A DNA stretch of 64,000 nucleotides from assembly GCF_003851885.1 (NCBI RefSeq), contig NZ_BHZE01000007.1, positions 1-64,000 of the forward strand, given 5' to 3'. Both the position numbers and the translations under genes were made by a program. Below the pieces are notes generated by a model that saw only the letters and a program-made list of their open reading frames with translations, did no database searches and was not told where the DNA came from. The stretch is from Thermaurantimonas aggregans (lineage in GTDB: Bacteria; Bacteroidota; Bacteroidia; Flavobacteriales; Schleiferiaceae). This document shows, one piece after another, positions 1 through 64,000 of the stretch (position 1 is its first letter; every line of letters begins with the position of its first letter).

Positions 1-90
1 GCCGGGTTGCTGTTTAAAGACTACTCGCCTCACTTAAAATGTCTATGATGGCTCTAATTTACTTCAATTAAGGGTTTTATCAAAATAAAA

Positions 91-124
91 AAGAAGGCGT
101 CCTTTACTTTTTGGACACCTTCTT
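91..124 (-). terminator. Rho-independent terminator of the YceI gene
   Basis: Two 12-base arms (91-102 and 113-124) form a hairpin around a 10-base loop. Read on the minus strand the single imperfect position becomes a G-U wobble, and the hairpin is followed by a T-rich run (plus strand A-rich at 81-90). This fits termination of the minus-strand gene that stops at 129. Confidence 0.85.
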
Positions 125-128
125 TTTC

Positions 129-671
129 TTAAGCTTTAATCAGTTGAATCTCGCCCAATAGCTTCACTTCATCGCTTACCAATACACCACCACTTTCGAG
201 AACAGCATTCCAGGTAAGTCCCCAATCTTTGCGATTGATCTTGGCAGTAAATGAGAAACCTGCTTTTTCGTTGCCCCAAGGGTCTTTGTTTATGCCTCCA
301 AACTCCGTATGGAGTACCACTTCTTTTGTCACGTCTTTGATGGTGAGTTTTCCTTTGATTTCATAGGCGTCTGAGGAAGTTTTGTAGGCCTTACCCTCAA
401 AGGTCATTACTGGAAATTTTTCGCAGTCAAAGAAATCAGCGCTGCGCAAGTGTGCATCGCGGTCGTCGTAGTTTGTAAAGATGCTTGATGTTTCAACGGT
501 AGCTTTTACCAAGGCATTTTCTAAAGTGCTGCCTTCAGTAATTACTTCAGCTGAAAATTTTCGGAACTCACCCTTAACGTGGGTAATCATTAAATGCTTA
601 ACTCTGAAAAGCAATTCGCTGTGAGCGTTGTCCACTACCCATTTTGTGTTCGTTTGTGTTGCTGTTTCCAT
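129..671 (-). CDS. YceI family protein
   Basis: This 180-residue protein is a complete YceI-like lipocalin-fold domain. The opening W-x-V-D-x-x-H-S pattern (about residues 11-18), the F-x-V-x-H segment and the late D-W-G-L-T-W motif are typical of the family, which forms an eight-stranded barrel that binds polyisoprenoid or other amphiphilic ligands. Unlike the periplasmic E. coli protein it has no signal peptide, since it begins with a polar METATQTN stretch, so a cytoplasmic location is likely. It is a single-gene unit with its own terminator just downstream and a divergent neighbour at 840. The exact ligand cannot be inferred. Confidence 0.9.
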   Translation of the reverse strand: METATQTNTKWVVDNAHSELLFRVKHLMITHVKGEFRKFSAEVITEGSTLENALVKATVETSSIFTNYDDRDAHLRSADFFDCEKFPVMTFEGKAYKTSSDAYEIKGKLTIKDVTKEVVLHTEFGGINKDPWGNEKAGFSFTAKINRKDWGLTWNAVLESGGVLVSDEVKLLGEIQLIKA

Positions 672-813
672 ATTTTATTTGTTTTTACATCTTTTGTATA
701 TACATTTATTTTGAAAAAAAAGTTTTTTCTGTTTTAACGACAAATAGCCAAGAAATTGAAAATTATTTTTTGAAGTGAGACTTGAGTCAAAAACAATTAA
801 AAGTGATAAAAGT

Positions 814-821
814 TATATTTG
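814..821 (+). promoter_or_regulatory. Bacteroidota -7 box (TATATTTG)
   Basis: An exact match to the TAnnTTTG -7 consensus lies 19 bases before the start codon at 840. No TTG -33 element is visible at the usual spacing, so only the -7 box is called. Confidence 0.5.
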
Positions 822-839
822 TGAAAATTTTGAAGAGTC

Positions 840-1538
840 ATGCAGCTTGAAGTCAATTTGGTAAATGAGCTTCGTGCCATTCGCAAAAGGAGTTCTGTCG
901 ATAAAAGCAGATCTGTTCAGTATCAAAACGAACCTAATGAATCTATTTTGAACCGCATTAAAGGCGGTACAGGCAAAACTACAGAATTAAATCACCTGGA
1001 CGCCGATCGAATCTTCTCAATTGAGGATATTCGTGAGCTCTGCATACAGTATAGATTGAGATTTTTAGATGCATCGCGCTTTGCCAATGAAATTCCTGAG
1101 GAAGCATTTGAGGAAATTCGAAAAATTCAAGGCGTAGAGCAAAAAAATCTTGAAGGTTTTAAAATCGTAGCTCCTGCATCGATGTTTCACCTCATTCAAA
1201 AAGATAAGGACCCCATGCTCTTTCTCGACATGGGCCATGGAAAGTACTATCTGATTCACAAATGGGGAAAAGATCTCAAAGTGTGGAGGAAATGGCTTGT
1301 ATATCCGATGCGCAGCTTTGAGACTTTTTTGTCCACTCTTGTTGCCATCGCTTTTATTGGAGCTATTTTGCCATCTGACTCAGTGATGATGGGGCCATAT
1401 GATTCTTCGGCGTTACCTATCCGCGTGATCTTCTTTTTCTACCTTGTACTCGCTCTGAGTGGATTGGGCGCTTTGTATGGATACTCCCGCATGAAGGATT
1501 TTTCGAATAATCTCTGGAATTCTAAATATACCCTGTAA
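840..1538 (+). CDS. Hypothetical protein with two C-terminal membrane helices
   Basis: I do not recognise this 232-residue protein. The N-terminal two thirds are soluble and charged; the C-terminal third holds two likely transmembrane helices (about residues 160-180 and 195-215) separated by a short loop. It contains G-G-T-G-K-T-T around residues 42-48, which resembles a P-loop, but no Walker B or nucleotide-binding fold follows, so I read no ATPase activity from it. It has a -7 promoter box upstream and a strong terminator downstream, so it is probably transcribed alone. The architecture suggests a membrane-anchored protein with a cytoplasmic N-terminal domain. Confidence 0.75.
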   Translation: MQLEVNLVNELRAIRKRSSVDKSRSVQYQNEPNESILNRIKGGTGKTTELNHLDADRIFSIEDIRELCIQYRLRFLDASRFANEIPEEAFEEIRKIQGVEQKNLEGFKIVAPASMFHLIQKDKDPMLFLDMGHGKYYLIHKWGKDLKVWRKWLVYPMRSFETFLSTLVAIAFIGAILPSDSVMMGPYDSSALPIRVIFFFYLVLALSGLGALYGYSRMKDFSNNLWNSKYTL

Positions 1539-1558
1539 GCATTTCTTTCGCGCTTCTT

Positions 1559-1590
1559 AGGCCGACCATCAGGTCGGCCTTTTATTTTTT
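1559..1590 (+). terminator. Rho-independent terminator
   Basis: Perfect 9-bp arms (1559-1567 and 1572-1580, AGGCCGACC and its complement) around a 4-base loop are followed by TTTATTTTTT. The hairpin lies 20 bases after the stop codon of the 840-1538 gene. Confidence 0.95.
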
Positions 1591-1656
1591 GCGCTTTAAG
1601 TGTATGTAAAGAAGTAAATTGCGCCGATTAAAAAAAGTGTATAATTCAAGATTTTC

Positions 1657-4041
1657 ATGTGGGATCGATTAGCTGTTTGGATTATCCGACAGCCGATTTT
1701 AATGTCTGTATTGCTGGCGATCTCTTTGTCGTTTGCTCTGTATAAGGCAGATGATGTCAGTATGAGTTATCAGTTTAGCCGTCTTCTGCCCACCACTGAT
1801 TCTGTACACATTCAATATCAGTGGTTCAAAGATCATTTTTCACAGGTGAGCAACACCATTGTGCTCGCCACAGCTACTGAGCATTTACAGGATTCATTAT
1901 TTATACACCAATGGACCTCACTGGCTGATAAAATTCGCAGTGTCGACGGTGTATCAGGAATCTTTACATTTAAAGATGCTTTAAATGTGCTTAAAATTCC
2001 TGAAACTGGTTCATTTAAAATCCAAAAAGTCTTTTCCTCCAAAAACGAACATGATCCCTGGACTACAGTATTGACCGACTCATTGCCTTTTTACAGGGGC
2101 GTTTTTACAGATTCAGCACGTACGGCCACTATAGCCTACATACAGCTGGACCCTACGATGCTCTACAATGCAGAAATTATTCGAATTATTAACGAAATCA
2201 AAGCTATAGTTGAACAGTTTGAAAGCGACTCACATTTAGATGTACACATTTCGGGTATTCCCTTTCTGCGGATGGGAAATGTTACACAGCTCAAAAGCGA
2301 AATTTATCTGTTTGTAGCCTTGGCTACGCTGGTTACAGCCTTGCTTTTTTACCTATTTCTCAGAAGTTTTAAAGCTACGATTATCTCTTTGATTATCGTG
2401 GCGATTGGGGTGGTATGGTCATTGGCACTCATGGCCATTTTCGGATTCGAAATTACCCTACTTACCAGTCTGATTCCTCCTTTGGTAATTGTTATAGGAA
2501 TACCGAATTGCATCTTTCTTATCAACAAGTTTCATTATGAATTTAAAAACCATAAAAACAGAGTCTTAGCGTTACAACGCACCATTTCAAAAATTGGCAA
2601 TGCCATCTTTTTTAGCAATCTGACCACAGCTCTTGGATTTTTTGCGCTTGCGTTTACAAAAAGTGCTGCGCTGGTTGAATTTGGCCTTGTAGCTTCTATC
2701 AGCATCGTTTTGATTTTTATTCATTCTCTCATAGTAATAACGCTCTATTTCTTGTACGCACCTGCACCCAAAGAGCGCCACATGCAGCACTTCGACCGCC
2801 GATGGGTAAATAAATGGACTGGAATGCTTCAAAAAGTCGTCTTTAATTACAGAGGTTGGGTATTTGGCGTAAATGTTCTGATTGTAATTGTATCAATTGT
2901 CGGTTTAGTGCGTATAAAAACCTCAGGGCGCATCACCGATGACTTGAGTCGAAATAGTAAAACGTTCACTGATTTAAAGTTTATTGAAGAAAAATTCAAC
3001 GGCATCGAACCCGTAGAAATCATCATCGATACCGGCAAAAAATTTGGCGCAAAACAATACAGCAACTTACAGCTTTTATACAAAATTCAAGATTCCTTAA
3101 AAGCCTATGGGATATCGCGCAGCTTATCGCTTGCTGATGCTGCTTCCTTTGCTACTCAGGCATTTTACAACGGAAACAGCGCCATGTATCGCATCCCTAC
3201 CAGACAAGAAAGCCGTTTTATGGCGCGCTTTTTAAAAAGTTTAGAGTCTCAAAATACGCAGGTCTCAGGTACCTTGTATGACCCCACAGAGCGCTACTTG
3301 CGAATTCATTTTCAGGTAAAAGATCTTTCGACACATGAAATGAAAAAGCTCAAACAGCAAATCTCATCAATGCTCACAAATGTGCTGAGTGACAAAGGAT
3401 TTACCGGTTTTGTAACCGGTGCTGGTGTACTTTTTTTAGAAGGTACAGAATACCTAGTAAAAAACCTCTTTCAAAGCCTCAGCATTGCTATAGCTCTTAT
3501 TGCATTGCTGATGTTTTACTTGTTTAAATCGTGGAAAATGGTACTCATTAGCCTGATTACCAATTTGATTCCACTTATTTTCACTGCCGGGGTTATGGGA
3601 TTTGCCGGTGTTCCATTGAAGCCATCAACCCTTCTGGTATTTGGCATCGCTTTCGGAATATCAGTGGACGACACCATTCACTTTTTGGCCAAATACCGCC
3701 AGGAGTTGCAAAAAACCAACTGGAATATACCCGATAGCATTCGCCTGGCTATTCATGAGACTGGCATAAGTATGTTTTACACATCAGTAATCCTTTTCTG
3801 TGGCTTTATCATATTTACCTTTTCGAGTTTTGGCGGCACGGTGGCTTTGGGCCTATTGGTATCGCTTACGCTGTTGATTGCTATGTTAACCAATCTCTTT
3901 CTGCTCCCATCCTTTGCTTTAGCACTTCACAAGCATTTAGCTGACGAAGATTTTGAAAACCCACCGCTAACGGTCGTTGATCCCGATGACCAATCGGACG
4001 ATGAACTCACAGAGAAGGAATCAATTATAGAATCAAAGTAA
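1657..4041 (+). CDS. RND/MMPL family transporter
   Basis: At 794 residues this is a two-repeat RND exporter of the MMPL type. Each half has one N-terminal helix, a large periplasmic loop and a block of five helices (about residues 215-380 and 610-765). The second block carries F-G-I-S-V-D-D-T-I-H-F in its fourth helix, the conserved acidic pair expected for proton coupling. Relatives move lipids, hopanoids or hydrophobic molecules across or out of the inner membrane; no fusion-protein or outer-membrane partner lies beside it, which favours lipid trafficking over tripartite drug efflux. The C-terminus is a short acidic tail. Its stop overlaps the convergent bshB1 gene by 9 bp. Confidence 0.9.
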   Translation: MWDRLAVWIIRQPILMSVLLAISLSFALYKADDVSMSYQFSRLLPTTDSVHIQYQWFKDHFSQVSNTIVLATATEHLQDSLFIHQWTSLADKIRSVDGVSGIFTFKDALNVLKIPETGSFKIQKVFSSKNEHDPWTTVLTDSLPFYRGVFTDSARTATIAYIQLDPTMLYNAEIIRIINEIKAIVEQFESDSHLDVHISGIPFLRMGNVTQLKSEIYLFVALATLVTALLFYLFLRSFKATIISLIIVAIGVVWSLALMAIFGFEITLLTSLIPPLVIVIGIPNCIFLINKFHYEFKNHKNRVLALQRTISKIGNAIFFSNLTTALGFFALAFTKSAALVEFGLVASISIVLIFIHSLIVITLYFLYAPAPKERHMQHFDRRWVNKWTGMLQKVVFNYRGWVFGVNVLIVIVSIVGLVRIKTSGRITDDLSRNSKTFTDLKFIEEKFNGIEPVEIIIDTGKKFGAKQYSNLQLLYKIQDSLKAYGISRSLSLADAASFATQAFYNGNSAMYRIPTRQESRFMARFLKSLESQNTQVSGTLYDPTERYLRIHFQVKDLSTHEMKKLKQQISSMLTNVLSDKGFTGFVTGAGVLFLEGTEYLVKNLFQSLSIAIALIALLMFYLFKSWKMVLISLITNLIPLIFTAGVMGFAGVPLKPSTLLVFGIAFGISVDDTIHFLAKYRQELQKTNWNIPDSIRLAIHETGISMFYTSVILFCGFIIFTFSSFGGTVALGLLVSLTLLIAMLTNLFLLPSFALALHKHLADEDFENPPLTVVDPDDQSDDELTEKESIIESK

Positions 4042-4749
4042 CTCTGAGAGGCTTTTGATGCCCGGCGTACGCGAAAAGATAAAGCCTTCTCCGTGTTGAG
4101 TGCCGATGAGGCGACCCATATCGCGGGCCCTGTATTCGATGCTGTCTAAAAATTCTTTTGAACTTATCACCGTTTCAGGCTCCTTGCTCTCCGGATTGTA
4201 AAGCTGTGATTTATGCGCCAGACAAGAATCTATCTTCTGCTGAAAATATCCCGTTATATCAACGATTATGTCGGGCTGTAGATTGATAAACTGGATGTAG
4301 TGCATTAGCAATTGTGGCCTCCAAGGGGCTTGAGGTAGGCCTTCCCAAGTTGTTTTAAGCTTTGAAAATCCGGCAGAAAAAACCGCTTTAGCTACCAGTT
4401 GAGCAGCAGCTCCGTGGTCGGGATGGCGATCGTGAGGGGCATTGGCTATTACAATGCGAGGCCTGCAGTGGCGAATGACCTTCACTACTTCTATCACCGA
4501 CTTTTCATCTGCAGTAATCCATCCATCGGATAAGTAGCAGTTGTAACGAGCTGATGCTTTGAGAATTTCAGCAGCCATTTGTGATTCTTGCACTCTGATT
4601 TCGGGCGTGCCGCGAGTGCCCATTTCGCCTTGAGTCAGATCGAGAATTGCTACTTTGTACCCTAAATCTACATGTTTGGCCAAAGTACCTCCGGCGCCGA
4701 GCTCTACATCGTCGGGATGAGCGCCAATGGCCAATATATCTACTTGCAT
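4033..4749 (-). CDS. bshB1: Bacillithiol biosynthesis deacetylase BshB1
   Basis: This 238-residue protein belongs to the PIG-L/LmbE zinc deacetylases and matches BshB1. It begins with the zinc-binding A-H-P-D-D motif (residues 13-17) and has the later H-x-D-H-x-D-H-G motif around residues 101-108 that supplies the remaining metal ligands. BshB1 removes the acetyl group from N-acetylglucosaminyl-malate, giving the amine to which BshC adds cysteine to form bacillithiol. No bshA or bshC is present in the window. It has a -7 box with an overlapping palindrome upstream, so it may be regulated individually. Confidence 0.93.
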   Translation of the reverse strand: MQVDILAIGAHPDDVELGAGGTLAKHVDLGYKVAILDLTQGEMGTRGTPEIRVQESQMAAEILKASARYNCYLSDGWITADEKSVIEVVKVIRHCRPRIVIANAPHDRHPDHGAAAQLVAKAVFSAGFSKLKTTWEGLPQAPWRPQLLMHYIQFINLQPDIIVDITGYFQQKIDSCLAHKSQLYNPESKEPETVISSKEFLDSIEYRARDMGRLIGTQHGEGFIFSRTPGIKSLSELL

Positions 4750-4772
4750 TTCAAAACTTTAAATTTCGACAG

Positions 4773-4793
4773 CAAAAGTATGTAACTACATAC
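4773..4793 (-). promoter_or_regulatory. bshB1 promoter box with overlapping palindrome
   Basis: The minus strand carries TACTTTTG (plus strand 4773-4780), an exact TAnnTTTG -7 box 24 bases before the bshB1 start. It is overlapped by a 16-bp inverted repeat, GTATGTAACTACATAC (4778-4793). A protein bound there would cover the -7 region, so this is a candidate repressor operator; that role is inference. Confidence 0.45.
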
Positions 4794-4909
4794 ATTGTTG
4801 CCGGTTTTTAAAATGTTACAAAAAAATTATTTTTTGCGTTACCAAGCCTTTGCTTCACTATGTTAGAAATATCCAATATTTGCATGAGAAGTAAATTAGG
4901 TCGCCTGGT

Positions 4910-7393
4910 ATGTCAAGTGAGATTGATTTTTTGTGGGATCTGCATTCAGCCTTCGAATTTTCAAACAGCATTGGAAATTCACACCACCTTATCCCTATGC
5001 TGCAAGAGAGCCTTGTACCTCTGATGAAATCGCTTAAACTCAAAAATATACTCGTAATCAAACGCGATTCATCTACTTCAGAGCTCTCCGTTATTTATAG
5101 TATTAAGGAATACGAAGGAATTACCGAAATAAGTGAAGCACTCGATTGGCTTTCTTCGCTTGTAAAAAAAGGCACTGAAACCATTGACAGCCACTTACCT
5201 ACCCGTCCAGGTGACATTAACAACAGCACTGCCATCTGGCCTCTGAAAGACTTTGGCTACTTGCTTTTGTATGCTGACGCTCTGAATTACTCAGAAAGTT
5301 TTGCCAAATCGCTTTCCATACCTCTGCAAAAACTCGCCCTGGCGTGTAAAAACTGCGAGCTCTTCGAAGAGCTTGACATGGAACGCAAAAAGTTTGAAGC
5401 CCTCTTTCAATCGTCAAATGCAGTAACTGCCCTGATTGATCGTGAAGGCAGAATACTCGACTGCAACGAACGCTTTAAAATACTGGCAGGTGACGCTCGC
5501 CACCTATTGGCCAATATGTTGATCGAAAAGGTTGATTTTATCAACTCAAAGTCTGAAAAAAAACTTCTTTCTAAAGCTATTTCCGAAGCTCTTGAAAAAA
5601 AGAAAAAACAACACCTGCACATCAACTCCTTCTTCAATGGCAGAAACTATCACTTCGAAGTGAGTCTTACGCCCCTGCACTTCGAAGAGAGCAATACCAT
5701 TACAGTGCTGCTCGAAGCGTACGATGTATCGAGAGTATATGAACTGCAAGAGGACCTTAAGCGCGAGAGCAACTTGCTACGCACCGTAATAGAAATTATC
5801 CCTGATGCTGTATTTGTAAAAGACAAGGAAGGCCGCCGTATTATCTCGAACAAAAAGGACGCTGAATTTGCTGGTGCGGAATCAAACGATGAAATCATCG
5901 GCAAGACAAACGCCGAAATCTACCCGCCGGAGCATGCCGAGGTATTTACAAGTGATGACTACATCGTGCTGCAAGAAGGCACCTCTGTAATCAACCGCGA
6001 GCATTTCTTCATCAATAAAAAAGGAAATGTGTACTGGCTGCAAATGTCAAAAGTGCCCCTTCTTGACGAAAATGGTCAGGTGTATGGGCTGGTAGGCATC
6101 AGCCGAGACATTAGCCAGATAAAAGAACTCATACGAGACCTAAAGTATCGAGCCGACTTCGAAATGCTTCTCGTCGAACTGTCGGCAAGCTTTATCAACT
6201 CCGTACAAGGCGAGCTCGACGAAAAAATCAACAAAGCCCTGGAGCGCGTAGGGCGCTTCTGCGAAGCCGACCGCGTATATGTTTTCCAATACGACGAGCC
6301 GGGTAAAGTAATGAGCAATACCCATGAATGGTGTGCCGAAGGCATCACCCCAGAAAAGGACAACCTACAGATGATCCCGGCCGACATCATCCCGCAGTGG
6401 CACGAAAAACTACAGCGCCTTGAGATCATTCACATACCCGATGTTCAAAAACTACCTGAAGACTGGCAGACCGTAAAAGAGATTCTCGAACCTCAAGGCA
6501 TACAATCGCTCGTGGTTGTGCCAATGGTAGTAAACGAAAGGCTCGTAGGATTTGCAGGCTTCGATGCCGTGCGCTTCAAACGCGTGTGGAGCGAAGAAGA
6601 CATCAAACTGCTTCGCATCTTCGGCGACTTGCTGGCCGTGAGCATCGACCGCAAGTGGACCGATGAAAAGATCTACCGCTACAACAGCTCGCTTGAGAAA
6701 ATCAACAACGAGCTCAACCGCTTTGCTTACATCGTAAGCCACGACCTGAAAGCACCACTCCGCGCCATCAACAATCTGAGCGAATGGATCGAAGAAGACA
6801 TTGGTGACAAACTCGAAGGTGAAACCAAAGAACAGTTTAAACTGCTTCGTGGGCGGGTGCGTCGTTTAGAAAATCTCATCAACGGCATACTCGAATACTC
6901 TCGCGTGGGCCGAATCAAGTCGCGCATCGAAAGCTTTGATATCACCAAAATGCTCTCGGAGCTCATCGAGCGACTCAACATACCACCTCAGGCAGAGCTA
7001 AAAATTCAAAAAACCGAAATGTCGCTCTATTCAGAGCGTGCCGCTCTCGAAAAAGTTCTAGGCCACCTCATTCAAAACGGCATAAAGTACAACGACAAAG
7101 AAATCCCTGTGATCGAAGTAAGCTGGCTCGACCACGGCAAGGAAATCGAATTCATCGTAAAAGACAACGGCGAAGGCATCCACCCCGACTTCCACGAAAA
7201 AATCTTCCTCATGTTCCAAACGCTGAAAGCACGCGATGAAGTAGAAAGCACTGGCGTGGGCCTGGCCATCGTAAAGAAAATCATCGAAGACAAAGGCGGA
7301 CGCATCTGGCTGGAATCGACCCCAGGCGTCGGATCCACTTTTCACTTCATTTGGCCGAAGTATGAAAAAAAAGAAACTCTCCTTAACGTATGA
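4910..7393 (+). CDS. PAS-PAS-GAF sensor histidine kinase
   Basis: This 827-residue soluble kinase shows an uncharacterised N-terminal sensing region (1-150), two PAS domains (about 160-270 and 285-405), a GAF domain (about 425-590), a HisKA dimerisation domain with phospho-acceptor His611 in S-H-D-L-K-A-P-L, and a C-terminal HATPase domain with N, G1 and G2 boxes (N-G-I-K-Y-N, D-N-G-E-G-I, G-V-G-L-A-I-V). The L-K-A-P-L-R-A variant of the H box is common in phytochrome-like and GAF kinases. There are no membrane helices and no receiver domain, so an unlinked response regulator must be the partner. It overlaps the next gene by 4 bp (ATGA), giving a coupled operon with a lipoprotein and a HAD hydrolase. 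Confidence 0.92.
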   Translation: MSSEIDFLWDLHSAFEFSNSIGNSHHLIPMLQESLVPLMKSLKLKNILVIKRDSSTSELSVIYSIKEYEGITEISEALDWLSSLVKKGTETIDSHLPTRPGDINNSTAIWPLKDFGYLLLYADALNYSESFAKSLSIPLQKLALACKNCELFEELDMERKKFEALFQSSNAVTALIDREGRILDCNERFKILAGDARHLLANMLIEKVDFINSKSEKKLLSKAISEALEKKKKQHLHINSFFNGRNYHFEVSLTPLHFEESNTITVLLEAYDVSRVYELQEDLKRESNLLRTVIEIIPDAVFVKDKEGRRIISNKKDAEFAGAESNDEIIGKTNAEIYPPEHAEVFTSDDYIVLQEGTSVINREHFFINKKGNVYWLQMSKVPLLDENGQVYGLVGISRDISQIKELIRDLKYRADFEMLLVELSASFINSVQGELDEKINKALERVGRFCEADRVYVFQYDEPGKVMSNTHEWCAEGITPEKDNLQMIPADIIPQWHEKLQRLEIIHIPDVQKLPEDWQTVKEILEPQGIQSLVVVPMVVNERLVGFAGFDAVRFKRVWSEEDIKLLRIFGDLLAVSIDRKWTDEKIYRYNSSLEKINNELNRFAYIVSHDLKAPLRAINNLSEWIEEDIGDKLEGETKEQFKLLRGRVRRLENLINGILEYSRVGRIKSRIESFDITKMLSELIERLNIPPQAELKIQKTEMSLYSERAALEKVLGHLIQNGIKYNDKEIPVIEVSWLDHGKEIEFIVKDNGEGIHPDFHEKIFLMFQTLKARDEVESTGVGLAIVKKIIEDKGGRIWLESTPGVGSTFHFIWPKYEKKETLLNV

Positions 7394-7869
7394 GGTTTAG
7401 CTCACTATCAATATTAATACTCGTGACAGTTAGCGCTTGTCTTTCGGGCTGTGCTACTTTGTTTTCTAAGTCAATTTATCCGGTGACCATACACTCTACT
7501 CCACAGGATGTGCGCTTTGAAGTGTTTGACCGTTACAAAAACCGAATCTTCTCTGGCACTACGCCAGAAACCGTTTATTTACCAGCTTCATACCTACCCT
7601 TTATCCGCCAGCGCTATACCATACTCATCACCGATCCAGACTTCGAAAGCGCTCAGATGCCTGTGACTTTTCACATCGATGGCTGGTATTTTGCCAATCT
7701 GTTGATACCAGCATTTGCCCCAATTGGCATGCTCATCGTTGACCCTCTATCGGGCAGCATGTTTACGCTTGATTACCACTGCCGCAGGCTTACCTTCAAC
7801 CTAAAACCGATCAAAATCTCAGAGCATCGCGACCCAATGCTCGCTGCACCTACATCCATCATCGAATGA
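7390..7869 (+). CDS. Lipoprotein with PEGA-like surface domain
   Basis: A lipoprotein signal (hydrophobic residues 5-17, lipobox L-S-G-C with Cys21) opens this 159-residue protein. The body begins with a strand pattern (P-V-T-I-H-S-T-P-Q-D-V-R-F-E-V) like a PEGA domain and continues with G-W-Y-F-A-N-L-L, I-G-M-L-I-V-D-P and G-S-M-F-T-L. I recall that order from a common family of small envelope lipoproteins of unknown role. It is translationally coupled at both ends: its ATG overlaps the kinase stop and its stop overlaps the HAD start, each as ATGA. The coupling may only reflect compact packing. Confidence 0.8.
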   Translation: MRFSSLSILILVTVSACLSGCATLFSKSIYPVTIHSTPQDVRFEVFDRYKNRIFSGTTPETVYLPASYLPFIRQRYTILITDPDFESAQMPVTFHIDGWYFANLLIPAFAPIGMLIVDPLSGSMFTLDYHCRRLTFNLKPIKISEHRDPMLAAPTSIIE

Positions 7870-8513
7870 AAGAGATTAAAAACATCATTTGGGACTTTGG
7901 CATTGTGCTCATCGATCTCAACATGGAGCACTTCCACCAGCAGTGCCAAGCTCATGGCATCAAGTCAAACATCAACATTCTATCTACCCACTTTTCACAT
8001 ACATACGAGAAAGGCCTCATCAGCGAGCACGAATTCTTTCGCGAGGCTAAGCTGCTATTTCCGCGCTGGGTTAGTTACCCAACCATCAAGGCCATTTGGA
8101 ACTCCATGCTCGGCCACATACCAGACGAAAAAATAAGACTGCTCCACAAGATCCGGAAAGCCGGCTATGCACAAGTGCTGTGCTCTAACACCAATCCCAC
8201 CCACATACGCCACATTTGGCAAAGCCACGGTCCCTACACCACTCAACGCTTCAAAAAGGCCTTTCAGCAGCTGTACCTCAGCTATGAATACAACTTACGC
8301 AAGCCTGAGCCCGAATTTTTTAACCTAATCATCGACCAAATGGGCTGGCTCTCAAGCGAAACCCTGTTAATTGACGACAACGAGCACAATATCGACGCAG
8401 CCTCATCGCTCGGCATGCACGTACTCCACTACACCGGCGAAGAGAGCCTCAAATACTTTGACACAGCTCTACCAAAGCTCCATGCGCATCGCGCGGGTGC
8501 ACAAAGCAAATGA
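7866..8513 (+). CDS. HAD family hydrolase (subfamily IA)
   Basis: This 215-residue protein has the haloacid dehalogenase motifs. Motif I is I-W-D-F-G-I-V-L-I-D (residues 8-17, Asp10 the likely nucleophile), motif II is V-L-C-S-N-T-N around residues 99-105, and motif IV is L-L-I-D-D-N-E-H-N near residue 160. The arrangement with a helical cap after motif I is that of YihX-like phosphatases acting on small sugar phosphates or FMN-like substrates; the substrate cannot be named. Its last 65 bases overlap the 3' end of the oppositely oriented epimerase gene. Confidence 0.88.
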   Translation: MKEIKNIIWDFGIVLIDLNMEHFHQQCQAHGIKSNINILSTHFSHTYEKGLISEHEFFREAKLLFPRWVSYPTIKAIWNSMLGHIPDEKIRLLHKIRKAGYAQVLCSNTNPTHIRHIWQSHGPYTTQRFKKAFQQLYLSYEYNLRKPEPEFFNLIIDQMGWLSSETLLIDDNEHNIDAASSLGMHVLHYTGEESLKYFDTALPKLHAHRAGAQSK

Positions 8514-8850
8514 GCTTGTCGTCGGCCCCGTGCTTAGGAGCCTCGTTCAGAAGGGTAAAGCCCTGTTGGCGCAATCTTTCCATCTCCGCCACAATATCTT
8601 CAACCTCATACGCTACATGGTGTATGCCCTCACCGCGTTTTTCGATAAACTTAGCAATGGCACTCTCAGGAGCTGTAGCCTGTAGCAGCTCAATTTTATT
8701 CGGCCCGGCCATAAAAAACGACGTAATCACGTGCTCTGACTCCACCGTTTCGCGCTTGTAGGGCGGCACACCGAGCAGTTGTGTATAGCGCTTTTCGGCC
8801 TCTTCCAGATTTTTCACGGCTATGCCGAGGTGTTCTATTTTTCCAAGCAT
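8449..8850 (-). CDS. mce: Methylmalonyl-CoA epimerase
   Basis: The 133-residue protein is a single glyoxalase-fold (VOC) module pair with the epimerase signatures I-E-H-L-G-I-A-V near the N-terminus (metal-binding His7), I-E-L-L-Q, G-E-G-I-H-H-V-A-Y-E-V around residues 73-83 and a terminal G-A-L-V-E-L. It interconverts (S)- and (R)-methylmalonyl-CoA with a divalent cobalt-type metal, linking propionyl-CoA and succinyl-CoA metabolism. Mutase and carboxylase genes are not in the window. Its 3' end overlaps the convergent HAD gene by 65 bp. A GC-rich dispersed element starts 73 bases upstream on the other strand. Confidence 0.93.
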   Translation of the reverse strand: MLGKIEHLGIAVKNLEEAEKRYTQLLGVPPYKRETVESEHVITSFFMAGPNKIELLQATAPESAIAKFIEKRGEGIHHVAYEVEDIVAEMERLRQQGFTLLNEAPKHGADDKLICFVHPRDAHGALVELCQSI

Positions 8851-8923
8851 TTCACAACCAGTTTTCTTCGCACGAAAATACTCAGCTCTTTTTCTGATTT
8901 TTTTTTGATTTTTTTACGTATTT

Positions 8924-9061
8924 GGGCGTGCCCCTCACTTCCTTCGCTGCGCTCAGTCGTTCGGGTCGGGCTACTCTGGGGTACGCTTCGCTTCCGTGCT
9001 TCGGCAGCGCTTCGCTTCGCCTTCGCACCGCGCTACCGCGCGCCCGCCGTATCCCTCACGC
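8924..9061 (+). repeat. GC-rich dispersed element, copy A (short type)
   Basis: The element opens with GGGCGTGCCCC and closes with TCCCTCACGC, so its ends can pair (GCGTG with CACGC). A T-rich tract precedes it, as in the other three copies. Internally it shares the words CGCTTCGCTTCCGTGCTTCG and CACCGCGCT with copy C (34465-34590). In place of the strong first hairpin of the other copies it has a different, poorly paired block rich in TTCGCTGCGCTC. Confidence 0.75.
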
Positions 9062-9290
9062 GAAAAGGGGGAATAAAAACTCAAGATACAGCCACACACT
9101 GTGCTCTCACACGATCAATTTTATTCAAAATGCCACCAAAAACGCGTTACAACTATGTGAATAGCCACCTACATAAGACTCGATTCGCAAATTTTACGTC
9201 AGTAGTATTCGAACCTCGAACGATTACCAACAGATAAATTGAAAGATGGGGATTTTAAGTAAAATGCATAGCGGCCATAAGGCCAATGCC

Positions 9291-9474
9291 GCGTGAGGAA
9301 TAGAGCCAGATATGAACCGCAGCAAGTGTGCCATGCAGCACACGGGGAACGGCTGGCTGACACATTAGGTCAACCAACGAAGCCCCGATGTACTTCGCAC
9401 ACCTGCAAGGCAAATATGAGCGGAATATCACAAGCGAAATCAGCAAGTGCTGATTTGTCTGGACAAGCACGCCC
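9291..9474 (-). repeat. GC-rich dispersed element, copy B (long type, diverged)
   Basis: Read on the minus strand this opens with GGGCGTGC and ends with TTCCTCACGC, 184 bases. It aligns with copy D (46314-46493) across its length: shared words include TCCGCTCATATT, GCCTTGC, GTACATCGG versus GCACATCGG, CAGCCAGCC and GCTGCGGTTCATATC versus GCTGCGGCTCATATC. The first hairpin has a different sequence (AAATCAGCA/TGCTGATTT) but the same position. A second hairpin (GGCC-TTAT-GGCC with outer GCAT/ATGC pairs) and a short T-run follow at 9262-9290. It begins 24 bases after the DUF983 stop, in the same direction. Confidence 0.75.
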
Positions 9475-9497
9475 AAAAAACATAAAAAAAATGAAAA

Positions 9498-9875
9498 CTA
9501 CTTTTTTTCGGCCAACTCAGGGTCGTGCTTTACAAAAAAGTGAATCCATAGGGAGCGCGACAGCCGAAAGAGCACCGGCGAAAGCACTACCAGACTAATG
9601 AAATAGGTGGGCAGAAGTACTTCAACTTCATTGTGACCTATGATGGTAAGGATAACCAGCACTGCTACAAAAAGAGCCACAGCCAGCGCATAGCTTGCGT
9701 ACATGGCACCGTAGTAAAAGTTGGGCTCGATTTCATATGGCTGACCGCAGTGGGGGCACTGTTCGTGCATCTCAAAGAGGCGCCGAAAATTGTAAGGATT
9801 AGGTTGAGTGTATAAAGGCGCCTTTCGGCAGCGCGGACAGCGCATGCGTATGATGTTGATTATCAGACCTATCAT
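9498..9875 (-). CDS. DUF983 family zinc-ribbon membrane protein
   Basis: This 125-residue protein has an N-terminal zinc-ribbon, with C-x-x-C (C-P-R-C, residues 13-16) and a second C-P-H-C around residues 41-44, followed by two long hydrophobic helices (about 58-82 and 88-108). This is the DUF983 layout; many members sit near cytochrome oxidase genes, but none is adjacent here. It has its own -7 box in front and element copy B directly after its stop codon, which could act as its 3' end. The molecular function is unknown. Confidence 0.85.
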   Translation of the reverse strand: MIGLIINIIRMRCPRCRKAPLYTQPNPYNFRRLFEMHEQCPHCGQPYEIEPNFYYGAMYASYALAVALFVAVLVILTIIGHNEVEVLLPTYFISLVVLSPVLFRLSRSLWIHFFVKHDPELAEKK

Positions 9876-9894
9876 GTGTCAAGGGAATTGGTTG

Positions 9895-9902
9895 CAAAGG
9901 TA
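9895..9902 (-). promoter_or_regulatory. Bacteroidota -7 box (TACCTTTG) of the DUF983 gene
   Basis: The minus strand reads TACCTTTGCAACC, an exact TAnnTTTG match 20 bases before the DUF983 start. It shows that this gene can be transcribed independently of the ABC gene upstream. Confidence 0.5.
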
Positions 9903-9941
9903 ATTTCAGAGGTCATGGAGGCATGTTACCTTCATCACTTT

Positions 9942-10643
9942 TTATGCAGTGTGATCAGAATCGCTGGCAATGTGGCCATCTTCGAGGGTGATGACACGGC
10001 GAGCTGCCTCTATCACGCGGTGGTCGTGAGTGCTGAAGACGAAGGTTACGCCTAAGTCGCGGTTGAGCTCAGCCATTAGGTCGAGCAGCTGGCGGGCAGT
10101 GTGGCTGTCGAGGTTAGCCGTAGGCTCATCGGCCAGCACAAATGCGGGCTTCGAAACGAGCGCTCTCGCTACAGCTACGCGCTGCTGCTGGCCACCTGAG
10201 AGCTGAGAGGGGCGCTGATGCATCTTTTGGGCTAAGCCTACCCGCGTCAAGATCTCTTCGGCCTCGCGGATGTACTTCTTAGGAGACCGCCCCTGAAGCT
10301 GCATGATAAAGGCCACATTCTCCAGGGCAGTGAGCACTGGCACCAGATTGTACGACTGAAAGACAAATCCGATATTAAAGAGGCGAAAGTCGATGAGCTC
10401 ATCTTCGGTGAGGGTACTCAGATCGGTATCGCGAATGGTCACTGAGCCCTTTGTGGGGCGGTCGAGGCCGCCGATCAGGTTAAGCAAGGTAGTCTTGCCT
10501 GATCCGGATGGACCAATGATAGCAGTGAACTCTCCAGGCTCTATGGTGAGGCTTACGCCGTCGAGCGCTCGCACCTCTACCTCGCCCATCTGGTATATTT
10601 TGTACACATCCTTTACTGCAATTACCGGCATGGATTTTCTCAC
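9942..10643 (-). CDS. ABC transporter ATP-binding protein (MacB/LolD type)
   Basis: This 233-residue ATPase carries Walker A (G-P-S-G-S-G-K-T-T, about residues 43-51), Q-loop (F-V-F-Q-S-Y-N-L-V-P), the signature L-S-G-G-Q-Q-Q-R-V-A-V-A-R-A-L, Walker B with V-L-A-D-E-P-T-A-N-L-D, and the H-loop S-T-H-D. This composition is that of the MacB/LolD/FtsE group that drives mechanotransmission permeases exporting lipoproteins or peptides. The permease is not adjacent, so it is encoded elsewhere. Either the first Met or Met5 (start at 10631) could be the start; the shorter form fits the family better. Confidence 0.92.
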   Translation of the reverse strand: MRKSMPVIAVKDVYKIYQMGEVEVRALDGVSLTIEPGEFTAIIGPSGSGKTTLLNLIGGLDRPTKGSVTIRDTDLSTLTEDELIDFRLFNIGFVFQSYNLVPVLTALENVAFIMQLQGRSPKKYIREAEEILTRVGLAQKMHQRPSQLSGGQQQRVAVARALVSKPAFVLADEPTANLDSHTARQLLDLMAELNRDLGVTFVFSTHDHRVIEAARRVITLEDGHIASDSDHTA

Positions 10644-10789
10644 GTTTAAGAGCCAACGAAGTTCGTCATCAAATGGTTTAATAAAAGTATTTAAGGGTCA
10701 ATTAAAAATGAGGGTGGAATGGGGAAATCTTCCGATACGTGGAATTAGGGTTAATCAATCGCAAAAAACACTTGTGGCGTATACGGTGC

Positions 10790-10797
10790 TACCTTTG
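10790..10797 (+). promoter_or_regulatory. Bacteroidota -7 box (TACCTTTG)
   Basis: An exact TAnnTTTG match lies 43 bases before the start of the outer-membrane protein gene at 10841. A TTG at 10772-10774 is closer than the usual -33 spacing, so only the -7 box is called. Confidence 0.45.
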
Positions 10798-10840
10798 CTG
10801 ACGTTTATTAGTAGTTCTTATTTAATTAAGAGAAGCTTAG

Positions 10841-11629
10841 ATGCTCAGAAGTAGAGTTTTTTGGTGTATCGTTGCATTACACTCCTTTGCAGTTCATGCA
10901 CAGAAGTCGCTCACCGAGAAGTATGTGGGTTTTAGTTTTGGCAATTTCTGGAATATGCACGCTGGGCTTGAACCGGGTACAATGTCGGGCAGGCCTGATT
11001 TTTTTACGGAGTTTCAGCCGGTGGTGGCGCAGAGCTATACAGAGCCGGTGTCGCGCACTTTGGCCTACACACTCGAAGCAGGATTGCGCTATCACCGGCT
11101 GAATTTTGGCTTTTTAGAGGGTTCACTCGGACTAGGAGAGCGTTTCGTAGGGTACAGAGCTGACTTTGGCAGCGGTAGTGAGCGCATAGAATTGACTGCC
11201 CGAACGAAATTTTTTGCTTTACCAATGCGCATCGGTTATGGTTACGAATTTTCAGCATTTCACTTTCGCACAGGTTTCCAGCTCACCTGGCTTTTTACGC
11301 CAAAGGGCGATGCCGAAACCCGGGTTTGGACATCTACCGGCACTACTGGTCACCAGCGCCCTATGAACGGCGAACTTTTTTACCAGAAAGACAATCTGGT
11401 GTATTTTATGGAAGACCTCTTCAGGCCTTTAATATCAATGTATACTCCCTACATCGGCATCGGATATAATCTCGATGACATCCGCATCACTTTTGATATT
11501 TCTTACAACTTCTCTCCCTATCCATTTCGAAACTTTGTGAAGACAGATAACCCCTTTGGCAACGAAATTATTGATGCACAGCTCAGGGGCTTACTGGTGG
11601 AGCTGGGCGTTCATTTCCGAATTTTTTAA
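10841..11629 (+). CDS. Outer-membrane beta-barrel protein
   Basis: A signal peptide (residues 1-21, cleavage after A-H-A-Q) precedes about 240 residues of alternating hydrophobic strands with aromatic girdle residues, ending in a C-terminal phenylalanine (H-F-R-I-F). This is what an eight- to ten-stranded outer-membrane barrel looks like. I cannot assign a specific family; PorT-like and other porin-like barrels of this phylum have similar profiles. The OstA-like gene follows 7 bases after its stop, so the two form an envelope operon with the thioredoxin-like protein. Confidence 0.75.
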   Translation: MLRSRVFWCIVALHSFAVHAQKSLTEKYVGFSFGNFWNMHAGLEPGTMSGRPDFFTEFQPVVAQSYTEPVSRTLAYTLEAGLRYHRLNFGFLEGSLGLGERFVGYRADFGSGSERIELTARTKFFALPMRIGYGYEFSAFHFRTGFQLTWLFTPKGDAETRVWTSTGTTGHQRPMNGELFYQKDNLVYFMEDLFRPLISMYTPYIGIGYNLDDIRITFDISYNFSPYPFRNFVKTDNPFGNEIIDAQLRGLLVELGVHFRIF

Positions 11630-11636
11630 GTGGGGC

Positions 11637-13175
11637 ATGCATTTAGCTCGATTTTTTAAAGTAGATTCTTTTCGGCATGTCGCTGGTTATATCCTGGTTT
11701 TTGCCGTAGCGATTTTTAATCCTGCACATGGACAAAGCGGCAAGCTGATCCGAATTTTGAATTCTGACCGCGCTACAGGTTCGCGCGATGTAAGTTATCT
11801 GGCTGGAAATGTCGTTTTTGAACACGAAGGAGCCCGCATGTATTGCGACAGTGCAGTCCGCTACCTACAGCGAAACATCATCCAGACCTTTGGAAATATT
11901 CAACTCAATCAGGGCGATAGCCTCCTTATGTCGGCCAAAGCCATGGAGTACAATGGCAATACACGCATTGCCAAAGCCCGTGGCGATGTAGTGCTTAGCG
12001 ACCGTGAGATGACCCTGCAAACACAAGCCATCGAACTCAATCGAAACACCAATACTGCTTATTACACCTCCTCGGGTACCATTACCAATGATGAAAACAC
12101 CTTGACTTCACAAATCGGCATGTACTATGCCGATCTAAAAATGTTTTCCTTCAAAAAAAATGTACGCTTGCACAATCCTCGTTATCGCATGGAGTGCGAT
12201 ACACTTCAATATTACACTACTTCCCGAGTAGCACTTTTCAGAGGCCCATCGCACATTTACTCCGATAGCGGATACATCTACTGCGAAAATGGCCTCTACA
12301 ATACAGTCACTGACGAAGCAGCATTTAACCGAAACGCCATCGTAAGGCAGAAAAACATTGAAATGCGCGGAGATTCGCTCTACTACAATCAGCGCAAAGA
12401 CATCGGCAGGTCGTTTGGAAACATCCGTCTCACCGATACGACGGAAAAATTTACAATCATCGGCCAATACGGTGAATATTTTGGAGAGCCAAACGAACGC
12501 ATGCTTGTAACCAAACAAGCGCTTTTTCTGAGCTATGCCGATCAAGATACCCTCTATGTAGCCGGCGACACCATCCGCAGCATTCGGCTAGATAGCACCG
12601 GCCATCGAGACATGTACGTGTATCCGAATACTAAGCTCTATCGCAGCGATGTGCAAGGGCGAGCCGACTCGCTCAGATATACAACCGTTGACAGCGCTTT
12701 TTATCTCATGGGCGATCCTGTACTATGGAGCGATACTATGCAAATCACCGGTCGCCTTATTGTGCTCACACTCAGGAGCAACGAGCCCGACTCCCTCTTT
12801 GTACGCGACAATGCTTTCATTCTCATAACTGAAAACGATACCTTCTACAATCAGATTAGAGGGCGCGATATGGAAGGAAAATTCATCGACCGAAAACTTT
12901 ACCAAATACTCGTGCGGGGCAATGGACAAACCGTTTACTACGCCAAAGAAGACGACGGCACCTATGTAGGCATAAATAGAGCCGATTGTAGCAACATTCT
13001 GATCGACTTTGAAGAAAACAAAGTGAAAGAAATAAAATTTATCACTAAACCAGAAGCTCGATTAATACCTTTGGGCAAGGAAAGTGATGAAGATATACGC
13101 TTAAAAAACTTTAAAGACCGCTTTTCAGAAAAACCTCCATTGGAGTTTTTTAAAAATCGAATTCGAATACAATGA
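11637..13175 (+). CDS. OstA-like (LptA/LptD-domain) envelope protein
   Basis: The open frame extends to 11556, but the ATG at 11637 is preferred because it gives a clean signal peptide (L-V-F-A-V-A-I-F-N-P-A-H-G-Q) and begins right after the previous stop. The 512-residue mature protein is a run of OstA/LptA-type beta-jellyroll repeats, with recurrent phrases such as G-N-V-x-L and A-K-x-x-x-Y-N-G. It represents the large OstA-like proteins of this phylum, thought to belong to the lipopolysaccharide transport bridge between the membranes. Its stop overlaps the next start (ATGA at 13172). Confidence 0.82.
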   Translation: MHLARFFKVDSFRHVAGYILVFAVAIFNPAHGQSGKLIRILNSDRATGSRDVSYLAGNVVFEHEGARMYCDSAVRYLQRNIIQTFGNIQLNQGDSLLMSAKAMEYNGNTRIAKARGDVVLSDREMTLQTQAIELNRNTNTAYYTSSGTITNDENTLTSQIGMYYADLKMFSFKKNVRLHNPRYRMECDTLQYYTTSRVALFRGPSHIYSDSGYIYCENGLYNTVTDEAAFNRNAIVRQKNIEMRGDSLYYNQRKDIGRSFGNIRLTDTTEKFTIIGQYGEYFGEPNERMLVTKQALFLSYADQDTLYVAGDTIRSIRLDSTGHRDMYVYPNTKLYRSDVQGRADSLRYTTVDSAFYLMGDPVLWSDTMQITGRLIVLTLRSNEPDSLFVRDNAFILITENDTFYNQIRGRDMEGKFIDRKLYQILVRGNGQTVYYAKEDDGTYVGINRADCSNILIDFEENKVKEIKFITKPEARLIPLGKESDEDIRLKNFKDRFSEKPPLEFFKNRIRIQ

Positions 13176-14389
13176 AATTCTCAAAATATCTCTTGATTTT
13201 TTTGATGCTCATTACCGGTTGGGAGGTAACCGCCCAGCGCATCTCTTGGATTCACGCACGCAGCATCGACGATTGGGAGCGCGTGCTCGGCATAGCCGGC
13301 AATACGCAAATGGGCATCTTCGTACAAGTTTGTAGCGAATGGAGCAAGATCTGCTTGAACATGAACAACATCGTGCTGCGTGACAGAGAGCTAGTAAAAG
13401 AAATTAACAAGCGTTTTATTCCGGTGCAGATCGATGGCGACTCTGATTTCGGACAGTTGTGGATCAAATACTACTCCTTGCCGGGGTATCCGGTCCACCT
13501 CTTTATGAATGCCAAGGAAAACATCTTAATACGACTCAATGGAGCTCAAGATCGAGAAACCATGTTGGCCAGTGTACGCAGAGCAGGAGTACTCATTGCG
13601 CTCTATCCACAGCTGCAGAGCGGCTTTATAGCCGGAACCCTATCGATGAAAGGTTTTAACGAGCTCTTACAGATCGAAACCGACAACAATGGCATCGAAG
13701 CCTCTCGACCCATTTTCGAAGAATTCATAAAAAAATTCGGAAACCAACTTCTCACTGATAGCAATGGTCTGCGCTGGATTTCAATCTTCGGACTTGACCT
13801 CAATGACCCTCTTTTTACAGAAATTACAAATAATTCCAGCATCTATAAGTCCCAGAAAACTTTTCAATTTGAGGATTTCTTGAATGCCTCGCTCAACTTA
13901 AACCTGCGAAAAGCAGTACAAGACTCCTCTGAAAAGCAATTGTCAAATATTCTAATCCACCTTATTCCACTTTTAGCTAAAGATTCTGTGGAATTGCGCA
14001 AACTGCGCTTAAAAACTCAAAAGCTCTTTTACTACGACACCTACAACGCCGAAAAATTTTATCAGACGCTTGAAGAGGAGTACGCTGACTCAAGTGCCGA
14101 AAGCAAAAGAAGAGACTATATTCAAACGGCCAACGACCTGATGGAAACGCGCACGACCCTACCCTGGGCTACGACTACTGTAAAAATTCTTCGCGAAGCC
14201 ATCGCCATAAAAGACGATATGAATGCCCGCATAGGGCTGGCTGGAGCCCTAACGCTGGCCAAAGAATATGACCAAGCAGTTCAGCAACTCAATCTGGCCC
14301 GTCAAATGACGAACGACAGCTTCTTCAGAGCTGAAATCGACAACATGATTCAAAGAGTTAGGCAGATTCAACTACAAAATCAGCAATAA
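13172..14389 (+). CDS. Thioredoxin-like/TPR periplasmic protein lacking the CxxC pair
   Basis: After a signal peptide (cut near A-Q, residue 22) comes a thioredoxin-like fold (about 25-140) with the cis-proline loop S-L-P-G-Y-P-V. At the active-site position the sequence is C54-S-E-W57-S58-K-I-C61: the usual W-C-x-x-C has become W-S-x-x-C, so only the second cysteine remains at the expected place, with an extra Cys54 upstream. The C-terminal half is helical, with a TPR-like segment around 335-395. It is coupled to the OstA-like gene by a 4-bp overlap and may be a chaperone or non-redox relative. Function is inferred from fold only. Confidence 0.75.
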   Translation: MKFSKYLLIFLMLITGWEVTAQRISWIHARSIDDWERVLGIAGNTQMGIFVQVCSEWSKICLNMNNIVLRDRELVKEINKRFIPVQIDGDSDFGQLWIKYYSLPGYPVHLFMNAKENILIRLNGAQDRETMLASVRRAGVLIALYPQLQSGFIAGTLSMKGFNELLQIETDNNGIEASRPIFEEFIKKFGNQLLTDSNGLRWISIFGLDLNDPLFTEITNNSSIYKSQKTFQFEDFLNASLNLNLRKAVQDSSEKQLSNILIHLIPLLAKDSVELRKLRLKTQKLFYYDTYNAEKFYQTLEEEYADSSAESKRRDYIQTANDLMETRTTLPWATTTVKILREAIAIKDDMNARIGLAGALTLAKEYDQAVQQLNLARQMTNDSFFRAEIDNMIQRVRQIQLQNQQ

Positions 14390-14476
14390 TTCCACAAAAT
14401 TTGGTTTTAAAACTTCTCTCAAGACTTCGATTTAGTGAAATGAAGTAGGTTTGTGCATCGGGAAAAACACGTCTAT

Positions 14477-15094
14477 ATGCACATTGCAATTGCAGGAAAC
14501 ATTGGCTCTGGAAAGACTACACTTACTCACTTACTCAGCAAGAGCTTTAAGTGGGAAGCTCATTACGAAGATGTAGAAGACAACCCCTATTTGGAAGACT
14601 TCTATACCGAAATGCAGCGCTGGTCGTTTAACCTGCAGATTTACTTCCTCAACAGCCGCTTTCGCCAAGTACTAAACATTCGGAAGAGCGGCAAAAACGT
14701 GATTCAAGACCGCACGATATACGAAGACGCTTACATTTTTGCGCCTAACTTGCACGCTATGGGCCTAATGCCCAAGCGCGATTTTGACAATTACATGTCG
14801 CTCTTCCAGCTGATGGAAGAATTTCTCAGCCCGCCTGACTTATTGATTTACTTACGAGCTTCCATTTCAACCCTTGTAGAACAAATTCACAAAAGGGGGC
14901 GGGAGTATGAAACCAACATTCGCATCGATTACCTGAGCCGTCTGAACGAGCGCTATGAAGCTTGGATAAGTGGCTACAACAAGGGCAAACTGCTCATTAT
15001 AGATGTAGATAAAAACAAATTTGCTGAGAATCAAGAGCATTTGGGAGAAATCATCGAGCGCATTAACGCGGAGTTGTTTGGATTGTTTAAGTAA
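14477..15094 (+). CDS. Deoxynucleoside kinase
   Basis: The frame is open from a GTG at 14453, but the ATG at 14477 puts the P-loop (G-N-I-G-S-G-K-T-T) at the expected distance from the N-terminus, giving 205 residues. Other family motifs are E-D-V-E-D-N-P-Y-L (substrate-binding glutamate region) and the Q-D-R-T-I-Y-E-D version of the D-R-S/E motif. These enzymes phosphorylate deoxyadenosine, deoxyguanosine or related deoxynucleosides for dNTP salvage. Substrate preference is not readable. ribF follows 12 bases later on the same strand. Confidence 0.88.
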   Translation: MHIAIAGNIGSGKTTLTHLLSKSFKWEAHYEDVEDNPYLEDFYTEMQRWSFNLQIYFLNSRFRQVLNIRKSGKNVIQDRTIYEDAYIFAPNLHAMGLMPKRDFDNYMSLFQLMEEFLSPPDLLIYLRASISTLVEQIHKRGREYETNIRIDYLSRLNERYEAWISGYNKGKLLIIDVDKNKFAENQEHLGEIIERINAELFGLFK

Positions 15095-15106
15095 TTTCTT
15101 TCCATT

Positions 15107-16054
15107 TTGAAAGTCTATTACTCCATTGATGAATTTTCGGCCCCGGCCTATTCAGTAGTCACTCTTGGTACCTTCGATGGGGTACACCAAGGCCATCGGG
15201 CAATCATTGACCGACTGAATGAAATTGCTCAAACTCACCCAGGGGGCGAAAGCATTCTTCTTACCTTTAAACCTCACCCCAGGCACATCTTACAACCTGA
15301 GGCCGACATAAAACTACTCAACGACGAAGACGAAAAAATCGAATTACTTCGCAGTGCCGGGCTCAATCATTTGATCTTTCATCCGTTTTCGTTAGAGTTT
15401 GCCAAAACTTCGAGCATCGATTTCGTGCGCAACGTTTTAGTGCAAAAAATATGTGCGAAAAAGATTGTTGTGGGGCACGATCACCACTTTGGCCGCAACA
15501 GAGAAGGCAGCTATGAACACCTGGCAGAGCTCGGAAAACTGTACGGCTTCGAAGTTGAACAGATGGCACCTAAAATAGTAGATAATACCGTTGTAAGCTC
15601 TACTAAAATCCGAAAAGTACTACAAGACGGAAATGTAGATACGGCCAATCGATGGTTAGGACACTACTACTCTCTAACGGGTACTGTGATCAGAGGCCAT
15701 CAGATCGGGGAATCAATCGGATTTCCCACGGCTAATATTTTGAACAACAATCCTCACAAAATCATTCCAGGTGATGGTGTGTATGCAGTATGGGTCACCT
15801 TTGTATCAGATCCGGCCGAACGCCGAATGGGTATGTGCAATATTGGATACCGCCCTACCGTAAGCACTGGAGGTTTTAAAACCATTGAGGTCCACATCTT
15901 TGACTTTCATGGCAACCTCTATGGCCAAATCCTCAAAATTGAATTTGTAAGCCGTTTACGGGCAGAACAAAGATTTAGCGACCTCAAAGCACTTAAAAAT
16001 CAACTGGAAAAGGACCAGATACAAGCTCTTAGAATTTTGATGCGCCAGGGGTAG
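15107..16054 (+). CDS. ribF: Bifunctional riboflavin kinase/FAD synthetase RibF
   Basis: This 315-residue enzyme has the N-terminal adenylyltransferase domain with G-T-F-D-G-V-H-Q-G-H (nucleotidyl-transferase HxGH-like motif, about residues 23-32) and the C-terminal flavokinase domain with G-F-P-T-A-N-I near residue 205. It converts riboflavin to FMN and then FAD. The start is a TTG at 15107: the protein begins M-K-V-Y-Y-S as usual for the family and there is no in-frame ATG nearby. The stop codon abuts the stop of the convergent paaD gene with no base between them. Confidence 0.93.
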   Translation: MKVYYSIDEFSAPAYSVVTLGTFDGVHQGHRAIIDRLNEIAQTHPGGESILLTFKPHPRHILQPEADIKLLNDEDEKIELLRSAGLNHLIFHPFSLEFAKTSSIDFVRNVLVQKICAKKIVVGHDHHFGRNREGSYEHLAELGKLYGFEVEQMAPKIVDNTVVSSTKIRKVLQDGNVDTANRWLGHYYSLTGTVIRGHQIGESIGFPTANILNNNPHKIIPGDGVYAVWVTFVSDPAERRMGMCNIGYRPTVSTGGFKTIEVHIFDFHGNLYGQILKIEFVSRLRAEQRFSDLKALKNQLEKDQIQALRILMRQG

Positions 16055-16552
16055 CTAGATACACTTAAAATAATCAAACGGCTCTAGGCAGTCGTTACAG
16101 CGGTAGAGGGCTTTGCAGGCCGTAGAGCCAAACTGGGAAAGCATCACGGTATTAGTGGATTTGCAATGAGGGCATCTGACCATGGGAGTTTTACCAAAGA
16201 GTATCCGGCGTTTATCGGCTGTGCTTTTCTCAGGTGGAGCTATGCCATAGGCTTCGAGTTTTCTCCTGCCTTCGTCGGTCATCCAATCTGTGGTCCAAGG
16301 CGGAGAGAGTTGTTCGGTTATTATAACCTTATCAAAGCCCCCTTTTTGCAAGGCGCTTACGATTTCCTTTTCGATGGCGTGCATGGCCGGGCATCCGGAG
16401 TATGTAGGAGTAATGACGACCTCAACCGTGCCATCGGGGTGAATATCTGTGTGCCGTAGTATTCCCATGTCTTGTATGGTCAGCACAGGAATCTCTGGAT
16501 CGGTGACCTGGCTTAATATCTCCAATAAGCGCTCTTTCTCATAGGTCGTCAT
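16055..16552 (-). CDS. paaD: Phenylacetyl-CoA epoxidase subunit PaaD
   Basis: This 165-residue protein has an N-terminal MIP18/DUF59 domain (D-P-E-I-P-V-L-T-I-x-D-M-G-I-L and T-Y-S-G-C-P-A, with the conserved Cys) and a C-terminal zinc-ribbon-like region (C-P-H-C, then C-x5-C-x-x-C). That combination is PaaD, thought to deliver or mature metal clusters for the PaaABCE phenylacetyl-CoA epoxidase. The other paa epoxidase genes are not adjacent; instead the start overlaps the thyA stop by 4 bp. Confidence 0.93.
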
Positions 16553-17343
16553 ACAGCTACCTCAGCTTTGATGTGCGGATGAGGATCATAACCAATCAGG
16601 TTAAAATCCTCAAATTTGAAATCAAAAATCGATTTCACTTCTGGATTTAATAACATTTTAGGCAAGGGGCGTGGTTCACGGCTGAGCTGAAGCCTGGCTT
16701 GGTCTAAATGATTGAGATACAAGTGAGCATCACCTAAAGTATGAATGAACTCACCAGGCTGAAGATCGGTAACCTGCGCTACCATCATGGTGAGAAGGGC
16801 ATAGGAGGCAATGTTAAAAGGTACTCCCAAAAACACATCAGCGCTGCGCTGATAGAGTTGGCAGCTCAACTTGCCCTCTGCTACGTAAAATTGAAAAAGT
16901 ATATGGCAGGGTGGTAGCCTCATGCTATCTATATCGGCTACGTTCCATGCGCTTACGATGAGTCGGCGCGAGTCTGGATTACGGCGAATTTGATCAATCA
17001 CATTACTAATTTGATCGATCCTACGACCATCAGAAGCTGGCCAGCTGCGCCACTGGTAGCCATAGACTGGGCCGAGATTTCCGTTCTCATCAGCCCACTC
17101 GTCCCAGATGGTCACTTTATTGTCGCGCAGGTATGCAATGTTGGTATCGCCTCTTAAAAACCAAAGCAATTCGTGTATGATCGAGCGCAGGTGCAGTTTT
17201 TTAGTAGTTACTAAGGGAAACCCTTCGCTCAGATCAAAACGCATTTGATAACCAAAAATGCTGAGGGTACCTGTGCCTGTACGGTCGTGTTTCTGCACAC
17301 CTCGCTCTAAAATGGTGCGCATCAGGTCATGGTATTGCTGCAT
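16549..17343 (-). CDS. thyA: Thymidylate synthase ThyA
   Basis: This 264-residue protein is a full-length ThyA. It shows the dUMP phosphate-binding arginine near the N-terminus (D-R-T-G-T-G), the catalytic [10 protein letters not shown] segment with the nucleophilic cysteine, and D[12 protein letters not shown] that binds nucleotide and folate. It methylates dUMP to dTMP using methylene-tetrahydrofolate, so this organism does not need ThyX. The paaD gene is coupled to its 3' end by an ATGA overlap. Confidence 0.97.
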
Positions 17344-17366
17344 GCGAAGTAATGTGTTTTGTTTCC

Positions 17367-18122
17367 TTATTTAATGTCTAATTCGATCTCTCCAAAATGT
17401 ATAAAGCTAAAACCCGCTGTACGAGTTCCAATCGTGTCGAGGTTGCTGGTACCACGAGCCAAATAGAGTTTAATTTTCTTCTTTTGATTTTGTGTGAGCA
17501 ATAACGGGGAATAATCATATTGCCCATCCCACTCGGCAAGGGTATCGGCAAAAGTGGCCGGCTGCCCCTGTACGTCGAATTCTGCAAAGAGCAATAAGGG
17601 ATTGTCCTGCGGAAGGGCAGAATCTACCGGCCATTTGATTGTAAATCCCTGAATAGTATCAACTTTATAATCCAGCGTAAGTCCTTCGATGGTAAAAAAC
17701 ATTGGTTTAGGTGCATAAAGTGAATAGATAAATGATGGCCATTCGAGGCTATTGGCCTGATGTGTTAAAGCTCTGCTATAGCCCAGTAAACTATCCGATC
17801 TAAGTGAGTTCCCGTAGTAGTGGTTGGCCCTAAAGACCATGGGCACATCGTGCCAGATGAGATCTCCGAGATTTTGATTTGTAAAATTATAGGCGTAAAA
17901 TTCAGTATTTAATCGATCTGTGAGGTATTTATTGTCGATGTAAGCTTTATAGGTACTCCACTGCTCGAAACGGAAAAAAAGTGTTTTAGGCAAGCCAAAA
18001 ATTTTATTTGCAAGAGAAACAATACCTGGCTGCTCAGGGCGAGGTGGCAAAATTGGCTGCTCATCGCGGCTACAAGCCATGCCCAAGATCAGTAACACTA
18101 AGTATGGAATGAATTTTTTCAT
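17367..18122 (-). CDS. Hypothetical lipoprotein
   Basis: The 251-residue product starts with a lipoprotein signal (lipobox L-G-M-A-C, Cys17) followed by a proline-rich linker (P-P-R-P-E-Q-P) and a globular, beta-rich body with many aromatic residues. I do not recognise the family. It lies 51 bases after the DsbD start region on the same strand and 24 bases before thyA, so it could be co-transcribed with either. Confidence 0.75.
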
Positions 18123-18173
18123 TTCTGGGGTATTTCCTCAAGCAAATATATCATTGCTGCCTCAAGCAGATGC

Positions 18174-20258
18174 TTATTGAGCAGCCATACTTCGAAAGTT
18201 TTGAATACCCTCTTCCATCCATTTCAGGTAAGCTTCGATGTTTGTATTATAGGCTTCAGGCTTATTGAGTGGCTTGAGATTTTCATGGCCTACTATTACA
18301 TAATAAGGTTGGCTGTTTGTGCCAAAGTGTTTTGCCTGAAATTCGGCCCAGTAATTACCTACATTTCTGATTTTCTGTCCTAAGATATCTGAATAGTACT
18401 GTTTATCAGCCGGCAGAGGGGTTCGCTCATCCACATACAGCGAGATGAGCACAAAGTCGTTTTGAAGCTTCTGGAGCACTCGTGGATCGCTCCACACTTT
18501 CTCTTCCATCTTGCGACAGTTTACGCAGCCCCAACCTGTAAAGTCGAGCAAAATGGGTTTATTGACTTTTTTGGCGTAGGCAAGGCCAAGTTCAAAGTCG
18601 TGAAAGCAATTTAATCCGTGTGGACAGCTCTCAGGATGAGCACCTTCAATATATTCGGTTGATTTGGCTTCGGTGGCAGCAGTGGCTTTGCCCAGTGGTG
18701 CCTCAGTGTACCACATCGGAGGCGTAAGTCCGCTGATCAATTTAAGAGGTGCACCCCATAGACCTGGAATCAGATACAGCGTAAAAGAGAGCGACAACAC
18801 CGCCAAAAGAAGTCGGCCCACACCGATTTTTTCAGTTTTAGAGTCGTGTGGAAGCCTGTAAAAGCCTAATAAATAGATCGTTAATAAAAGGCCTATTGCG
18901 ATCCAGATTATTATAAAATATTCTCTCAGCAAGATGCCTGATTGCCAAACCAAATCAGCCGTTGAAAGAAACTTGAAAGCGAGAGCAAGCTCTACAAAAC
19001 CCAAAACCACTTTTACACTGTTAAGCCAACCTCCTGAACGCGGTAAGGAATTAAGCCAACCGGGAAAAGCTGCAAACAGCGTAAAAGGAATTGCCAAAGC
19101 AAGCGAAAATCCAGTCATTCCGATCAATGGACCTTTAATTCCACCGCTAAAGGCCTCAAATAAGAGCGTGCCGATAATCGGACCCGTACAACTAAAACTT
19201 ACCAAAGCAAGAGTAAAAGCCATAAAAAAGATTCCTACGATCCCTCCGCGCTCGCTGGCACTGTCAGCTTTGTTGATCCACGATGATGGCAATGTGATCT
19301 CAAAAGCTCCGAAAAACGAAATGGCAAAAATTACCAGAAGAGCAAAGAATACCAGATTGACAAATGGATTGGTAGAGAAGGCATTCATAGCTGCAGGGCC
19401 AGCGATGCGTGTAATGGTGTAAGTAACACCCACATAGAGTATCATTATGCTCAACCCATAGATGAGTGCGTTGCTGATGCCCTGAGCCCGATTTTGACTC
19501 TTTTTTGTAAAATAGCTAACTGTAAGTGGGATCATGGGAAAAACACAAGGTGTGAGCAGTGCGGCCAAGCCCCCCAAAAAGCTGAAAATAAACAATCCGG
19601 TAAAAGAAGTTTCTGAATTTTTCTCAGGATTTTCGGCTGCTACGATCTCCTGTGTTGGCTGACTTTCAGGCTCTGAAATGAAATTTTCCTCTGAGGAAGT
19701 TGAACCTGCATTTCTTACAGATGTTGATGAATCCGTATTGCTCGCAATATAATCAATGGGATTTTGCTCGACCGGAACAGAAGATTCTTCTTTTGCCGAA
19801 GGTGGAGGTGTAACTTCAAATTGAAAATCAACTGCCGTAGGTGGTAAACACGTCTCGTCGTTACATACCATAAATTCTAAGTACCCCTTGGCTATGAACG
19901 GTTTATTGGTCAGTATAGCGATACGCTGACGAAACTCTGCAAACTTTGAAAAGTACTTGACCTTCATGTTAAAGTTCGGGTCAAACTCTTCCTTGGGAGT
20001 TCCTTCCTTTACTTTGCCTACAAGTTTAAAATCTTTGCTTTCTTCGAAATTGAAGGAAGTAGGAATAGGTCCATTGCCCAGAGGCATATCAGATGAATAA
20101 AGGTGCCAATCGCCCTCGATACGCGCGGTAAAGATCAGGTCAGCTTCCTTGTCTGAAAGATTTTGGATCTTAAAACGCCAGTTTACCGGTGACCGAAAAT
20201 TTTGAGCATATGTGAATAATACCGAAAGACTGAAAACTAGATTGAGAAAAAATTTCAT
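18174..20258 (-). CDS. dsbD: Thiol:disulfide interchange protein DsbD family
   Basis: This 694-residue protein has a signal peptide, an N-terminal immunoglobulin-like DsbD-alpha domain with V-C-N-D-E-T-C (about residues 130-140), a low-complexity Ser/Glu linker (about 165-210), eight predicted membrane helices carrying the paired cysteines in P-C-V-F-P-M-I-P and S-C-T-G-P, and a C-terminal thioredoxin domain with G-W-G-C-V-N-C-R-K. The three redox modules pass electrons from cytoplasmic thioredoxin to periplasmic disulfide reductases and cytochrome c maturation proteins. It is divergent from the pyrophosphatase gene. Confidence 0.93.
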   Translation of the reverse strand: MKFFLNLVFSLSVLFTYAQNFRSPVNWRFKIQNLSDKEADLIFTARIEGDWHLYSSDMPLGNGPIPTSFNFEESKDFKLVGKVKEGTPKEEFDPNFNMKVKYFSKFAEFRQRIAILTNKPFIAKGYLEFMVCNDETCLPPTAVDFQFEVTPPPSAKEESSVPVEQNPIDYIASNTDSSTSVRNAGSTSSEENFISEPESQPTQEIVAAENPEKNSETSFTGLFIFSFLGGLAALLTPCVFPMIPLTVSYFTKKSQNRAQGISNALIYGLSIMILYVGVTYTITRIAGPAAMNAFSTNPFVNLVFFALLVIFAISFFGAFEITLPSSWINKADSASERGGIVGIFFMAFTLALVSFSCTGPIIGTLLFEAFSGGIKGPLIGMTGFSLALAIPFTLFAAFPGWLNSLPRSGGWLNSVKVVLGFVELALAFKFLSTADLVWQSGILLREYFIIIWIAIGLLLTIYLLGFYRLPHDSKTEKIGVGRLLLAVLSLSFTLYLIPGLWGAPLKLISGLTPPMWYTEAPLGKATAATEAKSTEYIEGAHPESCPHGLNCFHDFELGLAYAKKVNKPILLDFTGWGCVNCRKMEEKVWSDPRVLQKLQNDFVLISLYVDERTPLPADKQYYSDILGQKIRNVGNYWAEFQAKHFGTNSQPYYVIVGHENLKPLNKPEAYNTNIEAYLKWMEEGIQNFRSMAAQ

Positions 20259-20321
20259 GAAGAAAAAAGTTTTCCTATTAAAACTCCCTGCAAAATAAAC
20301 GAAATGTCGTGCTTAGAAAAA

Positions 20322-20365
20322 GGACTATTCACCCATTGGCTTTAAATGAAGTCGTCAAATAGTCC
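20322..20365. repeat. Separated inverted repeat GGACTATT/AATAGTCC
   Basis: Two 8-base arms (20322-20329 and 20358-20365) lie 28 bases apart in the divergent intergenic space between dsbD and ppa. They could be paired operator half-sites or chance; no regulator is adjacent to support a role. Confidence 0.3.
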
Positions 20366-20420
20366 GATTTAAACATATTTTTAAATGATTAACGTTAGGT
20401 TTTGTCTTTCCCAAAAAAAG

Positions 20421-20428
20421 TACTTTTG
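20421..20428 (+). promoter_or_regulatory. Bacteroidota -7 box (TACTTTTG) of ppa
   Basis: An exact TAnnTTTG match 22 bases before the pyrophosphatase start. A TTTG at 20401-20404 is 16 bases upstream, a little closer than the usual -33 spacing. Confidence 0.55.
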
Positions 20429-20449
20429 TAGACAAAACAAGTACAATCA

Positions 20450-20995
20450 ATGTCGTCAAAGCAAAACAACCCATGGCACTTCGTTGATAATCAGGCCGAT
20501 TTTATAAAATCAACAGTAAATGCAATTATTGAAATACCTAAGGGTTCACGGGCAAAATATGAACTGGACAAAGAAACCGGCTTAATTATACTCGATAGAG
20601 TATTGTATTCATCTGTGTATTATCCGGCTAATTACGGATTTATACCTCAAACCTTTTGCGACGACAATGACCCGCTCGACATACTTGTGATCTCTCAAAT
20701 TGAAACTGTGCCTCTCTGCATCGTTGAAGCTCGTGTAATTGGCGTAATGCGTATGCTCGATCAAGGCGAAGCCGACGACAAGCTCATAGCGGTAGCTGCA
20801 GGCGACCCCTCGGTAAGCCACATCAAGAGCATCAAGGAACTGCCACCTCACATGATCGCTGAGTTGAGAGCATTTTTCGAAGATTATAAAAAACTGGAGA
20901 ACAAGTCTGTGAAAGTAGAAGAATTTCAGGATGTAAACATAGCTCTCCAAATTCTGAAAGAGGCCATTGATCTATACGATAGAACATTTGATTAA
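20450..20995 (+). CDS. ppa: Inorganic pyrophosphatase (family I)
   Basis: This 181-residue protein is a standard family I soluble pyrophosphatase. It shows [12 protein letters not shown] (substrate-binding Lys/Arg), Y-P-A-N-Y-G-F-I-P and the metal-binding signature D-D-N-D-P-L-D-I-L followed by D-Q-G-E-A-D-D-K. It hydrolyses pyrophosphate to drive biosynthetic reactions. It is the first gene of a plus-strand run: the Nudix gene has an ATG directly abutting its stop codon. Confidence 0.97.
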
Positions 20996-21031
20996 ATGTA
21001 CAACCGCGCCACATCCATTACCTGTAACAGC

Positions 21032-21772
21032 ATGAATTCAAAAAATTTAAATCCAAACGTTTCTGTAGATTGTGTGGTGTTTGGGTTTGACAACGAACGA
21101 CTGAATGTGCTTCTGATCGAACAAAAGCCCTTAAATAAATCTATAAAACCTCAAAGCGCTCTACCCGGCGACCTGGTGATGGAGGATGAGAGCCTCGACC
21201 AGGCTGCAAATAGGGTACTTAGAGAGCTTACCGGACTTAAAGGCATCTATCTTTGCCAGTTCAAAGCCTTCGGCGATCCGCAGCGTGTGCGCGATGTAAA
21301 AGACCTTGCCTGGCTTCAGACCTATCGCGAATATCCTCAAGCACGCGTAATTACTGTAGCATATTATGCACTGGTAAAAATGCACGACTTTTCGCCTGAA
21401 GCGAGTTCATTTGCCGATAAAGTTTATTGGTGTGATGTGCACAACGTGCCTCCCCTGGCTTTTGATCACAATCAAATCGTTATCGAAGGTCTAAAGACTC
21501 TTCGTCGTGAATTTGAAGCTCATCGAATAGGTTTTGAACTTCTTCCAAAAAAATTCACGCTCAGCCAATTACAACGATTATACGAAATCATCACAGATAA
21601 AAAATTCGACAAAAGGAACTTCCGAAAAAAAATCCTGAGAGAAAACATCCTCATTCCTCTACCTGAAAAACAACAAGGCGTTTTACATAAACCAGCCCAA
21701 TTATACGAGTTTAATCTGCGTGAATTGGCTGAACTCGGTGCTTTTAACGGAGACACTGTAGAAATCTATTGA
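21032..21772 (+). CDS. Nudix domain protein with winged-helix tail (NrtR-like)
   Basis: The N-terminal domain (about residues 10-150) has a degenerate Nudix box (G-D-L-V-x-E-x-E-S-L-D-x-A-A-x-R-V-L-R-E-L-T-G-L) and the C-terminal domain (about 160-235) looks like a winged helix (F-T-L-S-Q-L-Q-R-L-Y-E-I). This is the NrtR architecture, in which the Nudix fold binds ADP-ribose-type effectors and the winged helix binds DNA; members control NAD, sugar or other catabolic operons. The R-E-L-T-G form lacks the full R-E-x-x-E-E catalytic core, favouring a regulator. An earlier ATG at 20996 abuts the ppa stop and is an alternative start. Confidence 0.85.
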   Translation: MNSKNLNPNVSVDCVVFGFDNERLNVLLIEQKPLNKSIKPQSALPGDLVMEDESLDQAANRVLRELTGLKGIYLCQFKAFGDPQRVRDVKDLAWLQTYREYPQARVITVAYYALVKMHDFSPEASSFADKVYWCDVHNVPPLAFDHNQIVIEGLKTLRREFEAHRIGFELLPKKFTLSQLQRLYEIITDKKFDKRNFRKKILRENILIPLPEKQQGVLHKPAQLYEFNLRELAELGAFNGDTVEIY

Positions 21773-21779
21773 ACCAAAT

Positions 21780-22484
21780 ATGCATAAGCTTGCAATTATC
21801 ACCGGAACGCACCAAGGACTTGGCCGTGCTTTGGCAGAAACCTTTTTAGAAAACCCTGATTTTAAAGTTTGGGGCTTTTCGAGAAAAAATGAAATACAGC
21901 ATACTAACTTTACCTTTTTTCACACAGATCTTTCAAAATCGGACTTTCATAACTCCCTTCCCGATCGGCTGCCAGTGGCGAATGAATATGTTTTAATCAA
22001 CAATGCCGCAATCATTGAGCCGATAGCACCAGCACATTCCATTGATGCCGAATCACTTGAAAAAATTTATAAAATCAATGTCCAGGCTGTACATCTGCTC
22101 TCAGCCTGGTTCATCCGACATACTCTAGATAGAAAAGTCGCAAAAACAATTGTAAACATAAGTTCTGGAGCGGCTCGCTATCCCATTACGCATTGGAGCC
22201 CTTACTGCTCTACAAAAGCAGCCCTTGATATGCTGAGTGAATGCCTGGCTTTAGAATACCCAAGCTATCGGGTGTACTCATTTGCCCCGGGTATGGTCGA
22301 TACACCTATGCAATCGCACATTCGAAGTAAAAGTCTCAAAGAATTTCCTGAAGTTGATCGATTTAAAGCAGCTTTTAAAAACAACAATTTAAACAACCCT
22401 TATTCGGTTTCAAAAAAAATAATACATTTGATTCAAAATCCTTTGACTTTCACAGGAGTTAAAATTTCAATCAAGGACCTTTAA
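21780..22484 (+). CDS. Short-chain dehydrogenase/reductase (benzil/sepiapterin reductase type)
   Basis: This 234-residue SDR has the cofactor-binding T-G-T-H-Q-G-L-G (residues 9-16), the N-N-A-A motif, catalytic Ser in I-S-S-G-A and the catalytic Y-C-S-T-K pair. The Arg after the first strand (F-S-R-K) suggests NADPH preference. The closest described relatives are sepiapterin and benzil reductases that reduce vicinal dicarbonyls; the natural substrate is unknown. It lies 7 bases after the Nudix gene, so it may belong to the ppa operon. Confidence 0.88.
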   Translation: MHKLAIITGTHQGLGRALAETFLENPDFKVWGFSRKNEIQHTNFTFFHTDLSKSDFHNSLPDRLPVANEYVLINNAAIIEPIAPAHSIDAESLEKIYKINVQAVHLLSAWFIRHTLDRKVAKTIVNISSGAARYPITHWSPYCSTKAALDMLSECLALEYPSYRVYSFAPGMVDTPMQSHIRSKSLKEFPEVDRFKAAFKNNNLNNPYSVSKKIIHLIQNPLTFTGVKISIKDL

Positions 22485-22502
22485 AAGCGTCGTTTCTCTG
22501 TC

Positions 22503-23027
22503 ATGAAAAAATTTTCTTCCTTTCTATTTATTGTTTTTTTAGCGCTTTCTACAGCTTGTCGCAAGCGTGTGGAATACGTATATTTAGAGCCTCCAAAAGC
22601 TCTGTCTGAAAGACTACCAGGCGATTGGAAACCTTCGTTTGTCACGTATTCGACGCAGGTAGATTTAAGCAGCCAGGGTCTGCCCCCCGTCACTGTATCT
22701 GGTATTACAGAAAATCCTAACGGCAACATGAGGGCTGAAAGGGAACCTAAAAACATGAATTTTCAACTGCAGTTTTCAGCCTCTGTCGATTTAGGCTTTG
22801 GTCTTCCTATCCCGATACCAGTAAATATTAATATTACAGGCACTTATTTGATCTCAAACGACGAAAAAACAGTAACCCTGACCCAGAGCAACGGGAGTAC
22901 TCTAAACTTTAGAGTGCTAACCAATGAATTCAACGTTCAAGTGTGGCGCACCACATATCCCTTTCAAGCTCCTCTGTTAGGGTCGCTTCCTATCGATATG
23001 ATCATTACTCTGGTAAAGACGAATTGA
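22503..23027 (+). CDS. Hypothetical lipoprotein
   Basis: The 174-residue product has a lipoprotein signal with lipobox L-S-T-A-C (Cys19) and a beta-rich body in which strands alternate with polar turns. The lengths and strand pattern recall small lipocalin-like lipoproteins of this phylum, but there is no motif I can name. It is 18 bases after the SDR stop, and its stop lies 4 bases from the convergent response-regulator gene. Confidence 0.75.
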   Translation: MKKFSSFLFIVFLALSTACRKRVEYVYLEPPKALSERLPGDWKPSFVTYSTQVDLSSQGLPPVTVSGITENPNGNMRAEREPKNMNFQLQFSASVDLGFGLPIPIPVNINITGTYLISNDEKTVTLTQSNGSTLNFRVLTNEFNVQVWRTTYPFQAPLLGSLPIDMIITLVKTN

Positions 23028-23031
23028 AATA

Positions 23032-23649
23032 CTACGCAAGCCCGCGCTGAATAGCGTATTTAATTAATTCACTGGTGTGCTTTATATTGAGTTTTTGATT
23101 GATCTTTTTTCGATGGGTATCTACTGTTAGCGGACTGATGTGCAGGCGCTCAGCAATCTCGTTTGACGAAAGGCCTTGACAAATAAGTTGAATGATTTGT
23201 ATTTCGCGACTCGATAGCGTAGGGTGGTTTTTTACTTCTGTTTTTTTCTTTAGAAAATCTCTAATTTCTTCAGTAAAGTAGCTTTCCCCGTTGTATACTG
23301 TGCGAATGGCCTCAAACAGCACGTTTATGTCATCTGACTTTAGAATAAATCCATTAACACCCAAAGAGTGCAATTCATTTACTAAAAGCTTTGAAGAATA
23401 GGATGTTACGACTAATATTCGAACGTCTACTCCCGATTTCCTAAGTTGCTCTGCCACTGTTACGCCGTCCATACCTGGCATGTTGATGTCGAGCAATAAT
23501 ACATCTGGCTCATACTTTAAGACACTATTCAAAACTTCATCACCGCTATCACAATAGCCAACAATTTCAAAGTCTTTCTCCTCTTCGATGACTTTTTGAA
23601 GTGCATTGATAAAAAGCCTTTGATCTTCGGCAATAAGTACGCGAATCAT
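23032..23649 (-). CDS. NarL/FixJ-type response regulator
   Basis: This 205-residue protein has a receiver domain (1-120, acidic pocket E8-D9, phospho-acceptor Asp54 in L-L-L-D-I-N-M-P-G, Lys in F-I-L-K-S-D) and a LuxR-type helix-turn-helix (L-S-S-R-E-I-Q-I-I-Q-L then T-V-D-T-H-R-K-K-I). It overlaps the kinase gene by 4 bp (ATGA), so the kinase is its partner. Target genes are not evident; upstream hemC is in the same orientation. Confidence 0.95.
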   Translation of the reverse strand: MIRVLIAEDQRLFINALQKVIEEEKDFEIVGYCDSGDEVLNSVLKYEPDVLLLDINMPGMDGVTVAEQLRKSGVDVRILVVTSYSSKLLVNELHSLGVNGFILKSDDINVLFEAIRTVYNGESYFTEEIRDFLKKKTEVKNHPTLSSREIQIIQLICQGLSSNEIAERLHISPLTVDTHRKKINQKLNIKHTSELIKYAIQRGLA

Positions 23650-25448
23650 GCCAATGATTTTTTCTTAACGGGAATTGTAATGGATATGGCTGTTCCCCTT
23701 CCTGGTTTTGAATCTATTTCCATTGAACCATTGATTTTTGATATTCTGTTTTCTATATTAAAAATACCAATTCCTCTGCTCTTTTTATTCACCTCAAAAC
23801 CACGTCCGTTGTCTTCGAAGAGAATTTGAATTTCATCGTTTAAATACGCAATAAAAAGATGGACAACAGAAGCACGTGCGTGTTTAAGGGTGTTGGATGT
23901 GAATTCCTGAATTATTCGGTAAATCTGAGTTTCTAGGTCTCTATCCAATCGAGGGAAATCAACCGGAGTAAACTCCACTTCGATTTGAATCATGCCGGAT
24001 TTTGAAATCTGATTACTGAACTCCTCGACAGCAGCTTTCAAACCATATCGATGAACAATACCAGTTGACAAGTTGTGCGAAATACGGCGAATTTCATCAG
24101 CTGCTTCTTTTATCAACTCAGCAGTAGATTGGAGTTCACTTTTTAAATGTTCATCAAAGGATAGTTTTTTAGCAAGTACTTGTAAATGAAGTTTGATATT
24201 TCCCATCATGCTGCCCAGGCGATCGTGTAACTCAGTGGCTATGTGTTCCCGTTCCATGTCTTGCCCGCGTAGTAAGGCATTGGCCGTTTCAAGCTCGTGG
24301 TCTTTGATTAGTTTATTAATTTTCTCATCATACAGCATCAATTCTTTTTTATTGAGTTTTATTTTCTGATATACAACTATTGAGCTGCCGATGAGCACAG
24401 TGGCTATAAGCAGGCTGAGAGCGAGATATTGCTTTTTCTTTCGCTGTTCGATAGATATTTTGTTTTTTGCATCCTGGAGCTCCAGAGTTTTAATTTTTGA
24501 TTCGTATTTCGATTCCATTTCAGCAAGTGCTTTCAGTCGTGTTTCGTTAAGCAAGGAGTCTTTGTATTGGGCAGCTAGTTTGCTAGATCGCAGTGCCTCT
24601 TCGTATTGACCTAGTCGTTCGTGCGTTTCTGAACGTCTTTCATAAACTTCTGAAAGCATTGCATAGTTGTTCAAGGTTCTAGCAATTTCTAGCTTTCTGT
24701 TTTGATAAAGTAAGGCTGATGTATACATGCCTTGGTCAAAACTTATTTTCTCCAATGTTCCATAGATATTAGCCAGAAGGTCTTGTATTTCACTTTTTTC
24801 TGAAAAAAGATAGTAGGTTTTTAAAAACTTTTCGATTGTATTCTTTGACTTTTCAAAATCTTTTAATTTGTAGTAACTGAAAGCTAAATTGTACAAATCG
24901 CTTAAATAAGACACCGTATCTTGAACAGCGAGATAAAAATCTATATTTTTTTCATATATATCTTTAGCACTTATATAATCTTCTTTCATAAAATGAATTG
25001 CTGCTAAATTGCTCAAATAAATCTTGTGAAGGATTGATTGCTTTAGGGTATCGAGGTAAAAAATTGCTTGCTGAATAGCCTCAAGAGCCTTGTCGTAGTT
25101 CTGTTGCTCCTGATGATAGATTGAAAGCAAATTGTAATTTGTAGAGAGCAAGGTTTTGTTGTCTTGTTTGCGATTGAGTTCAATAGCTTTATACAGATAT
25201 GTAATCATCGACTCAGGCTTTTCCACCTGATAGTAGTAAGCCGCCAAAGCATTGTAATACAACGGTTTTGCCTCCTTTATATCTTCTGTTTCTGCTATTC
25301 GAAGGAGTTTGTTAAGCGTATCTTTTTGCTGAGAATCGGTGTAAGCAGGTGAGACTGCTGAAATAAAGCGTGCATTCCATGAACCGTTTTGAGCGCTGAT
25401 AGTTAGCGTGAATAAACAAAGTACTATCGAGGTAAGCGCTTTTTTCAT
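23646..25448 (-). CDS. TPR-containing NarL-family sensor histidine kinase
   Basis: This 600-residue protein has a signal peptide or N-terminal helix (1-19), about six TPR repeats in the periplasm (about 40-310), one membrane helix (about 345-362), a coiled-coil linker and a HisKA_3 domain with phospho-acceptor His408 in E-L-H-D-R-L-G, followed by a HATPase domain with D-N-G-R-G-F and G-I-G-I-F-N-I-E-N-R. TPR-sensor kinases of this kind are abundant in the phylum and pair with LuxR-type regulators, as here. The ligand is unknown. hemC ends 35 bases upstream in the same direction. Confidence 0.93.
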   Translation of the reverse strand: MKKALTSIVLCLFTLTISAQNGSWNARFISAVSPAYTDSQQKDTLNKLLRIAETEDIKEAKPLYYNALAAYYYQVEKPESMITYLYKAIELNRKQDNKTLLSTNYNLLSIYHQEQQNYDKALEAIQQAIFYLDTLKQSILHKIYLSNLAAIHFMKEDYISAKDIYEKNIDFYLAVQDTVSYLSDLYNLAFSYYKLKDFEKSKNTIEKFLKTYYLFSEKSEIQDLLANIYGTLEKISFDQGMYTSALLYQNRKLEIARTLNNYAMLSEVYERRSETHERLGQYEEALRSSKLAAQYKDSLLNETRLKALAEMESKYESKIKTLELQDAKNKISIEQRKKKQYLALSLLIATVLIGSSIVVYQKIKLNKKELMLYDEKINKLIKDHELETANALLRGQDMEREHIATELHDRLGSMMGNIKLHLQVLAKKLSFDEHLKSELQSTAELIKEAADEIRRISHNLSTGIVHRYGLKAAVEEFSNQISKSGMIQIEVEFTPVDFPRLDRDLETQIYRIIQEFTSNTLKHARASVVHLFIAYLNDEIQILFEDNGRGFEVNKKSRGIGIFNIENRISKINGSMEIDSKPGRGTAISITIPVKKKSLA

Positions 25449-25483
25449 GAACGGCTTGATTCAGTTCAAATATAAAGAAATTT

Positions 25484-26383
25484 TTAATCGTAATTTTTTT
25501 TCTTTTTTAATAGTTGAATGGCTTTATTTTTAACGATTTGATGGGCGTCATCATTTAAAGAAAAATGAAATTCTGTGGTATACACTTTCGAAAAATTTTT
25601 CAATTCATAAAATTCACCTCTGAAGTAACCCCTTTTGTTCTCTACTGTGGCTAAGCACGCTATCGGAGCTGAGCACCCTCCTTCTAGCGTTTTTAAAAAT
25701 GTTTTCTCTAGCGATACACAGAGCCCTGTTTCTGAATGATGTAACGGTTCGAGCATCGCCCGGATCTTTTCATCCTCTTCCCGAGCTACTATTGCCAGGG
25801 CTCCCTGTCCGGGAGCTGGTAAAAAGGGTAGTTCATAAGAGTAAAACCCCTTAATTTCTAATCTTTGAAGACCTGCCGATGCAAAGATGGCCCCATCCCA
25901 ACCATGGGTTTCCAGTTTTTGTAGTCGGGTCAAGACATTTCCTCTTAATGGCTCAATATGATGGTGTGGGTAAGAGTGAAGCCATTGAGCCTTACGGCGC
26001 ACACTGCCAGTAGCAATGATACATTTGGATTCAAATAACTCTCTGACTTCAATTTGCTTTTTTGAAACCAATGAATCGGTGTAATTCCCCCGTTCAGGCA
26101 CTGCAGCTATTACCAGCCCTTTGGGCAGAGTAGTTGGGACATCTTTATAAGAGTGAACAGCTATGTCTATTTTATTTTCTATTAAAGCAACATCGAGTGT
26201 CTTGGTAAAAATCCCTTGGATTCCCATTTCATACAAAGGAGTTGTAAGATTTATATCTCCTTGGCTTTTTACAGGAATGATTTCAGTCGGTATACCGATC
26301 TTTTGTAAGGTCTTAGCTACAAACTCTGCTTGCCAAAGTGCCAAGCGGCTATCGCGAGTACCAATTCGTATAACGTTATTCAC
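25484..26383 (-). CDS. hemC: Porphobilinogen deaminase HemC
   Basis: The 299-residue enzyme contains I-G-T-R-D-S-R-L-A-L-W-Q at the N-terminus, the substrate-binding H-S-Y-K-D-V-P-T region, G-S-V-R-R-K-A-Q and the L-E-G-G-C-S-A-P-I-A motif with Cys237, which carries the dipyrromethane cofactor. It polymerises four porphobilinogen units to hydroxymethylbilane, the substrate of HemD, whose gene lies 16 kb away in this window. It is divergent from ccoG and precedes a two-component system. Confidence 0.96.
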   Translation of the reverse strand: MNNVIRIGTRDSRLALWQAEFVAKTLQKIGIPTEIIPVKSQGDINLTTPLYEMGIQGIFTKTLDVALIENKIDIAVHSYKDVPTTLPKGLVIAAVPERGNYTDSLVSKKQIEVRELFESKCIIATGSVRRKAQWLHSYPHHHIEPLRGNVLTRLQKLETHGWDGAIFASAGLQRLEIKGFYSYELPFLPAPGQGALAIVAREEDEKIRAMLEPLHHSETGLCVSLEKTFLKTLEGGCSAPIACLATVENKRGYFRGEFYELKNFSKVYTTEFHFSLNDDAHQIVKNKAIQLLKKKKNYD

Positions 26384-26567
26384 TGAATACTATTTTGAGC
26401 AAAAATCCGAAAGAATAATGCAATTCACAGCTCTTATTCCTTTTTAATGGAACAGAAAAAATTTCAATCTACACGTATAAACATCTTTCCAAAAAAAACT
26501 CAGACAAGTTAAATCTAAGCAAAAACAGGCGCTATTCATTACAAAGTAATTGATATTACGACTTGAA

Positions 26568-26581
26568 TTGATAAATGTCAT
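26568..26581. promoter_or_regulatory. Candidate FNR/CRP-family site upstream of ccoG
   Basis: TTGATAAATGTCAT keeps the TTGA-N6-TCAA pattern of FNR-type sites except for the last base. Its centre lies about 44 bases before the start predicted from the -7 box at 26605, a usual class II activator position. An oxygen-responsive regulator would suit a cbb3-oxidase assembly gene; no binding data are implied. Confidence 0.4.
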
Positions 26582-26604
26582 AATAGTACCAAATGTCATT
26601 AATC

Positions 26605-26612
26605 TACTTTTG
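26605..26612 (+). promoter_or_regulatory. Bacteroidota -7 box (TACTTTTG) of ccoG
   Basis: Exact TAnnTTTG match 26 bases before the ccoG start. No TTG -33 motif is visible at the usual distance, which is consistent with activator dependence. Confidence 0.5.
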
Positions 26613-26637
26613 ATTATACTAAAACCATTAGATAAAA

Positions 26638-28065
26638 ATGAGTTCAAGTGAAGACTTTTTGTCAGATGAATCGTTCAGAGATCGTGTAGGATTTATCACT
26701 GAAGATGGCAAGAGAAAGTTTATTTATCCAAAAAAGCCCTCTGGTAAATTTTATAAATATCGCACTTGGCTCAGCTACGTGCTTTTAACGATTTTTTTCA
26801 CAGGTCCTTTCATTCGCATCAACGGTCAGCCCTTTTTGATGCTCAACATTCTAGAGCGCAAGTTTGTGATACTCGGACAGGTTTTCTGGCCACAAGACTT
26901 TCATTTAGTGGCTCTTACCTTTGTTACTGGCGTTGTTTTTATCATCTTATTCACAGTAGCATACGGCCGACTCTTCTGCGGATGGGTGTGTCCACAAACG
27001 ATATTCATGGAAATGCTCTTTCGAAAAATCGAATATTGGATCGACGGCGACCGCGGTCAACAGCTACGGCTTGCCTCGATGCCATGGAACGCAGAAAAAA
27101 TCCGTAAACGCGTTCTGAAAAACGGTATTTTCTATCTGATATCTTTTATCATCGGCAATGTGTTTTTGATGTACATCATCGGTTCTGATGCCTGGATTAA
27201 GCTGGTGTCTGACGATCCGTCGAAGCATATCGGTGGCCTTGTAGCGATGATTATCTTCAGTGGAGTGTTTTTCTTCGTATTCGCTTGGTTTAGAGAGCAA
27301 GTTTGTATAGTGGTATGTCCTTATGGCAGATTACAGGGCGTACTGCTCGACCGAAATTCCATTGTGATTGCCTACGACCGCTTAAGAGGCGAACCAAGAG
27401 CCAAATTTCGCAAAAACGAAGACCGAACAGCAGCCGGAAAGGGAGATTGCATCGACTGCGGCCAGTGCGTTGATGTGTGTCCGACGGGTATCGATATACG
27501 CAATGGAACACAGCTAGAGTGTGTGAATTGTACCGCCTGCATCGACGCCTGCGATGCTGTAATGGATAAAATCAACAAACCCAGAGGCTTAATTAAATAT
27601 GCCTCTGAAAACCAAATAGCTAACGGTGAAAAGTGGAGATTCACCGGCCGACTGGCCTTTTATACTGTAGTGCTCACACTACTTCTGGGGCTTATGGGCT
27701 TCTTGATTTTCAGCCGGGTAAAAGTAGAAGCAACCATCCTTCGAACCCCTGGCCAACTTTATCAGGCTTACGATGATGGAACCATCAGCAATGTGTATAA
27801 CTACCAACTGATCAATAAAACCTCTATGCCTATTAAGGCAGAACTGCGCATGATTGAGCCCACAGATGCCCGGATCATGCTTCCTGGTAAAGAAGATCTC
27901 ACTTTTGAACTTGGAATTCAAGACATTAAAAAAGGAGCCATGTTTGTGTATATTCCTAAAGAAAAGCTCTCTTCAGGTAAAAACACCATAAAAATCGGCG
28001 TATTTAATGGAGATGAATTGCTTGACGAAGTAAAATTGTCCTTCCAAGCACCGATTAAAAAGTGA
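26638..28065 (+). CDS. ccoG: Cytochrome c oxidase accessory protein CcoG
   Basis: This 475-residue membrane ferredoxin has five or so membrane helices, a conserved cytoplasmic C-G-W-V-C-P region, and two [4Fe-4S] motifs (C-I-D-C-G-Q-C-V-D-V-C-P and C-V-N-C-T-A-C-I-D-A-C) around residues 277-305, followed by a periplasmic immunoglobulin-like domain. CcoG is a cupric reductase needed to supply copper for cbb3-type oxidase assembly. fixH and a TauE/SafE protein follow in one operon. The structural ccoNOP genes are not in the window. Confidence 0.95.
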   Translation: MSSSEDFLSDESFRDRVGFITEDGKRKFIYPKKPSGKFYKYRTWLSYVLLTIFFTGPFIRINGQPFLMLNILERKFVILGQVFWPQDFHLVALTFVTGVVFIILFTVAYGRLFCGWVCPQTIFMEMLFRKIEYWIDGDRGQQLRLASMPWNAEKIRKRVLKNGIFYLISFIIGNVFLMYIIGSDAWIKLVSDDPSKHIGGLVAMIIFSGVFFFVFAWFREQVCIVVCPYGRLQGVLLDRNSIVIAYDRLRGEPRAKFRKNEDRTAAGKGDCIDCGQCVDVCPTGIDIRNGTQLECVNCTACIDACDAVMDKINKPRGLIKYASENQIANGEKWRFTGRLAFYTVVLTLLLGLMGFLIFSRVKVEATILRTPGQLYQAYDDGTISNVYNYQLINKTSMPIKAELRMIEPTDARIMLPGKEDLTFELGIQDIKKGAMFVYIPKEKLSSGKNTIKIGVFNGDELLDEVKLSFQAPIKK

Positions 28066-28072
28066 TTGACGT

Positions 28073-28495
28073 ATGAAACTGAATTGGGGTTGGTACATAG
28101 TGTTTGCTTTGGTAGGATTTGCAGCTTTTGTGATATACCATGTAATTGGAATGATGCGCGAAAACACTGACTTAATTACAGAAAATTATTATAACGAAGA
28201 GCTGCTGTATCAAGAGCGGATGGAAGAAAAGCAGCGGGCCATCGACGAAAATAGATTTCTAAATATTCATTACGATGCCCAAAATGTGTACATTCGATTA
28301 CCCTTTGAAGGTTTTTTTGAAGCTCAGATCAACTTTATACATCCTGAGCGAAAGATTTTTGATAGGTTTTATTCCTCTACCGATACGTTGGTAGTGCTGC
28401 CGCGCTCAGATTTCAAACCAGGTAAGTGGAATCTGAAATGCCTTGTTACCTACAACGGCAAAAAGTACTTATTTGAAGAAACCGTTTTCTTATGA
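28073..28495 (+). CDS. fixH: FixH family protein
   Basis: This 140-residue protein has one N-terminal membrane helix (about residues 5-25) and a small periplasmic beta-sandwich, as in FixH/CcoH, which assists assembly or stability of cbb3 oxidase. The short length and its position directly after ccoG (7-base gap) support the assignment. Its stop overlaps the next start as ATGA. Confidence 0.88.
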   Translation: MKLNWGWYIVFALVGFAAFVIYHVIGMMRENTDLITENYYNEELLYQERMEEKQRAIDENRFLNIHYDAQNVYIRLPFEGFFEAQINFIHPERKIFDRFYSSTDTLVVLPRSDFKPGKWNLKCLVTYNGKKYLFEETVFL

Positions 28496-29259
28496 TTGGA
28501 GCAGGTTTTATGCTGGGACTAGCCGGCTCACTGCACTGTGTGGGCATGTGTGGTCCTTTAGCTATGGCTGTACCCGGACTGTACAGTGGAAAAATAAATA
28601 AATGGCTCGGTGCTTTTCTTTACCATATAGGTAGATCCTTTACATACGCGATTTTTGGGTTGATATTTGGTGCTCTGGGCAAATCTATTTCACTCGCAGG
28701 CATGCAGTCATGGGTTTCCATTCTTGCCGGAGCGATAATGATAGTGATGGGATTGATTCCTTTTTTTCAATCGGCCTTTGAAAAGTTTTTTACCAAAGTT
28801 TTTTATCGGTTAAAAATAAATTCCTTACGAAATAAATTACTACAAAAGCCCAGAAATCCGTTTTTCATTGTGTTACTCGGTAGCCTTAATGGACTTCTGC
28901 CGTGTGGGCTCGTTTATGTAGCACTTGCTGGAGCACTTGGTACAGGAAATCCAATCCTGGGAGCAGCATTTATGTTTGTTTTTGGCTTAGGAACTTTGCC
29001 GGCATTGTATCTTCTCAGCGTTGGGGGTAGATATGCATTGTCGTTAAAAGGCTTTAATGCTGCTAGGATTATTTCTTCAATTACCATTATCGTAGGATTG
29101 ATTTTTGTTTTAAGAGGGGCCGATCTTGGAATTCGATTTATCAGCCCCAAGCACGAAGCACTCAAAGTCAAAGAAGCCACTGTTAAAGCTCAAGCGGCAC
29201 CGGGAAGTTGTTGTACGGCACCAAAAGAAAACGATAGCAGTGCTCACGAATGTCATTAA
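28492..29259 (+). CDS. TauE/SafE family (CcoS-region) membrane protein
   Basis: The 255-residue protein has six or seven membrane helices and the family motif G-S-L-H-C-V-G-M-C-G-P near its N-terminus plus L-N-G-L-L-P-C-G-L-V-Y in the middle; both keep a cysteine that could relay thiols or metals. These UPF0056/TauE-like proteins commonly follow fixH in Bacteroidota, where they are thought to act in copper or haem handling for the oxidase. The tail ends with S-C-C and H-E-C-H, a possible metal-binding end. Confidence 0.85.
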   Translation: MIGAGFMLGLAGSLHCVGMCGPLAMAVPGLYSGKINKWLGAFLYHIGRSFTYAIFGLIFGALGKSISLAGMQSWVSILAGAIMIVMGLIPFFQSAFEKFFTKVFYRLKINSLRNKLLQKPRNPFFIVLLGSLNGLLPCGLVYVALAGALGTGNPILGAAFMFVFGLGTLPALYLLSVGGRYALSLKGFNAARIISSITIIVGLIFVLRGADLGIRFISPKHEALKVKEATVKAQAAPGSCCTAPKENDSSAHECH

Positions 29260-29338
29260 ATGATGGACTTCGTTTTAAGTGCTGATTTTTAAAAGTATTT
29301 TTGCCATAAATTTCACAGTAAAAGGGTAATAGATTTTG

Positions 29339-29575
29339 ATGAATCCTGAAATATTGCAAAAAGTCGAGCAAGCTTTATCGGAAGTTCGTCCTTTTTTACA
29401 GACTGATGGAGGGGATGTGTCTTTGGTAGAAATCAGTGATGATCTGACTGTAAAAATTCGTTTACATGGCACTTGCGTAGGATGCAATGTGAATCAAATA
29501 ACTTTAAAAGCAGGCGTAGAAACTACTATTAAAAAGTATGTGCCTGATGTAAAAGAAGTGATACAAGTGGCCTAA
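29339..29575 (+). CDS. NifU C-terminal domain protein
   Basis: This 78-residue protein is a single NifU-type iron-sulfur scaffold domain with L-Q-T-D-G-G-D-V and the cluster-binding pair in G-T-C-V-G-C-N. A TTG directly before the ATG is also open but the ATG at 29339 is preferred. A TAnnTTTG box (TATTTTTG, 29296-29303) lies 35 bases upstream, so it is likely transcribed on its own. It probably donates assembled clusters to targets such as the ferredoxin oxidoreductase encoded next. Confidence 0.92.
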   Translation: MNPEILQKVEQALSEVRPFLQTDGGDVSLVEISDDLTVKIRLHGTCVGCNVNQITLKAGVETTIKKYVPDVKEVIQVA

Positions 29576-29643
29576 TAGCCTGATAAATTTCATTAAAAAT
29601 GTGGTGAGCATATAGCGTACTTTAACGAGTATTTCTGGGTAAA

Positions 29644-31503
29644 ATGGGGAATGTAAAAACAATTGAGAAGGCTACGGTATTATTTGCCGGAGATTCAGGA
29701 GATGGCATTCAGCTGGCCGGTATGCAATTTTCAATGACAACAGCCATTAAAGGAAATGATCTTAGCACATTTCCTGACTTTCCGGCTGAGATAAGAGCTC
29801 CTGCGGGTACAGTGTCAGGTGTCAGCGGATTTAAGATAAATTTTGGTTCCACTGAAATTTATACTCCTGGAGGCCAAGTAGATACACTTGTGGTGATGAA
29901 TGCTGCCGCTCTAAAAAAAAATCTGTCAGCACTAAAACCGGGAGGTTTAATCATTGCAAATACAAATGGGTTTGATAAGCGCAACCTCGAGCTCGCAAAC
30001 ATTCCACCAGATAAAAACCCGCTCACTGACGGAAGCCTAAGCAACTATAAACTCATTGAGGTAGAGTGTACCAAACTTACCCGCGAAGCCTTAAAACACC
30101 TTGGCCTAAGCACCCGCGACATGGATCGCAGCCGAAATATGTTTATGCTTGGGCTTGTGTATTGGCTATATACACGCGACCTAGAACCCACTATCAAATT
30201 TTTTCAACAGAAATTTTCTCAACAGCCTACTGTACAAGAAGCCAACATAACAGCTCTGAGAGCGGGATACCACTTCGGAGAGACTATCGAAGCAACTGCT
30301 GAACGTTTTGTGGTTGAAAAAGCTCAACTTCCAGCAGGCACTTATCGAAGCATTACTGGTAATGAAGCCATTGCAATCGGATTAGTTACCGCTGCTAAAA
30401 AAGCCGGTCTAAAACTCTTTTACGGATCCTATCCTATCACCCCGGCATCTGATATATTGCACCTTTTGTCAAGTTACAAGGCATACGATGTATACACGTT
30501 TCAAGCTGAAGACGAAATCGCGGCCATCGGCTCAGCTATCGGGGCATCATATGGTGGAAATCTAGCAGCTACAGGCACATCAGGCCCGGGAATGGCCTTA
30601 AAAACCGAAGCCATTGGATTAGCAGTGATGCTTGAAATTCCTTTGGTTATCATCGATGTACAACGCGGAGGCCCTTCTACCGGACTGCCTACCAAAACAG
30701 AACAAGCCGATTTATTTCAAGCCATTCATGGCCGCAATGGCGAAGCTCCACTTCCTGTGTTAGCAGCCTCTACCCCTGCTGATTGTTTTGATGTCACTTT
30801 TGAAGCCTGTCGTATTGCCATTGAGCATATGACTCCGGTCATTCTTTTATCAGACGGCTACATAGCCAATGGGGCTGAACCCTGGCTTTATCCATCAGCA
30901 GAGCAACTGCCGAAAATCACAGTGAAACACCCCACTCCAGAAGGCGAAGTTTTCATGCCTTACAAACGCGATGAAGACTTTGTGAGGGGTTGGGCAACTC
31001 CTGGTACACCAGGAATGATGCATCGAATCGGCGGACTGGAAAAAGAAGACATTACCGGAGCTGTATCATATGATCCTGAAAATCATCAAAAAATGGTGAA
31101 TATTCGCCTTCAGAAGATTCTAAACATTGCCAACTACCTGCCTGATGCAATACTTGATGAAGGTGAAAAAACAGGTGATCTGTTGATCATTGGATGGGGC
31201 TCAACCTATGGAGCTATCAAAGTAGCCGTACAGGATTTGAGAAAAAAAGGACATAGAGTCTCACAAATGCATTTAAAATATCTCTTCCCACTACAAAAAA
31301 ACGTAAGAGATCTAGTAAAAGGATTTTCAAATATTCTTATCCCTGAACTTAACATGGGTCAATTAGCCTTTTATCTAAAAGCCGAGTTAGGCATTAAACC
31401 CTTTGAATTACATAAAGTTAAAGGTCAGCCCTTTTTAGCAAAAGAAATCGAAGACGAAGCAATAAAAATTTTGACAAAAAATTTGGTGGAAACGAGCTTG
31501 TGA
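29644..31503 (+). CDS. korA: 2-oxoacid:ferredoxin oxidoreductase, fused gamma-alpha subunit
   Basis: The 619-residue protein combines the gamma domain (about 1-190, starts F-A-G-D-S-G-D-G) with the alpha domain (about 220-600, with Y-P-I-T-P-A-S-D and the T-S-G-P-G motif), as in KorA of two-subunit 2-oxoglutarate:ferredoxin oxidoreductases. The complex converts 2-oxoglutarate to succinyl-CoA and reduces ferredoxin; it needs KorB for thiamine diphosphate. No korB follows: the next genes are an initiator tRNA and GIY-YIG cassettes. Confidence 0.93.
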   Translation: MGNVKTIEKATVLFAGDSGDGIQLAGMQFSMTTAIKGNDLSTFPDFPAEIRAPAGTVSGVSGFKINFGSTEIYTPGGQVDTLVVMNAAALKKNLSALKPGGLIIANTNGFDKRNLELANIPPDKNPLTDGSLSNYKLIEVECTKLTREALKHLGLSTRDMDRSRNMFMLGLVYWLYTRDLEPTIKFFQQKFSQQPTVQEANITALRAGYHFGETIEATAERFVVEKAQLPAGTYRSITGNEAIAIGLVTAAKKAGLKLFYGSYPITPASDILHLLSSYKAYDVYTFQAEDEIAAIGSAIGASYGGNLAATGTSGPGMALKTEAIGLAVMLEIPLVIIDVQRGGPSTGLPTKTEQADLFQAIHGRNGEAPLPVLAASTPADCFDVTFEACRIAIEHMTPVILLSDGYIANGAEPWLYPSAEQLPKITVKHPTPEGEVFMPYKRDEDFVRGWATPGTPGMMHRIGGLEKEDITGAVSYDPENHQKMVNIRLQKILNIANYLPDAILDEGEKTGDLLIIGWGSTYGAIKVAVQDLRKKGHRVSQMHLKYLFPLQKNVRDLVKGFSNILIPELNMGQLAFYLKAELGIKPFELHKVKGQPFLAKEIEDEAIKILTKNLVETSL

Positions 31504-31514
31504 ATTTATCTTTG
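31482..31514 (+). promoter_or_regulatory. Promoter of the initiator tRNA gene
   Basis: TTTG (31482-31485), a 21-base spacer and TATCTTTG (31507-31514) match the Bacteroidota TTTG/TAnnTTTG promoter well. The -33 lies inside the korA 3' end; the predicted start is about 10 bases before the tRNA. Confidence 0.7.
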
Positions 31515-31531
31515 CAGCCCTAATTTGATAT

Positions 31532-31604
31532 CGCGGGGTGGAGCAGTTGGTAGCTCGTCGGGCTCATAACCCGAAGGCCGCAGGTTCGAGTCCTGCCCCC
31601 GCTA
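31532..31604 (+). tRNA. Initiator tRNA-fMet (CAT)
   Basis: A 73-base cloverleaf with CAT anticodon. The anticodon stem carries the three consecutive G-C pairs (GGG/CCC) typical of initiators, and position 1 (C) does not pair with position 72 (T here, A in E. coli). CCA is not encoded (CTA follows). Its T-arm 3' strand, acceptor 3' strand and trailing terminator are duplicated twice downstream. Confidence 0.97.
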
Positions 31605-31643
31605 CTAACAATTTGAAAGTCGCTGTTTTTAGCGACTTTTTTT
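31591..31643 (+). repeat. 53-bp direct repeat 1: tRNA 3' end plus terminator (native copy)
   Basis: From tRNA position 60 through the acceptor strand, the spacer and the terminator T-run. The same 53 bases recur at 31968-32020 and 32345-32397. This copy is part of the intact tRNA. Confidence 0.9.
31618..31643 (+). terminator. Terminator of the initiator tRNA
   Basis: AGTCGCT and AGCGACT pair around a GTTTTT loop and are followed by seven T. The copies at 31995-32020 and 32372-32397 keep the hairpin with G-U wobbles. Confidence 0.9.
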
Positions 31644-31943
31644 ATGTACTTCGTTTATATTCTCTATTCTACCTCTGCTGATACCTTTTACGTCGGCCAT
31701 ACCGACGACCTCCTCAAACGTCTTAATAGACACAACTCAAAATTGGAACCCTCCACAAGACGATATGCTCCTTGGATACTCCTTTGGTCAACTTCTAAAA
31801 ATTCGCGAAATGAAGCTGTGCGGCTTGAACTTAAACTTAAAAATCTCAGCCGAAAACGTAAAATCTCTTTTATGCTTCGCTATGCCGCAGGTATTTCGAG
31901 CCCAGACGAATTGAAGCTGCTGCTTCAATTGTCTGGGTGCTGA
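31644..31943 (+). CDS. GIY-YIG nuclease, copy 1
   Basis: This 99-residue protein is a minimal GIY-YIG endonuclease of the YhbQ/UvrC-like group. It has the Tyr5 and Tyr16 of the two signature strands (V-Y-I-L and F-Y-V-G), the catalytic Arg26 in D-D-L-L-K-R-L-N-R-H-N and Glu62 in R-L-E-L-K. No promoter or ribosome-binding site lies in front of the ATG, which directly follows the terminator T-run, so expression may depend on tRNA read-through. It resembles homing-type or mobile-element nucleases more than a repair protein, because it sits in a tRNA-anchored repeat. Confidence 0.9.
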   Translation: MYFVYILYSTSADTFYVGHTDDLLKRLNRHNSKLEPSTRRYAPWILLWSTSKNSRNEAVRLELKLKNLSRKRKISFMLRYAAGISSPDELKLLLQLSGC

Positions 31944-31967
31944 CATGCCCTTTGGGCTTCGTCAGCA
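31938..31967 (+). repeat. Cassette-terminal hairpin, unit 1
   Basis: TGCTGAC (31938-31944) pairs with GTCAGCA (31961-31967), with an inner GCCC-TTT-GGGC stem. The stop codon lies within the left arm and the right arm ends exactly at the next tRNA-end repeat. Confidence 0.8.
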
Positions 31968-32020
31968 TCCTGCCCCCGCTACTAACAATTTGAAAGTCGC
32001 TGTTTTTAGCGGCTTTTTTT
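31968..32020 (+). repeat. 53-bp direct repeat 2 (tRNA 3' end plus terminator)
   Basis: Identical in length to the native copy, with one substitution in the terminator arm. The 10 bases before it are unrelated to the tRNA, so the homology boundary is at tRNA position 60. Confidence 0.9.
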
Positions 32021-32320
32021 ATGTACTTCGTTTATATTCTCTATTCTACCCCTGCTGATACCTTTTACGTCGGCCATACCGATGACCTCCTCAAACTTCT
32101 TAATAGACACAACTCAAAATTGGAACCCTCCACAAGACGATATGCTCCTTGGATACTCCTTTGGTCAACTTCTAAAAGTTCGCGAAATGAAGCTGTGCGG
32201 CTTGAACTTAAACTTAAAAATCTCAGCCGAAAACGTAAAATCTCTTTTATGCTTCGCTATGCCGCAGGTATTTCGAGCCCAGACGAATTGAAGCTGCTGC
32301 TTCAATTGTCTGGGTGCTGA
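32021..32320 (+). CDS. GIY-YIG nuclease, copy 2 (catalytic Arg replaced)
   Basis: This 99-residue duplicate differs from copy 1 by only three residues: S11P, R26L and N53S. R26L (CGT to CTT) removes the arginine that is invariant in active GIY-YIG enzymes, so this copy is probably catalytically dead, while both signature tyrosines and Glu62 remain. Like copy 1 it starts directly after a T-run. Confidence 0.85.
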   Translation: MYFVYILYSTPADTFYVGHTDDLLKLLNRHNSKLEPSTRRYAPWILLWSTSKSSRNEAVRLELKLKNLSRKRKISFMLRYAAGISSPDELKLLLQLSGC

Positions 32321-32344
32321 CATGCCCTTTGGGCTTCGTCAGCA
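32315..32344 (+). repeat. Cassette-terminal hairpin, unit 2
   Basis: Identical to the hairpin ending unit 1, again terminating exactly at a tRNA-end repeat. Confidence 0.8.
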
Positions 32345-32397
32345 TCCTGCCCCCGCTACTAACAATTTGAAGGTCGCTGTTTTTAGCGGCTTTTTTT
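32345..32397 (+). repeat. 53-bp direct repeat 3 (tRNA 3' end plus terminator)
   Basis: Third copy of the repeat, two or three changes from the native one. Homology ends exactly where the nuclease ATG would be (CGT instead), so this looks like the original tRNA trailing sequence displaced by cassette insertion. Confidence 0.88.
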
Positions 32398-32637
32398 CGT
32401 GTAAATCCTTAGTTCGGTTTCCGATGAATCTTTTTATGTGGTATAGACGTAATCTCTTGTATATCATATTTTTAAAGAACATATTCAGATTATGGTATAT
32501 ATCGAGAAAACCCATCTTGTTGAAATTACCCACAAGAGACAGAAGCCAAGAAATATCTATCAAAGTCTACTCCCATGAATTTCTCTTTCTTAAAGGATTT
32601 ATTTTACATGATGTTTCAGATAAAAATTGCTCAACTC

Positions 32638-32685
32638 TGCGAATACATCCGCAAAATTTTTTAAGAATTTGCGGATGCATTCGCA
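32638..32685. repeat. Palindrome P1 (TTTGCGGAT family)
   Basis: Two 18-base arms with one mismatch (32638-32655 and 32668-32685) around a 12-base AT spacer. Same family as P2-P4. Confidence 0.85.
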
Positions 32686-32897
32686 AATTTTAATACTTTT
32701 AGCATATTTACCTGTTTTACAAATATTTGTAGGCTCTTAAAAAGTCTTTTTTTGAGCGATTGCCCATACGGAAGTTCATTTTAAATTTTTTGGAAAATTT
32801 TTTTCTTGTAGTTATTCTTTTACATAAAGCTGTTATTCAAAGTTTTGTAATCTTCCTTACGTAATATTTTGCTGTATTTTTCTAAGTAAGTATAAAT

Positions 32898-32948
32898 TTT
32901 GCGATTGTATCCGCAAATTTTTTTAAGAATTTGCGGATGTATTCGAAA
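32898..32948. repeat. Palindrome P2 just downstream of the ATPase gene
   Basis: Arms at 32898-32917 and 32930-32948 share the ATCCGCAAA/TTTGCGGAT core, with mismatches in the outer part. It begins a few bases after the ATPase stop codon and could also serve as its terminator. Confidence 0.8.
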
Positions 32949-32954
32949 TTTTTA

Positions 32955-34082
32955 TTAATAAGTCAAAAACGAAGAATAGTTATTTTGATGTATATCTTTC
33001 ATGTTTTCAGGATTGTACTCTTCTTTAAAGGCAGTAGGCATACGAACGGAGGATTTGCTGGCTGACCATTTGAATTCGTATGCTGAAATAGAGCCGTCGA
33101 GCTCTTCCACATAATCTATTTCTTGCTTGGCATGGTTGCGCCAGAAGTACGAATTGGCAAAGATGCGGTGATTTTTAAGCAGTTTCATGCGCTCACTTAC
33201 CACGAAGTTTTCCCAAAGAGCACCCACATCATCGCGCATATCGAGGGGTTGAAATTGCTTGATTACAGCATTTCGGATGCCGTTGTCGTAAAAATAGATT
33301 TTCCTGGATTTTTTAAGCTCATTTCGAAGGTTGCGGCTGAAGGGGTAAAGCCTAAAAATAATAAATGCCTTCTCGAGCAGGTCGATGTAGTGTTCCACAG
33401 TTTCGTTGTCAAGTCCGCAGATTTGGCCTAGCTCATTGTATGAGACCGGGCTTCCAACTTGAAAGGCCAACGCCATCACAAGTCTTTCCATCCGATCGGG
33501 CTTTTGGATGCGCTCCCAGGTGAGGATGTCTCGATAGAGATAGCTGTTGGCGAGTTCAAATAGGATTTCCCTTTCGTTGCCCGGATTAGAAACCACCTCT
33601 GGATAATAGCCATAGAGCATGCGGTGTGTGAGCAGACGCTTCTCTTCCAGCGCTCCGTGATGCTTCACAAGTTCTTCATAGCTAAGGGGTGTCATCAGAT
33701 ATTCCCATTTGCGACCTGTTAGTGGTTCATTTACTTGATTGGATAAATCGAAAGATGAAGAGCCCGTAGCGATCACTTTTACCCCTTTCAGATGATCGAC
33801 AATCATCTTGATAACTAAACCAATATCCTTTATTCGCTGGGCTTCGTCGATAAAGAGGATTTTTTTGTCGCCGAGGAGTGTGCGCAGTAGGGTTACATTA
33901 GGGGCAGAGAGCAACTCACGCGCATCGGCTTCATCGCCATTTAGCCGGAGCACATCGTTGCGACCGGAGAGAAGGCTTTCGACCAGTGTGGTTTTACCTA
34001 CTTGTCTCGGACCAAATAAGATAATAGCTTTTTGATCGGCGAGTTTTTTTTCTATTTGGTCATTTAATATCCTGTATATCAT
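32955..34082 (-). CDS. AAA_14 ATPase with DUF4143 nuclease-like domain
   Basis: This 375-residue protein has an N-terminal ATPase domain (Walker A G-P-R-Q-V-G-K-T-T at about 24-32, Walker B I-L-F-I-D-E-A-Q-R near 75-83, sensor I-A-T-G-S-S-S) and a C-terminal DUF4143 domain. The latter includes G-A-L-W-E-N-F-V-V and an E-I-D-Y then Y-E-F-K-W pattern, which fits the D and E-x-K of a PD-(D/E)xK fold. Such genes are common, patchily distributed accessory genes of unknown function. Here it is bracketed by two palindromes on each side, and no partner gene or promoter is obvious. Confidence 0.9.
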   Translation of the reverse strand: MIYRILNDQIEKKLADQKAIILFGPRQVGKTTLVESLLSGRNDVLRLNGDEADARELLSAPNVTLLRTLLGDKKILFIDEAQRIKDIGLVIKMIVDHLKGVKVIATGSSSFDLSNQVNEPLTGRKWEYLMTPLSYEELVKHHGALEEKRLLTHRMLYGYYPEVVSNPGNEREILFELANSYLYRDILTWERIQKPDRMERLVMALAFQVGSPVSYNELGQICGLDNETVEHYIDLLEKAFIIFRLYPFSRNLRNELKKSRKIYFYDNGIRNAVIKQFQPLDMRDDVGALWENFVVSERMKLLKNHRIFANSYFWRNHAKQEIDYVEELDGSISAYEFKWSASKSSVRMPTAFKEEYNPENMKDIHQNNYSSFLTY

Positions 34083-34100
34083 GTTATCGACATGTATATC

Positions 34101-34148
34101 TGCGATTTTATCCGCATATTTTTTTAAGAATTTGCGGAAGCGTTCGCA
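34101..34148. repeat. Palindrome P3 upstream of the ATPase gene
   Basis: Left arm TGCGATTTTATCCGCA (34101-34116), right arm within 34131-34148 (TTTGCGGAAGCGTTCGCA); core TCCGCA/TGCGGA conserved. It lies 18 bases before the ATPase start. Confidence 0.75.
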
Positions 34149-34362
34149 AATTTAAACATATTCAGCATATATATTTGATTTTTAATTTATTATAAGCTTA
34201 AAAGAATCTGTTTTTTCATCATAGTGGGATATTTGATGGTTTTAGAAATTTTTGGAATATTTTTTTATTACAGATTCAATTAATTTATCTCATTACTAAT
34301 CAGTATTTTAATCTATTATTTAGTGTCATCGTTATCTTTCAAATTTACATTACTTTTAAATT

Positions 34363-34412
34363 TTGCGATTGCTTCCGCATATTCTTTAAATATTTTGCGA
34401 ATGCTTTCGCAA
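34363..34412. repeat. Palindrome P4
   Basis: Arms TTGCGATTGCTTCCGCATA and the partial complement ending TTTCGCAA, with an AT spacer. More diverged than P1 but the same pattern. Confidence 0.7.
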
Positions 34413-34464
34413 TTTTTAAAAATCAGAAAGATGTAATGCGTGTCGTTAGAAGCCTGAGCGGGTC

Positions 34465-34590
34465 GCGTGAGGTGGCCGGAAGTCGCGCGTCAGCGCGGTG
34501 CGTAGCGCAGCGAAGCACGGAAGCGAAGCGGACACTGTAGGACACCGACCCCGGCAAAAGCACCTTTAGCGCTTTGCCGGGGGCACGCCC
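34465..34590 (-). repeat. GC-rich dispersed element, copy C (short type)
   Basis: Read on the minus strand it opens GGGCGTGCCCCCGGCAAAGC, forms a strong CCCCGGCAAAGC/GCTTTTGCCGGGG hairpin, and closes CCTCACGC. It shares internal words with copy A and its first hairpin with copy D. A T-rich tract precedes it. Confidence 0.75.
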
Positions 34591-34717
34591 AATTAAAAAT
34601 TTTTTTAAAAAAATTCAGCTACTTGATGATTTGTGACAGGGGGATTTAGAGTGTGTAAATGGCTTGATGAATCTTAATGTGCTATGGTTCAAACACTTCT
34701 TGCCGTTAAAGTGTACC

Positions 34718-34725
34718 TATCTTTG
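34718..34725 (+). promoter_or_regulatory. Bacteroidota -7 box (TATCTTTG) of dus
   Basis: Exact TAnnTTTG match 18 bases before the dus start; the context TATCTTTGCAACC resembles the tRNA promoter box. Confidence 0.55.
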
Positions 34726-34742
34726 CAACCAGTAATCTGTAT

Positions 34743-35723
34743 ATGGTAAAAATCGGCGATATTGAATTGGGCGACTTCCCAATACTGCTGGCACCGATGG
34801 AGGATGTGAGCGATCCTCCCTTCAGAAAGGTGTGTAAAAAGTATGGGGCTGACCTGATGTACACAGAGTTTATCAGCTCTGAAGGGCTGATACGCGACGC
34901 CATAAAAAGCCGTGCAAAACTGGATATATTTGATTATGAGCGACCCATTGGCATTCAGATCTTCGGCGGTGACGAGGAGGCTATGGCTATGGCCACGGAA
35001 ATCGTAGATGCGACTGGGCCCGACCTTGTGGACATCAACTTTGGATGCCCGGTAAAAAAGGTGGTGTGCAAAGGTGCGGGGGCTGCCGTACTAAAAGATA
35101 TTCCTCTGATGGAACGCCTAACTAAGGCGGTGGTAAAAAGCACCAAGCTGCCGGTAACGGTAAAAACACGCCTTGGCTGGGATGAGTCGAGCAAAAACAT
35201 AGAGAAAGTGGCTGAACGCCTTCAGGATGTAGGTATAAAAGCACTGACCATTCACGGCCGTACACGCGTTCAGATGTACAAGGGAGAAGCCGACTGGACT
35301 CTGATCGCAAGAGTAAAAGAAAACCCGAGAATTCACATTCCGGTCTTTGGCAACGGTGATATAGACTCGCCACAAAAGGCCTTAGAGTACAAAAATCGCT
35401 ATGGTGTAGATGGTATCATGATCGGACGTGCTGCCATTGGATATCCTTTCATCTTCAGAGAGGTAAAGCACTACATTGCTACAGGAGAACTGCTCCCTCA
35501 ACCGACGATCGAGGAGCGCGTAGATGCCTGTCTGCAGCATCTGGAATTCAGCCTTTCATGGAAAGGACCAAAGTTGGGCTTGATTGAGATGCGCAGTCAT
35601 TATTCAAATTACTTCAAGGGAATACCCAACTTCAAACCTTTAAAAGTTCGTTTGCTCACCAGCAACTCCCAGGATGAAGTACTGGAAATATTAAATGAAA
35701 TACGTCAACTCGAATTTGTATAA
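34743..35723 (+). CDS. dus: tRNA-dihydrouridine synthase
   Basis: The 326-residue flavoprotein has L-A-P-M-E-D-V-S-D-P-P-F-R at the N-terminus (FMN binding), N-F-G-C-P with the catalytic cysteine, V-K-T-R-L-G-W, L-T-I-H-G-R-T-R and G-N-G-D-I, ending with the short helical tRNA-binding domain. It reduces uridine in the D-loop of tRNAs with NADPH. The thiolase gene follows 6 bases later on the same strand. Confidence 0.95.
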   Translation: MVKIGDIELGDFPILLAPMEDVSDPPFRKVCKKYGADLMYTEFISSEGLIRDAIKSRAKLDIFDYERPIGIQIFGGDEEAMAMATEIVDATGPDLVDINFGCPVKKVVCKGAGAAVLKDIPLMERLTKAVVKSTKLPVTVKTRLGWDESSKNIEKVAERLQDVGIKALTIHGRTRVQMYKGEADWTLIARVKENPRIHIPVFGNGDIDSPQKALEYKNRYGVDGIMIGRAAIGYPFIFREVKHYIATGELLPQPTIEERVDACLQHLEFSLSWKGPKLGLIEMRSHYSNYFKGIPNFKPLKVRLLTSNSQDEVLEILNEIRQLEFV

Positions 35724-35729
35724 TCAATA

Positions 35730-36935
35730 ATGAATCAAGCATTTATAATCGACGGAGTGCGCACGCCCATAGGAAAATTCGGAGGAGCGCTCTCTGAGGT
35801 AAGGGCTGATGATCTGGCCGCTCATGTGATTGCTGAAGTTTTAAAACGTCAATCCGCAATTCAACCACACGAAATAGACGATGTAGTAATGGGATGTGCC
35901 AATCAGGCCGGCGAAGACAACCGCAACGTGGCGCGCATGGCGCTACTACTAGCCGGGCTGCCCGTAACAGTACCTGGAGAAACAGTAAATCGCCTCTGCG
36001 CCAGCGGATTGGCTGCTGCTGTACACGCTATGCGCGCCATTCGCACAGGTGACGCCAGGGTGATAATAGCCGGAGGCATAGAACATATGACCCGTGCACC
36101 TTATGTAATCAGTAAGCCTTCCAAAGCTTACGGCACAGACAGCCAGATGTACGACAGCTCGTTTGGCTGGAGGTTTATCAATCCAAAAATGCAGCAGATG
36201 TACGGGACAGAAGCCATGGGCGAAACAGCGGAAAATCTCGTAGAGATGTACAGCATCTCCCGAGAAGATCAGGACCTCTTCGCTTACCGCAGCCAGATGA
36301 AAGCCGCTGAAGCTCAAAGAAATGGTCGATTATCTAAAGAAATAGCTCCAGTAGAGATCCCGCAGAAAAAGGGCAATCCAATCGTAGTGGACAAAGATGA
36401 ATTTCTAAAGCCGGATACTACGCCGGAAGTGTTGGCAGGTCTTAGGCCGGCATTTCGAAAAAATGGGACAGTAACTGCGGGTAACTCCTCTGGATTGAAT
36501 GACGGAGCCGCAGCGTTGATTATTGCATCAGAAGAATATACAAACAACCATGGCTTAAAGCCCCTTGCCCGAATGGTGAGCATGGGTGTGGCCGGTGTAG
36601 AACCCAGAATTATGGGGATTGGCCCCGTTAAAGCTTCGGAAATTGCATTGAAAAAAGCAGGTCTTACGCTCGATCAAATAGATATTATTGAAATCAATGA
36701 AGCATTTGCAGCTCAGGTATTGGCGTGTACCCGACTGATGGGACTGGCAGATGACGATTCGAGAATTAATCCCAACGGAGGTGCCATAGCTTTGGGGCAT
36801 CCCCTCGGAATGTCGGGTGCACGGATCCTCTATTCAGCTGCACTTCAGCTTTCCCTTACTGGTGGGCGCTATGCCTTGGTAACCATGTGCATTGGTGTAG
36901 GACAAGGGTATGCAGTCGTTTTAGAAAAGGCCTAA
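35730..36935 (+). CDS. paaJ: 3-oxoadipyl-CoA/acetyl-CoA thiolase
   Basis: This 401-residue thiolase has the nucleophile in N-R-L-C-A-S-G-L (about residue 90), N-E-A-F-A-A-Q, G-G-A-I-A-L-G-H-P-L-G and the C-terminal acid-base cysteine in C-I-G-V-G-Q-G. The length of 401 and the N-R-L-C-A-S-G form are those of PaaJ/PcaF, which cleave 3-oxoadipyl-CoA to succinyl-CoA and acetyl-CoA. General acetoacetyl-CoA thiolases are slightly shorter; the assignment favours PaaJ because paaD and paaZ are in the same window. Confidence 0.88.
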   Translation: MNQAFIIDGVRTPIGKFGGALSEVRADDLAAHVIAEVLKRQSAIQPHEIDDVVMGCANQAGEDNRNVARMALLLAGLPVTVPGETVNRLCASGLAAAVHAMRAIRTGDARVIIAGGIEHMTRAPYVISKPSKAYGTDSQMYDSSFGWRFINPKMQQMYGTEAMGETAENLVEMYSISREDQDLFAYRSQMKAAEAQRNGRLSKEIAPVEIPQKKGNPIVVDKDEFLKPDTTPEVLAGLRPAFRKNGTVTAGNSSGLNDGAAALIIASEEYTNNHGLKPLARMVSMGVAGVEPRIMGIGPVKASEIALKKAGLTLDQIDIIEINEAFAAQVLACTRLMGLADDDSRINPNGGAIALGHPLGMSGARILYSAALQLSLTGGRYALVTMCIGVGQGYAVVLEKA

Positions 36936-36960
36936 TGGCCGTATTCAGCAGTAGGTCTTC

Positions 36961-39732
36961 ATGGCAATAAGTCGTGCGATTAAATGGGGGCTGTATAAGC
37001 TCATCTTGTTGCTGTCTTTGCAAGTTTACTCTCAAGGGTTACCTACCTGTAGCATACACACATCCATTGACCATAAAAGAAACCTTCTGCATGTGCGTGT
37101 CAACTGGAAAAATCTACCGACGCGCGATACCGTATGGTTTTATTACATGCCACAGGCATTGGCTGATGAAAAATCCTTTTATAGCCGCGAACAGGATGAA
37201 TATCAGAATGCCGAGCTTTACTTTTTCAGGGAGAAAAGAGCTTTTCAGCTGCCTACCTTCGAAGAAAATCATCAATTAATTAGACACCCATTAGTTTCAG
37301 AAGTATTTGGACTGTATAACAGTAAGACCGATTCGATCACGTTCACTTTTACGGTGCCCATCATTCAGCATCCGTTTCCGGTGACGGCTATGCTACAGGG
37401 AGGGGATATCTTACTACAATTTTTCTATCCACAATGGGCCGATGGAGAGAATATTTCGCCTTTCAACGCACATTTATACCTCAACCTGCCTCGGGTCAGG
37501 TACTCCATGACGCTCGATACCGATGTGAGCTATAGCCTACTTGCGCCGGGAATAGTTATATCTGAGTATCTCGATACGGCAGTGCGCTGGAAAGTTGAGG
37601 CTGATAGCCTTCAGCACTTAAATCTGTTTCTTACGCGTACACTCATCCGATTGCCCTCTGTGCGGGGCAAAGAACACATCGCTGTGTACGCACGTCCTGA
37701 GAATATTTCAAAGCTCTCAAATGCCCTTCAGGAAATCACAGCAATTTCAAAATATCTGGAAGAGGAATATCGCCAGAAATCCATGCAAAACCTTCAGTTT
37801 GTAGATGTAAGCAGTATTGAAAACCGCATATTTCCCAACGGTTACTGGCTGCCGATCAGAATGCCGGTTGTGTCTGATTACCTTCCGGCTTCTTTAGCTA
37901 CTGCTTATTTCGAAGCACTTTGTGCCCGCTATGTGTATGGTGATCGCTGGAAGTTTCCTGTGTTTTACAGTTCGATAGCCGAGTATTTTAAATACGAATA
38001 CATTAAAAAGTATCATCCTGAAATTCAATTGGCAGGGCCATTGGCCAACTCTTGGGTGGGATCGGTTTTTGGCTTGCAATACCTTCCCTATCACTATCAA
38101 AATCAATTGATTTATCTATTTACAGAAAGACAAGGACTCTCACAGCCGCTGAGCGATGTGTATTCAGATGCTTCGCGTCTGCACCTCGACGGTGCCGGTG
38201 TGGCCAAATATGTGACATCGCTTTTTCATCTTAAGGGATACTTGGGCGATTTTAAATTCAGAAAACTGATCTATGAAGCTCTATCGACAGCTGCTTTTGC
38301 CTCACCGGAGAGATTTCATCAATTTTTATCCGAAAATCATCACAAATCTCTTGATTGGTTTACCGATGACATATATGCCAAAAACAAAAAATTAGACTAT
38401 GCCTTACTAAACTCCCTACGGTGCAACTACACACAAGTGGTAACGGTCAAAAACAAGGGAAAAACAGCAGCACCCATACCTATTTCGGGCATAAAAGACG
38501 GGAAAATTTTTATTACCCAGTGGTTTGAAGGACACAGAGGAACGAAAAAAATCCCTATTCACATAGAAGAGTTTGAACGCATTATTATCGACGCACAGCT
38601 TATAACGCCCGAAATAAATCACCACAACAACCAGATCCGAACCAGCGGAATGTTCAGGCGCTTTGAACCTCTTAAGCTTCAATTCTACACCGGGCTTGAA
38701 GACCCTTTGCGGAATCAGTTGTATTGGTTTCCAATGGTCAACTACAATGCCTACGATCAGATTCTGCTCGGCCTGTCGCTGTACAACAATGGATTGCTGC
38801 TCAAGAAGTATGAGTATCTGATCAGCCCTCAATTTTCGACCGGTACAGGTAAACTGACCGGTACAGCCAGTTTTACGGCCAACTATGCTCTTCAAAAAGG
38901 GCCATTTCACATGATTCGCGCGGGCATTTTTTACAAGTATTTTCACTACGACCGTCAACTGGCTTTTAGTCGATGGTCGCCCACGGTGCGGCTGTGGTGG
39001 CGAAAGGCAAATCCGCGTTCTAAAACATTTCACATCACACGACTTCGCTATGTAGATGTGCAGCGGGAGTTGCCGCCCGATTTTCAGGAGTTACCAGTAT
39101 CCATCACCAATGCCAGTTATGGAGTTTTTAGCCTAAACTACACTATGGAATACACTTCCATACTCCGGCCTACCATCCTGAAGCTGAATGCCGAACACGC
39201 CTCAGCATTTACTAAAGTTTTTGGCGAATGGGATCAGCGCTGGATGCTTCCCAATAAGAAATGGCTGATTGCTCGGGTGTTTTACGGCCAATTTCTGCGA
39301 AACAACATACCGGCGGTCAATGCCTTCTACAACTTTGGCATGTCGGGCACCCTTGATTACAACTTCGACTTCCTCTTCTACGGCCGAAGTGACAGCACAG
39401 GCATCTGGAGCCAACAGATGTTTGTAACAGACGGAGGGTTTAGAGCAGCTACAGGGTTATTTGCCCAGCACTGGATGGCCACAGCCAACCTGAGTGTGCC
39501 TGTATGGAAATTTTTTGGTCTTTATGGAGATATTGGATTTAGCGACAGAGTATTTGCCCATGGAGCAGGAATACGATTGGCATTTGTAACCGACTTTTTA
39601 GAACTTTATTTCCCCCTCTACACATCACACACCCGAGCAGGCATAAATCCAGGTTATCTGCCTACCATTCGTTTTCTCATTAATCCCGACGTGAATGCTA
39701 TCCAGCAACGACTGCGCCGAGGGTGGTTTTGA
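36961..39732 (+). CDS. M1-peptidase-like protein without HExxH, with C-terminal barrel
   Basis: This 923-residue secreted protein (signal peptide ending Y-S-Q, about residue 25) has an N-terminal beta domain, a middle domain that looks like a gluzincin scaffold and a C-terminal region (about 570-923) of alternating amphipathic strands resembling an outer-membrane barrel. At the place where an M1 peptidase would have HExxH the sequence reads F317-E-A-L-C321, so both zinc histidines are lost. I infer a non-catalytic relative; the alignment is by eye. Confidence 0.65.
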   Translation: MAISRAIKWGLYKLILLLSLQVYSQGLPTCSIHTSIDHKRNLLHVRVNWKNLPTRDTVWFYYMPQALADEKSFYSREQDEYQNAELYFFREKRAFQLPTFEENHQLIRHPLVSEVFGLYNSKTDSITFTFTVPIIQHPFPVTAMLQGGDILLQFFYPQWADGENISPFNAHLYLNLPRVRYSMTLDTDVSYSLLAPGIVISEYLDTAVRWKVEADSLQHLNLFLTRTLIRLPSVRGKEHIAVYARPENISKLSNALQEITAISKYLEEEYRQKSMQNLQFVDVSSIENRIFPNGYWLPIRMPVVSDYLPASLATAYFEALCARYVYGDRWKFPVFYSSIAEYFKYEYIKKYHPEIQLAGPLANSWVGSVFGLQYLPYHYQNQLIYLFTERQGLSQPLSDVYSDASRLHLDGAGVAKYVTSLFHLKGYLGDFKFRKLIYEALSTAAFASPERFHQFLSENHHKSLDWFTDDIYAKNKKLDYALLNSLRCNYTQVVTVKNKGKTAAPIPISGIKDGKIFITQWFEGHRGTKKIPIHIEEFERIIIDAQLITPEINHHNNQIRTSGMFRRFEPLKLQFYTGLEDPLRNQLYWFPMVNYNAYDQILLGLSLYNNGLLLKKYEYLISPQFSTGTGKLTGTASFTANYALQKGPFHMIRAGIFYKYFHYDRQLAFSRWSPTVRLWWRKANPRSKTFHITRLRYVDVQRELPPDFQELPVSITNASYGVFSLNYTMEYTSILRPTILKLNAEHASAFTKVFGEWDQRWMLPNKKWLIARVFYGQFLRNNIPAVNAFYNFGMSGTLDYNFDFLFYGRSDSTGIWSQQMFVTDGGFRAATGLFAQHWMATANLSVPVWKFFGLYGDIGFSDRVFAHGAGIRLAFVTDFLELYFPLYTSHTRAGINPGYLPTIRFLINPDVNAIQQRLRRGWF

Positions 39733-39747
39733 AAAAACTTTCTCTGA

Positions 39748-40779
39748 TTATTTCTCCACCGAGATCACAATTCTTTGACCAGGGGCTATTAAATCTGACT
39801 TCAAGTGATTTTCGGCTTTTATAGCCTGCACACTTGTGCCAAATCGGCGTGCAATAGATGTAAGTGTATCTCCCTTTTTTACAGTATAATACGTTTTTCG
39901 TGGACTTCTCTCCTGTTCTGATGAAATTTCACTCTTTTTTACTGCCCAAGGTTTTGGTTCGTTAAATTCATTAAGGATCGAAGGGATTTTTATTGGATAA
40001 TTTTTTGGTACTACTTCAGTGCGCAATGCAGGATTAAGCGATTGCGTCAGGCGAATGTCATTTCTCGACACCATCCATTGGCCAAGCAAAACATCGAAGC
40101 TATGCCTTACCACCGTGTAAGATGTATTCGGTTGAAAATTATCAGCCGGTGTAATTGTTTGAAAATAAGATACAAGCAGATTAAAGGCTTGCTTCCAGAT
40201 AGTCAATGGGTTATCAAAGTCGCTTTGTTGAAGTTGAGACTGAGAATCCCAACGCAACTGTCGCATCCAATGCTGAAGACACAATAAACTCTCGTAAAGG
40301 TTAAATCGCTCGTCGATGTATGGATCTATTCTAAATCCACATTCTAATCCCTGAAAAACCGAAAGCTTTGCAGCTCCGGCTTGTTCATTTTTATCCAAAT
40401 AGTTTTCTTGTAAACCTGTGAGCAGAACTGCTAATGCAAAAGCAGAATCACTTACGTTAGGGTAAAGCGTTTTGAAATAGGATATACCGACTACCTGTCT
40501 TAAAGAGTGTTTTCGCAAAAAATTTAAAGCATGTTCGTTCTTGAGAGCTTTCGCAAAGGGCGTTACCTCTTTTACAAGGTTAGATACTTCATAATAATAG
40601 TTGGGCACAGCTGAAGGTGGATCAAGGGAGTAACGCAGTTCAAGCCATTTATAAATGTCTTGTGAGGTTGAAAAGAAGCAAAAAGCTAATTGTAAAAATG
40701 CAGAAAAAAGAATTTTATTCCGCCTTGTCTTCCCTCTGAGATCTTCTAAGACTATGCGATTTTTTGTATTGAATTGCAT
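39748..40779 (-). CDS. LysM protein with degenerate transglycosylase-like domain
   Basis: The 343-residue protein has a hydrophobic segment (about residues 25-40), a helical middle domain whose order (L-Q-E-N, A-G-A-A-K-L-S-V-F-Q, Y-I-D-E-R-F-N-L) recalls the MltD lytic transglycosylase fold, and a C-terminal LysM domain (Y-T-V-K-K-G-D-T-L-T-S-I-A-R-R-F-G) that binds peptidoglycan. Catalytic competence is doubtful. The start ATG overlaps the upstream small gene by 65 bp; a later non-ATG start may be used. Confidence 0.75.
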   Translation of the reverse strand: MQFNTKNRIVLEDLRGKTRRNKILFSAFLQLAFCFFSTSQDIYKWLELRYSLDPPSAVPNYYYEVSNLVKEVTPFAKALKNEHALNFLRKHSLRQVVGISYFKTLYPNVSDSAFALAVLLTGLQENYLDKNEQAGAAKLSVFQGLECGFRIDPYIDERFNLYESLLCLQHWMRQLRWDSQSQLQQSDFDNPLTIWKQAFNLLVSYFQTITPADNFQPNTSYTVVRHSFDVLLGQWMVSRNDIRLTQSLNPALRTEVVPKNYPIKIPSILNEFNEPKPWAVKKSEISSEQERSPRKTYYTVKKGDTLTSIARRFGTSVQAIKAENHLKSDLIAPGQRIVISVEK

Positions 40780-41002
40780 TGTCCAAATGTACCCTGTATT
40801 TCACAGCCGTACCTATGGTACTAATTCCGGCATTTATAAAAATAAGCGCAAGGGTACCCACGAGAATCCACAGATTGCTTTGATTTTGCGATTTCATGAT
40901 TATTGCTTCGCCCAACAAACTGAGGCCAAAACCATTTAATAAAAGACCTACCACCGCATGAACAAACCATTTTTTCCGAAGTTTCTCCCGAATCATAATC
41001 AA
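40715..41002 (-). CDS. Small two-helix membrane protein
   Basis: A 95-residue protein with two hydrophobic helices (about 13-33 and 45-65) and a basic tail. It starts within the stop of the DUF3078 gene (ATGA overlap), so it is translationally coupled and likely real. Function unknown. Confidence 0.65.
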   Translation of the reverse strand: MIMIREKLRKKWFVHAVVGLLLNGFGLSLLGEAIIMKSQNQSNLWILVGTLALIFINAGISTIGTAVKYRVHLDNAIQYKKSHSLRRSQREDKAE

Positions 41003-41958
41003 GATTTTTTATTTGTAAAAGAATACGAAAAACCAACACCCAAAATTTGCCTGATCTGTAAAGCAGGTGCATTGGCTTTACCGTCACCGTTGGTGTCTTT
41101 TACCAAAACGTCGTCGTCGTAAATCATCTGAAGTTGAAAGCTTACTGACAAATATTTATACAGTTTAAACACAATAATATTGTCCCAGTTTACATCAATG
41201 TTCTGAGGTCGATCGAGATAGTTAGAAAATAAATTTAATTTTGAAAAAATATCGACATTGTTTTGTAACTTTTTCTTGTAAATCAATTCAACGAAAGCAC
41301 CCATTTCCGTACGCACACCTCCTTTTGAAAACCGCGAAACATTGGGAATTTCTTTTTTAAAAAATTGATCTTTTTCAAACAAAGAATCGTCGAGCACAAA
41401 TGTTTGTTTTACTTGAATGGGTGAGATATAAATGGCTAAATCTTTAATACTTGTATTGGTGAGACCAAGCCCGTACGACACATAGGCCGGAGCCATAAAG
41501 GTCGATATTCGGACGGTATCAGCCGGATTGCGAAATCCGTCGGCAAACTGCGTTCGAATATTTCCAAAAAGCGACGCATTCCACTTTGATTCTCCCAGTG
41601 CACGATCGAGTCTGGTGGTGAACTCCAGTCGGTCATCTGTCTTTACAGTAACGTCTTGCTGGAAGTTATATCCCAAATTCGCCTCTAGCAAGTTAAACCA
41701 ATTCCATCCATTAAATGCTTTTCCGGCTCTTTGGCGCAATACACCTGAAATGTTGAAGTTGTTATTCCCTCCGGCAGCCCAGTTTGTTAAAGTCGTTTGA
41801 GCTACTGCCAGGTTGTAAATTCCATCAAACATCCACTGGTCAGAAGCATTTTCGGCTTTACCCTTTTTTTCTATATTTTTAAAGACATCTTCTACATTCT
41901 GAGAGAAACAAAAACTCACTAGCAGAAGCAATGCTCCTACCGCAATGAATCTACCCAT
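40999..41958 (-). CDS. DUF3078 outer-membrane protein
   Basis: The 319-residue product has a signal peptide (cut after F-S-Q), the D-x-x-x-N-x-x-x-x-Q-T-T-L-T-N-W-A-A-G-G-x-N segment typical of DUF3078 and a barrel-like strand pattern to the C-terminus (G-V-G-F-S-Y-S-F). It sits 5 bases after the enoyl-CoA hydratase gene. Function unknown. Confidence 0.85.
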   Translation of the reverse strand: MGRFIAVGALLLLVSFCFSQNVEDVFKNIEKKGKAENASDQWMFDGIYNLAVAQTTLTNWAAGGNNNFNISGVLRQRAGKAFNGWNWFNLLEANLGYNFQQDVTVKTDDRLEFTTRLDRALGESKWNASLFGNIRTQFADGFRNPADTVRISTFMAPAYVSYGLGLTNTSIKDLAIYISPIQVKQTFVLDDSLFEKDQFFKKEIPNVSRFSKGGVRTEMGAFVELIYKKKLQNNVDIFSKLNLFSNYLDRPQNIDVNWDNIIVFKLYKYLSVSFQLQMIYDDDVLVKDTNGDGKANAPALQIRQILGVGFSYSFTNKKS

Positions 41959-41963
41959 GTAAT

Positions 41964-42719
41964 TTATTTATTCTTAAATTTTTTAATAAACGACTTTGTA
42001 AAGTCACTTAACACAAGTTTACCGCTAATTTCAGCGCGCTGTGGAAGTAAAACATCCCAATCATCTGTATTCTGCCAAAAAATTTTTTTAAGTTCGTAAA
42101 GCGCTTGTGGATTGTACTCAGTGAGCTGCATGGCTAATGCCATTGTCTTTTCGTCGAGCTCAGTTTGATCTTTTGCCAAATACTGATATATACCCTTTTG
42201 ATGTGCCCATTCAGCCGACTTCCAGACAGCCGGTTCGAGTGCCATTTCACTGAATGCAGCCTTGCCGGCTTTGCGCTCTATGGCAGGCCCTACCACAAAG
42301 GGACCTATGCCAACGGCTAATTCCGATAATTTAATGTGTGAATGTGTAGTGCCAAAGGTGTAATCGCACGAGCACGCCAAGCCAATCCCTCCACCAACGG
42401 CTTTGCCGTGGATTCGTCCAATGATGACCTGTGGTGCCTTGCGCATTGCATTGATTACGTTAGCAAATCCCGAAAAGAAGGCTTTTCCTTGCTCTAAATC
42501 TTCGATTTGAATGAGTTCATCAAAACTGGCACCTCCACAAAAGGCCTTATCGCCTCCGCTGCGCAATACAATGACCGACACCTCATCCGTATTCGAAAGC
42601 CTTTTAAAAGCATCGGCCAGTTCTCTGAGCATACTCGATGGCAGCGAATTACCCGCCGGATGAAAAAATTCTACCTCAGCTATCCGCTCCTTAATGGACG
42701 TGCGTACGTAGGGTTGCAT
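41964..42719 (-). CDS. Enoyl-CoA hydratase/isomerase family protein
   Basis: A 251-residue crotonase with the oxyanion-hole segments F-C-G-G-A-S-F-D-E and G-K-A-V-G-G-G-I-G-L-A and the substrate-proximal E-L-A-V-G-I-G-P. The exact acyl-CoA cannot be read; a 3-methylglutaconyl-CoA or PaaF/PaaG-like role is possible given the aromatic genes nearby. It is 5 bases from hemD and part of that operon. Confidence 0.88.
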   Translation of the reverse strand: MQPYVRTSIKERIAEVEFFHPAGNSLPSSMLRELADAFKRLSNTDEVSVIVLRSGGDKAFCGGASFDELIQIEDLEQGKAFFSGFANVINAMRKAPQVIIGRIHGKAVGGGIGLACSCDYTFGTTHSHIKLSELAVGIGPFVVGPAIERKAGKAAFSEMALEPAVWKSAEWAHQKGIYQYLAKDQTELDEKTMALAMQLTEYNPQALYELKKIFWQNTDDWDVLLPQRAEISGKLVLSDFTKSFIKKFKNK

Positions 42720-42724
42720 GAGAA

Positions 42725-43474
42725 TTATTTTCCCTTGTTGGTTTTCTTTATAAAATCTTCGAGAGCCATTGCCATACTTGGGTGCTCTGGTGTGGGCGCA
42801 GGTATATCAAGGCGCAACCCTTTGTCTAAAATGGCTTTTTGTGTCGTGCTGCCAAAGCCTGCGATTTTTTTGTCGTTTTGTACAAAATCGGGGAAGTTGT
42901 CAAAAAGCGACTGGATGCCTTGTGGCGAAAAGAACACAAGCACATCGTAGGTTACATCTCTAAGGTCCGATAGATCTGCTGAGACTGTTTTATATAGAAT
43001 TGCTCTCTTGTAATTGATTTTAGCACCGTCGAGAATTGTGGGAATTTCTGGCTTCAAAATGTCTGATGAAGGCAGCAAAAATTTATCGTCTTTGTGCTTT
43101 TTCATCATCGGCAGCAGATCTCCGATAGAATTCTTTCCGAAATAAATCTTGCGCTTGCGATATACTACGTACTTCTGCAAATAGAGCGCTATGCTCTCAG
43201 TTATGCAGAAATACTTTAAGTCGTCGGGAATGGAATATCTACACTCCTCAGCGATTCTGAAGAAATGATCTACTGCATTTTTGCTGGTGAAGATTACTGA
43301 AGGGTATTCAGCAAGGTTGACTTTTGATTTTCTAAACTCGGTTATGTCCACACCCTTCACCTCGATAAAAGGTCTAAAATCGACCTTTATTTTGTATTTC
43401 TCTGCTAAATCTTTGAAGGGTGAAGGTTCATTGCCGGGATCTGGCTGCGATATTAGTATACTCTTGATTTTCAA
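42725..43474 (-). CDS. hemD: Uroporphyrinogen-III synthase HemD
   Basis: This 249-residue protein has the bilobed HemD pattern: V-I-F-T-S-K-N-A-V-D-H-F in the first lobe and V-L-V-F-F-S-P-Q-G-I-Q-S-L plus G-S-T-T-Q-K-A-I in the second. It cyclises hydroxymethylbilane from HemC to uroporphyrinogen III. Linkage to DUF4271 directly upstream (25-base gap) is usual for this phylum. Confidence 0.9.
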   Translation of the reverse strand: MKIKSILISQPDPGNEPSPFKDLAEKYKIKVDFRPFIEVKGVDITEFRKSKVNLAEYPSVIFTSKNAVDHFFRIAEECRYSIPDDLKYFCITESIALYLQKYVVYRKRKIYFGKNSIGDLLPMMKKHKDDKFLLPSSDILKPEIPTILDGAKINYKRAILYKTVSADLSDLRDVTYDVLVFFSPQGIQSLFDNFPDFVQNDKKIAGFGSTTQKAILDKGLRLDIPAPTPEHPSMAMALEDFIKKTNKGK

Positions 43475-43499
43475 AGCCCTATGAAATTTTATGCCTTCC

Positions 43500-44159
43500 T
43501 TACAACTTACCGCTCATCCAACCTGTAATCCAAAACACAGGAAGAATTTCGGCACTGCAAAGGTACACCAAAATAAACAATGGTGACAAGCTTTCAAATT
43601 TGTACATGTACCAAGCTATTTTCGCGAGATTGTAGAGGTAAAGCGCCAAACCAACAAAAAGAGTAATCCACAAAAGAACAAGAGAATATTTTAACGTATA
43701 AAAGCTAATGAATAAAAAGGGAATTGCTAAAATACCTATAAAGGAATTCCCAAGCTCGAAATTTCTATTTAAAAATTCAGAATCATTCCCCTGAATAAAA
43801 AAAGCAAGAACAAATTGTTGCAAGAGGTTTTTTGTAAGTAAAAAAACACTTAATCCGAGAAGTAATCTGAGAAAACTCCATTCATTAAGCGCCAATCCAC
43901 CGGCCTTTATTACAAAATTAAAGAAAAGCAATATGGCTAAAGTCAATACAAAAATATAATTGATATACAACGGAAAGTAGTTAAAAAACTTCACATTATC
44001 AAGTTCATCCTCTACCTTTTTTAGATTAAATATCCACAAAATTCTCAAATAAAAATACACATTTTTTGCCCATATATTTTTTTGTAAAACGAGCAAAAAA
44101 ATGCACAATACTATTGTGTAAAAAAACCAATCTCCCTGTACTTTGCTGACGATCTCCAC
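43500..44159 (-). CDS. DUF4271 membrane protein
   Basis: The open frame runs back to 44393 but the part above 44228 overlaps paaZ and is non-homologous; a GTG at 44159 (V-E-I-V-S-K-V-Q-G-D-W) gives a 219-residue protein with about six membrane helices, the usual DUF4271 size. It is the first gene of the hemD operon and is divergent from paaZ (68 bases apart). Function unknown. Confidence 0.75.
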   Translation of the reverse strand: MEIVSKVQGDWFFYTIVLCIFLLVLQKNIWAKNVYFYLRILWIFNLKKVEDELDNVKFFNYFPLYINYIFVLTLAILLFFNFVIKAGGLALNEWSFLRLLLGLSVFLLTKNLLQQFVLAFFIQGNDSEFLNRNFELGNSFIGILAIPFLFISFYTLKYSLVLLWITLFVGLALYLYNLAKIAWYMYKFESLSPLFILVYLCSAEILPVFWITGWMSGKL

Positions 44160-44227
44160 GCCACAAAAGTACTTTCTTTTCGTCTTTACAGCCGAGTAGA
44201 TTAACTTCACCGGCCAAAACCAACGGG

Positions 44228-46276
44228 ATGAGAAAAATAGAAAATTACGTAATGGGCCAATGGGTAGCGTGTAATGGAGTGGAGTACGTGGCCCGCAATG
44301 CCGTAACCGGCGAGGTGATCGGCGAAGTATCGTCAGCCGGACTTGATTATGCTGAAATACTTGAATATGGCCGCCGTGTAGGCGGCCCCGCATTACGGGC
44401 TATGACTTTCAGAGAGCGAGGCCAAATGCTCAAAAATCTCGCCCTTTACCTTACAGAACGCAAAGAAATCTTCTACGAGCTTAGCTACGCCACAGGCGCC
44501 ACTCGAGCCGACTCGTGGATCGACATCGAAGGGGGCATCGGCAATCTATTCTCCTACGCCAGCTTGCGCCGTCAGTTTCCCGACAAACCCTATCACGTAG
44601 ATGGTCAAACGGTCAACCTTTCAAAAGGCGGCACCTTCATTGGTCACCACATCATGGTACCTCGCCGAGGTGTAGCCGTACACATCAACGCCTTTAACTT
44701 CCCGGTATGGGGTATGCTTGAGAAGATCGCCGTCAACCTTCTGGCCGGCGTGCCTGCCGTAGTGAAGCCAAGCGAATACACCAGTTACCTCACTGAACTT
44801 GTTGTAAGGCACATCATCGACTCTGCCATATTGCCTGAAGGTTCTCTCCAGCTGGTCACTGGCCTCGGCCGAGGCATACTCGACCACGTGCGCAATCAAG
44901 ACGTGGTCACCTTCACCGGATCAGCTGCCACCGGCAAAAAGCTTAAAGCACTACCTCACATTGTAGAAGAATCCATTCCCTTCAATCTGGAAGCTGACTC
45001 GCTGAATGCTTCCGTTTTGGGCACTACTGTCAAGCCAGATGACCCGGAATTTGAGATTTTCATCAAGGAAATTCATCGCGAAATCACTGTAAAAGCCGGT
45101 CAAAAATGTACCGCCGTACGCCGAATCATAGTGCCGGAGCACCTCGTCGAACCTGTCGAACGCGCCCTGGCCGACCGGCTGCGCTCTACCCGCATAGGCA
45201 ATCCAAAAGCCGAAGGCGTGCGCATGGGTGCATTGGCTGCGCACATTCAAGTAGATCGGCTAAAGAAAAACCTCGAAATCCTCGCCCGCGAACAAGAAGT
45301 AGTTTTCGACGGCTCTAAAGAACTTCAACTCGTAGAAGCCGACCCCAGCCGTGGCGCCTTCGTACAGCCAATTATCTTCCGAAACAATAATCCCTTCAAA
45401 AACACCGCCGTACACGAGGTAGAACCCTTCGGACCAGTGTCGACCATCATGCCCTATAAAACGCTGGAAGAAGCCGTAGCCCTCGTAGGCCTTGGAAAGG
45501 GATCGCTCGTTACCTCCATTATCACAAACGACGACAAGGAAGCAACCCACTTTACCCTCGAAGCCGCTCACCTCAACGGCCGCATCCTCGTGCTCAACCG
45601 TCGCTGTGCAAAAGAAAGCACCGGTCACGGCTCACCCATGCCCATGCTCACTCACGGAGGTCCGGGCCGAGCCGGTGGTGGCGAAGAAATGGGAGGTGTA
45701 CGCGGAGTGATGCATTATCTGCAGCGCACAGCCATACAAGGCCACCCCGATACCATCACCGAAATCACCCAAATCTACCAGCCCGGTGCCAGCCGTCCAG
45801 AAGCTGAGCCCCACCTCTTCCGCCAATACTTCGAAGATCTCAAAGTAGGCGACACCGTCTATACCCACAAGCACACAGTAACCGAAGCTGATATCGTAAA
45901 CTTTGCCAATGTAAGTGGCGATAATTTTTACGCCCACATGGACGCCACCTCCCTCGAAGGCACCCTCTTTGAACGCAGGGTTGCCCACGGCTACTTCATT
46001 CTCTCCAAAGCCGCAGGCCTGTTTGTCGACCCCAAAAAAGGCCCTGTGCTGCTTAACTATGGCATTGAAGAGTGCCGCTTCACCAAACCCGTGTATCCCG
46101 GAACCACCATCGGTGTAAAACTCACCGTTAAAGAAAAAATCAGCCAGGAAAAGCGCTCACCCGACGACATTGCCCGCGGCATTGTGAAGTTTTACGTCGA
46201 TGTGTACGACGATACCGGTGAATCCGTCGCGGTAGCCACCATTCTGACGATGGTGAAAAAACGCAATCAAAGCTAA
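44228..46276 (+). CDS. paaZ: Oxepin-CoA hydrolase/semialdehyde dehydrogenase PaaZ
   Basis: The 682-residue fusion has an N-terminal aldehyde dehydrogenase (about 1-515, catalytic Cys294 in G-Q-K-C-T-A, Glu in N-L-E-A-D) and a C-terminal MaoC hydratase domain (about 540-680). In the phenylacetate pathway PaaZ hydrolyses the oxepin-CoA ring and oxidises the resulting semialdehyde. The full fusion argues for ring-opening of phenylacetyl-CoA in this organism. Confidence 0.95.
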   Translation: MRKIENYVMGQWVACNGVEYVARNAVTGEVIGEVSSAGLDYAEILEYGRRVGGPALRAMTFRERGQMLKNLALYLTERKEIFYELSYATGATRADSWIDIEGGIGNLFSYASLRRQFPDKPYHVDGQTVNLSKGGTFIGHHIMVPRRGVAVHINAFNFPVWGMLEKIAVNLLAGVPAVVKPSEYTSYLTELVVRHIIDSAILPEGSLQLVTGLGRGILDHVRNQDVVTFTGSAATGKKLKALPHIVEESIPFNLEADSLNASVLGTTVKPDDPEFEIFIKEIHREITVKAGQKCTAVRRIIVPEHLVEPVERALADRLRSTRIGNPKAEGVRMGALAAHIQVDRLKKNLEILAREQEVVFDGSKELQLVEADPSRGAFVQPIIFRNNNPFKNTAVHEVEPFGPVSTIMPYKTLEEAVALVGLGKGSLVTSIITNDDKEATHFTLEAAHLNGRILVLNRRCAKESTGHGSPMPMLTHGGPGRAGGGEEMGGVRGVMHYLQRTAIQGHPDTITEITQIYQPGASRPEAEPHLFRQYFEDLKVGDTVYTHKHTVTEADIVNFANVSGDNFYAHMDATSLEGTLFERRVAHGYFILSKAAGLFVDPKKGPVLLNYGIEECRFTKPVYPGTTIGVKLTVKEKISQEKRSPDDIARGIVKFYVDVYDDTGESVAVATILTMVKKRNQS

Positions 46277-46313
46277 TCCATAAGCTCTATCACAATCCCT
46301 TTTTTTGATTTTT

Positions 46314-46493
46314 GGGCGTGCCCCCGGCAAAGCGCCACTAGCGCTTTCGCCGGGGTCGGGCTATCCGCTCATATTCGCCTTGCGCGTGAGCGCAGCACAT
46401 CGGCCTGCGTTGTCTGCCCTTCGGGCCAGCCAGCCTCGGCCTGTGCGCTGCAGCCCACCCGCTGCGGCTCATATCCGCTCCTATCCCTCACGC
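46314..46493 (+). repeat. GC-rich dispersed element, copy D (long type)
   Basis: Opens GGGCGTGCCCCCGGCAAAGC with a strong CCCCGGC-AAGCGC/GCGCTTT-GCCGGGG hairpin, closes TCCCTCACGC, 180 bases. It lies 37 bases after paaZ in the same orientation and aligns along its length with copy B. Confidence 0.8.
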
Positions 46494-46497
46494 ATAC

Positions 46498-46523
46498 GCG
46501 GCCTTCCGGCCGCTTTATTTTCT
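46498..46523 (+). terminator. Hairpin and T-rich run after element D
   Basis: GCGGCC-TTCC-GGCCGC followed by TTTATTTTC, directly after the element; a similar hairpin follows copy B. Confidence 0.65.
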
Positions 46524-46641
46524 TTACATGTACCAAATATTCCCACTTCTTCAACCCACAAACACCCTTGCACTCTTCATTTTCTTCGATTACCGCATTT
46601 GCATTATCCATCCTATCCGATGTTTCAAAGAATTTTGATTT

Positions 46642-47043
46642 ATGAATAACTACCTGCTGGTATTTACTTTATTACTCGTCATTCGTTTCTCATCTCATGC
46701 ACAAAACTTCACCTTCGACTACATCGACGTAGGTCAGAGGGGCGACATCTTAAATGGAAAAAAGGCAAGTACACAGCATATTTCCATCACTCCTACACAC
46801 ATAATCTACACCAACGAAAAAGGGACTGTTACCCGCTTTATAATTCACCGGCGAGACCAGATTGACCGTGACCACACCGCCTTTATGGTTTCCTGTGAGT
46901 GTACCACGGGCTCTGATGCAAATGTCAACGAAGCTCATCTACTTCGCTTAGGTCGAAATAAAATACTCTTTATGTTTTTCGAGCGAAACGGTGACTTTAC
47001 CGCCTTTGGAAACTACAAATTCTTTTACAATCAAAATCCATAG
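46642..47043 (+). CDS. Small secreted hypothetical protein
   Basis: A 133-residue protein with a signal peptide (cut after S-H-A-Q) and a beta-rich body. Not recognised. It converges on the peroxidase gene at 47065. Confidence 0.65.
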   Translation: MNNYLLVFTLLLVIRFSSHAQNFTFDYIDVGQRGDILNGKKASTQHISITPTHIIYTNEKGTVTRFIIHRRDQIDRDHTAFMVSCECTTGSDANVNEAHLLRLGRNKILFMFFERNGDFTAFGNYKFFYNQNP

Positions 47044-47064
47044 CAATACATTTTCCACCGCTTC

Positions 47065-48978
47065 TTATTGCCTTTTAGCATTAAGCCTGCTGTATTCGCC
47101 TGAAAATTGCGGCAATCTAGCCGGCGGAGATGTAAGCCCTGTGGTATCGGTTAAGGCCATCATAAAGACCACCAAAGCTTTTTTCTCTTTCTCTGTCAAC
47201 TTCAAAGGATCGGGAGGCAGCGTCTGATTAGGCAGCTGAATGCCAATGCCGTGTCCACCACCGAGGTCGTAAAAGCGGATTACTTCGTCCAGAGTGTGAT
47301 AGACACCATTGTGCATGTAGGGTGCGGTCAGCGCAGCATTGCGCACGGTCATGGTCTTAAAGGCGTATTTGTGTGGCTCTGCATGTGCAAGGGTGTAGCG
47401 GCCTTCATCTTCGTCGATGCTGGCATTTTGCCAATCGGCCTTTGCGGGTACGCCCAGCACTTCAAACTCCGTTTCGCGATAAAAGGGAGGCACAGATCCA
47501 TTAAACACCGGTGCAAAATGGCAGGTAGCACATTTTCCCTTGCCCATGAAAAGATTGAAACCCAGAAGTACTTCATCCGACACCTGGCCTCGATCGGTCA
47601 TGTACTGGTCGAAGGGGCTGTTCAGACTTTTCAAGCTCATCAAATAGGCTTCCAATGCAGCAATTACCATCGGAAAGTCAATTACTTCGCTGCCAAGTGC
47701 TTTTTTAAACAGTTGCCTGTATTCTTCGCTGCTGTTGAGCTGTCGGGTCAGTTCCAGGGCATCTTTGTTCATCTCGTGGCGATTGAGCGTCACTTCGGTA
47801 AACTGCTGGCTGAGCGATGTAAGATGCCCATCCCATTGAAAAGCATTCTGATACACCACATTAAGCAAGGTAGGTGTGCTGCGCTTCAATGGCTTACCAT
47901 CGAGCGAGAGGGGGGTTTTCAGGCCATCGGTGAAACCCTTGCCCGGCTGATGACAACTGGCACACGAACGGCTGTGGTCGTCGCTGAGCACCGGGTCATA
48001 GAAAAGAACTTTACCCAGTGCTACAAGGTCGGTTGATGGTTTTTTATTGGTTTTTTGGGGGAAAAATTCATTGATTTTTAAAAAATCCTCATAAAAAAGT
48101 CCCTTGCTAAACGGATTTAAAACCGATATGCCTTGAATGCGCTCTTCCGGAAAGTCAGTACCCAGACTCTCTTGCATCAAGGTTACGCCTCTGAATATGA
48201 CATCAGTGCATTTTTTGATGAATTCAGCTCTGTCCAGAGCATCAAAATTTTTAGCAGCATTCAATAATTCTTCACCTCGGTACACTGCATTGCGCACCAT
48301 TACGTATCCCTCGCGGTCGTCATAGAGTACAGTGTTAAATAGCTCAGTAACTTCCCAAATGCCATTAAGAGTGTGTCGTGCCTCTTCAATGGCGTCAAGT
48401 GATATCGGGCAGTCAAATCCGGTGATGCCCATCGTGGCCAGCCTTACAGCAGCCATTCTCAGGCTGTGGAATACCAGCCAGTCATAAAGCGTCTGAGATT
48501 TGACATATCGGTGCGACTCTTTGAGATAAAAGCGCAGTTTCTGAATTTTTTTTTCGATAAAATCCTTGTTTTCAATCACTTCATCTCCATACAACGCTTC
48601 TTCAATCACCTGAAAGCCCTCAGGGTCGCTCACTGCGGCCATGGTCTTTTCGTATTCGACTTTCGGGAGATTGGGGCCATTGATCCATCGAGCATTGTAA
48701 GAATCTACCGTTGCAGTAATTACTTCAAGTTTCTTATATATGTACCTCGCTTTTTTGAATTGACGGATTAAAGCAGGTACTCCTATTTTGTTTTTCAGAC
48801 GTGCAGTGCTGTTTTCTAGCTCATCCAATTGTTTGTCGAGCAAGGCAAAATGCTCATCGATCCACTCTTTTAAGGGCTTATCTACGTTGGCATCCCAAGT
48901 ATTGGTGGTAGTCGTAAAAGAGTAGATGCCAATCAGTATCGAAATAAGTGTAAATGAGAGTAAAACTTTCCGCTTCAT
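47065..48978 (-). CDS. Imelysin-like/di-haem cytochrome c peroxidase fusion
   Basis: A signal anchor precedes an N-terminal helical half (about 30-290) with D-P-E-G-F-Q-V-I-E-E, similar to the imelysin G-F-H-x-x-E signature but with Gln for His. The C-terminal half (about 310-637) has two haem sites, C-A-S-C-H and C-A-T-C-H, as in MauG/CcpA peroxidases. It likely uses peroxide or metal in the periplasm; substrate unknown. Confidence 0.85.
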   Translation of the reverse strand: MKRKVLLSFTLISILIGIYSFTTTTNTWDANVDKPLKEWIDEHFALLDKQLDELENSTARLKNKIGVPALIRQFKKARYIYKKLEVITATVDSYNARWINGPNLPKVEYEKTMAAVSDPEGFQVIEEALYGDEVIENKDFIEKKIQKLRFYLKESHRYVKSQTLYDWLVFHSLRMAAVRLATMGITGFDCPISLDAIEEARHTLNGIWEVTELFNTVLYDDREGYVMVRNAVYRGEELLNAAKNFDALDRAEFIKKCTDVIFRGVTLMQESLGTDFPEERIQGISVLNPFSKGLFYEDFLKINEFFPQKTNKKPSTDLVALGKVLFYDPVLSDDHSRSCASCHQPGKGFTDGLKTPLSLDGKPLKRSTPTLLNVVYQNAFQWDGHLTSLSQQFTEVTLNRHEMNKDALELTRQLNSSEEYRQLFKKALGSEVIDFPMVIAALEAYLMSLKSLNSPFDQYMTDRGQVSDEVLLGFNLFMGKGKCATCHFAPVFNGSVPPFYRETEFEVLGVPAKADWQNASIDEDEGRYTLAHAEPHKYAFKTMTVRNAALTAPYMHNGVYHTLDEVIRFYDLGGGHGIGIQLPNQTLPPDPLKLTEKEKKALVVFMMALTDTTGLTSPPARLPQFSGEYSRLNAKRQ

Positions 48979-49006
48979 AGTCTACTAAAAACTTTTTTTA
49001 ATAAGG

Positions 49007-49040
49007 AAAACAGGCCCTTGGAGTACCAAAGACCTGTTTT
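49007..49040 (-). terminator. Terminator after the DUF839 gene
   Basis: AAAACAGG and CCTGTTTT arms with an inner TTGG/CCAA stem, located 17 bases after the stop on the minus strand. Confidence 0.6.
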
Positions 49041-49056
49041 ATAAGACTTTTGAAAA

Positions 49057-50961
49057 TTACTGAACAAGCTGAATCTTGTGTACAGAGCCATCCTTCAGAC
49101 GGAGGAAGTACATGCCGGGCTTCAATCCATAAAGGTTGATGTGCGACATGTTTTCGCGCTCCATAATTACTCGACCGGTAGCATCGAGCAGTTCAAAATC
49201 AACGATTTTGTTGAAGTGTACTGCATTGAAAGTCGGGTTAGGATGCATGCGGAAGGGTGCTTCAGCATTTTCAATTTCTGGGATGTTGATAGTTCCTTGA
49301 TTCTTAAACCCGGTTACAGCAATAGTAGTAGCTCTTTGGAAAGGATACACGTTACCAATAGAAGAGGTAGCCTGATCGTTGGCCAAAGAGCCCCCTGAGC
49401 CATCTGGGTGTTGGTTGTTGATAAACAAAGTCGATCCATCTGGAGTAAATACACCACCGGTAAACTCCGCATCGCGAGTACCGGTCATAAGGAAGAGCAA
49501 ATTAGCCGGAGTCGGATTGGGAATGTCGAGATCAAGCAAGAAAGCCTTTGGAATTTCATATGGGAATGTCCCGAAAAAGTTTGGAACAATGCGGCCGAGG
49601 TTTGTTCCGATGTTGTCTTCCTGAAACAGGAGGTAACGTTTGTTTCCAAACTGAACGAATTCGATACCGTCAACGGAGTTGAACACAAAACGGCTTTCGG
49701 CAGGCTTGCCAGGCACTTCAGGGCCACCCATCAGGTATGGTTTCACTGAGGGTTCATTGGTGAGCGCATCTTCGAGTACCAACACAGTACCAAAAGGATG
49801 ACGGCAAACGGAGTCGCTGAACGTGAAAAGATTGTTGTCGATCCAATGGCGCGGAATGGTCACACCTGTTCTCATGGAGGCAGCCATTGATTGATTGTCG
49901 CGACCGGTTTCAGCCAGATATACCTTACCGGTAGTGGGATCTACTTCTGTCCATTCAATGCGTTGGAAAGCTGTGGCACCCATGCGCGCTGCAATAGCAG
50001 GAGCGTTAATCAAAGAGTCGATGTGACGAGGAATCTGTAGCCACTGACCTTTGTAAGAACCTGGATTTTGCTTAAAAACATACAGATTTCCCTTTGTATA
50101 ATCACCTGCAGAATCGGCTACATATTTCCAGATAAATGCAGCATGTGGCAGCGATGATGAAGGCACAAAGTCATTTCCGTGAATTAAGGTGCGGTTGTCA
50201 GGCATCGCAATAGTACCTTCGAATGACATGCGACCTGCATGGTAGAGCTTGCGAACAGCTTTTTTGGTATTGGGATCAATCATAGTAAGCCAGCCGAAAT
50301 TCTGCCATGCTTTAATCTTTTGACCGCCAAACTCCGGCACATTTGCAGGGATCGTATAATTGCCCTGTCCATCGTATCCGTTGGTGGTTGCAGCAGTATC
50401 ATGCCAGTTGCGAATCTGGAAGTTTGAGGTGTAGTTCGCAAAAATTTCTTCACCCGTAAGCACCATTCCATTGGGCAATAATGCACCACCGCAGTTTGTA
50501 GTAGTCCACCCTACTGTAGAAAAGTCAACAGCAAAGCAAGTATCACCGCCGGCAGAACGAGACTGATCGATGATCCAACCTTGCTGAGGATCCTTAATAA
50601 CCGGTACCACAGACATGGCGCCACCCCAGCCAAGTTGAGGGCGCTCATCTTTGATCGTACGGCGCTCGTGGTTGATTACAAGTGTTCCCTTTGTGTTTGG
50701 ATTTTGCGCATCAGGGATGTAGGTGATAAAGTCGTGTTCGCGGGGAGCAGGTACTGTGGCTGTTACACCGTCATTGCGGTTTACACGAACAAAATTTGAA
50801 CCTTCGCGGAATACAACCTTCATCTGGAGGGATGAACCAACGCGCACCTGCACCGAACCAGCAGTATCCACGTTGTTAAGGGGCGTAAAAGGCTGAAAGC
50901 CTTGAGCAGCTGCCTGAAACCCTGCAGCTGTGAGGAGTGTGAAAAGTAGCGCTTTCTTCAT
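49057..50961 (-). CDS. DUF839 (PhoX-like) protein with type IX secretion tail
   Basis: The frame opens at 50994 but Met12 (50961) begins a canonical signal peptide (M-K-K-A-L-L-F, cut after A-A-A-Q). The 634-residue body is a DUF839/PhoX-type beta-propeller, related to calcium-dependent alkaline phosphatases. The last 65 residues (from P-N-P-T-F-N) form a type A T9SS sorting domain, so it is secreted or surface-attached. Promoter and terminator frame it as a single gene. Confidence 0.85.
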   Translation of the reverse strand: MKKALLFTLLTAAGFQAAAQGFQPFTPLNNVDTAGSVQVRVGSSLQMKVVFREGSNFVRVNRNDGVTATVPAPREHDFITYIPDAQNPNTKGTLVINHERRTIKDERPQLGWGGAMSVVPVIKDPQQGWIIDQSRSAGGDTCFAVDFSTVGWTTTNCGGALLPNGMVLTGEEIFANYTSNFQIRNWHDTAATTNGYDGQGNYTIPANVPEFGGQKIKAWQNFGWLTMIDPNTKKAVRKLYHAGRMSFEGTIAMPDNRTLIHGNDFVPSSSLPHAAFIWKYVADSAGDYTKGNLYVFKQNPGSYKGQWLQIPRHIDSLINAPAIAARMGATAFQRIEWTEVDPTTGKVYLAETGRDNQSMAASMRTGVTIPRHWIDNNLFTFSDSVCRHPFGTVLVLEDALTNEPSVKPYLMGGPEVPGKPAESRFVFNSVDGIEFVQFGNKRYLLFQEDNIGTNLGRIVPNFFGTFPYEIPKAFLLDLDIPNPTPANLLFLMTGTRDAEFTGGVFTPDGSTLFINNQHPDGSGGSLANDQATSSIGNVYPFQRATTIAVTGFKNQGTINIPEIENAEAPFRMHPNPTFNAVHFNKIVDFELLDATGRVIMERENMSHINLYGLKPGMYFLRLKDGSVHKIQLVQ

Positions 50962-51271
50962 TGCAGATAGATTTTGCGCTACAAACCACTGCAATTAACT
51001 TTACGAAATTGTATATCGGATTTGAAGTTATTTAAAAGGAATTGTTACCAAATTTAAAGGATCGTTAACAATGGTTTCAATTGTTGCTATCGAAAAATCA
51101 GTACATGTAAATTTTTGATTATTATTGAATATCCCTTTTTTGATTTACATAACATCTTGCTTCTAAACTACAGTGAATCTTAGAGAAGCAACACAAGTTC
51201 ATTATCGCTCTACTTAAGAGCTTATTCTAATCTTTTTTTTGAAAGCTATAAACCCATTCAACGTAAGTTCT
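50962..51271. other. Intergenic region with DUF839 promoter
   Basis: AT-rich, 310 bases between the MFS stop and the DUF839 start. It contains the promoter at 51049-51080; nothing else is visible. Confidence 0.6.
51049..51080 (-). promoter_or_regulatory. Promoter of the DUF839 gene
   Basis: On the minus strand TTG, a 21-base spacer and TAAATTTG match the Bacteroidota consensus, with the start about 80 bases before the ATG. Confidence 0.65.
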
Positions 51272-52480
51272 CTACTTCTGTGCCTTGTGGCTTGCTCTCT
51301 TTTTAAAACTCAAAGCGAAGGAAAAATTCACCAACATCAGTCCAAAACCAGCCACATACGGCATGGTGTAATGCACATCGTAAAGAGATCCCCCGATGAT
51401 AGGCCCGATTAACCGGGCAAGTGAACCTGAAGATTGTAGGATTCCCAGGTAAAAACCCTGTTGTAGGGCACTTACTTCAGCGCTGAGCAAGGAGCTGAGC
51501 ATGGGGTTGATAAAAGCATTTCCGAACCCAATGAGCGCCAGCGCCAACAGTTCGAGCGGCACAAATAGGTGTACCGGCACATACGGCATAGCCAACAGGC
51601 CTATGGCTAAGAGAAGATTACCAGTGGCCAGAAGAGATTTTTCGCCAAATCGGGCAGTGAATTTTCCTAAGAGCGAACCTTGAATCAGCACGGCAAGTGC
51701 CCCAACAAAGGCAAACGTGTAACCCACCTCGGCATCTGAAAGCTGAAATTTCTCATGCCAGAGAATTGCAGCCGTAATCTGCATCATCGAAAAAGCCGTG
51801 ATAAAGATGATGTTGATGATAAAAAATTGATTTACCTCTGACTGCCGAAGCACTTTCACCATATTGCCAAAAGGATTTTGCCAGAGCGACGAAACTTTGT
51901 TTTTTGATTTCAAACTCTCAGGCAGTATAAAATATGCTAACAAAAAGTTGAAAGCCGAAAACATGGCAGCCGTATATCCTACCCACTCGATGCCAAAAGT
52001 GTCTTTAAGCCATCCGCCTAATGGAGGCCCCACTATGAAGCCTAAGCCAAAGGCAGCACCTATGAGCCCAAAATTTTTTGCGCGCTTGTCGGGAGTAGAT
52101 ACATCGCTGATGAATGCTTGTGCAGCCGAAAGGTTAGCCGCCCCCAGCCCGGAGAGCAATCGCGAGATGAGCAGTACCCATATCGAGCCGGCGTTGGCAA
52201 ATACCAGATATGCCACTACCATGATAAGTATGCTAATTAAGATCACAGGCCGACGGCCTATTCTGTCGCTCAACGACCCCCAGAATCCTGAAAACATAAA
52301 TTGCATGAACGAATAGCTGCTGGCTACTATACCTATCATTAGCCCATTGGCACCCAGTTCTTTAGCAAAAATCGGGAGAATCGGAATAATTAGGCCAAAA
52401 CCCATCAAGTCGAGGAATACTGTAATGAATAAAACTGTAAGGGCTGCCTTAGGATTGGATTTCGAATCGACTTTAGACAT
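51272..52480 (-). CDS. MFS transporter (Tet-like drug/H+ antiporter family)
   Basis: The ATG at 52480 (M-S-K-V-D-S-K) is preferred over 52558; it overlaps the RNase Z stop by 8 bp. The 402-residue protein has twelve helices with the loop 2-3 motif G-x-L-S-D-R-I-G-R-R-P-V and the motif C-like G-x-x-x-G-P-P-L-G-G, as in TCR/Tet antiporters. Substrate unknown. Confidence 0.88.
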   Translation of the reverse strand: MSKVDSKSNPKAALTVLFITVFLDLMGFGLIIPILPIFAKELGANGLMIGIVASSYSFMQFMFSGFWGSLSDRIGRRPVILISILIMVVAYLVFANAGSIWVLLISRLLSGLGAANLSAAQAFISDVSTPDKRAKNFGLIGAAFGLGFIVGPPLGGWLKDTFGIEWVGYTAAMFSAFNFLLAYFILPESLKSKNKVSSLWQNPFGNMVKVLRQSEVNQFFIINIIFITAFSMMQITAAILWHEKFQLSDAEVGYTFAFVGALAVLIQGSLLGKFTARFGEKSLLATGNLLLAIGLLAMPYVPVHLFVPLELLALALIGFGNAFINPMLSSLLSAEVSALQQGFYLGILQSSGSLARLIGPIIGGSLYDVHYTMPYVAGFGLMLVNFSFALSFKKRASHKAQK

Positions 52481-53441
52481 GAATGCTTTCTTTAGGATCA
52501 ACGATGTGAAGCTGAACTGCTTTGCGATCGAGTATAAACTGTGTGTTTTGTCGAGCAAAAAACGCGTTTGGGAAAATTTCTCGCGCTTCGTTTAGCAGCT
52601 GAGTTGGATCTTTATACCGAACCGAAAGGTGTCCAATCAACAGGTATTTTGCCTCTACTTGCAGTGCTGCCTGTGCTGCCTCAATGGATGTAGAGTGCCC
52701 TGTAAGTGGTGCAATGGAAGTTTCTGCTTTTGCGTACGTGGCTTCGTGGTAGAGAATATCGACCTTTCCAACTAAATCTTGCAAATTTGAAAGATATTGG
52801 GTGTCTGTGCAGTAGGCATACCTAAGCGCATCGGGCAAAGGAAGGGTGAGTTCTTTGTTGGGAATGATGTGTCCATCATCCGAAGTCCAATCAAATCCTT
52901 TTTTAATTTTCGGAATATCGCACGAGGGGATGTTGTATTCCCGAATTTTATCAGTGTTTACATTGCGGAGCGGAAAGACTTCTTCAAACACAAACCCCTG
53001 ACAATCAATTGTGTGTTTCAATGGAAAGGTGTACACGCGTGCGGTATCGGCACTGTGCAGCAAGTATTTCTCGCCCATCGAAATACGGGTGCGGTGAATG
53101 ATGTAGGTAAATGGATTATCGCTCTGGCGGTAAAAGAAAAATTCAACCAAATCAATGATTTGAGGCGGAGCAAAAAGATACAGCTCCTTTTGGCGCTTCA
53201 TCAGATCAAGACTGCTGAGCAACCCAAGGAGTCCGAAGCAATGGTCGCCGTGGGCATGAGAGATAAAAATGGCATCTAGCCTGGCAAAGGAAAGTTTGTT
53301 TTTTCGGATCTGCATTTGTGTGCCCTCGCCACAGTCGATCAGGAAATGTTTGTTGCCGATTTCAAGCCATTGAGCAGTGGGAAAGAGGTGCGCTGTAGGT
53401 GTGGCACTTGAGCTGCCGAGGATTGTAATCTTAAGTGACAT
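52473..53441 (-). CDS. rnz: Ribonuclease Z
   Basis: The 322-residue beta-lactamase-fold protein has the metal-binding S-H-A-H-G-D-H-C-F-G-L, the T-G-H-S-T motif and L-I-G-H-L-S, as in RNase Z, which matures tRNA 3' ends. This organism encodes CCA-less tRNA genes (see the initiator tRNA), for which RNase Z is needed. Coupled to the MFS gene. Confidence 0.95.
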   Translation of the reverse strand: MSLKITILGSSSATPTAHLFPTAQWLEIGNKHFLIDCGEGTQMQIRKNKLSFARLDAIFISHAHGDHCFGLLGLLSSLDLMKRQKELYLFAPPQIIDLVEFFFYRQSDNPFTYIIHRTRISMGEKYLLHSADTARVYTFPLKHTIDCQGFVFEEVFPLRNVNTDKIREYNIPSCDIPKIKKGFDWTSDDGHIIPNKELTLPLPDALRYAYCTDTQYLSNLQDLVGKVDILYHEATYAKAETSIAPLTGHSTSIEAAQAALQVEAKYLLIGHLSVRYKDPTQLLNEAREIFPNAFFARQNTQFILDRKAVQLHIVDPKESIHV

Positions 53442-53447
53442 TTAGAC

Positions 53448-54167
53448 TTATTTCTTATCCATAAACATTCGCCTCAACTTAAAACTGCGATAACAATCGA
53501 GCATTGAGGCAATCAACTCGTAATCACTTGAAGAATAAATTTTCTCTTCGCTCATTTGACAATAAAAAATGAGCATGCGCAAGCCTTCTTGGTCCAATCC
53601 TGTAAGCTCGAGCAGTATCTCCCGATTGTTTCCCAGGTCAAGCCGATCGATAAATTCATCGCGTTCGGCGATTCGCTCGAGTTCTTCCAGCTGCCGATGG
53701 CGAGAGCTAAACATTTGGTACAAATAATCAATTGGGCTGGCCAAAGTAGCTCTGCTGCGGCCTGGGGCGCGAATGTCTTTATCGGCCGGCAGCAGGGGTT
53801 GCTTTATTTCCATTGCCCGTGGATTGTTGGTGGTAAGGCGATAGCCAGTTACATCTACTTGAGCCAATTCGGTCGCTTTTTCAGTGAGCATCACTTTTAC
53901 AATTTCAGCTCGGTAAGTGTCATCGATGTAGAGGTAATGATTTTTGTAGCCCAATCCGGTAATCTTAAGTGTATCTCCTACCTGAGCATTTAATTGAAAA
54001 TAACCATTCGAAAGTGAAATGGTTCCTTTTCCGGTGCGAATATTAAGTATGTGCAGATTCTCAAGAGGTAGGGGCGTACGGCTGTCGTTGTAAATGAATC
54101 CTCGAACGGCAAAGACCTGGGAAAAACCCATCTCACAAGTGAGAAATGAAAAAATCAACGACCACAT
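53448..54167 (-). CDS. Secreted CarboxypepD_reg-like protein
   Basis: The frame opens at 54239; Met25 (54167) starts a signal peptide (cut after F-S-Q). The 239-residue protein has an N-terminal carboxypeptidase-D regulatory-like domain (V-R-G-F-I-Y-N-D, G-Y-F-Q-L, L-K-I-T-G-L-G-Y) and a C-terminal helical region. The 6-base gap to rnz suggests an operon. Function unknown. Confidence 0.75.
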   Translation of the reverse strand: MWSLIFSFLTCEMGFSQVFAVRGFIYNDSRTPLPLENLHILNIRTGKGTISLSNGYFQLNAQVGDTLKITGLGYKNHYLYIDDTYRAEIVKVMLTEKATELAQVDVTGYRLTTNNPRAMEIKQPLLPADKDIRAPGRSRATLASPIDYLYQMFSSRHRQLEELERIAERDEFIDRLDLGNNREILLELTGLDQEGLRMLIFYCQMSEEKIYSSSDYELIASMLDCYRSFKLRRMFMDKK

Positions 54168-54283
54168 TAGCTGGCATTTCAGATATTCGCATCTGAAATT
54201 GCTATGAACTCTGAAGTTGATTTTGCGATGGAGTTCCAAGAATTATCTAAAACTTATTTCTATTATTAACGAAAATATTAACC

Positions 54284-55978
54284 ATGTCAGACGATAAGAA
54301 GGTCATTTTTTCCATGAGCGGGGTCACCAAGACCTACTCATCAACCAACAAAACGGTGCTCAAAGATATCTATCTCAGTTTTTTCTACGGGGCTAAAATC
54401 GGCATTCTCGGCCTCAACGGATCGGGAAAGAGTACCTTGCTGAAAATCATTGCCGGTGTAGAAAAAAACTATCAGGGCAATGTTGTATGGTCGCCCGGCT
54501 ATACCGTAGGCTATCTGGAACAGGAACCTCAATTAGATCCCACAAAAACAGTAATAGATGTCGTGCGCGAAGGCGTAGCAGAAACCATGGCACTGCTCGA
54601 CGAATTCAACCGCATCAACGACCAGTTTGGCCTGCCGGAAGTATATGAAGACCCGGATAAAATGGATAAACTCATGGCCCGCCAGGCCGAGCTGCAGGAC
54701 AAAATCGATGCCCTGAATGCCTGGGAAATCGATACTAAGCTCGAGCGCGCCATGGATGCCCTCCAATGCCCTGATCCTGATAAACCTATCTCAGTGCTCT
54801 CAGGTGGCGAAAAACGCCGGGTAGCCCTCTGCCGACTACTACTAAAGCAACCAGACGTACTTCTGCTCGACGAGCCTACCAACCACCTCGATGCCGAAAG
54901 CGTACTGTGGCTTGAACACCATCTGCAGCAATATCCTGGCACGGTAATCGCCGTAACGCACGACCGTTACTTTCTCGACAATGTAGCTGGCTGGATTCTC
55001 GAACTCGACCGTGGCGAAGGCATCCCCTGGAAAGGCAATTACTCCAGCTGGCTGGAGCAAAAGACCAAGCGACTCGAACAAGAAGAAAAGCAAGCTTCTA
55101 AACGACGTAAGACTCTGGAACGCGAGCTCGAATGGGTACGCATGAACCCAAAAGGACGCCAGGCTAAGGCGAAGGCTCGTCTGGCCAACTACGAAAAAAT
55201 GCTGAACGAAGAGCAAAAAGAGAAAGAAGAAAAACTCGAAATCTACATACCCCCAGGACCTCGCCTAGGCTCACAAGTGATCGAAGCCCGCCATGTATCA
55301 AAAGCCTATGGCGATAAGGTGCTCTATGAAGATTTGAACTTCTCCCTGCCACCGGCAGGAATCGTGGGCATCATCGGACCAAACGGGGCCGGAAAGACTA
55401 CTATCTTCCGCATGATTATGGGGCAGGAGAAACCCGACTCTGGCGAATTTATCATTGGTGATACTGTAAAAATCGCTTACGTGGACCAGTCGCACGAAAA
55501 AATGCACCCCGATAAGACCATTTTTGAAATCATGGCCGATGGACAAGAAGAGTTTGAACTCGGAGGCCGAAGAATGAATACACGCGCTTATCTAGGCCGT
55601 TTCAATTTTTCAGGCCAAGATCAGAACAAAAAAGTCGGCATGCTCTCAGGCGGTGAGCGAAACCGACTGCACTTAGCCATGGCGTTGAAGGAAGGTGGCA
55701 ACGTATTGCTGCTCGACGAGCCCACAAACGATCTGGACGTAAATACCCTGAGAGCCCTTGAAGAAGCCCTCGAAAACTTCGCCGGCTGTGCCGTCATCAT
55801 TTCACACGACCGCTGGTTTCTCGATCGCGTGTGTACACACATCTTAGCTTTTGAGGGCGAAGCCAAAGTGTACTACTTCGAAGGATCCTTCTCAGAGTAC
55901 GAAGAAAATAAGCGCAAACGCCTTGGCGACACCACACCTAAACGCTTCAGATACAAGAAATTGGTCAAAGAAGCATAA
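54284..55978 (+). CDS. ettA: ABC-F ATPase EttA
   Basis: The 564-residue protein has two nucleotide-binding domains (Walker A G-L-N-G-S-G-K-S-T and G-P-N-G-A-G-K-T-T, signatures L-S-G-G-E) with the arm insertion and a charged linker between them. EttA binds the ribosomal E site and couples initiation complex activity to ATP level. No membrane domain. Confidence 0.95.
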   Translation: MSDDKKVIFSMSGVTKTYSSTNKTVLKDIYLSFFYGAKIGILGLNGSGKSTLLKIIAGVEKNYQGNVVWSPGYTVGYLEQEPQLDPTKTVIDVVREGVAETMALLDEFNRINDQFGLPEVYEDPDKMDKLMARQAELQDKIDALNAWEIDTKLERAMDALQCPDPDKPISVLSGGEKRRVALCRLLLKQPDVLLLDEPTNHLDAESVLWLEHHLQQYPGTVIAVTHDRYFLDNVAGWILELDRGEGIPWKGNYSSWLEQKTKRLEQEEKQASKRRKTLERELEWVRMNPKGRQAKAKARLANYEKMLNEEQKEKEEKLEIYIPPGPRLGSQVIEARHVSKAYGDKVLYEDLNFSLPPAGIVGIIGPNGAGKTTIFRMIMGQEKPDSGEFIIGDTVKIAYVDQSHEKMHPDKTIFEIMADGQEEFELGGRRMNTRAYLGRFNFSGQDQNKKVGMLSGGERNRLHLAMALKEGGNVLLLDEPTNDLDVNTLRALEEALENFAGCAVIISHDRWFLDRVCTHILAFEGEAKVYYFEGSFSEYEENKRKRLGDTTPKRFRYKKLVKEA

Positions 55979-55990
55979 TCCTATCAGGCT

Positions 55991-56518
55991 ATGCATTTTA
56001 AAAAACCACAACCTACCGATGTCCCAGCTTTTTACCAAGGTTATATCGCCTCATTGCCTGATGGACACGTGCTCAATCTTATGGAGCTCGGCAAAAAGCG
56101 CATGACTGACATGCTAAGCTCTTTGGAACCTAAAGACTTAAACACCTCTTACCAGGCCGGTAAATGGACACTCGCTCAAGTGATCCGCCACGTGATAGAT
56201 GCAGAAACGGTCTTCTTGTATCGCGCCCTTACCATGAGCCGTAGAGATAGCACAGAATTGCCATCTTTTGACGAAAATAGTTGGGCTGACAGCACGGCTC
56301 TTAATGCTCAACTCCTGTCGCCAAGTGCTTTGCTAAGAGATTACTTATTGATTCGCAACTTGAGCATCAACACCTTTAGCCGCATGACAGTGGATGAACT
56401 CTTCTTCCGCGGCCGGGCGAGCAGCTTTGAAACCTGTGCCAACGACCTGGCTTTCATCATCACAGGCCACGAATACCACCACCTCAACGTAATCGGCGAA
56501 CGCTACATCAAATTCTAA
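55991..56518 (+). CDS. DinB family protein
   Basis: The 175-residue helical protein has the DinB/YfiT pattern with W-T-L-A-Q-V-I-R-H-V-I-D-A-E and the C-terminal G-H-E-Y-H-H metal-binding site. The family includes thiol transferases and metalloenzymes of unknown substrate. It lies between ettA and the dioxygenase gene. Confidence 0.9.
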   Translation: MHFKKPQPTDVPAFYQGYIASLPDGHVLNLMELGKKRMTDMLSSLEPKDLNTSYQAGKWTLAQVIRHVIDAETVFLYRALTMSRRDSTELPSFDENSWADSTALNAQLLSPSALLRDYLLIRNLSINTFSRMTVDELFFRGRASSFETCANDLAFIITGHEYHHLNVIGERYIKF

Positions 56519-56523
56519 TCACT

Positions 56524-57054
56524 ATGGAAATTCGCAAACCTTTCAACCTACAGCAGTGGATAGAGGAAAACAGACATCTGCTCAAGCCTCCTGTATCCAA
56601 CAAAAACCTCTACCCTGAAGGCACTGACTACATCGTAATGGTAGTAGGCGGACCCAATGCGCGCAAGGACTATCACTACAACGAAACTGAGGAGCTCTTC
56701 TATCAGCTCGAAGGGCACATTACCGTCCGGATACAACAAGATGGTAAACCCGTAGACATTCACCTCGGGCCGGGCGATATATTTCTACTGCCAGCAGGGG
56801 TACCTCACTCACCCATGCGCACTGAAGGTTCAGTAGGATTAGTGATTGAGCGTGTACGCGTTGGTAAAGGATATCAAGATGGGCTTCTCTGGTTTTGCGA
56901 AAAGTGCAATCACAAATTGTACGAAGTCTATTTTGAGCTGCACGACATCGAAAAAGACTTTCTGCCGCACTTCCGAGAATTCTACGGATCAGAGGCTCTG
57001 CGCACCTGCGACGCCTGCGGCCATACGATGGAAGCAGACCCGAGGTTTGTGTAA
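56524..57054 (+). CDS. 3-hydroxyanthranilate 3,4-dioxygenase
   Basis: The 176-residue cupin has P-N-A-R-K-D-Y-H-Y-N-E-T-E-E (iron-binding His and Glu), the strand G-D-I-F-L-L-P-A-G-V-P-H-S-P and a C-terminal rubredoxin-like C-x-x-C pair (C-E-K-C, C-D-A-C). It opens 3-hydroxyanthranilate on the route to quinolinate and NAD. No other kynurenine-pathway gene is in the window. Confidence 0.92.
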   Translation: MEIRKPFNLQQWIEENRHLLKPPVSNKNLYPEGTDYIVMVVGGPNARKDYHYNETEELFYQLEGHITVRIQQDGKPVDIHLGPGDIFLLPAGVPHSPMRTEGSVGLVIERVRVGKGYQDGLLWFCEKCNHKLYEVYFELHDIEKDFLPHFREFYGSEALRTCDACGHTMEADPRFV

Positions 57055-57099
57055 TGCAGACCATACCGAGTTTAGAAGTTCTGACCACTTGTAAAAGTG

Positions 57100-59523
57100 T
57101 CAATTTTCATCCCACTCAAACTTGAAAGGGCTTTTAGTGGGTTTTGTGGGCTGAGTTGAATCTGAGGGTTCTTGCTTTGGTTTTGAAAACAATTGATTTC
57201 GCGAACGCACAAGCTCTGCCTTGATAGGAGAAATTTTAGGCTCATCGGTTGTGCCCGATATGCGTATCCAGATGCGGGCTCCATTTTCATCTTCTTCAAA
57301 AACCACATCGCTGAGCGATCGGCTGTACTTTCGCTTTTGGTAGAGTACATCGCTCAAACTTAGGCCCACCTTGTAGTCAATCGCATTTTCAAAACTGTGC
57401 GTACCTTCTAAAATGAGATTTAACGCATTTGAACGAATTTCAAACTGCGGAATTAGAATGAGCTGATTTTCAATCTTAAGTCTGTTGTTGAGTTCGTCAA
57501 AGCGAATGTCTTTCAGCACATCCACATCGGCAAAGCGGCCGAGAGCATCCATAGGCTCAAAATCGATCAACCTGCCATTTTGCACCCTCAGATCCATTTC
57601 TGCCGAAATCCGTCTGACATCGGGGTCGAGGTCAGCAGCGAGAGGAAGGCTAAACTGCACAGTGCCCGAGAGCTTGCCTTGCAAGTTTTTATGAGTGAGT
57701 GTCTTCTGCTCGAAGTTGTTGAAGCCGAGCATCAGCTGAGTGAGGTCTATTCGGCGCAGTTGGGTTTTGCCGTTTAGAGTGTAGCCTGCTGTCGTAGTAT
57801 TAATGTTCCCTTCAAACTCCAAAGTGCCCCCGAAAAGATTCATGGTTAGAGGGCGAAATTCCAAGTTTTTATCTTGCTTGAGAACCTTTGCTTGTATATC
57901 AGTACATTTTAATTGTTTTACGGTGTAGGTACCGATTTCGATTTGTACATCTAACAGCGTGCGATCGAGTGCAGCCAGTGGTGAACTGGAAGAAGTGGCC
58001 GATGACTTCCAAAAATTTTCATCATACGCATCTATTTCGAGCACACCCCTTACCTCAACGAAAGCCGTTGAGTCAACCAACCACTCGGCTAAACCTTTTA
58101 TCTGAAGATCAGCATTCACATTTCGATCGTTCACCGAAAGCCTTTGTTGAAAGTTTACTCCCTGCTTGTCGATCGAAAGATGTAATGCTGGTATCGATAG
58201 GCTGTTGTTTTCTATTTGAAGGTTGAGGCGCTCAGAGCGCAACACACATTCAAATTTTTCGGGAAGCACTAAGTTTTTATTCCTTCCGGTAGATTCGTCC
58301 ATTCGGTATCTGAACTGTACCTGGGCATTCACAGCGCCTTGCCCGCTTACTGATTGACTAAAACCTGCCAACTTAGCCAAACCATTGGGCTCACCCTTTA
58401 CAGCCAAATTTCCATCGATCAGGTTAGATTTCTGTTTTTGAATGGCAAGAGTACCTGTCACTTCAGTACTTGCGCTGCGACCAGCGAGTTCGCTAAGTTT
58501 GATTTCAAAACTATTACTTTCGTAATGAGCGGATCCTTTTGCTTTTAATTCGTCGATTTGTATATCGCTTTTTGTCCATAAAACTTTTTGAAAACTGCCA
58601 TTGAAAGTAGATGTAATTGCCCAATTATCTGCTGATTTTTTTGCATGAATCTTTGCTGAAATATTATCATTTTTAACTTTAAAATCAGAAAGGTACTTAG
58701 ATAATATTTTTTGTAGAGATGGATTAGAAAAAATCTTTTGATTTTGACATTCAAATGATAATTCATCTTTCGAATTTTCTCTCGTAAAAATCAAATCAAA
58801 TTTTGCTCTATCAATGGTAGCATTTTCTAGCTTAAGTGATATAAAATCTTGACCATTTATAAAATCACAAACAGCGGAATGTGAAATTTTGTCTTCAAAT
58901 AAAATGTCGGGTGTGCGCACATACATGTTCTGAGCATTCCAAAATCCTTTTATGTGAACACTATCGCTAAAACTGGTTGAAAGATCTGATGTAAAGACTT
59001 GTTGAGAAGTAAATATTTTATCTCTGAAATCACTCAATGTAACTTGAATATTGTTAAGATACAATTTTTCTATATTTATAGGCGATGTCGTAGTAGATAA
59101 AGTATCTGTTTTGAAAATGGTGAAATTGTTGCTTCCATCTTCAAAAAATTTGATGTGCGTATAACCATTTTCGAGGCCAATTTCATTGATGTAATATCGA
59201 CCATACACCACATCGAGCAATGAAAATTTTATGTACAGATTCTCGACTTTCAACAGCAATTCAGGGTTTTCGACAGTCGACTCGGTACAGCGCACTTGTG
59301 TGAAGACGACTGCTAAGTGGGGAAAGTGTTTAAAACTCACATCTACTTTGTAGACCTCTATGGGTACAGCGAGGTGATCATTCAATTGGCGAATAACTGC
59401 TTGGATTACTTTATCTTTTTGGTAATAAAAGTACAAGGATACTCCCCCTGCAAGCAGTAGAAAGGCTATACCGATCCAAAATGCTGCTTTGAAAGCTTTT
59501 TTAATCCAATTCATTTCGTACAA
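57100..59523 (-). CDS. AsmA family envelope protein
   Basis: The 807-residue protein has an N-terminal membrane helix (about 10-30), a large beta-rich body with D-L-x-V-x-N-G-R-L and the C-terminal AsmA-like L-x-L-x-G-x-H region. Members of this family act in lipid and outer-membrane homeostasis, often as tubular lipid carriers. It lies 20 bases after the RluB-like gene on the same strand. Confidence 0.85.
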   Translation of the reverse strand: MYEMNWIKKAFKAAFWIGIAFLLLAGGVSLYFYYQKDKVIQAVIRQLNDHLAVPIEVYKVDVSFKHFPHLAVVFTQVRCTESTVENPELLLKVENLYIKFSLLDVVYGRYYINEIGLENGYTHIKFFEDGSNNFTIFKTDTLSTTTSPINIEKLYLNNIQVTLSDFRDKIFTSQQVFTSDLSTSFSDSVHIKGFWNAQNMYVRTPDILFEDKISHSAVCDFINGQDFISLKLENATIDRAKFDLIFTRENSKDELSFECQNQKIFSNPSLQKILSKYLSDFKVKNDNISAKIHAKKSADNWAITSTFNGSFQKVLWTKSDIQIDELKAKGSAHYESNSFEIKLSELAGRSASTEVTGTLAIQKQKSNLIDGNLAVKGEPNGLAKLAGFSQSVSGQGAVNAQVQFRYRMDESTGRNKNLVLPEKFECVLRSERLNLQIENNSLSIPALHLSIDKQGVNFQQRLSVNDRNVNADLQIKGLAEWLVDSTAFVEVRGVLEIDAYDENFWKSSATSSSSPLAALDRTLLDVQIEIGTYTVKQLKCTDIQAKVLKQDKNLEFRPLTMNLFGGTLEFEGNINTTTAGYTLNGKTQLRRIDLTQLMLGFNNFEQKTLTHKNLQGKLSGTVQFSLPLAADLDPDVRRISAEMDLRVQNGRLIDFEPMDALGRFADVDVLKDIRFDELNNRLKIENQLILIPQFEIRSNALNLILEGTHSFENAIDYKVGLSLSDVLYQKRKYSRSLSDVVFEEDENGARIWIRISGTTDEPKISPIKAELVRSRNQLFSKPKQEPSDSTQPTKPTKSPFKFEWDEN

Positions 59524-59543
59524 AAGAAACGAATGGCGAGGGA

Positions 59544-60539
59544 TTATAGCATTTTTAGATAGGCTATTTCTTTTTCGGTCAAAAATCTGTAATGCCCTCT
59601 TGGTAAGTTCTTTTTGGTGAGGCCGGCAAACATAGTACGATCAAGCGCTACCACCTGATAGCCAAGGTGTTCGAAGATTCGGCGAACGATGCGATTGCGG
59701 CCAATGTGCAACTTGATGCCTACTTGATTGCGATCCTTGCCTTCTACGTATTCGATTTCATCCACGGGTGCTGGGCCATCGTCGAGCACTACACCACGGC
59801 GAATTTTTTCCAAGTCGCCGGGCGAAACATTTTTGTCGAGCACTACGTGATAGAGTTTAGGTGCCCCGTGTGAAGGGTGAGTGAGCTTTTTGGCCAATTC
59901 TCCGTCATTAGTGAGCAAAAGCAAGCCGGTAGTCTGGCGATCGAGCCTGCCCACGGGGTAGATGCGCTCTTTACAGGCTCCAGCTACGAGCTCCATGACA
60001 TTTTTGCGCGCTTTTTCGTCTTTGGTCGTCGTGATGTAGCCTTTTGGTTTATTCAGCAAGATGTACACTTTTTTTTCGCCTTTGATGGTGCTTCCGCCGT
60101 ATTTCACTACATCTTTTTCAGGATCAATGCGAATGCCCATTTCGGTGACGATCTTGCCATTTACTTCTACTAATCCCTGACGAATGAGTTCGTCGGCCTC
60201 ACGGCGCGAACAAATCCCTGCATTGGCGAGAAATTTATTGAGCCTTACGAGATTGTCTTTTGGTTCCGCAATGGTTTGTTGTGGCTCTTGTGGTTTTTTG
60301 TAATACCTCTTGAATCCGCCTTTGAAGTTTGATTTTTGCTCGAAATTCTTTTCTCGACTTTTAAAATCAGACGTGAATTCCTTCTTTCGGAAGTCTTGTT
60401 TCTTGTCTTGGTAAGAATTCTTTGTTTGAAAGTTCGAAGGAGAATGTGATTTTTTATTGTTGTTTCTGTTGTTGGGTTTACCCTCCCGGGCCAAAGGCTT
60501 TCCAGAGCGCTCGCCTTTGTTTTTATCCCATGTATTCAT
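59544..60539 (-). CDS. Pseudouridine synthase (RluB/RsuA type) with basic N-terminal extension
   Basis: The 331-residue enzyme has a low-complexity basic, N/K/S-rich N-terminus (1-95), an S4 domain (I-C-S-R-R-E-A-D), the catalytic G-R-L-D-R-Q-T-T-G-L-L-L and the C-terminal fold. It makes a pseudouridine in large- or small-subunit rRNA; the exact site is not readable. The extension probably binds RNA. Confidence 0.92.
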   Translation of the reverse strand: MNTWDKNKGERSGKPLAREGKPNNRNNNKKSHSPSNFQTKNSYQDKKQDFRKKEFTSDFKSREKNFEQKSNFKGGFKRYYKKPQEPQQTIAEPKDNLVRLNKFLANAGICSRREADELIRQGLVEVNGKIVTEMGIRIDPEKDVVKYGGSTIKGEKKVYILLNKPKGYITTTKDEKARKNVMELVAGACKERIYPVGRLDRQTTGLLLLTNDGELAKKLTHPSHGAPKLYHVVLDKNVSPGDLEKIRRGVVLDDGPAPVDEIEYVEGKDRNQVGIKLHIGRNRIVRRIFEHLGYQVVALDRTMFAGLTKKNLPRGHYRFLTEKEIAYLKML

Positions 60540-60558
60540 AGCTCGTGATAATAAGCTG

Positions 60559-60566
60559 CAAAGGTA
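60559..60566 (-). promoter_or_regulatory. Bacteroidota -7 box (TACCTTTG) of the RluB-like gene
   Basis: Exact TAnnTTTG match on the minus strand 20 bases before the start at 60539. Confidence 0.5.
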
Positions 60567-60670
60567 GGTAATTAATAAAGCAATGCATGTAAGTAAAGTT
60601 TAATTCTAACGAAAATCATGAATGCTTTTTAGCAACTAAACTCATTTTGCACTATTAATGAGAAGGAAAG

Positions 60671-61687
60671 TTGAGAAAAGTTAAAAACTTCATTAGCAAG
60701 CGTGTAAATGCTAACTCCATAGTATGGCCCATGGCGAGGGTAGCCTCTACTGCCTTATTTCAGTACCGTTACTTGCGCTTTCAAAAATTTGGAAACCCAT
60801 TAAACAACTTTCACGAGCTCTACATTGAACCGGTAAGCTATTGCAATCTGCGCTGCCGATTCTGCGCACTTGAACATTCAAAACCAAAACATCGCTTTGA
60901 TCTAGTGGTATTTGAAGAGCTTTTAAATGAACTTTTAACGGATCGAAGGCTTACCGCTTTGCAGTGGATCCACTTGCACAACGGAGGTGAGAGCACCTTA
61001 CACCCACAACTGGACGAAATGCTTTACTTAATCGACGAGGCCAAGAAAAAAGCAGTAAAGCTCAATAAGTCATTTGCCAAAGTGAGTTTACTGTCTAACG
61101 GCACAGTGTATAGGCCCAAGCTAGCCGATGCGCTAAAGACTACTCAGGCCGTGGACTTACTGCGGTTTAGCATGGATGGCGGTTCACCTGAAATGTATGA
61201 GTACATTCGAAATAGAGCTCATTGGAAGACCTTTCGCGAAACGGTGCTTTCGTATATGCAGGCAGCGCGTTTGTCACAGCGGTCACCACAAGTGGAATTC
61301 ATTACTTTACTCGACAAAAACCAGCTTCCACAAACAGTGCTTCACAATAAAGAATTTGCTGAGCTGCTGCAACTAGCTGATGACTACGAAGTGCGTTTTG
61401 CCCACGACTGGGGTGGTCAACTCATTCAGGATTTCACACCTGTACCCAATCCACTGCCGCTACACAAGCGCGGCTGCAGATTGTTGCTGCACAGCTTAGT
61501 GCTTCTAGCCGATGGACACGCCACAGTGTGTTGTGCCGATTTGAATGGCAAGGGAATCATTGGGAAATACCCTGATTTTTCTCTGGCCGGACTTTACTTA
61601 AGTGCTAAACGCATGTGGATGCTGGATAAAATTGCGAAAGGTCGAAATGCTGAAGTACCACTTTGTGCTAAATGTGAAGGATTTTAA
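60671..61687 (+). CDS. Radical SAM/SPASM protein
   Basis: The 338-residue protein has the radical SAM cluster motif C-N-L-R-C-R-F-C (about residues 58-65) and a C-terminal cysteine-rich region (C-C-A-D, C-A-K-C) fitting a SPASM/twitch auxiliary cluster. The start is a TTG at 60671 preceded by AGAAGGA. No peptide or carrier gene is adjacent; substrate unknown. Confidence 0.85.
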   Translation: MRKVKNFISKRVNANSIVWPMARVASTALFQYRYLRFQKFGNPLNNFHELYIEPVSYCNLRCRFCALEHSKPKHRFDLVVFEELLNELLTDRRLTALQWIHLHNGGESTLHPQLDEMLYLIDEAKKKAVKLNKSFAKVSLLSNGTVYRPKLADALKTTQAVDLLRFSMDGGSPEMYEYIRNRAHWKTFRETVLSYMQAARLSQRSPQVEFITLLDKNQLPQTVLHNKEFAELLQLADDYEVRFAHDWGGQLIQDFTPVPNPLPLHKRGCRLLLHSLVLLADGHATVCCADLNGKGIIGKYPDFSLAGLYLSAKRMWMLDKIAKGRNAEVPLCAKCEGF

Positions 61688-61702
61688 GCCAATTAAAAAC
61701 CA

Positions 61703-61730
61703 GAAAGGGCGCCCGTAATGGCGCCCTTTC
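61703..61730. terminator. Bidirectional terminator
   Basis: Perfect 11-bp arms (61703-61713 and 61720-61730) around a 6-base loop, between convergent genes; T-rich on both sides. Confidence 0.85.
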
Positions 61731-61767
61731 TTCTTCTGCGGATTTCCTTAAACAACTCAACATGCTC

Positions 61768-63999
61768 TTAAAACGACACGCCAACTTTAAAGCCGCTGAA
61801 ATTGATAACAGCACCGCGGTTCATGAAAAGTCCACCGTGTAAAAATTTCCAACGGGCTTGTATTCCGATACTTGTATATCTGGCTGTACCAATTTCATCA
61901 GATGTAAAACCATTTAAATTGATCAGATATTCTGGAGCTATGATGAAGTTTTCGCTAAAAGCGAGATTGTAGCGCAAGCCTACCGGGAAGCTTATAAAAC
62001 CCTGATGCTCTTTGTCATTGCCTAAGGGTGTAACATCTGTAAGGTTGAAATAATCGATGCGATATCCAGCCATGGCTTGCAGGGGCAGGCGTACGATTTT
62101 ACCAATGTTGATTTTGAACAACTGGGACAGATTTGCCCCCCAATCTAAATTGCTTCCACCCAGATAATAAGTGAGGTGTGTTTCGAGGAAGGAACCAGCC
62201 GACATATTTAGTTGTAATCCAGTAAATGAACCTATGGATAGCAAACCATTCGGCACGATTTCCATGTTCATATACGAAAGGTTCAGTGTTTTATAAATGT
62301 AATGACCATCGGGTATTACATCGCGTTTTGGCTTTCTGGTAGTAGCAGGTGTGGTGTTTCCATATACATTGCCTCCATTGCCAGTACCATCGATTATTAC
62401 AATGTCGCCTCCTCTTCTGCGCTTTCTCTTACTCTTACGAGGCTTTACATCGGCTATTATGATGGTATCATCGGAATCGGTGGGTTTTACTTTGCGTTCG
62501 CGCACCTTTTTTTCTTTGCGGGTTTTAACTGCTTTTTCTTTGACTTGTTTGGGCGCTATATTGGCACATGGGCTTCCTTTGGGTAAGCCAGCCAGATTTG
62601 CGGCTGCCTTTAGGGTGGAGTAATAATCCGATATTTCAAACGTTTGGGTAGCTGCTTGTTCCATGGGTTTTTCTTCTTTGAGGTCATCTGTACCGGCAAG
62701 AACTGCCCGGCGGTCGATGATTGTAACTTCTACCCGTCGATTTTTTCTGCGGCCTTCATCTGTTCGGTTATCGGCCACGGGACGGGTTTCGCCATATCCA
62801 ACTGCTATTATCCGCTGTGGATTAATGCCTTTGTTGACCAAATAGTCTTTTACGGCATTAACTCGCTCTTGTGAAAGCCGAAGGTTGTTATCATCACTAC
62901 CTATAGAGTCGGTATGCCCTCCCAGCTCAATATATATATCATTTTTGGCGAGAATTTCATACAAAGCATCGAGCGAGGTGCGCGATTGTGGAGTCAGGGT
63001 AGCTTTACCTAGATCAAAGTAGATATCTTTTAGCTCAAAGCTCGCACCTACAGTGCTGCGCTGCACCTTGTAGTTGCGCACAATATCTGGTATCACTACA
63101 TCTTCGAGCAGCCAGCGGTCACGAGAGTTTTCTACCTCAGCTGCTATTGCACGAAGGTGTATTTCGCTTTGGGCCAGCATTTTTAGTAGAGCTTCGTATT
63201 CTTCTTTTATACGCTCGCTCTCAGAATTTAACCGGTTATCGATTTCATTGAGTTTTTTTTCCAGCATAGTTTTTTGCAGTAATATAGCCTGCAGCTCTTC
63301 ACTTAATCGCTTTTTAAAACTGTCGCGAGGAATGAGACTTCGTATGTCAGAAAGATCTATCGTATCTGATAGATAAAGAAATCCACGTGTGTTAATTTCC
63401 ACCAGGTATTTTCGGCCAAGTGTCAGTTGTGTAAAATATGCACCACTGGATGCATTAGTTGCCACTCTGGCTACTTCGCGGCCAATGCTGAGATCTGTAT
63501 ATTTAATGTTGAGCAATGCTGCTGAGTCTTTTTCGTGAAGTACTGTACCTACTACGTTTACAGTTTTCTCAGGTCTTAAAAGGATTGGGATGATGGTTCG
63601 ATAAATGTCGGTATTGTTTTTTTGAGAGGGGCTTTTGCGGAAAAAATACGCCAAATTGCCCTCTGTAGTGATGGAGAAGTCGTATTCATCGCCGATGGTG
63701 TTGATGTATGGCCCCATGTTCACAGGAGTACTCCACTGGGTGTAGCTATCGTCGAGCCGCCGGGCCATGAAGATGTCATGCCCTCCGAAGCCCTGGTGTC
63801 CATTGGAAGTAAAGTAAAGCGTCTTACCGTCAGCGCTAAGTTTAGGGTACATCTCGTCGCCAGCAGTGTTGATGACACTGCCTACGTTCACAGGCGTACT
63901 CCAGCCATTTGGGGTAAGTCGGCTCATGTAAATGTCCTTCTTACCGCTGCCACCTGAGCGATTACTCACAAAGAGGATTGTCTGCCCGTCAGCTGCCAT
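61768..63999 (-). CDS. OmpA family protein with PD40 repeats (partial)
   Basis: The 5' end lies beyond the window edge; 743 residues are visible. In order: PD40/WD40-like repeats (to about 130), a carboxypeptidase-regulatory-like domain, a coiled coil (about 230-290), an OmpA peptidoglycan-binding domain (F-D-L-G-K-A-T-L, G-H-T-D-S-I-G, R-R-V-E-V, about 330-430), a lysine/arginine-rich linker and a C-terminal barrel-like region (about 560-743). A domain after OmpA is unusual for this family. Confidence 0.85.
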   Translation of the reverse strand: MAADGQTILFVSNRSGGSGKKDIYMSRLTPNGWSTPVNVGSVINTAGDEMYPKLSADGKTLYFTSNGHQGFGGHDIFMARRLDDSYTQWSTPVNMGPYINTIGDEYDFSITTEGNLAYFFRKSPSQKNNTDIYRTIIPILLRPEKTVNVVGTVLHEKDSAALLNIKYTDLSIGREVARVATNASSGAYFTQLTLGRKYLVEINTRGFLYLSDTIDLSDIRSLIPRDSFKKRLSEELQAILLQKTMLEKKLNEIDNRLNSESERIKEEYEALLKMLAQSEIHLRAIAAEVENSRDRWLLEDVVIPDIVRNYKVQRSTVGASFELKDIYFDLGKATLTPQSRTSLDALYEILAKNDIYIELGGHTDSIGSDDNNLRLSQERVNAVKDYLVNKGINPQRIIAVGYGETRPVADNRTDEGRRKNRRVEVTIIDRRAVLAGTDDLKEEKPMEQAATQTFEISDYYSTLKAAANLAGLPKGSPCANIAPKQVKEKAVKTRKEKKVRERKVKPTDSDDTIIIADVKPRKSKRKRRRGGDIVIIDGTGNGGNVYGNTTPATTRKPKRDVIPDGHYIYKTLNLSYMNMEIVPNGLLSIGSFTGLQLNMSAGSFLETHLTYYLGGSNLDWGANLSQLFKINIGKIVRLPLQAMAGYRIDYFNLTDVTPLGNDKEHQGFISFPVGLRYNLAFSENFIIAPEYLINLNGFTSDEIGTARYTSIGIQARWKFLHGGLFMNRGAVINFSGFKVGVSF

Positions 64000-64000
64000 A

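Follow-up and report, generated by a model that had tools for sequence, protein, structure and literature searches.

Restriction-modification (R-M) controller proteins and toxin-antitoxin operators share a layout in which small dyads on a gene's own promoter are bound by the gene's own product, and a harmful enzyme is thereby kept in check. The locus analyzed here resembles them in having promoter dyads that are predicted to be read by the product of the gene they precede, but its product is a single polypeptide that joins a sensor ATPase to a DNA-reading and a nuclease-like domain, and the site sequence of its family diversifies between paralogues. A combination of ATPase and winged helix is also shared with Cdc6/Orc1 (2qby) and with the archaeal STAND-like ATPases SSO1545 (2fna) and PABY2304 (2qen). 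Cdc6/Orc1 likewise bind repeated sites; however, these are origin sites and the proteins act at replication origins, whereas the protein considered here also has a nuclease-like domain, and its predicted sites lie in the promoter of its own gene. SSO1545 and PABY2304 match the protein over ~255 residues with only ~19% identity, and the alignment stops at residue 275, which places the nuclease part outside it. In REP/RAYT systems, as here, palindromes adjoin the gene for a DNA-acting protein, but this locus has neither dispersed copies nor a Y1 (HUH) transposase, and its sites are gene-specific. The protein is itself assigned to PDC-S01, a phage-defence candidate composed of AAA_14 and DUF4143 domains, which is reported to rank fourth in abundance among prokaryotic defences (about 39,000 instances counted) and belongs to a set of PDCs for most of which experimental validation is pending (PMC12988326). 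Neither a description of repeats nor a mechanism was found in the literature on DUF4143/COG1373, in a search that left subscription journals and preprints mostly outside and turned up a single paper that names DUF4143. What this analysis adds to PDC-S01 is a predicted cognate array, together with a residue-base rule, both described below; they offer a first mechanistic handle on one of the commonest anti-phage candidates awaiting validation.

Within the window (the whole 64,000-nucleotide stretch of DNA that was analyzed), Pfam, PADLOC and a structure model identify a 375-aa AAA_14/DUF4143 protein encoded on the minus strand (32955-34082) by a gene that is single-copy in the genome. In agreement with the domains named in an earlier, sequence-only reading of this DNA, Pfam places AAA_14 (5.8e-30) before DUF4143 (9.3e-44), both over their cut-offs, and PADLOC returned a full-length PDC-S01 match (E 3.7e-165, residues 1-373). 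In the predicted structure of the whole protein (pLDDT 91.6), an ATPase domain is followed by a winged helix and then by a C-terminal domain. Pfam AAA_14 assigns the ATPase domain to residues 17-138 (33669-34034, minus strand), of which G24, R26, G29 and K30 are invariant among 64 homologues. For the first 275 residues, the closest folds are 2qen and 2fna (Z 16.4-16.5), followed by CED-4/NLR (Z 13-14) and Apaf-1 structures and by Cdc6/Orc1 (Z 12.8), so the N-terminal part is modeled as a STAND/Cdc6-like ATPase with a winged helix. The winged helix-turn-helix spans residues 195-247 (33342-33500, minus strand), with modeled helices at residues 195-207, 215-222 and 226-238 and a strand at 242-247. 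The third of these helices (33369-33407, minus strand) is the recognition helix, where co-variation with the upstream site is strongest, and the codon of its predicted specificity residue E227 lies at 33402-33404 (minus strand).

Conservation, the model and the list of matching folds together locate a PD-(D/E)xK-like nuclease core at residues 286-338 (33069-33227, minus strand). The residues E297, D323, E336 and K338, the last three of which supply the D...(D/E)xK motif, are 90-100% conserved, with E297 invariant. When the C-terminal domain was modeled in isolation (pLDDT 87), its structural matches were mostly PD-(D/E)xK nucleases (Can2, McrC, Hjc, EcoRV and TnsA), with modest Z scores of 5-6.7 and a best Foldseek E of 4.5e-3. 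The conserved residues uphold the earlier proposal of a PD-(D/E)xK-like C-terminus, and the fold may be of the restriction-endonuclease type. We infer that the protein has nuclease activity and functions in defence. The winged helix stands between the ATPase and the nuclease-like domain, and it is very probably this helix, rather than the nuclease, that reads DNA.

Four arrays of ~50 bp surround the gene, two on each flank, as the sequence-only reading had reported. Each array comprises two 20-bp dyads with a centre-to-centre distance of 32 bp, giving eight dyads in total. The promoter-proximal array (34099-34150; dyads 34099-34118 and 34131-34150) has its dyad centres 27 and 59 bp upstream of the start codon and has a counterpart in nearly all close homologues, and the distal upstream array occupies 34362-34413 (dyads 34362-34381 and 34394-34413). 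On the other side, one array lies immediately 3' of the gene (32898-32949; dyads 32898-32917 and 32930-32949) and one far downstream (32636-32687; dyads 32636-32655 and 32668-32687). The arrays of a pair are 230-231 bp apart on either flank. Self-complementarity of the eight dyads ranges from 12 to 18 of 20 positions, and a strict palindrome threshold proved too stringent for them, missing them because they are imperfect. Their consensus at the dyad centre is TTTGCG(A/G)(A/T)T. A core common to all four palindromes had been proposed, which holds for the left-hand pair only: all four exact matches of the 9-mer TTTGCGGAT fall in these two palindromes (0.95 expected on average by chance; four were reached in 3 of 100 shuffled sequences), and the right-hand pair carries the variants TTTGCGGAA and TTTGCGAAT.

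Viewed at a larger scale, the two flanks form a direct repeat. An upstream module of ~320 bp (34099-34418), consisting of an array, a 211-bp spacer and a second array, is repeated as a downstream module (32636-32955) with 70% identity by BLAST. Flank against flank, the arrays are 79-87% identical and the spacers 51% (shuffled spacers 43 ± 3%); dyads thus appear to have been kept while spacers diverged, which suggests an old duplication. The absence of these palindromes elsewhere, previously noted for the window, extends to the whole 2.67-Mb genome. The 70-bp palindrome family has exactly four members, and a search with the module found its second copy (E 4e-23) and nothing else below E 0.06. 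Dyads with up to two mismatches occur elsewhere in the genome 121 times, compared with 110 for the reversed pattern, which is background.

Homologues in genome collections nearly always carry the same kind of element directly 5' of the start codon. The best dyad in the 130 bp upstream scored a median of 9.5 for 106 homologues versus 5.5 for 451 other genes of the same loci (P = 3e-38), which confirms that gene and palindromes belong together, and the association extends to 72 distant DUF4143 genes of the phylum (median 8 vs 5, P = 2e-10). No clear dyad was seen upstream of four homologues (L057, L071, L101 and L134). Self-identity is in excess at lags of 32 and 64 only, and neighbouring dyads are spaced by 32 bp in 76 cases, the next commonest spacing accounting for 6. 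Most loci have two or three dyads and a few have up to nine; the longest regular array is that of L091, where nine consecutive dyads, each exactly 32 bp from the next, precede the homologous gene. A clear downstream pair is uncommon among homologues, being found at L109 and in the window, and the downstream arrays of the window are therefore an unusual arrangement. Dyad sequence varies between subfamilies and also between paralogues within one genome, as in G215, whose paralogues have different dyads. The GGAAGTTNACTTCC dyad of one of them has just two occurrences in 4 Mb, which are separated by 32 bp and both precede its own gene. Together with the differing dyads of the G215 paralogues, this placement points to private self-recognition rather than a regulon.

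Across loci, the dyads share one register and differ in their cores (CG, GG, GT[C/G]A and others). Every column of the protein alignment was scanned blind for co-variation with the site core, and the scan was repeated on 154 loci with fully automatic labelling. Residue 227, which comes second in the recognition helix, ranked top among all columns in the first scan (excess 1.22 vs 0.74) and again with the automatic label (excess 0.99 vs 0.40; z = 8.8 vs 3.0 for the next column). It was not singled out when control regions (-510 to -400, or 150-260 bp downstream) were used. In the 154-locus scan, K227 was paired with a GG core in 44/44 cases, E227 with CG in 21/24 and Q227 with CG in 11/12 (E and Q together 32/36), and N227 with GT[C/G]A in 17/20 (Fisher 2.5e-21 for the association of residue and core). 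H227 goes with GG, like K227, and KN goes with GTCA/GTGA. Finer pairings were KE with TTTCGGTT, NE or NQ with TTTGCGAT, and NL with TTTTCGAAT, and in a distant subfamily DNKTA-type helices accompany GGAAT-type dyads and GNTTTLAHYL proteins accompany ATTGAGTAAATTTACTCAAT-type dyads. Several further combinations, each seen at few loci, are possible additional letters of the code: HH at residues 226-227 with GAAGTNNACTTC-type dyads (L256, L259 and L183), RL with TTTGATAT (L122 and L273), and RN with TTCAA-type dyads (L261, L266 and L267). The rule, which was derived mostly from Bacteroidota, matched 21 of 22 decided cases among loci held out of the code and all cases in newly fetched genomes (K 6/6, E/Q 3/3). 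The window obeys it as well, with E227 and the core TTTGCG.

Shared ancestry is controlled for by the comparison with other columns, because one tree underlies all columns. When the helix was left out of tree building, six changes were counted for the core and six for the residue, with 54/54 concordant; on strongly supported branches only two of the six CG/GG switches remain, where an independent-pairs test was not significant. Enrichment of the winged helix as a whole was not significant in the first scan (P 0.11), and the signal that stands out is confined to the beginning of the recognition helix. Overall, these sequence statistics indicate co-evolution of the protein with the array upstream of its own gene, by way of the recognition helix, and the dyads upstream of a gene are very probably read by that gene's product. 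The earlier description of the locus as a target-marked unit survives to this extent, as the palindromes are very probably read by the protein, but through the winged helix and not through the nuclease. In practical terms, two residues suffice to propose the site of a homologue yet to be characterised, and paralogues within one genome may supply an orthogonal set of DNA-binding modules.

The position of the dyads was compared with that of TAnnTTTG, the -7 motif of Bacteroidota promoters. Of 118 upstream regions, 74 contain this motif within their final 60 bp (7 in shuffled sequence), most commonly 16, 17 or 19 bp downstream of the dyad centre, a distance that corresponds to the usual place of an operator. 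In the window promoter, canonical TAnnTTTG is absent between the array and the start codon. In distant subfamilies, a solitary dyad covers the start region, from about -40 to -3.

We consider it likely that the palindromes are cognate binding sites of the ATPase-nuclease they surround, with arrays on the gene's own promoter and binding that is most likely autorepressive. In the proposed mechanism, the dyads would be read by a dimer, or by a larger oligomer along the 32-bp array, via the recognition helix of the winged helix, where residue 227 would select the core bases. Given the position of the arrays on the promoter of the same gene, the most likely effect of binding would be repression, so that a potentially harmful ATPase-nuclease stays at a low, self-limited level; a trigger, plausibly infection, may then alter the nucleotide state and cause release. 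The association of array and gene, the 32-bp geometry, the symmetry at the DNA level, the co-variation of residue and base and the overlap with the promoter are all supported by computation, and the predicted binding step is strongly supported by it. Repression, which these data do not distinguish from activation, and the trigger are steps that we infer, and the regulation is testable by an ordinary reporter. The downstream module of the window could be a copy of the promoter-side module, perhaps left by a tandem duplication of module and gene in which one gene was lost, although this origin is a guess. Having kept its dyads, the downstream copy may still be bound, for instance for looping.

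Operators alone leave the long arrays (nine dyads at L091) and the downstream copies unexplained. The chief rival would account better for both: the arrays would be read by the protein mainly as an assembly or sensing platform on which oligomers are held inactive or licensed, release or array damage during infection would arm the ATPase-nuclease, and transcriptional control would be secondary. The regular spacing of 32 bp, close to three helical turns, agrees with such a role, as do arrays of up to nine units and, in the window, arrays on both sides of the gene whose dyads were kept while the spacers diverged. So does the STAND/NLR/Cdc6-like fold of the ATPase, a class that oligomerises on activation. 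However, most loci have just two or three dyads sited at the promoter like plain operators, and distant subfamilies have one dyad only, over the start region; we regard a platform as the main function as unlikely. A related proposal, to which we would give only a small chance, is that PDC-S01 proteins are single-gene immune receptors. The private, self-encoded array would serve as off-switch or assembly platform, the diversified reading helix would tether each paralogue, and loss of the tether in infection would arm the ATPase-nuclease.

Very unlikely, in our judgement, is that the palindromes are cleavage targets of the nuclease domain, with gene and sites forming a homing or restriction-like unit. 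The conserved PD-(D/E)xK motif and the very probable binding of the sites are in line with cleavage, but the sites lie in the host chromosome beside the gene, and no modification gene is present in the neighbourhood examined. Array pairs are also rare in phage contigs. A blind scan of a viral collection for paired GG dyads returned three contigs and the GCG-type pair none; two of the three had no match to the family profile, and the window protein has no close relative in that collection. On the third contig (L309), the GG-type dyad pair (3885-3928) adjoins a distant AAA_14 gene.

A self-mobilising unit had also been envisaged. On one such reading, 32636-34418 would be a mobile element with palindromes as its ends. 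The direct repeat formed by both flanks, the lack of the gene in the nearest relatives and the patchy distribution of DUF4143 genes (45 of 99 Bacteroidota genomes have them, with up to 15 copies) would all fit. Against this, in homologues the repeats are chiefly promoter-side and seldom include a clear downstream pair, no transposase-type domain is present, the gene is single-copy in the genome, and a common upstream gene at three related Sphingobacteriaceae loci indicates a fixed location. Relatives offer no clean empty site either way, since the neighbourhood beside dus is rearranged in same-genus and same-family genomes, where no target duplication could be shown. We judge a mobile element highly improbable, and palindromes beside such genes should not be taken for mobile-element ends. 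The dus gene (34743-35723 of the window) adjoins the arrays, and in the same-genus genome G553 it is preceded by elbB; neither G553 nor G021 has a DUF4143 gene.

The palindromes can fold as RNA, and in distant subfamilies they adjoin the start codon, as leader or terminator hairpins might. When mismatches were first counted over all upstream dyads, 57 were G-U-compatible and 28 were A-C, and the RNA-like reading of this imbalance was dropped when a count restricted to registered dyads, which supersedes it, gave 74 against 75. With G-U-compatible and A-C mismatches about equal, there is no sign of RNA pairing. An Rfam search of the palindromes returned chance-level eukaryotic microRNA matches only, the co-variation partner is a DNA-reading helix, and the dyad is in most cases 5' of the -7 box, all of which makes RNA hairpins exceedingly improbable. 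Finally, that REP-type dispersed palindromes lie here by chance, as their palindromic nature and length of about 20-50 bp might suggest, can hardly be credited when the genome elsewhere is at background and the palindromes are tied to the gene across many genomes; for this genome, the even spread that REP elements would show was not seen, and the REP/RAYT analogy falls with it.

Two other repeats were observed near the locus. A GC-rich repeat of ~150 bp lies by the outermost palindrome (34435-34600 of the window) and has 23 matches in the genome at E <= 1e-6, itself included. Its copies are mostly 70-78% identical, and a related copy occurs at a family member (L306, 4952-5039); it is a separate dispersed intergenic repeat with no relation to the arrays. 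On the other side of the locus, a 99-aa single-domain GIY-YIG gene is tandemly duplicated (31644-31943 and 32021-32320 of the window). The two copies are nearly identical with a start-to-start distance of 377 bp, and the terminator-like sequence downstream has been duplicated with them.
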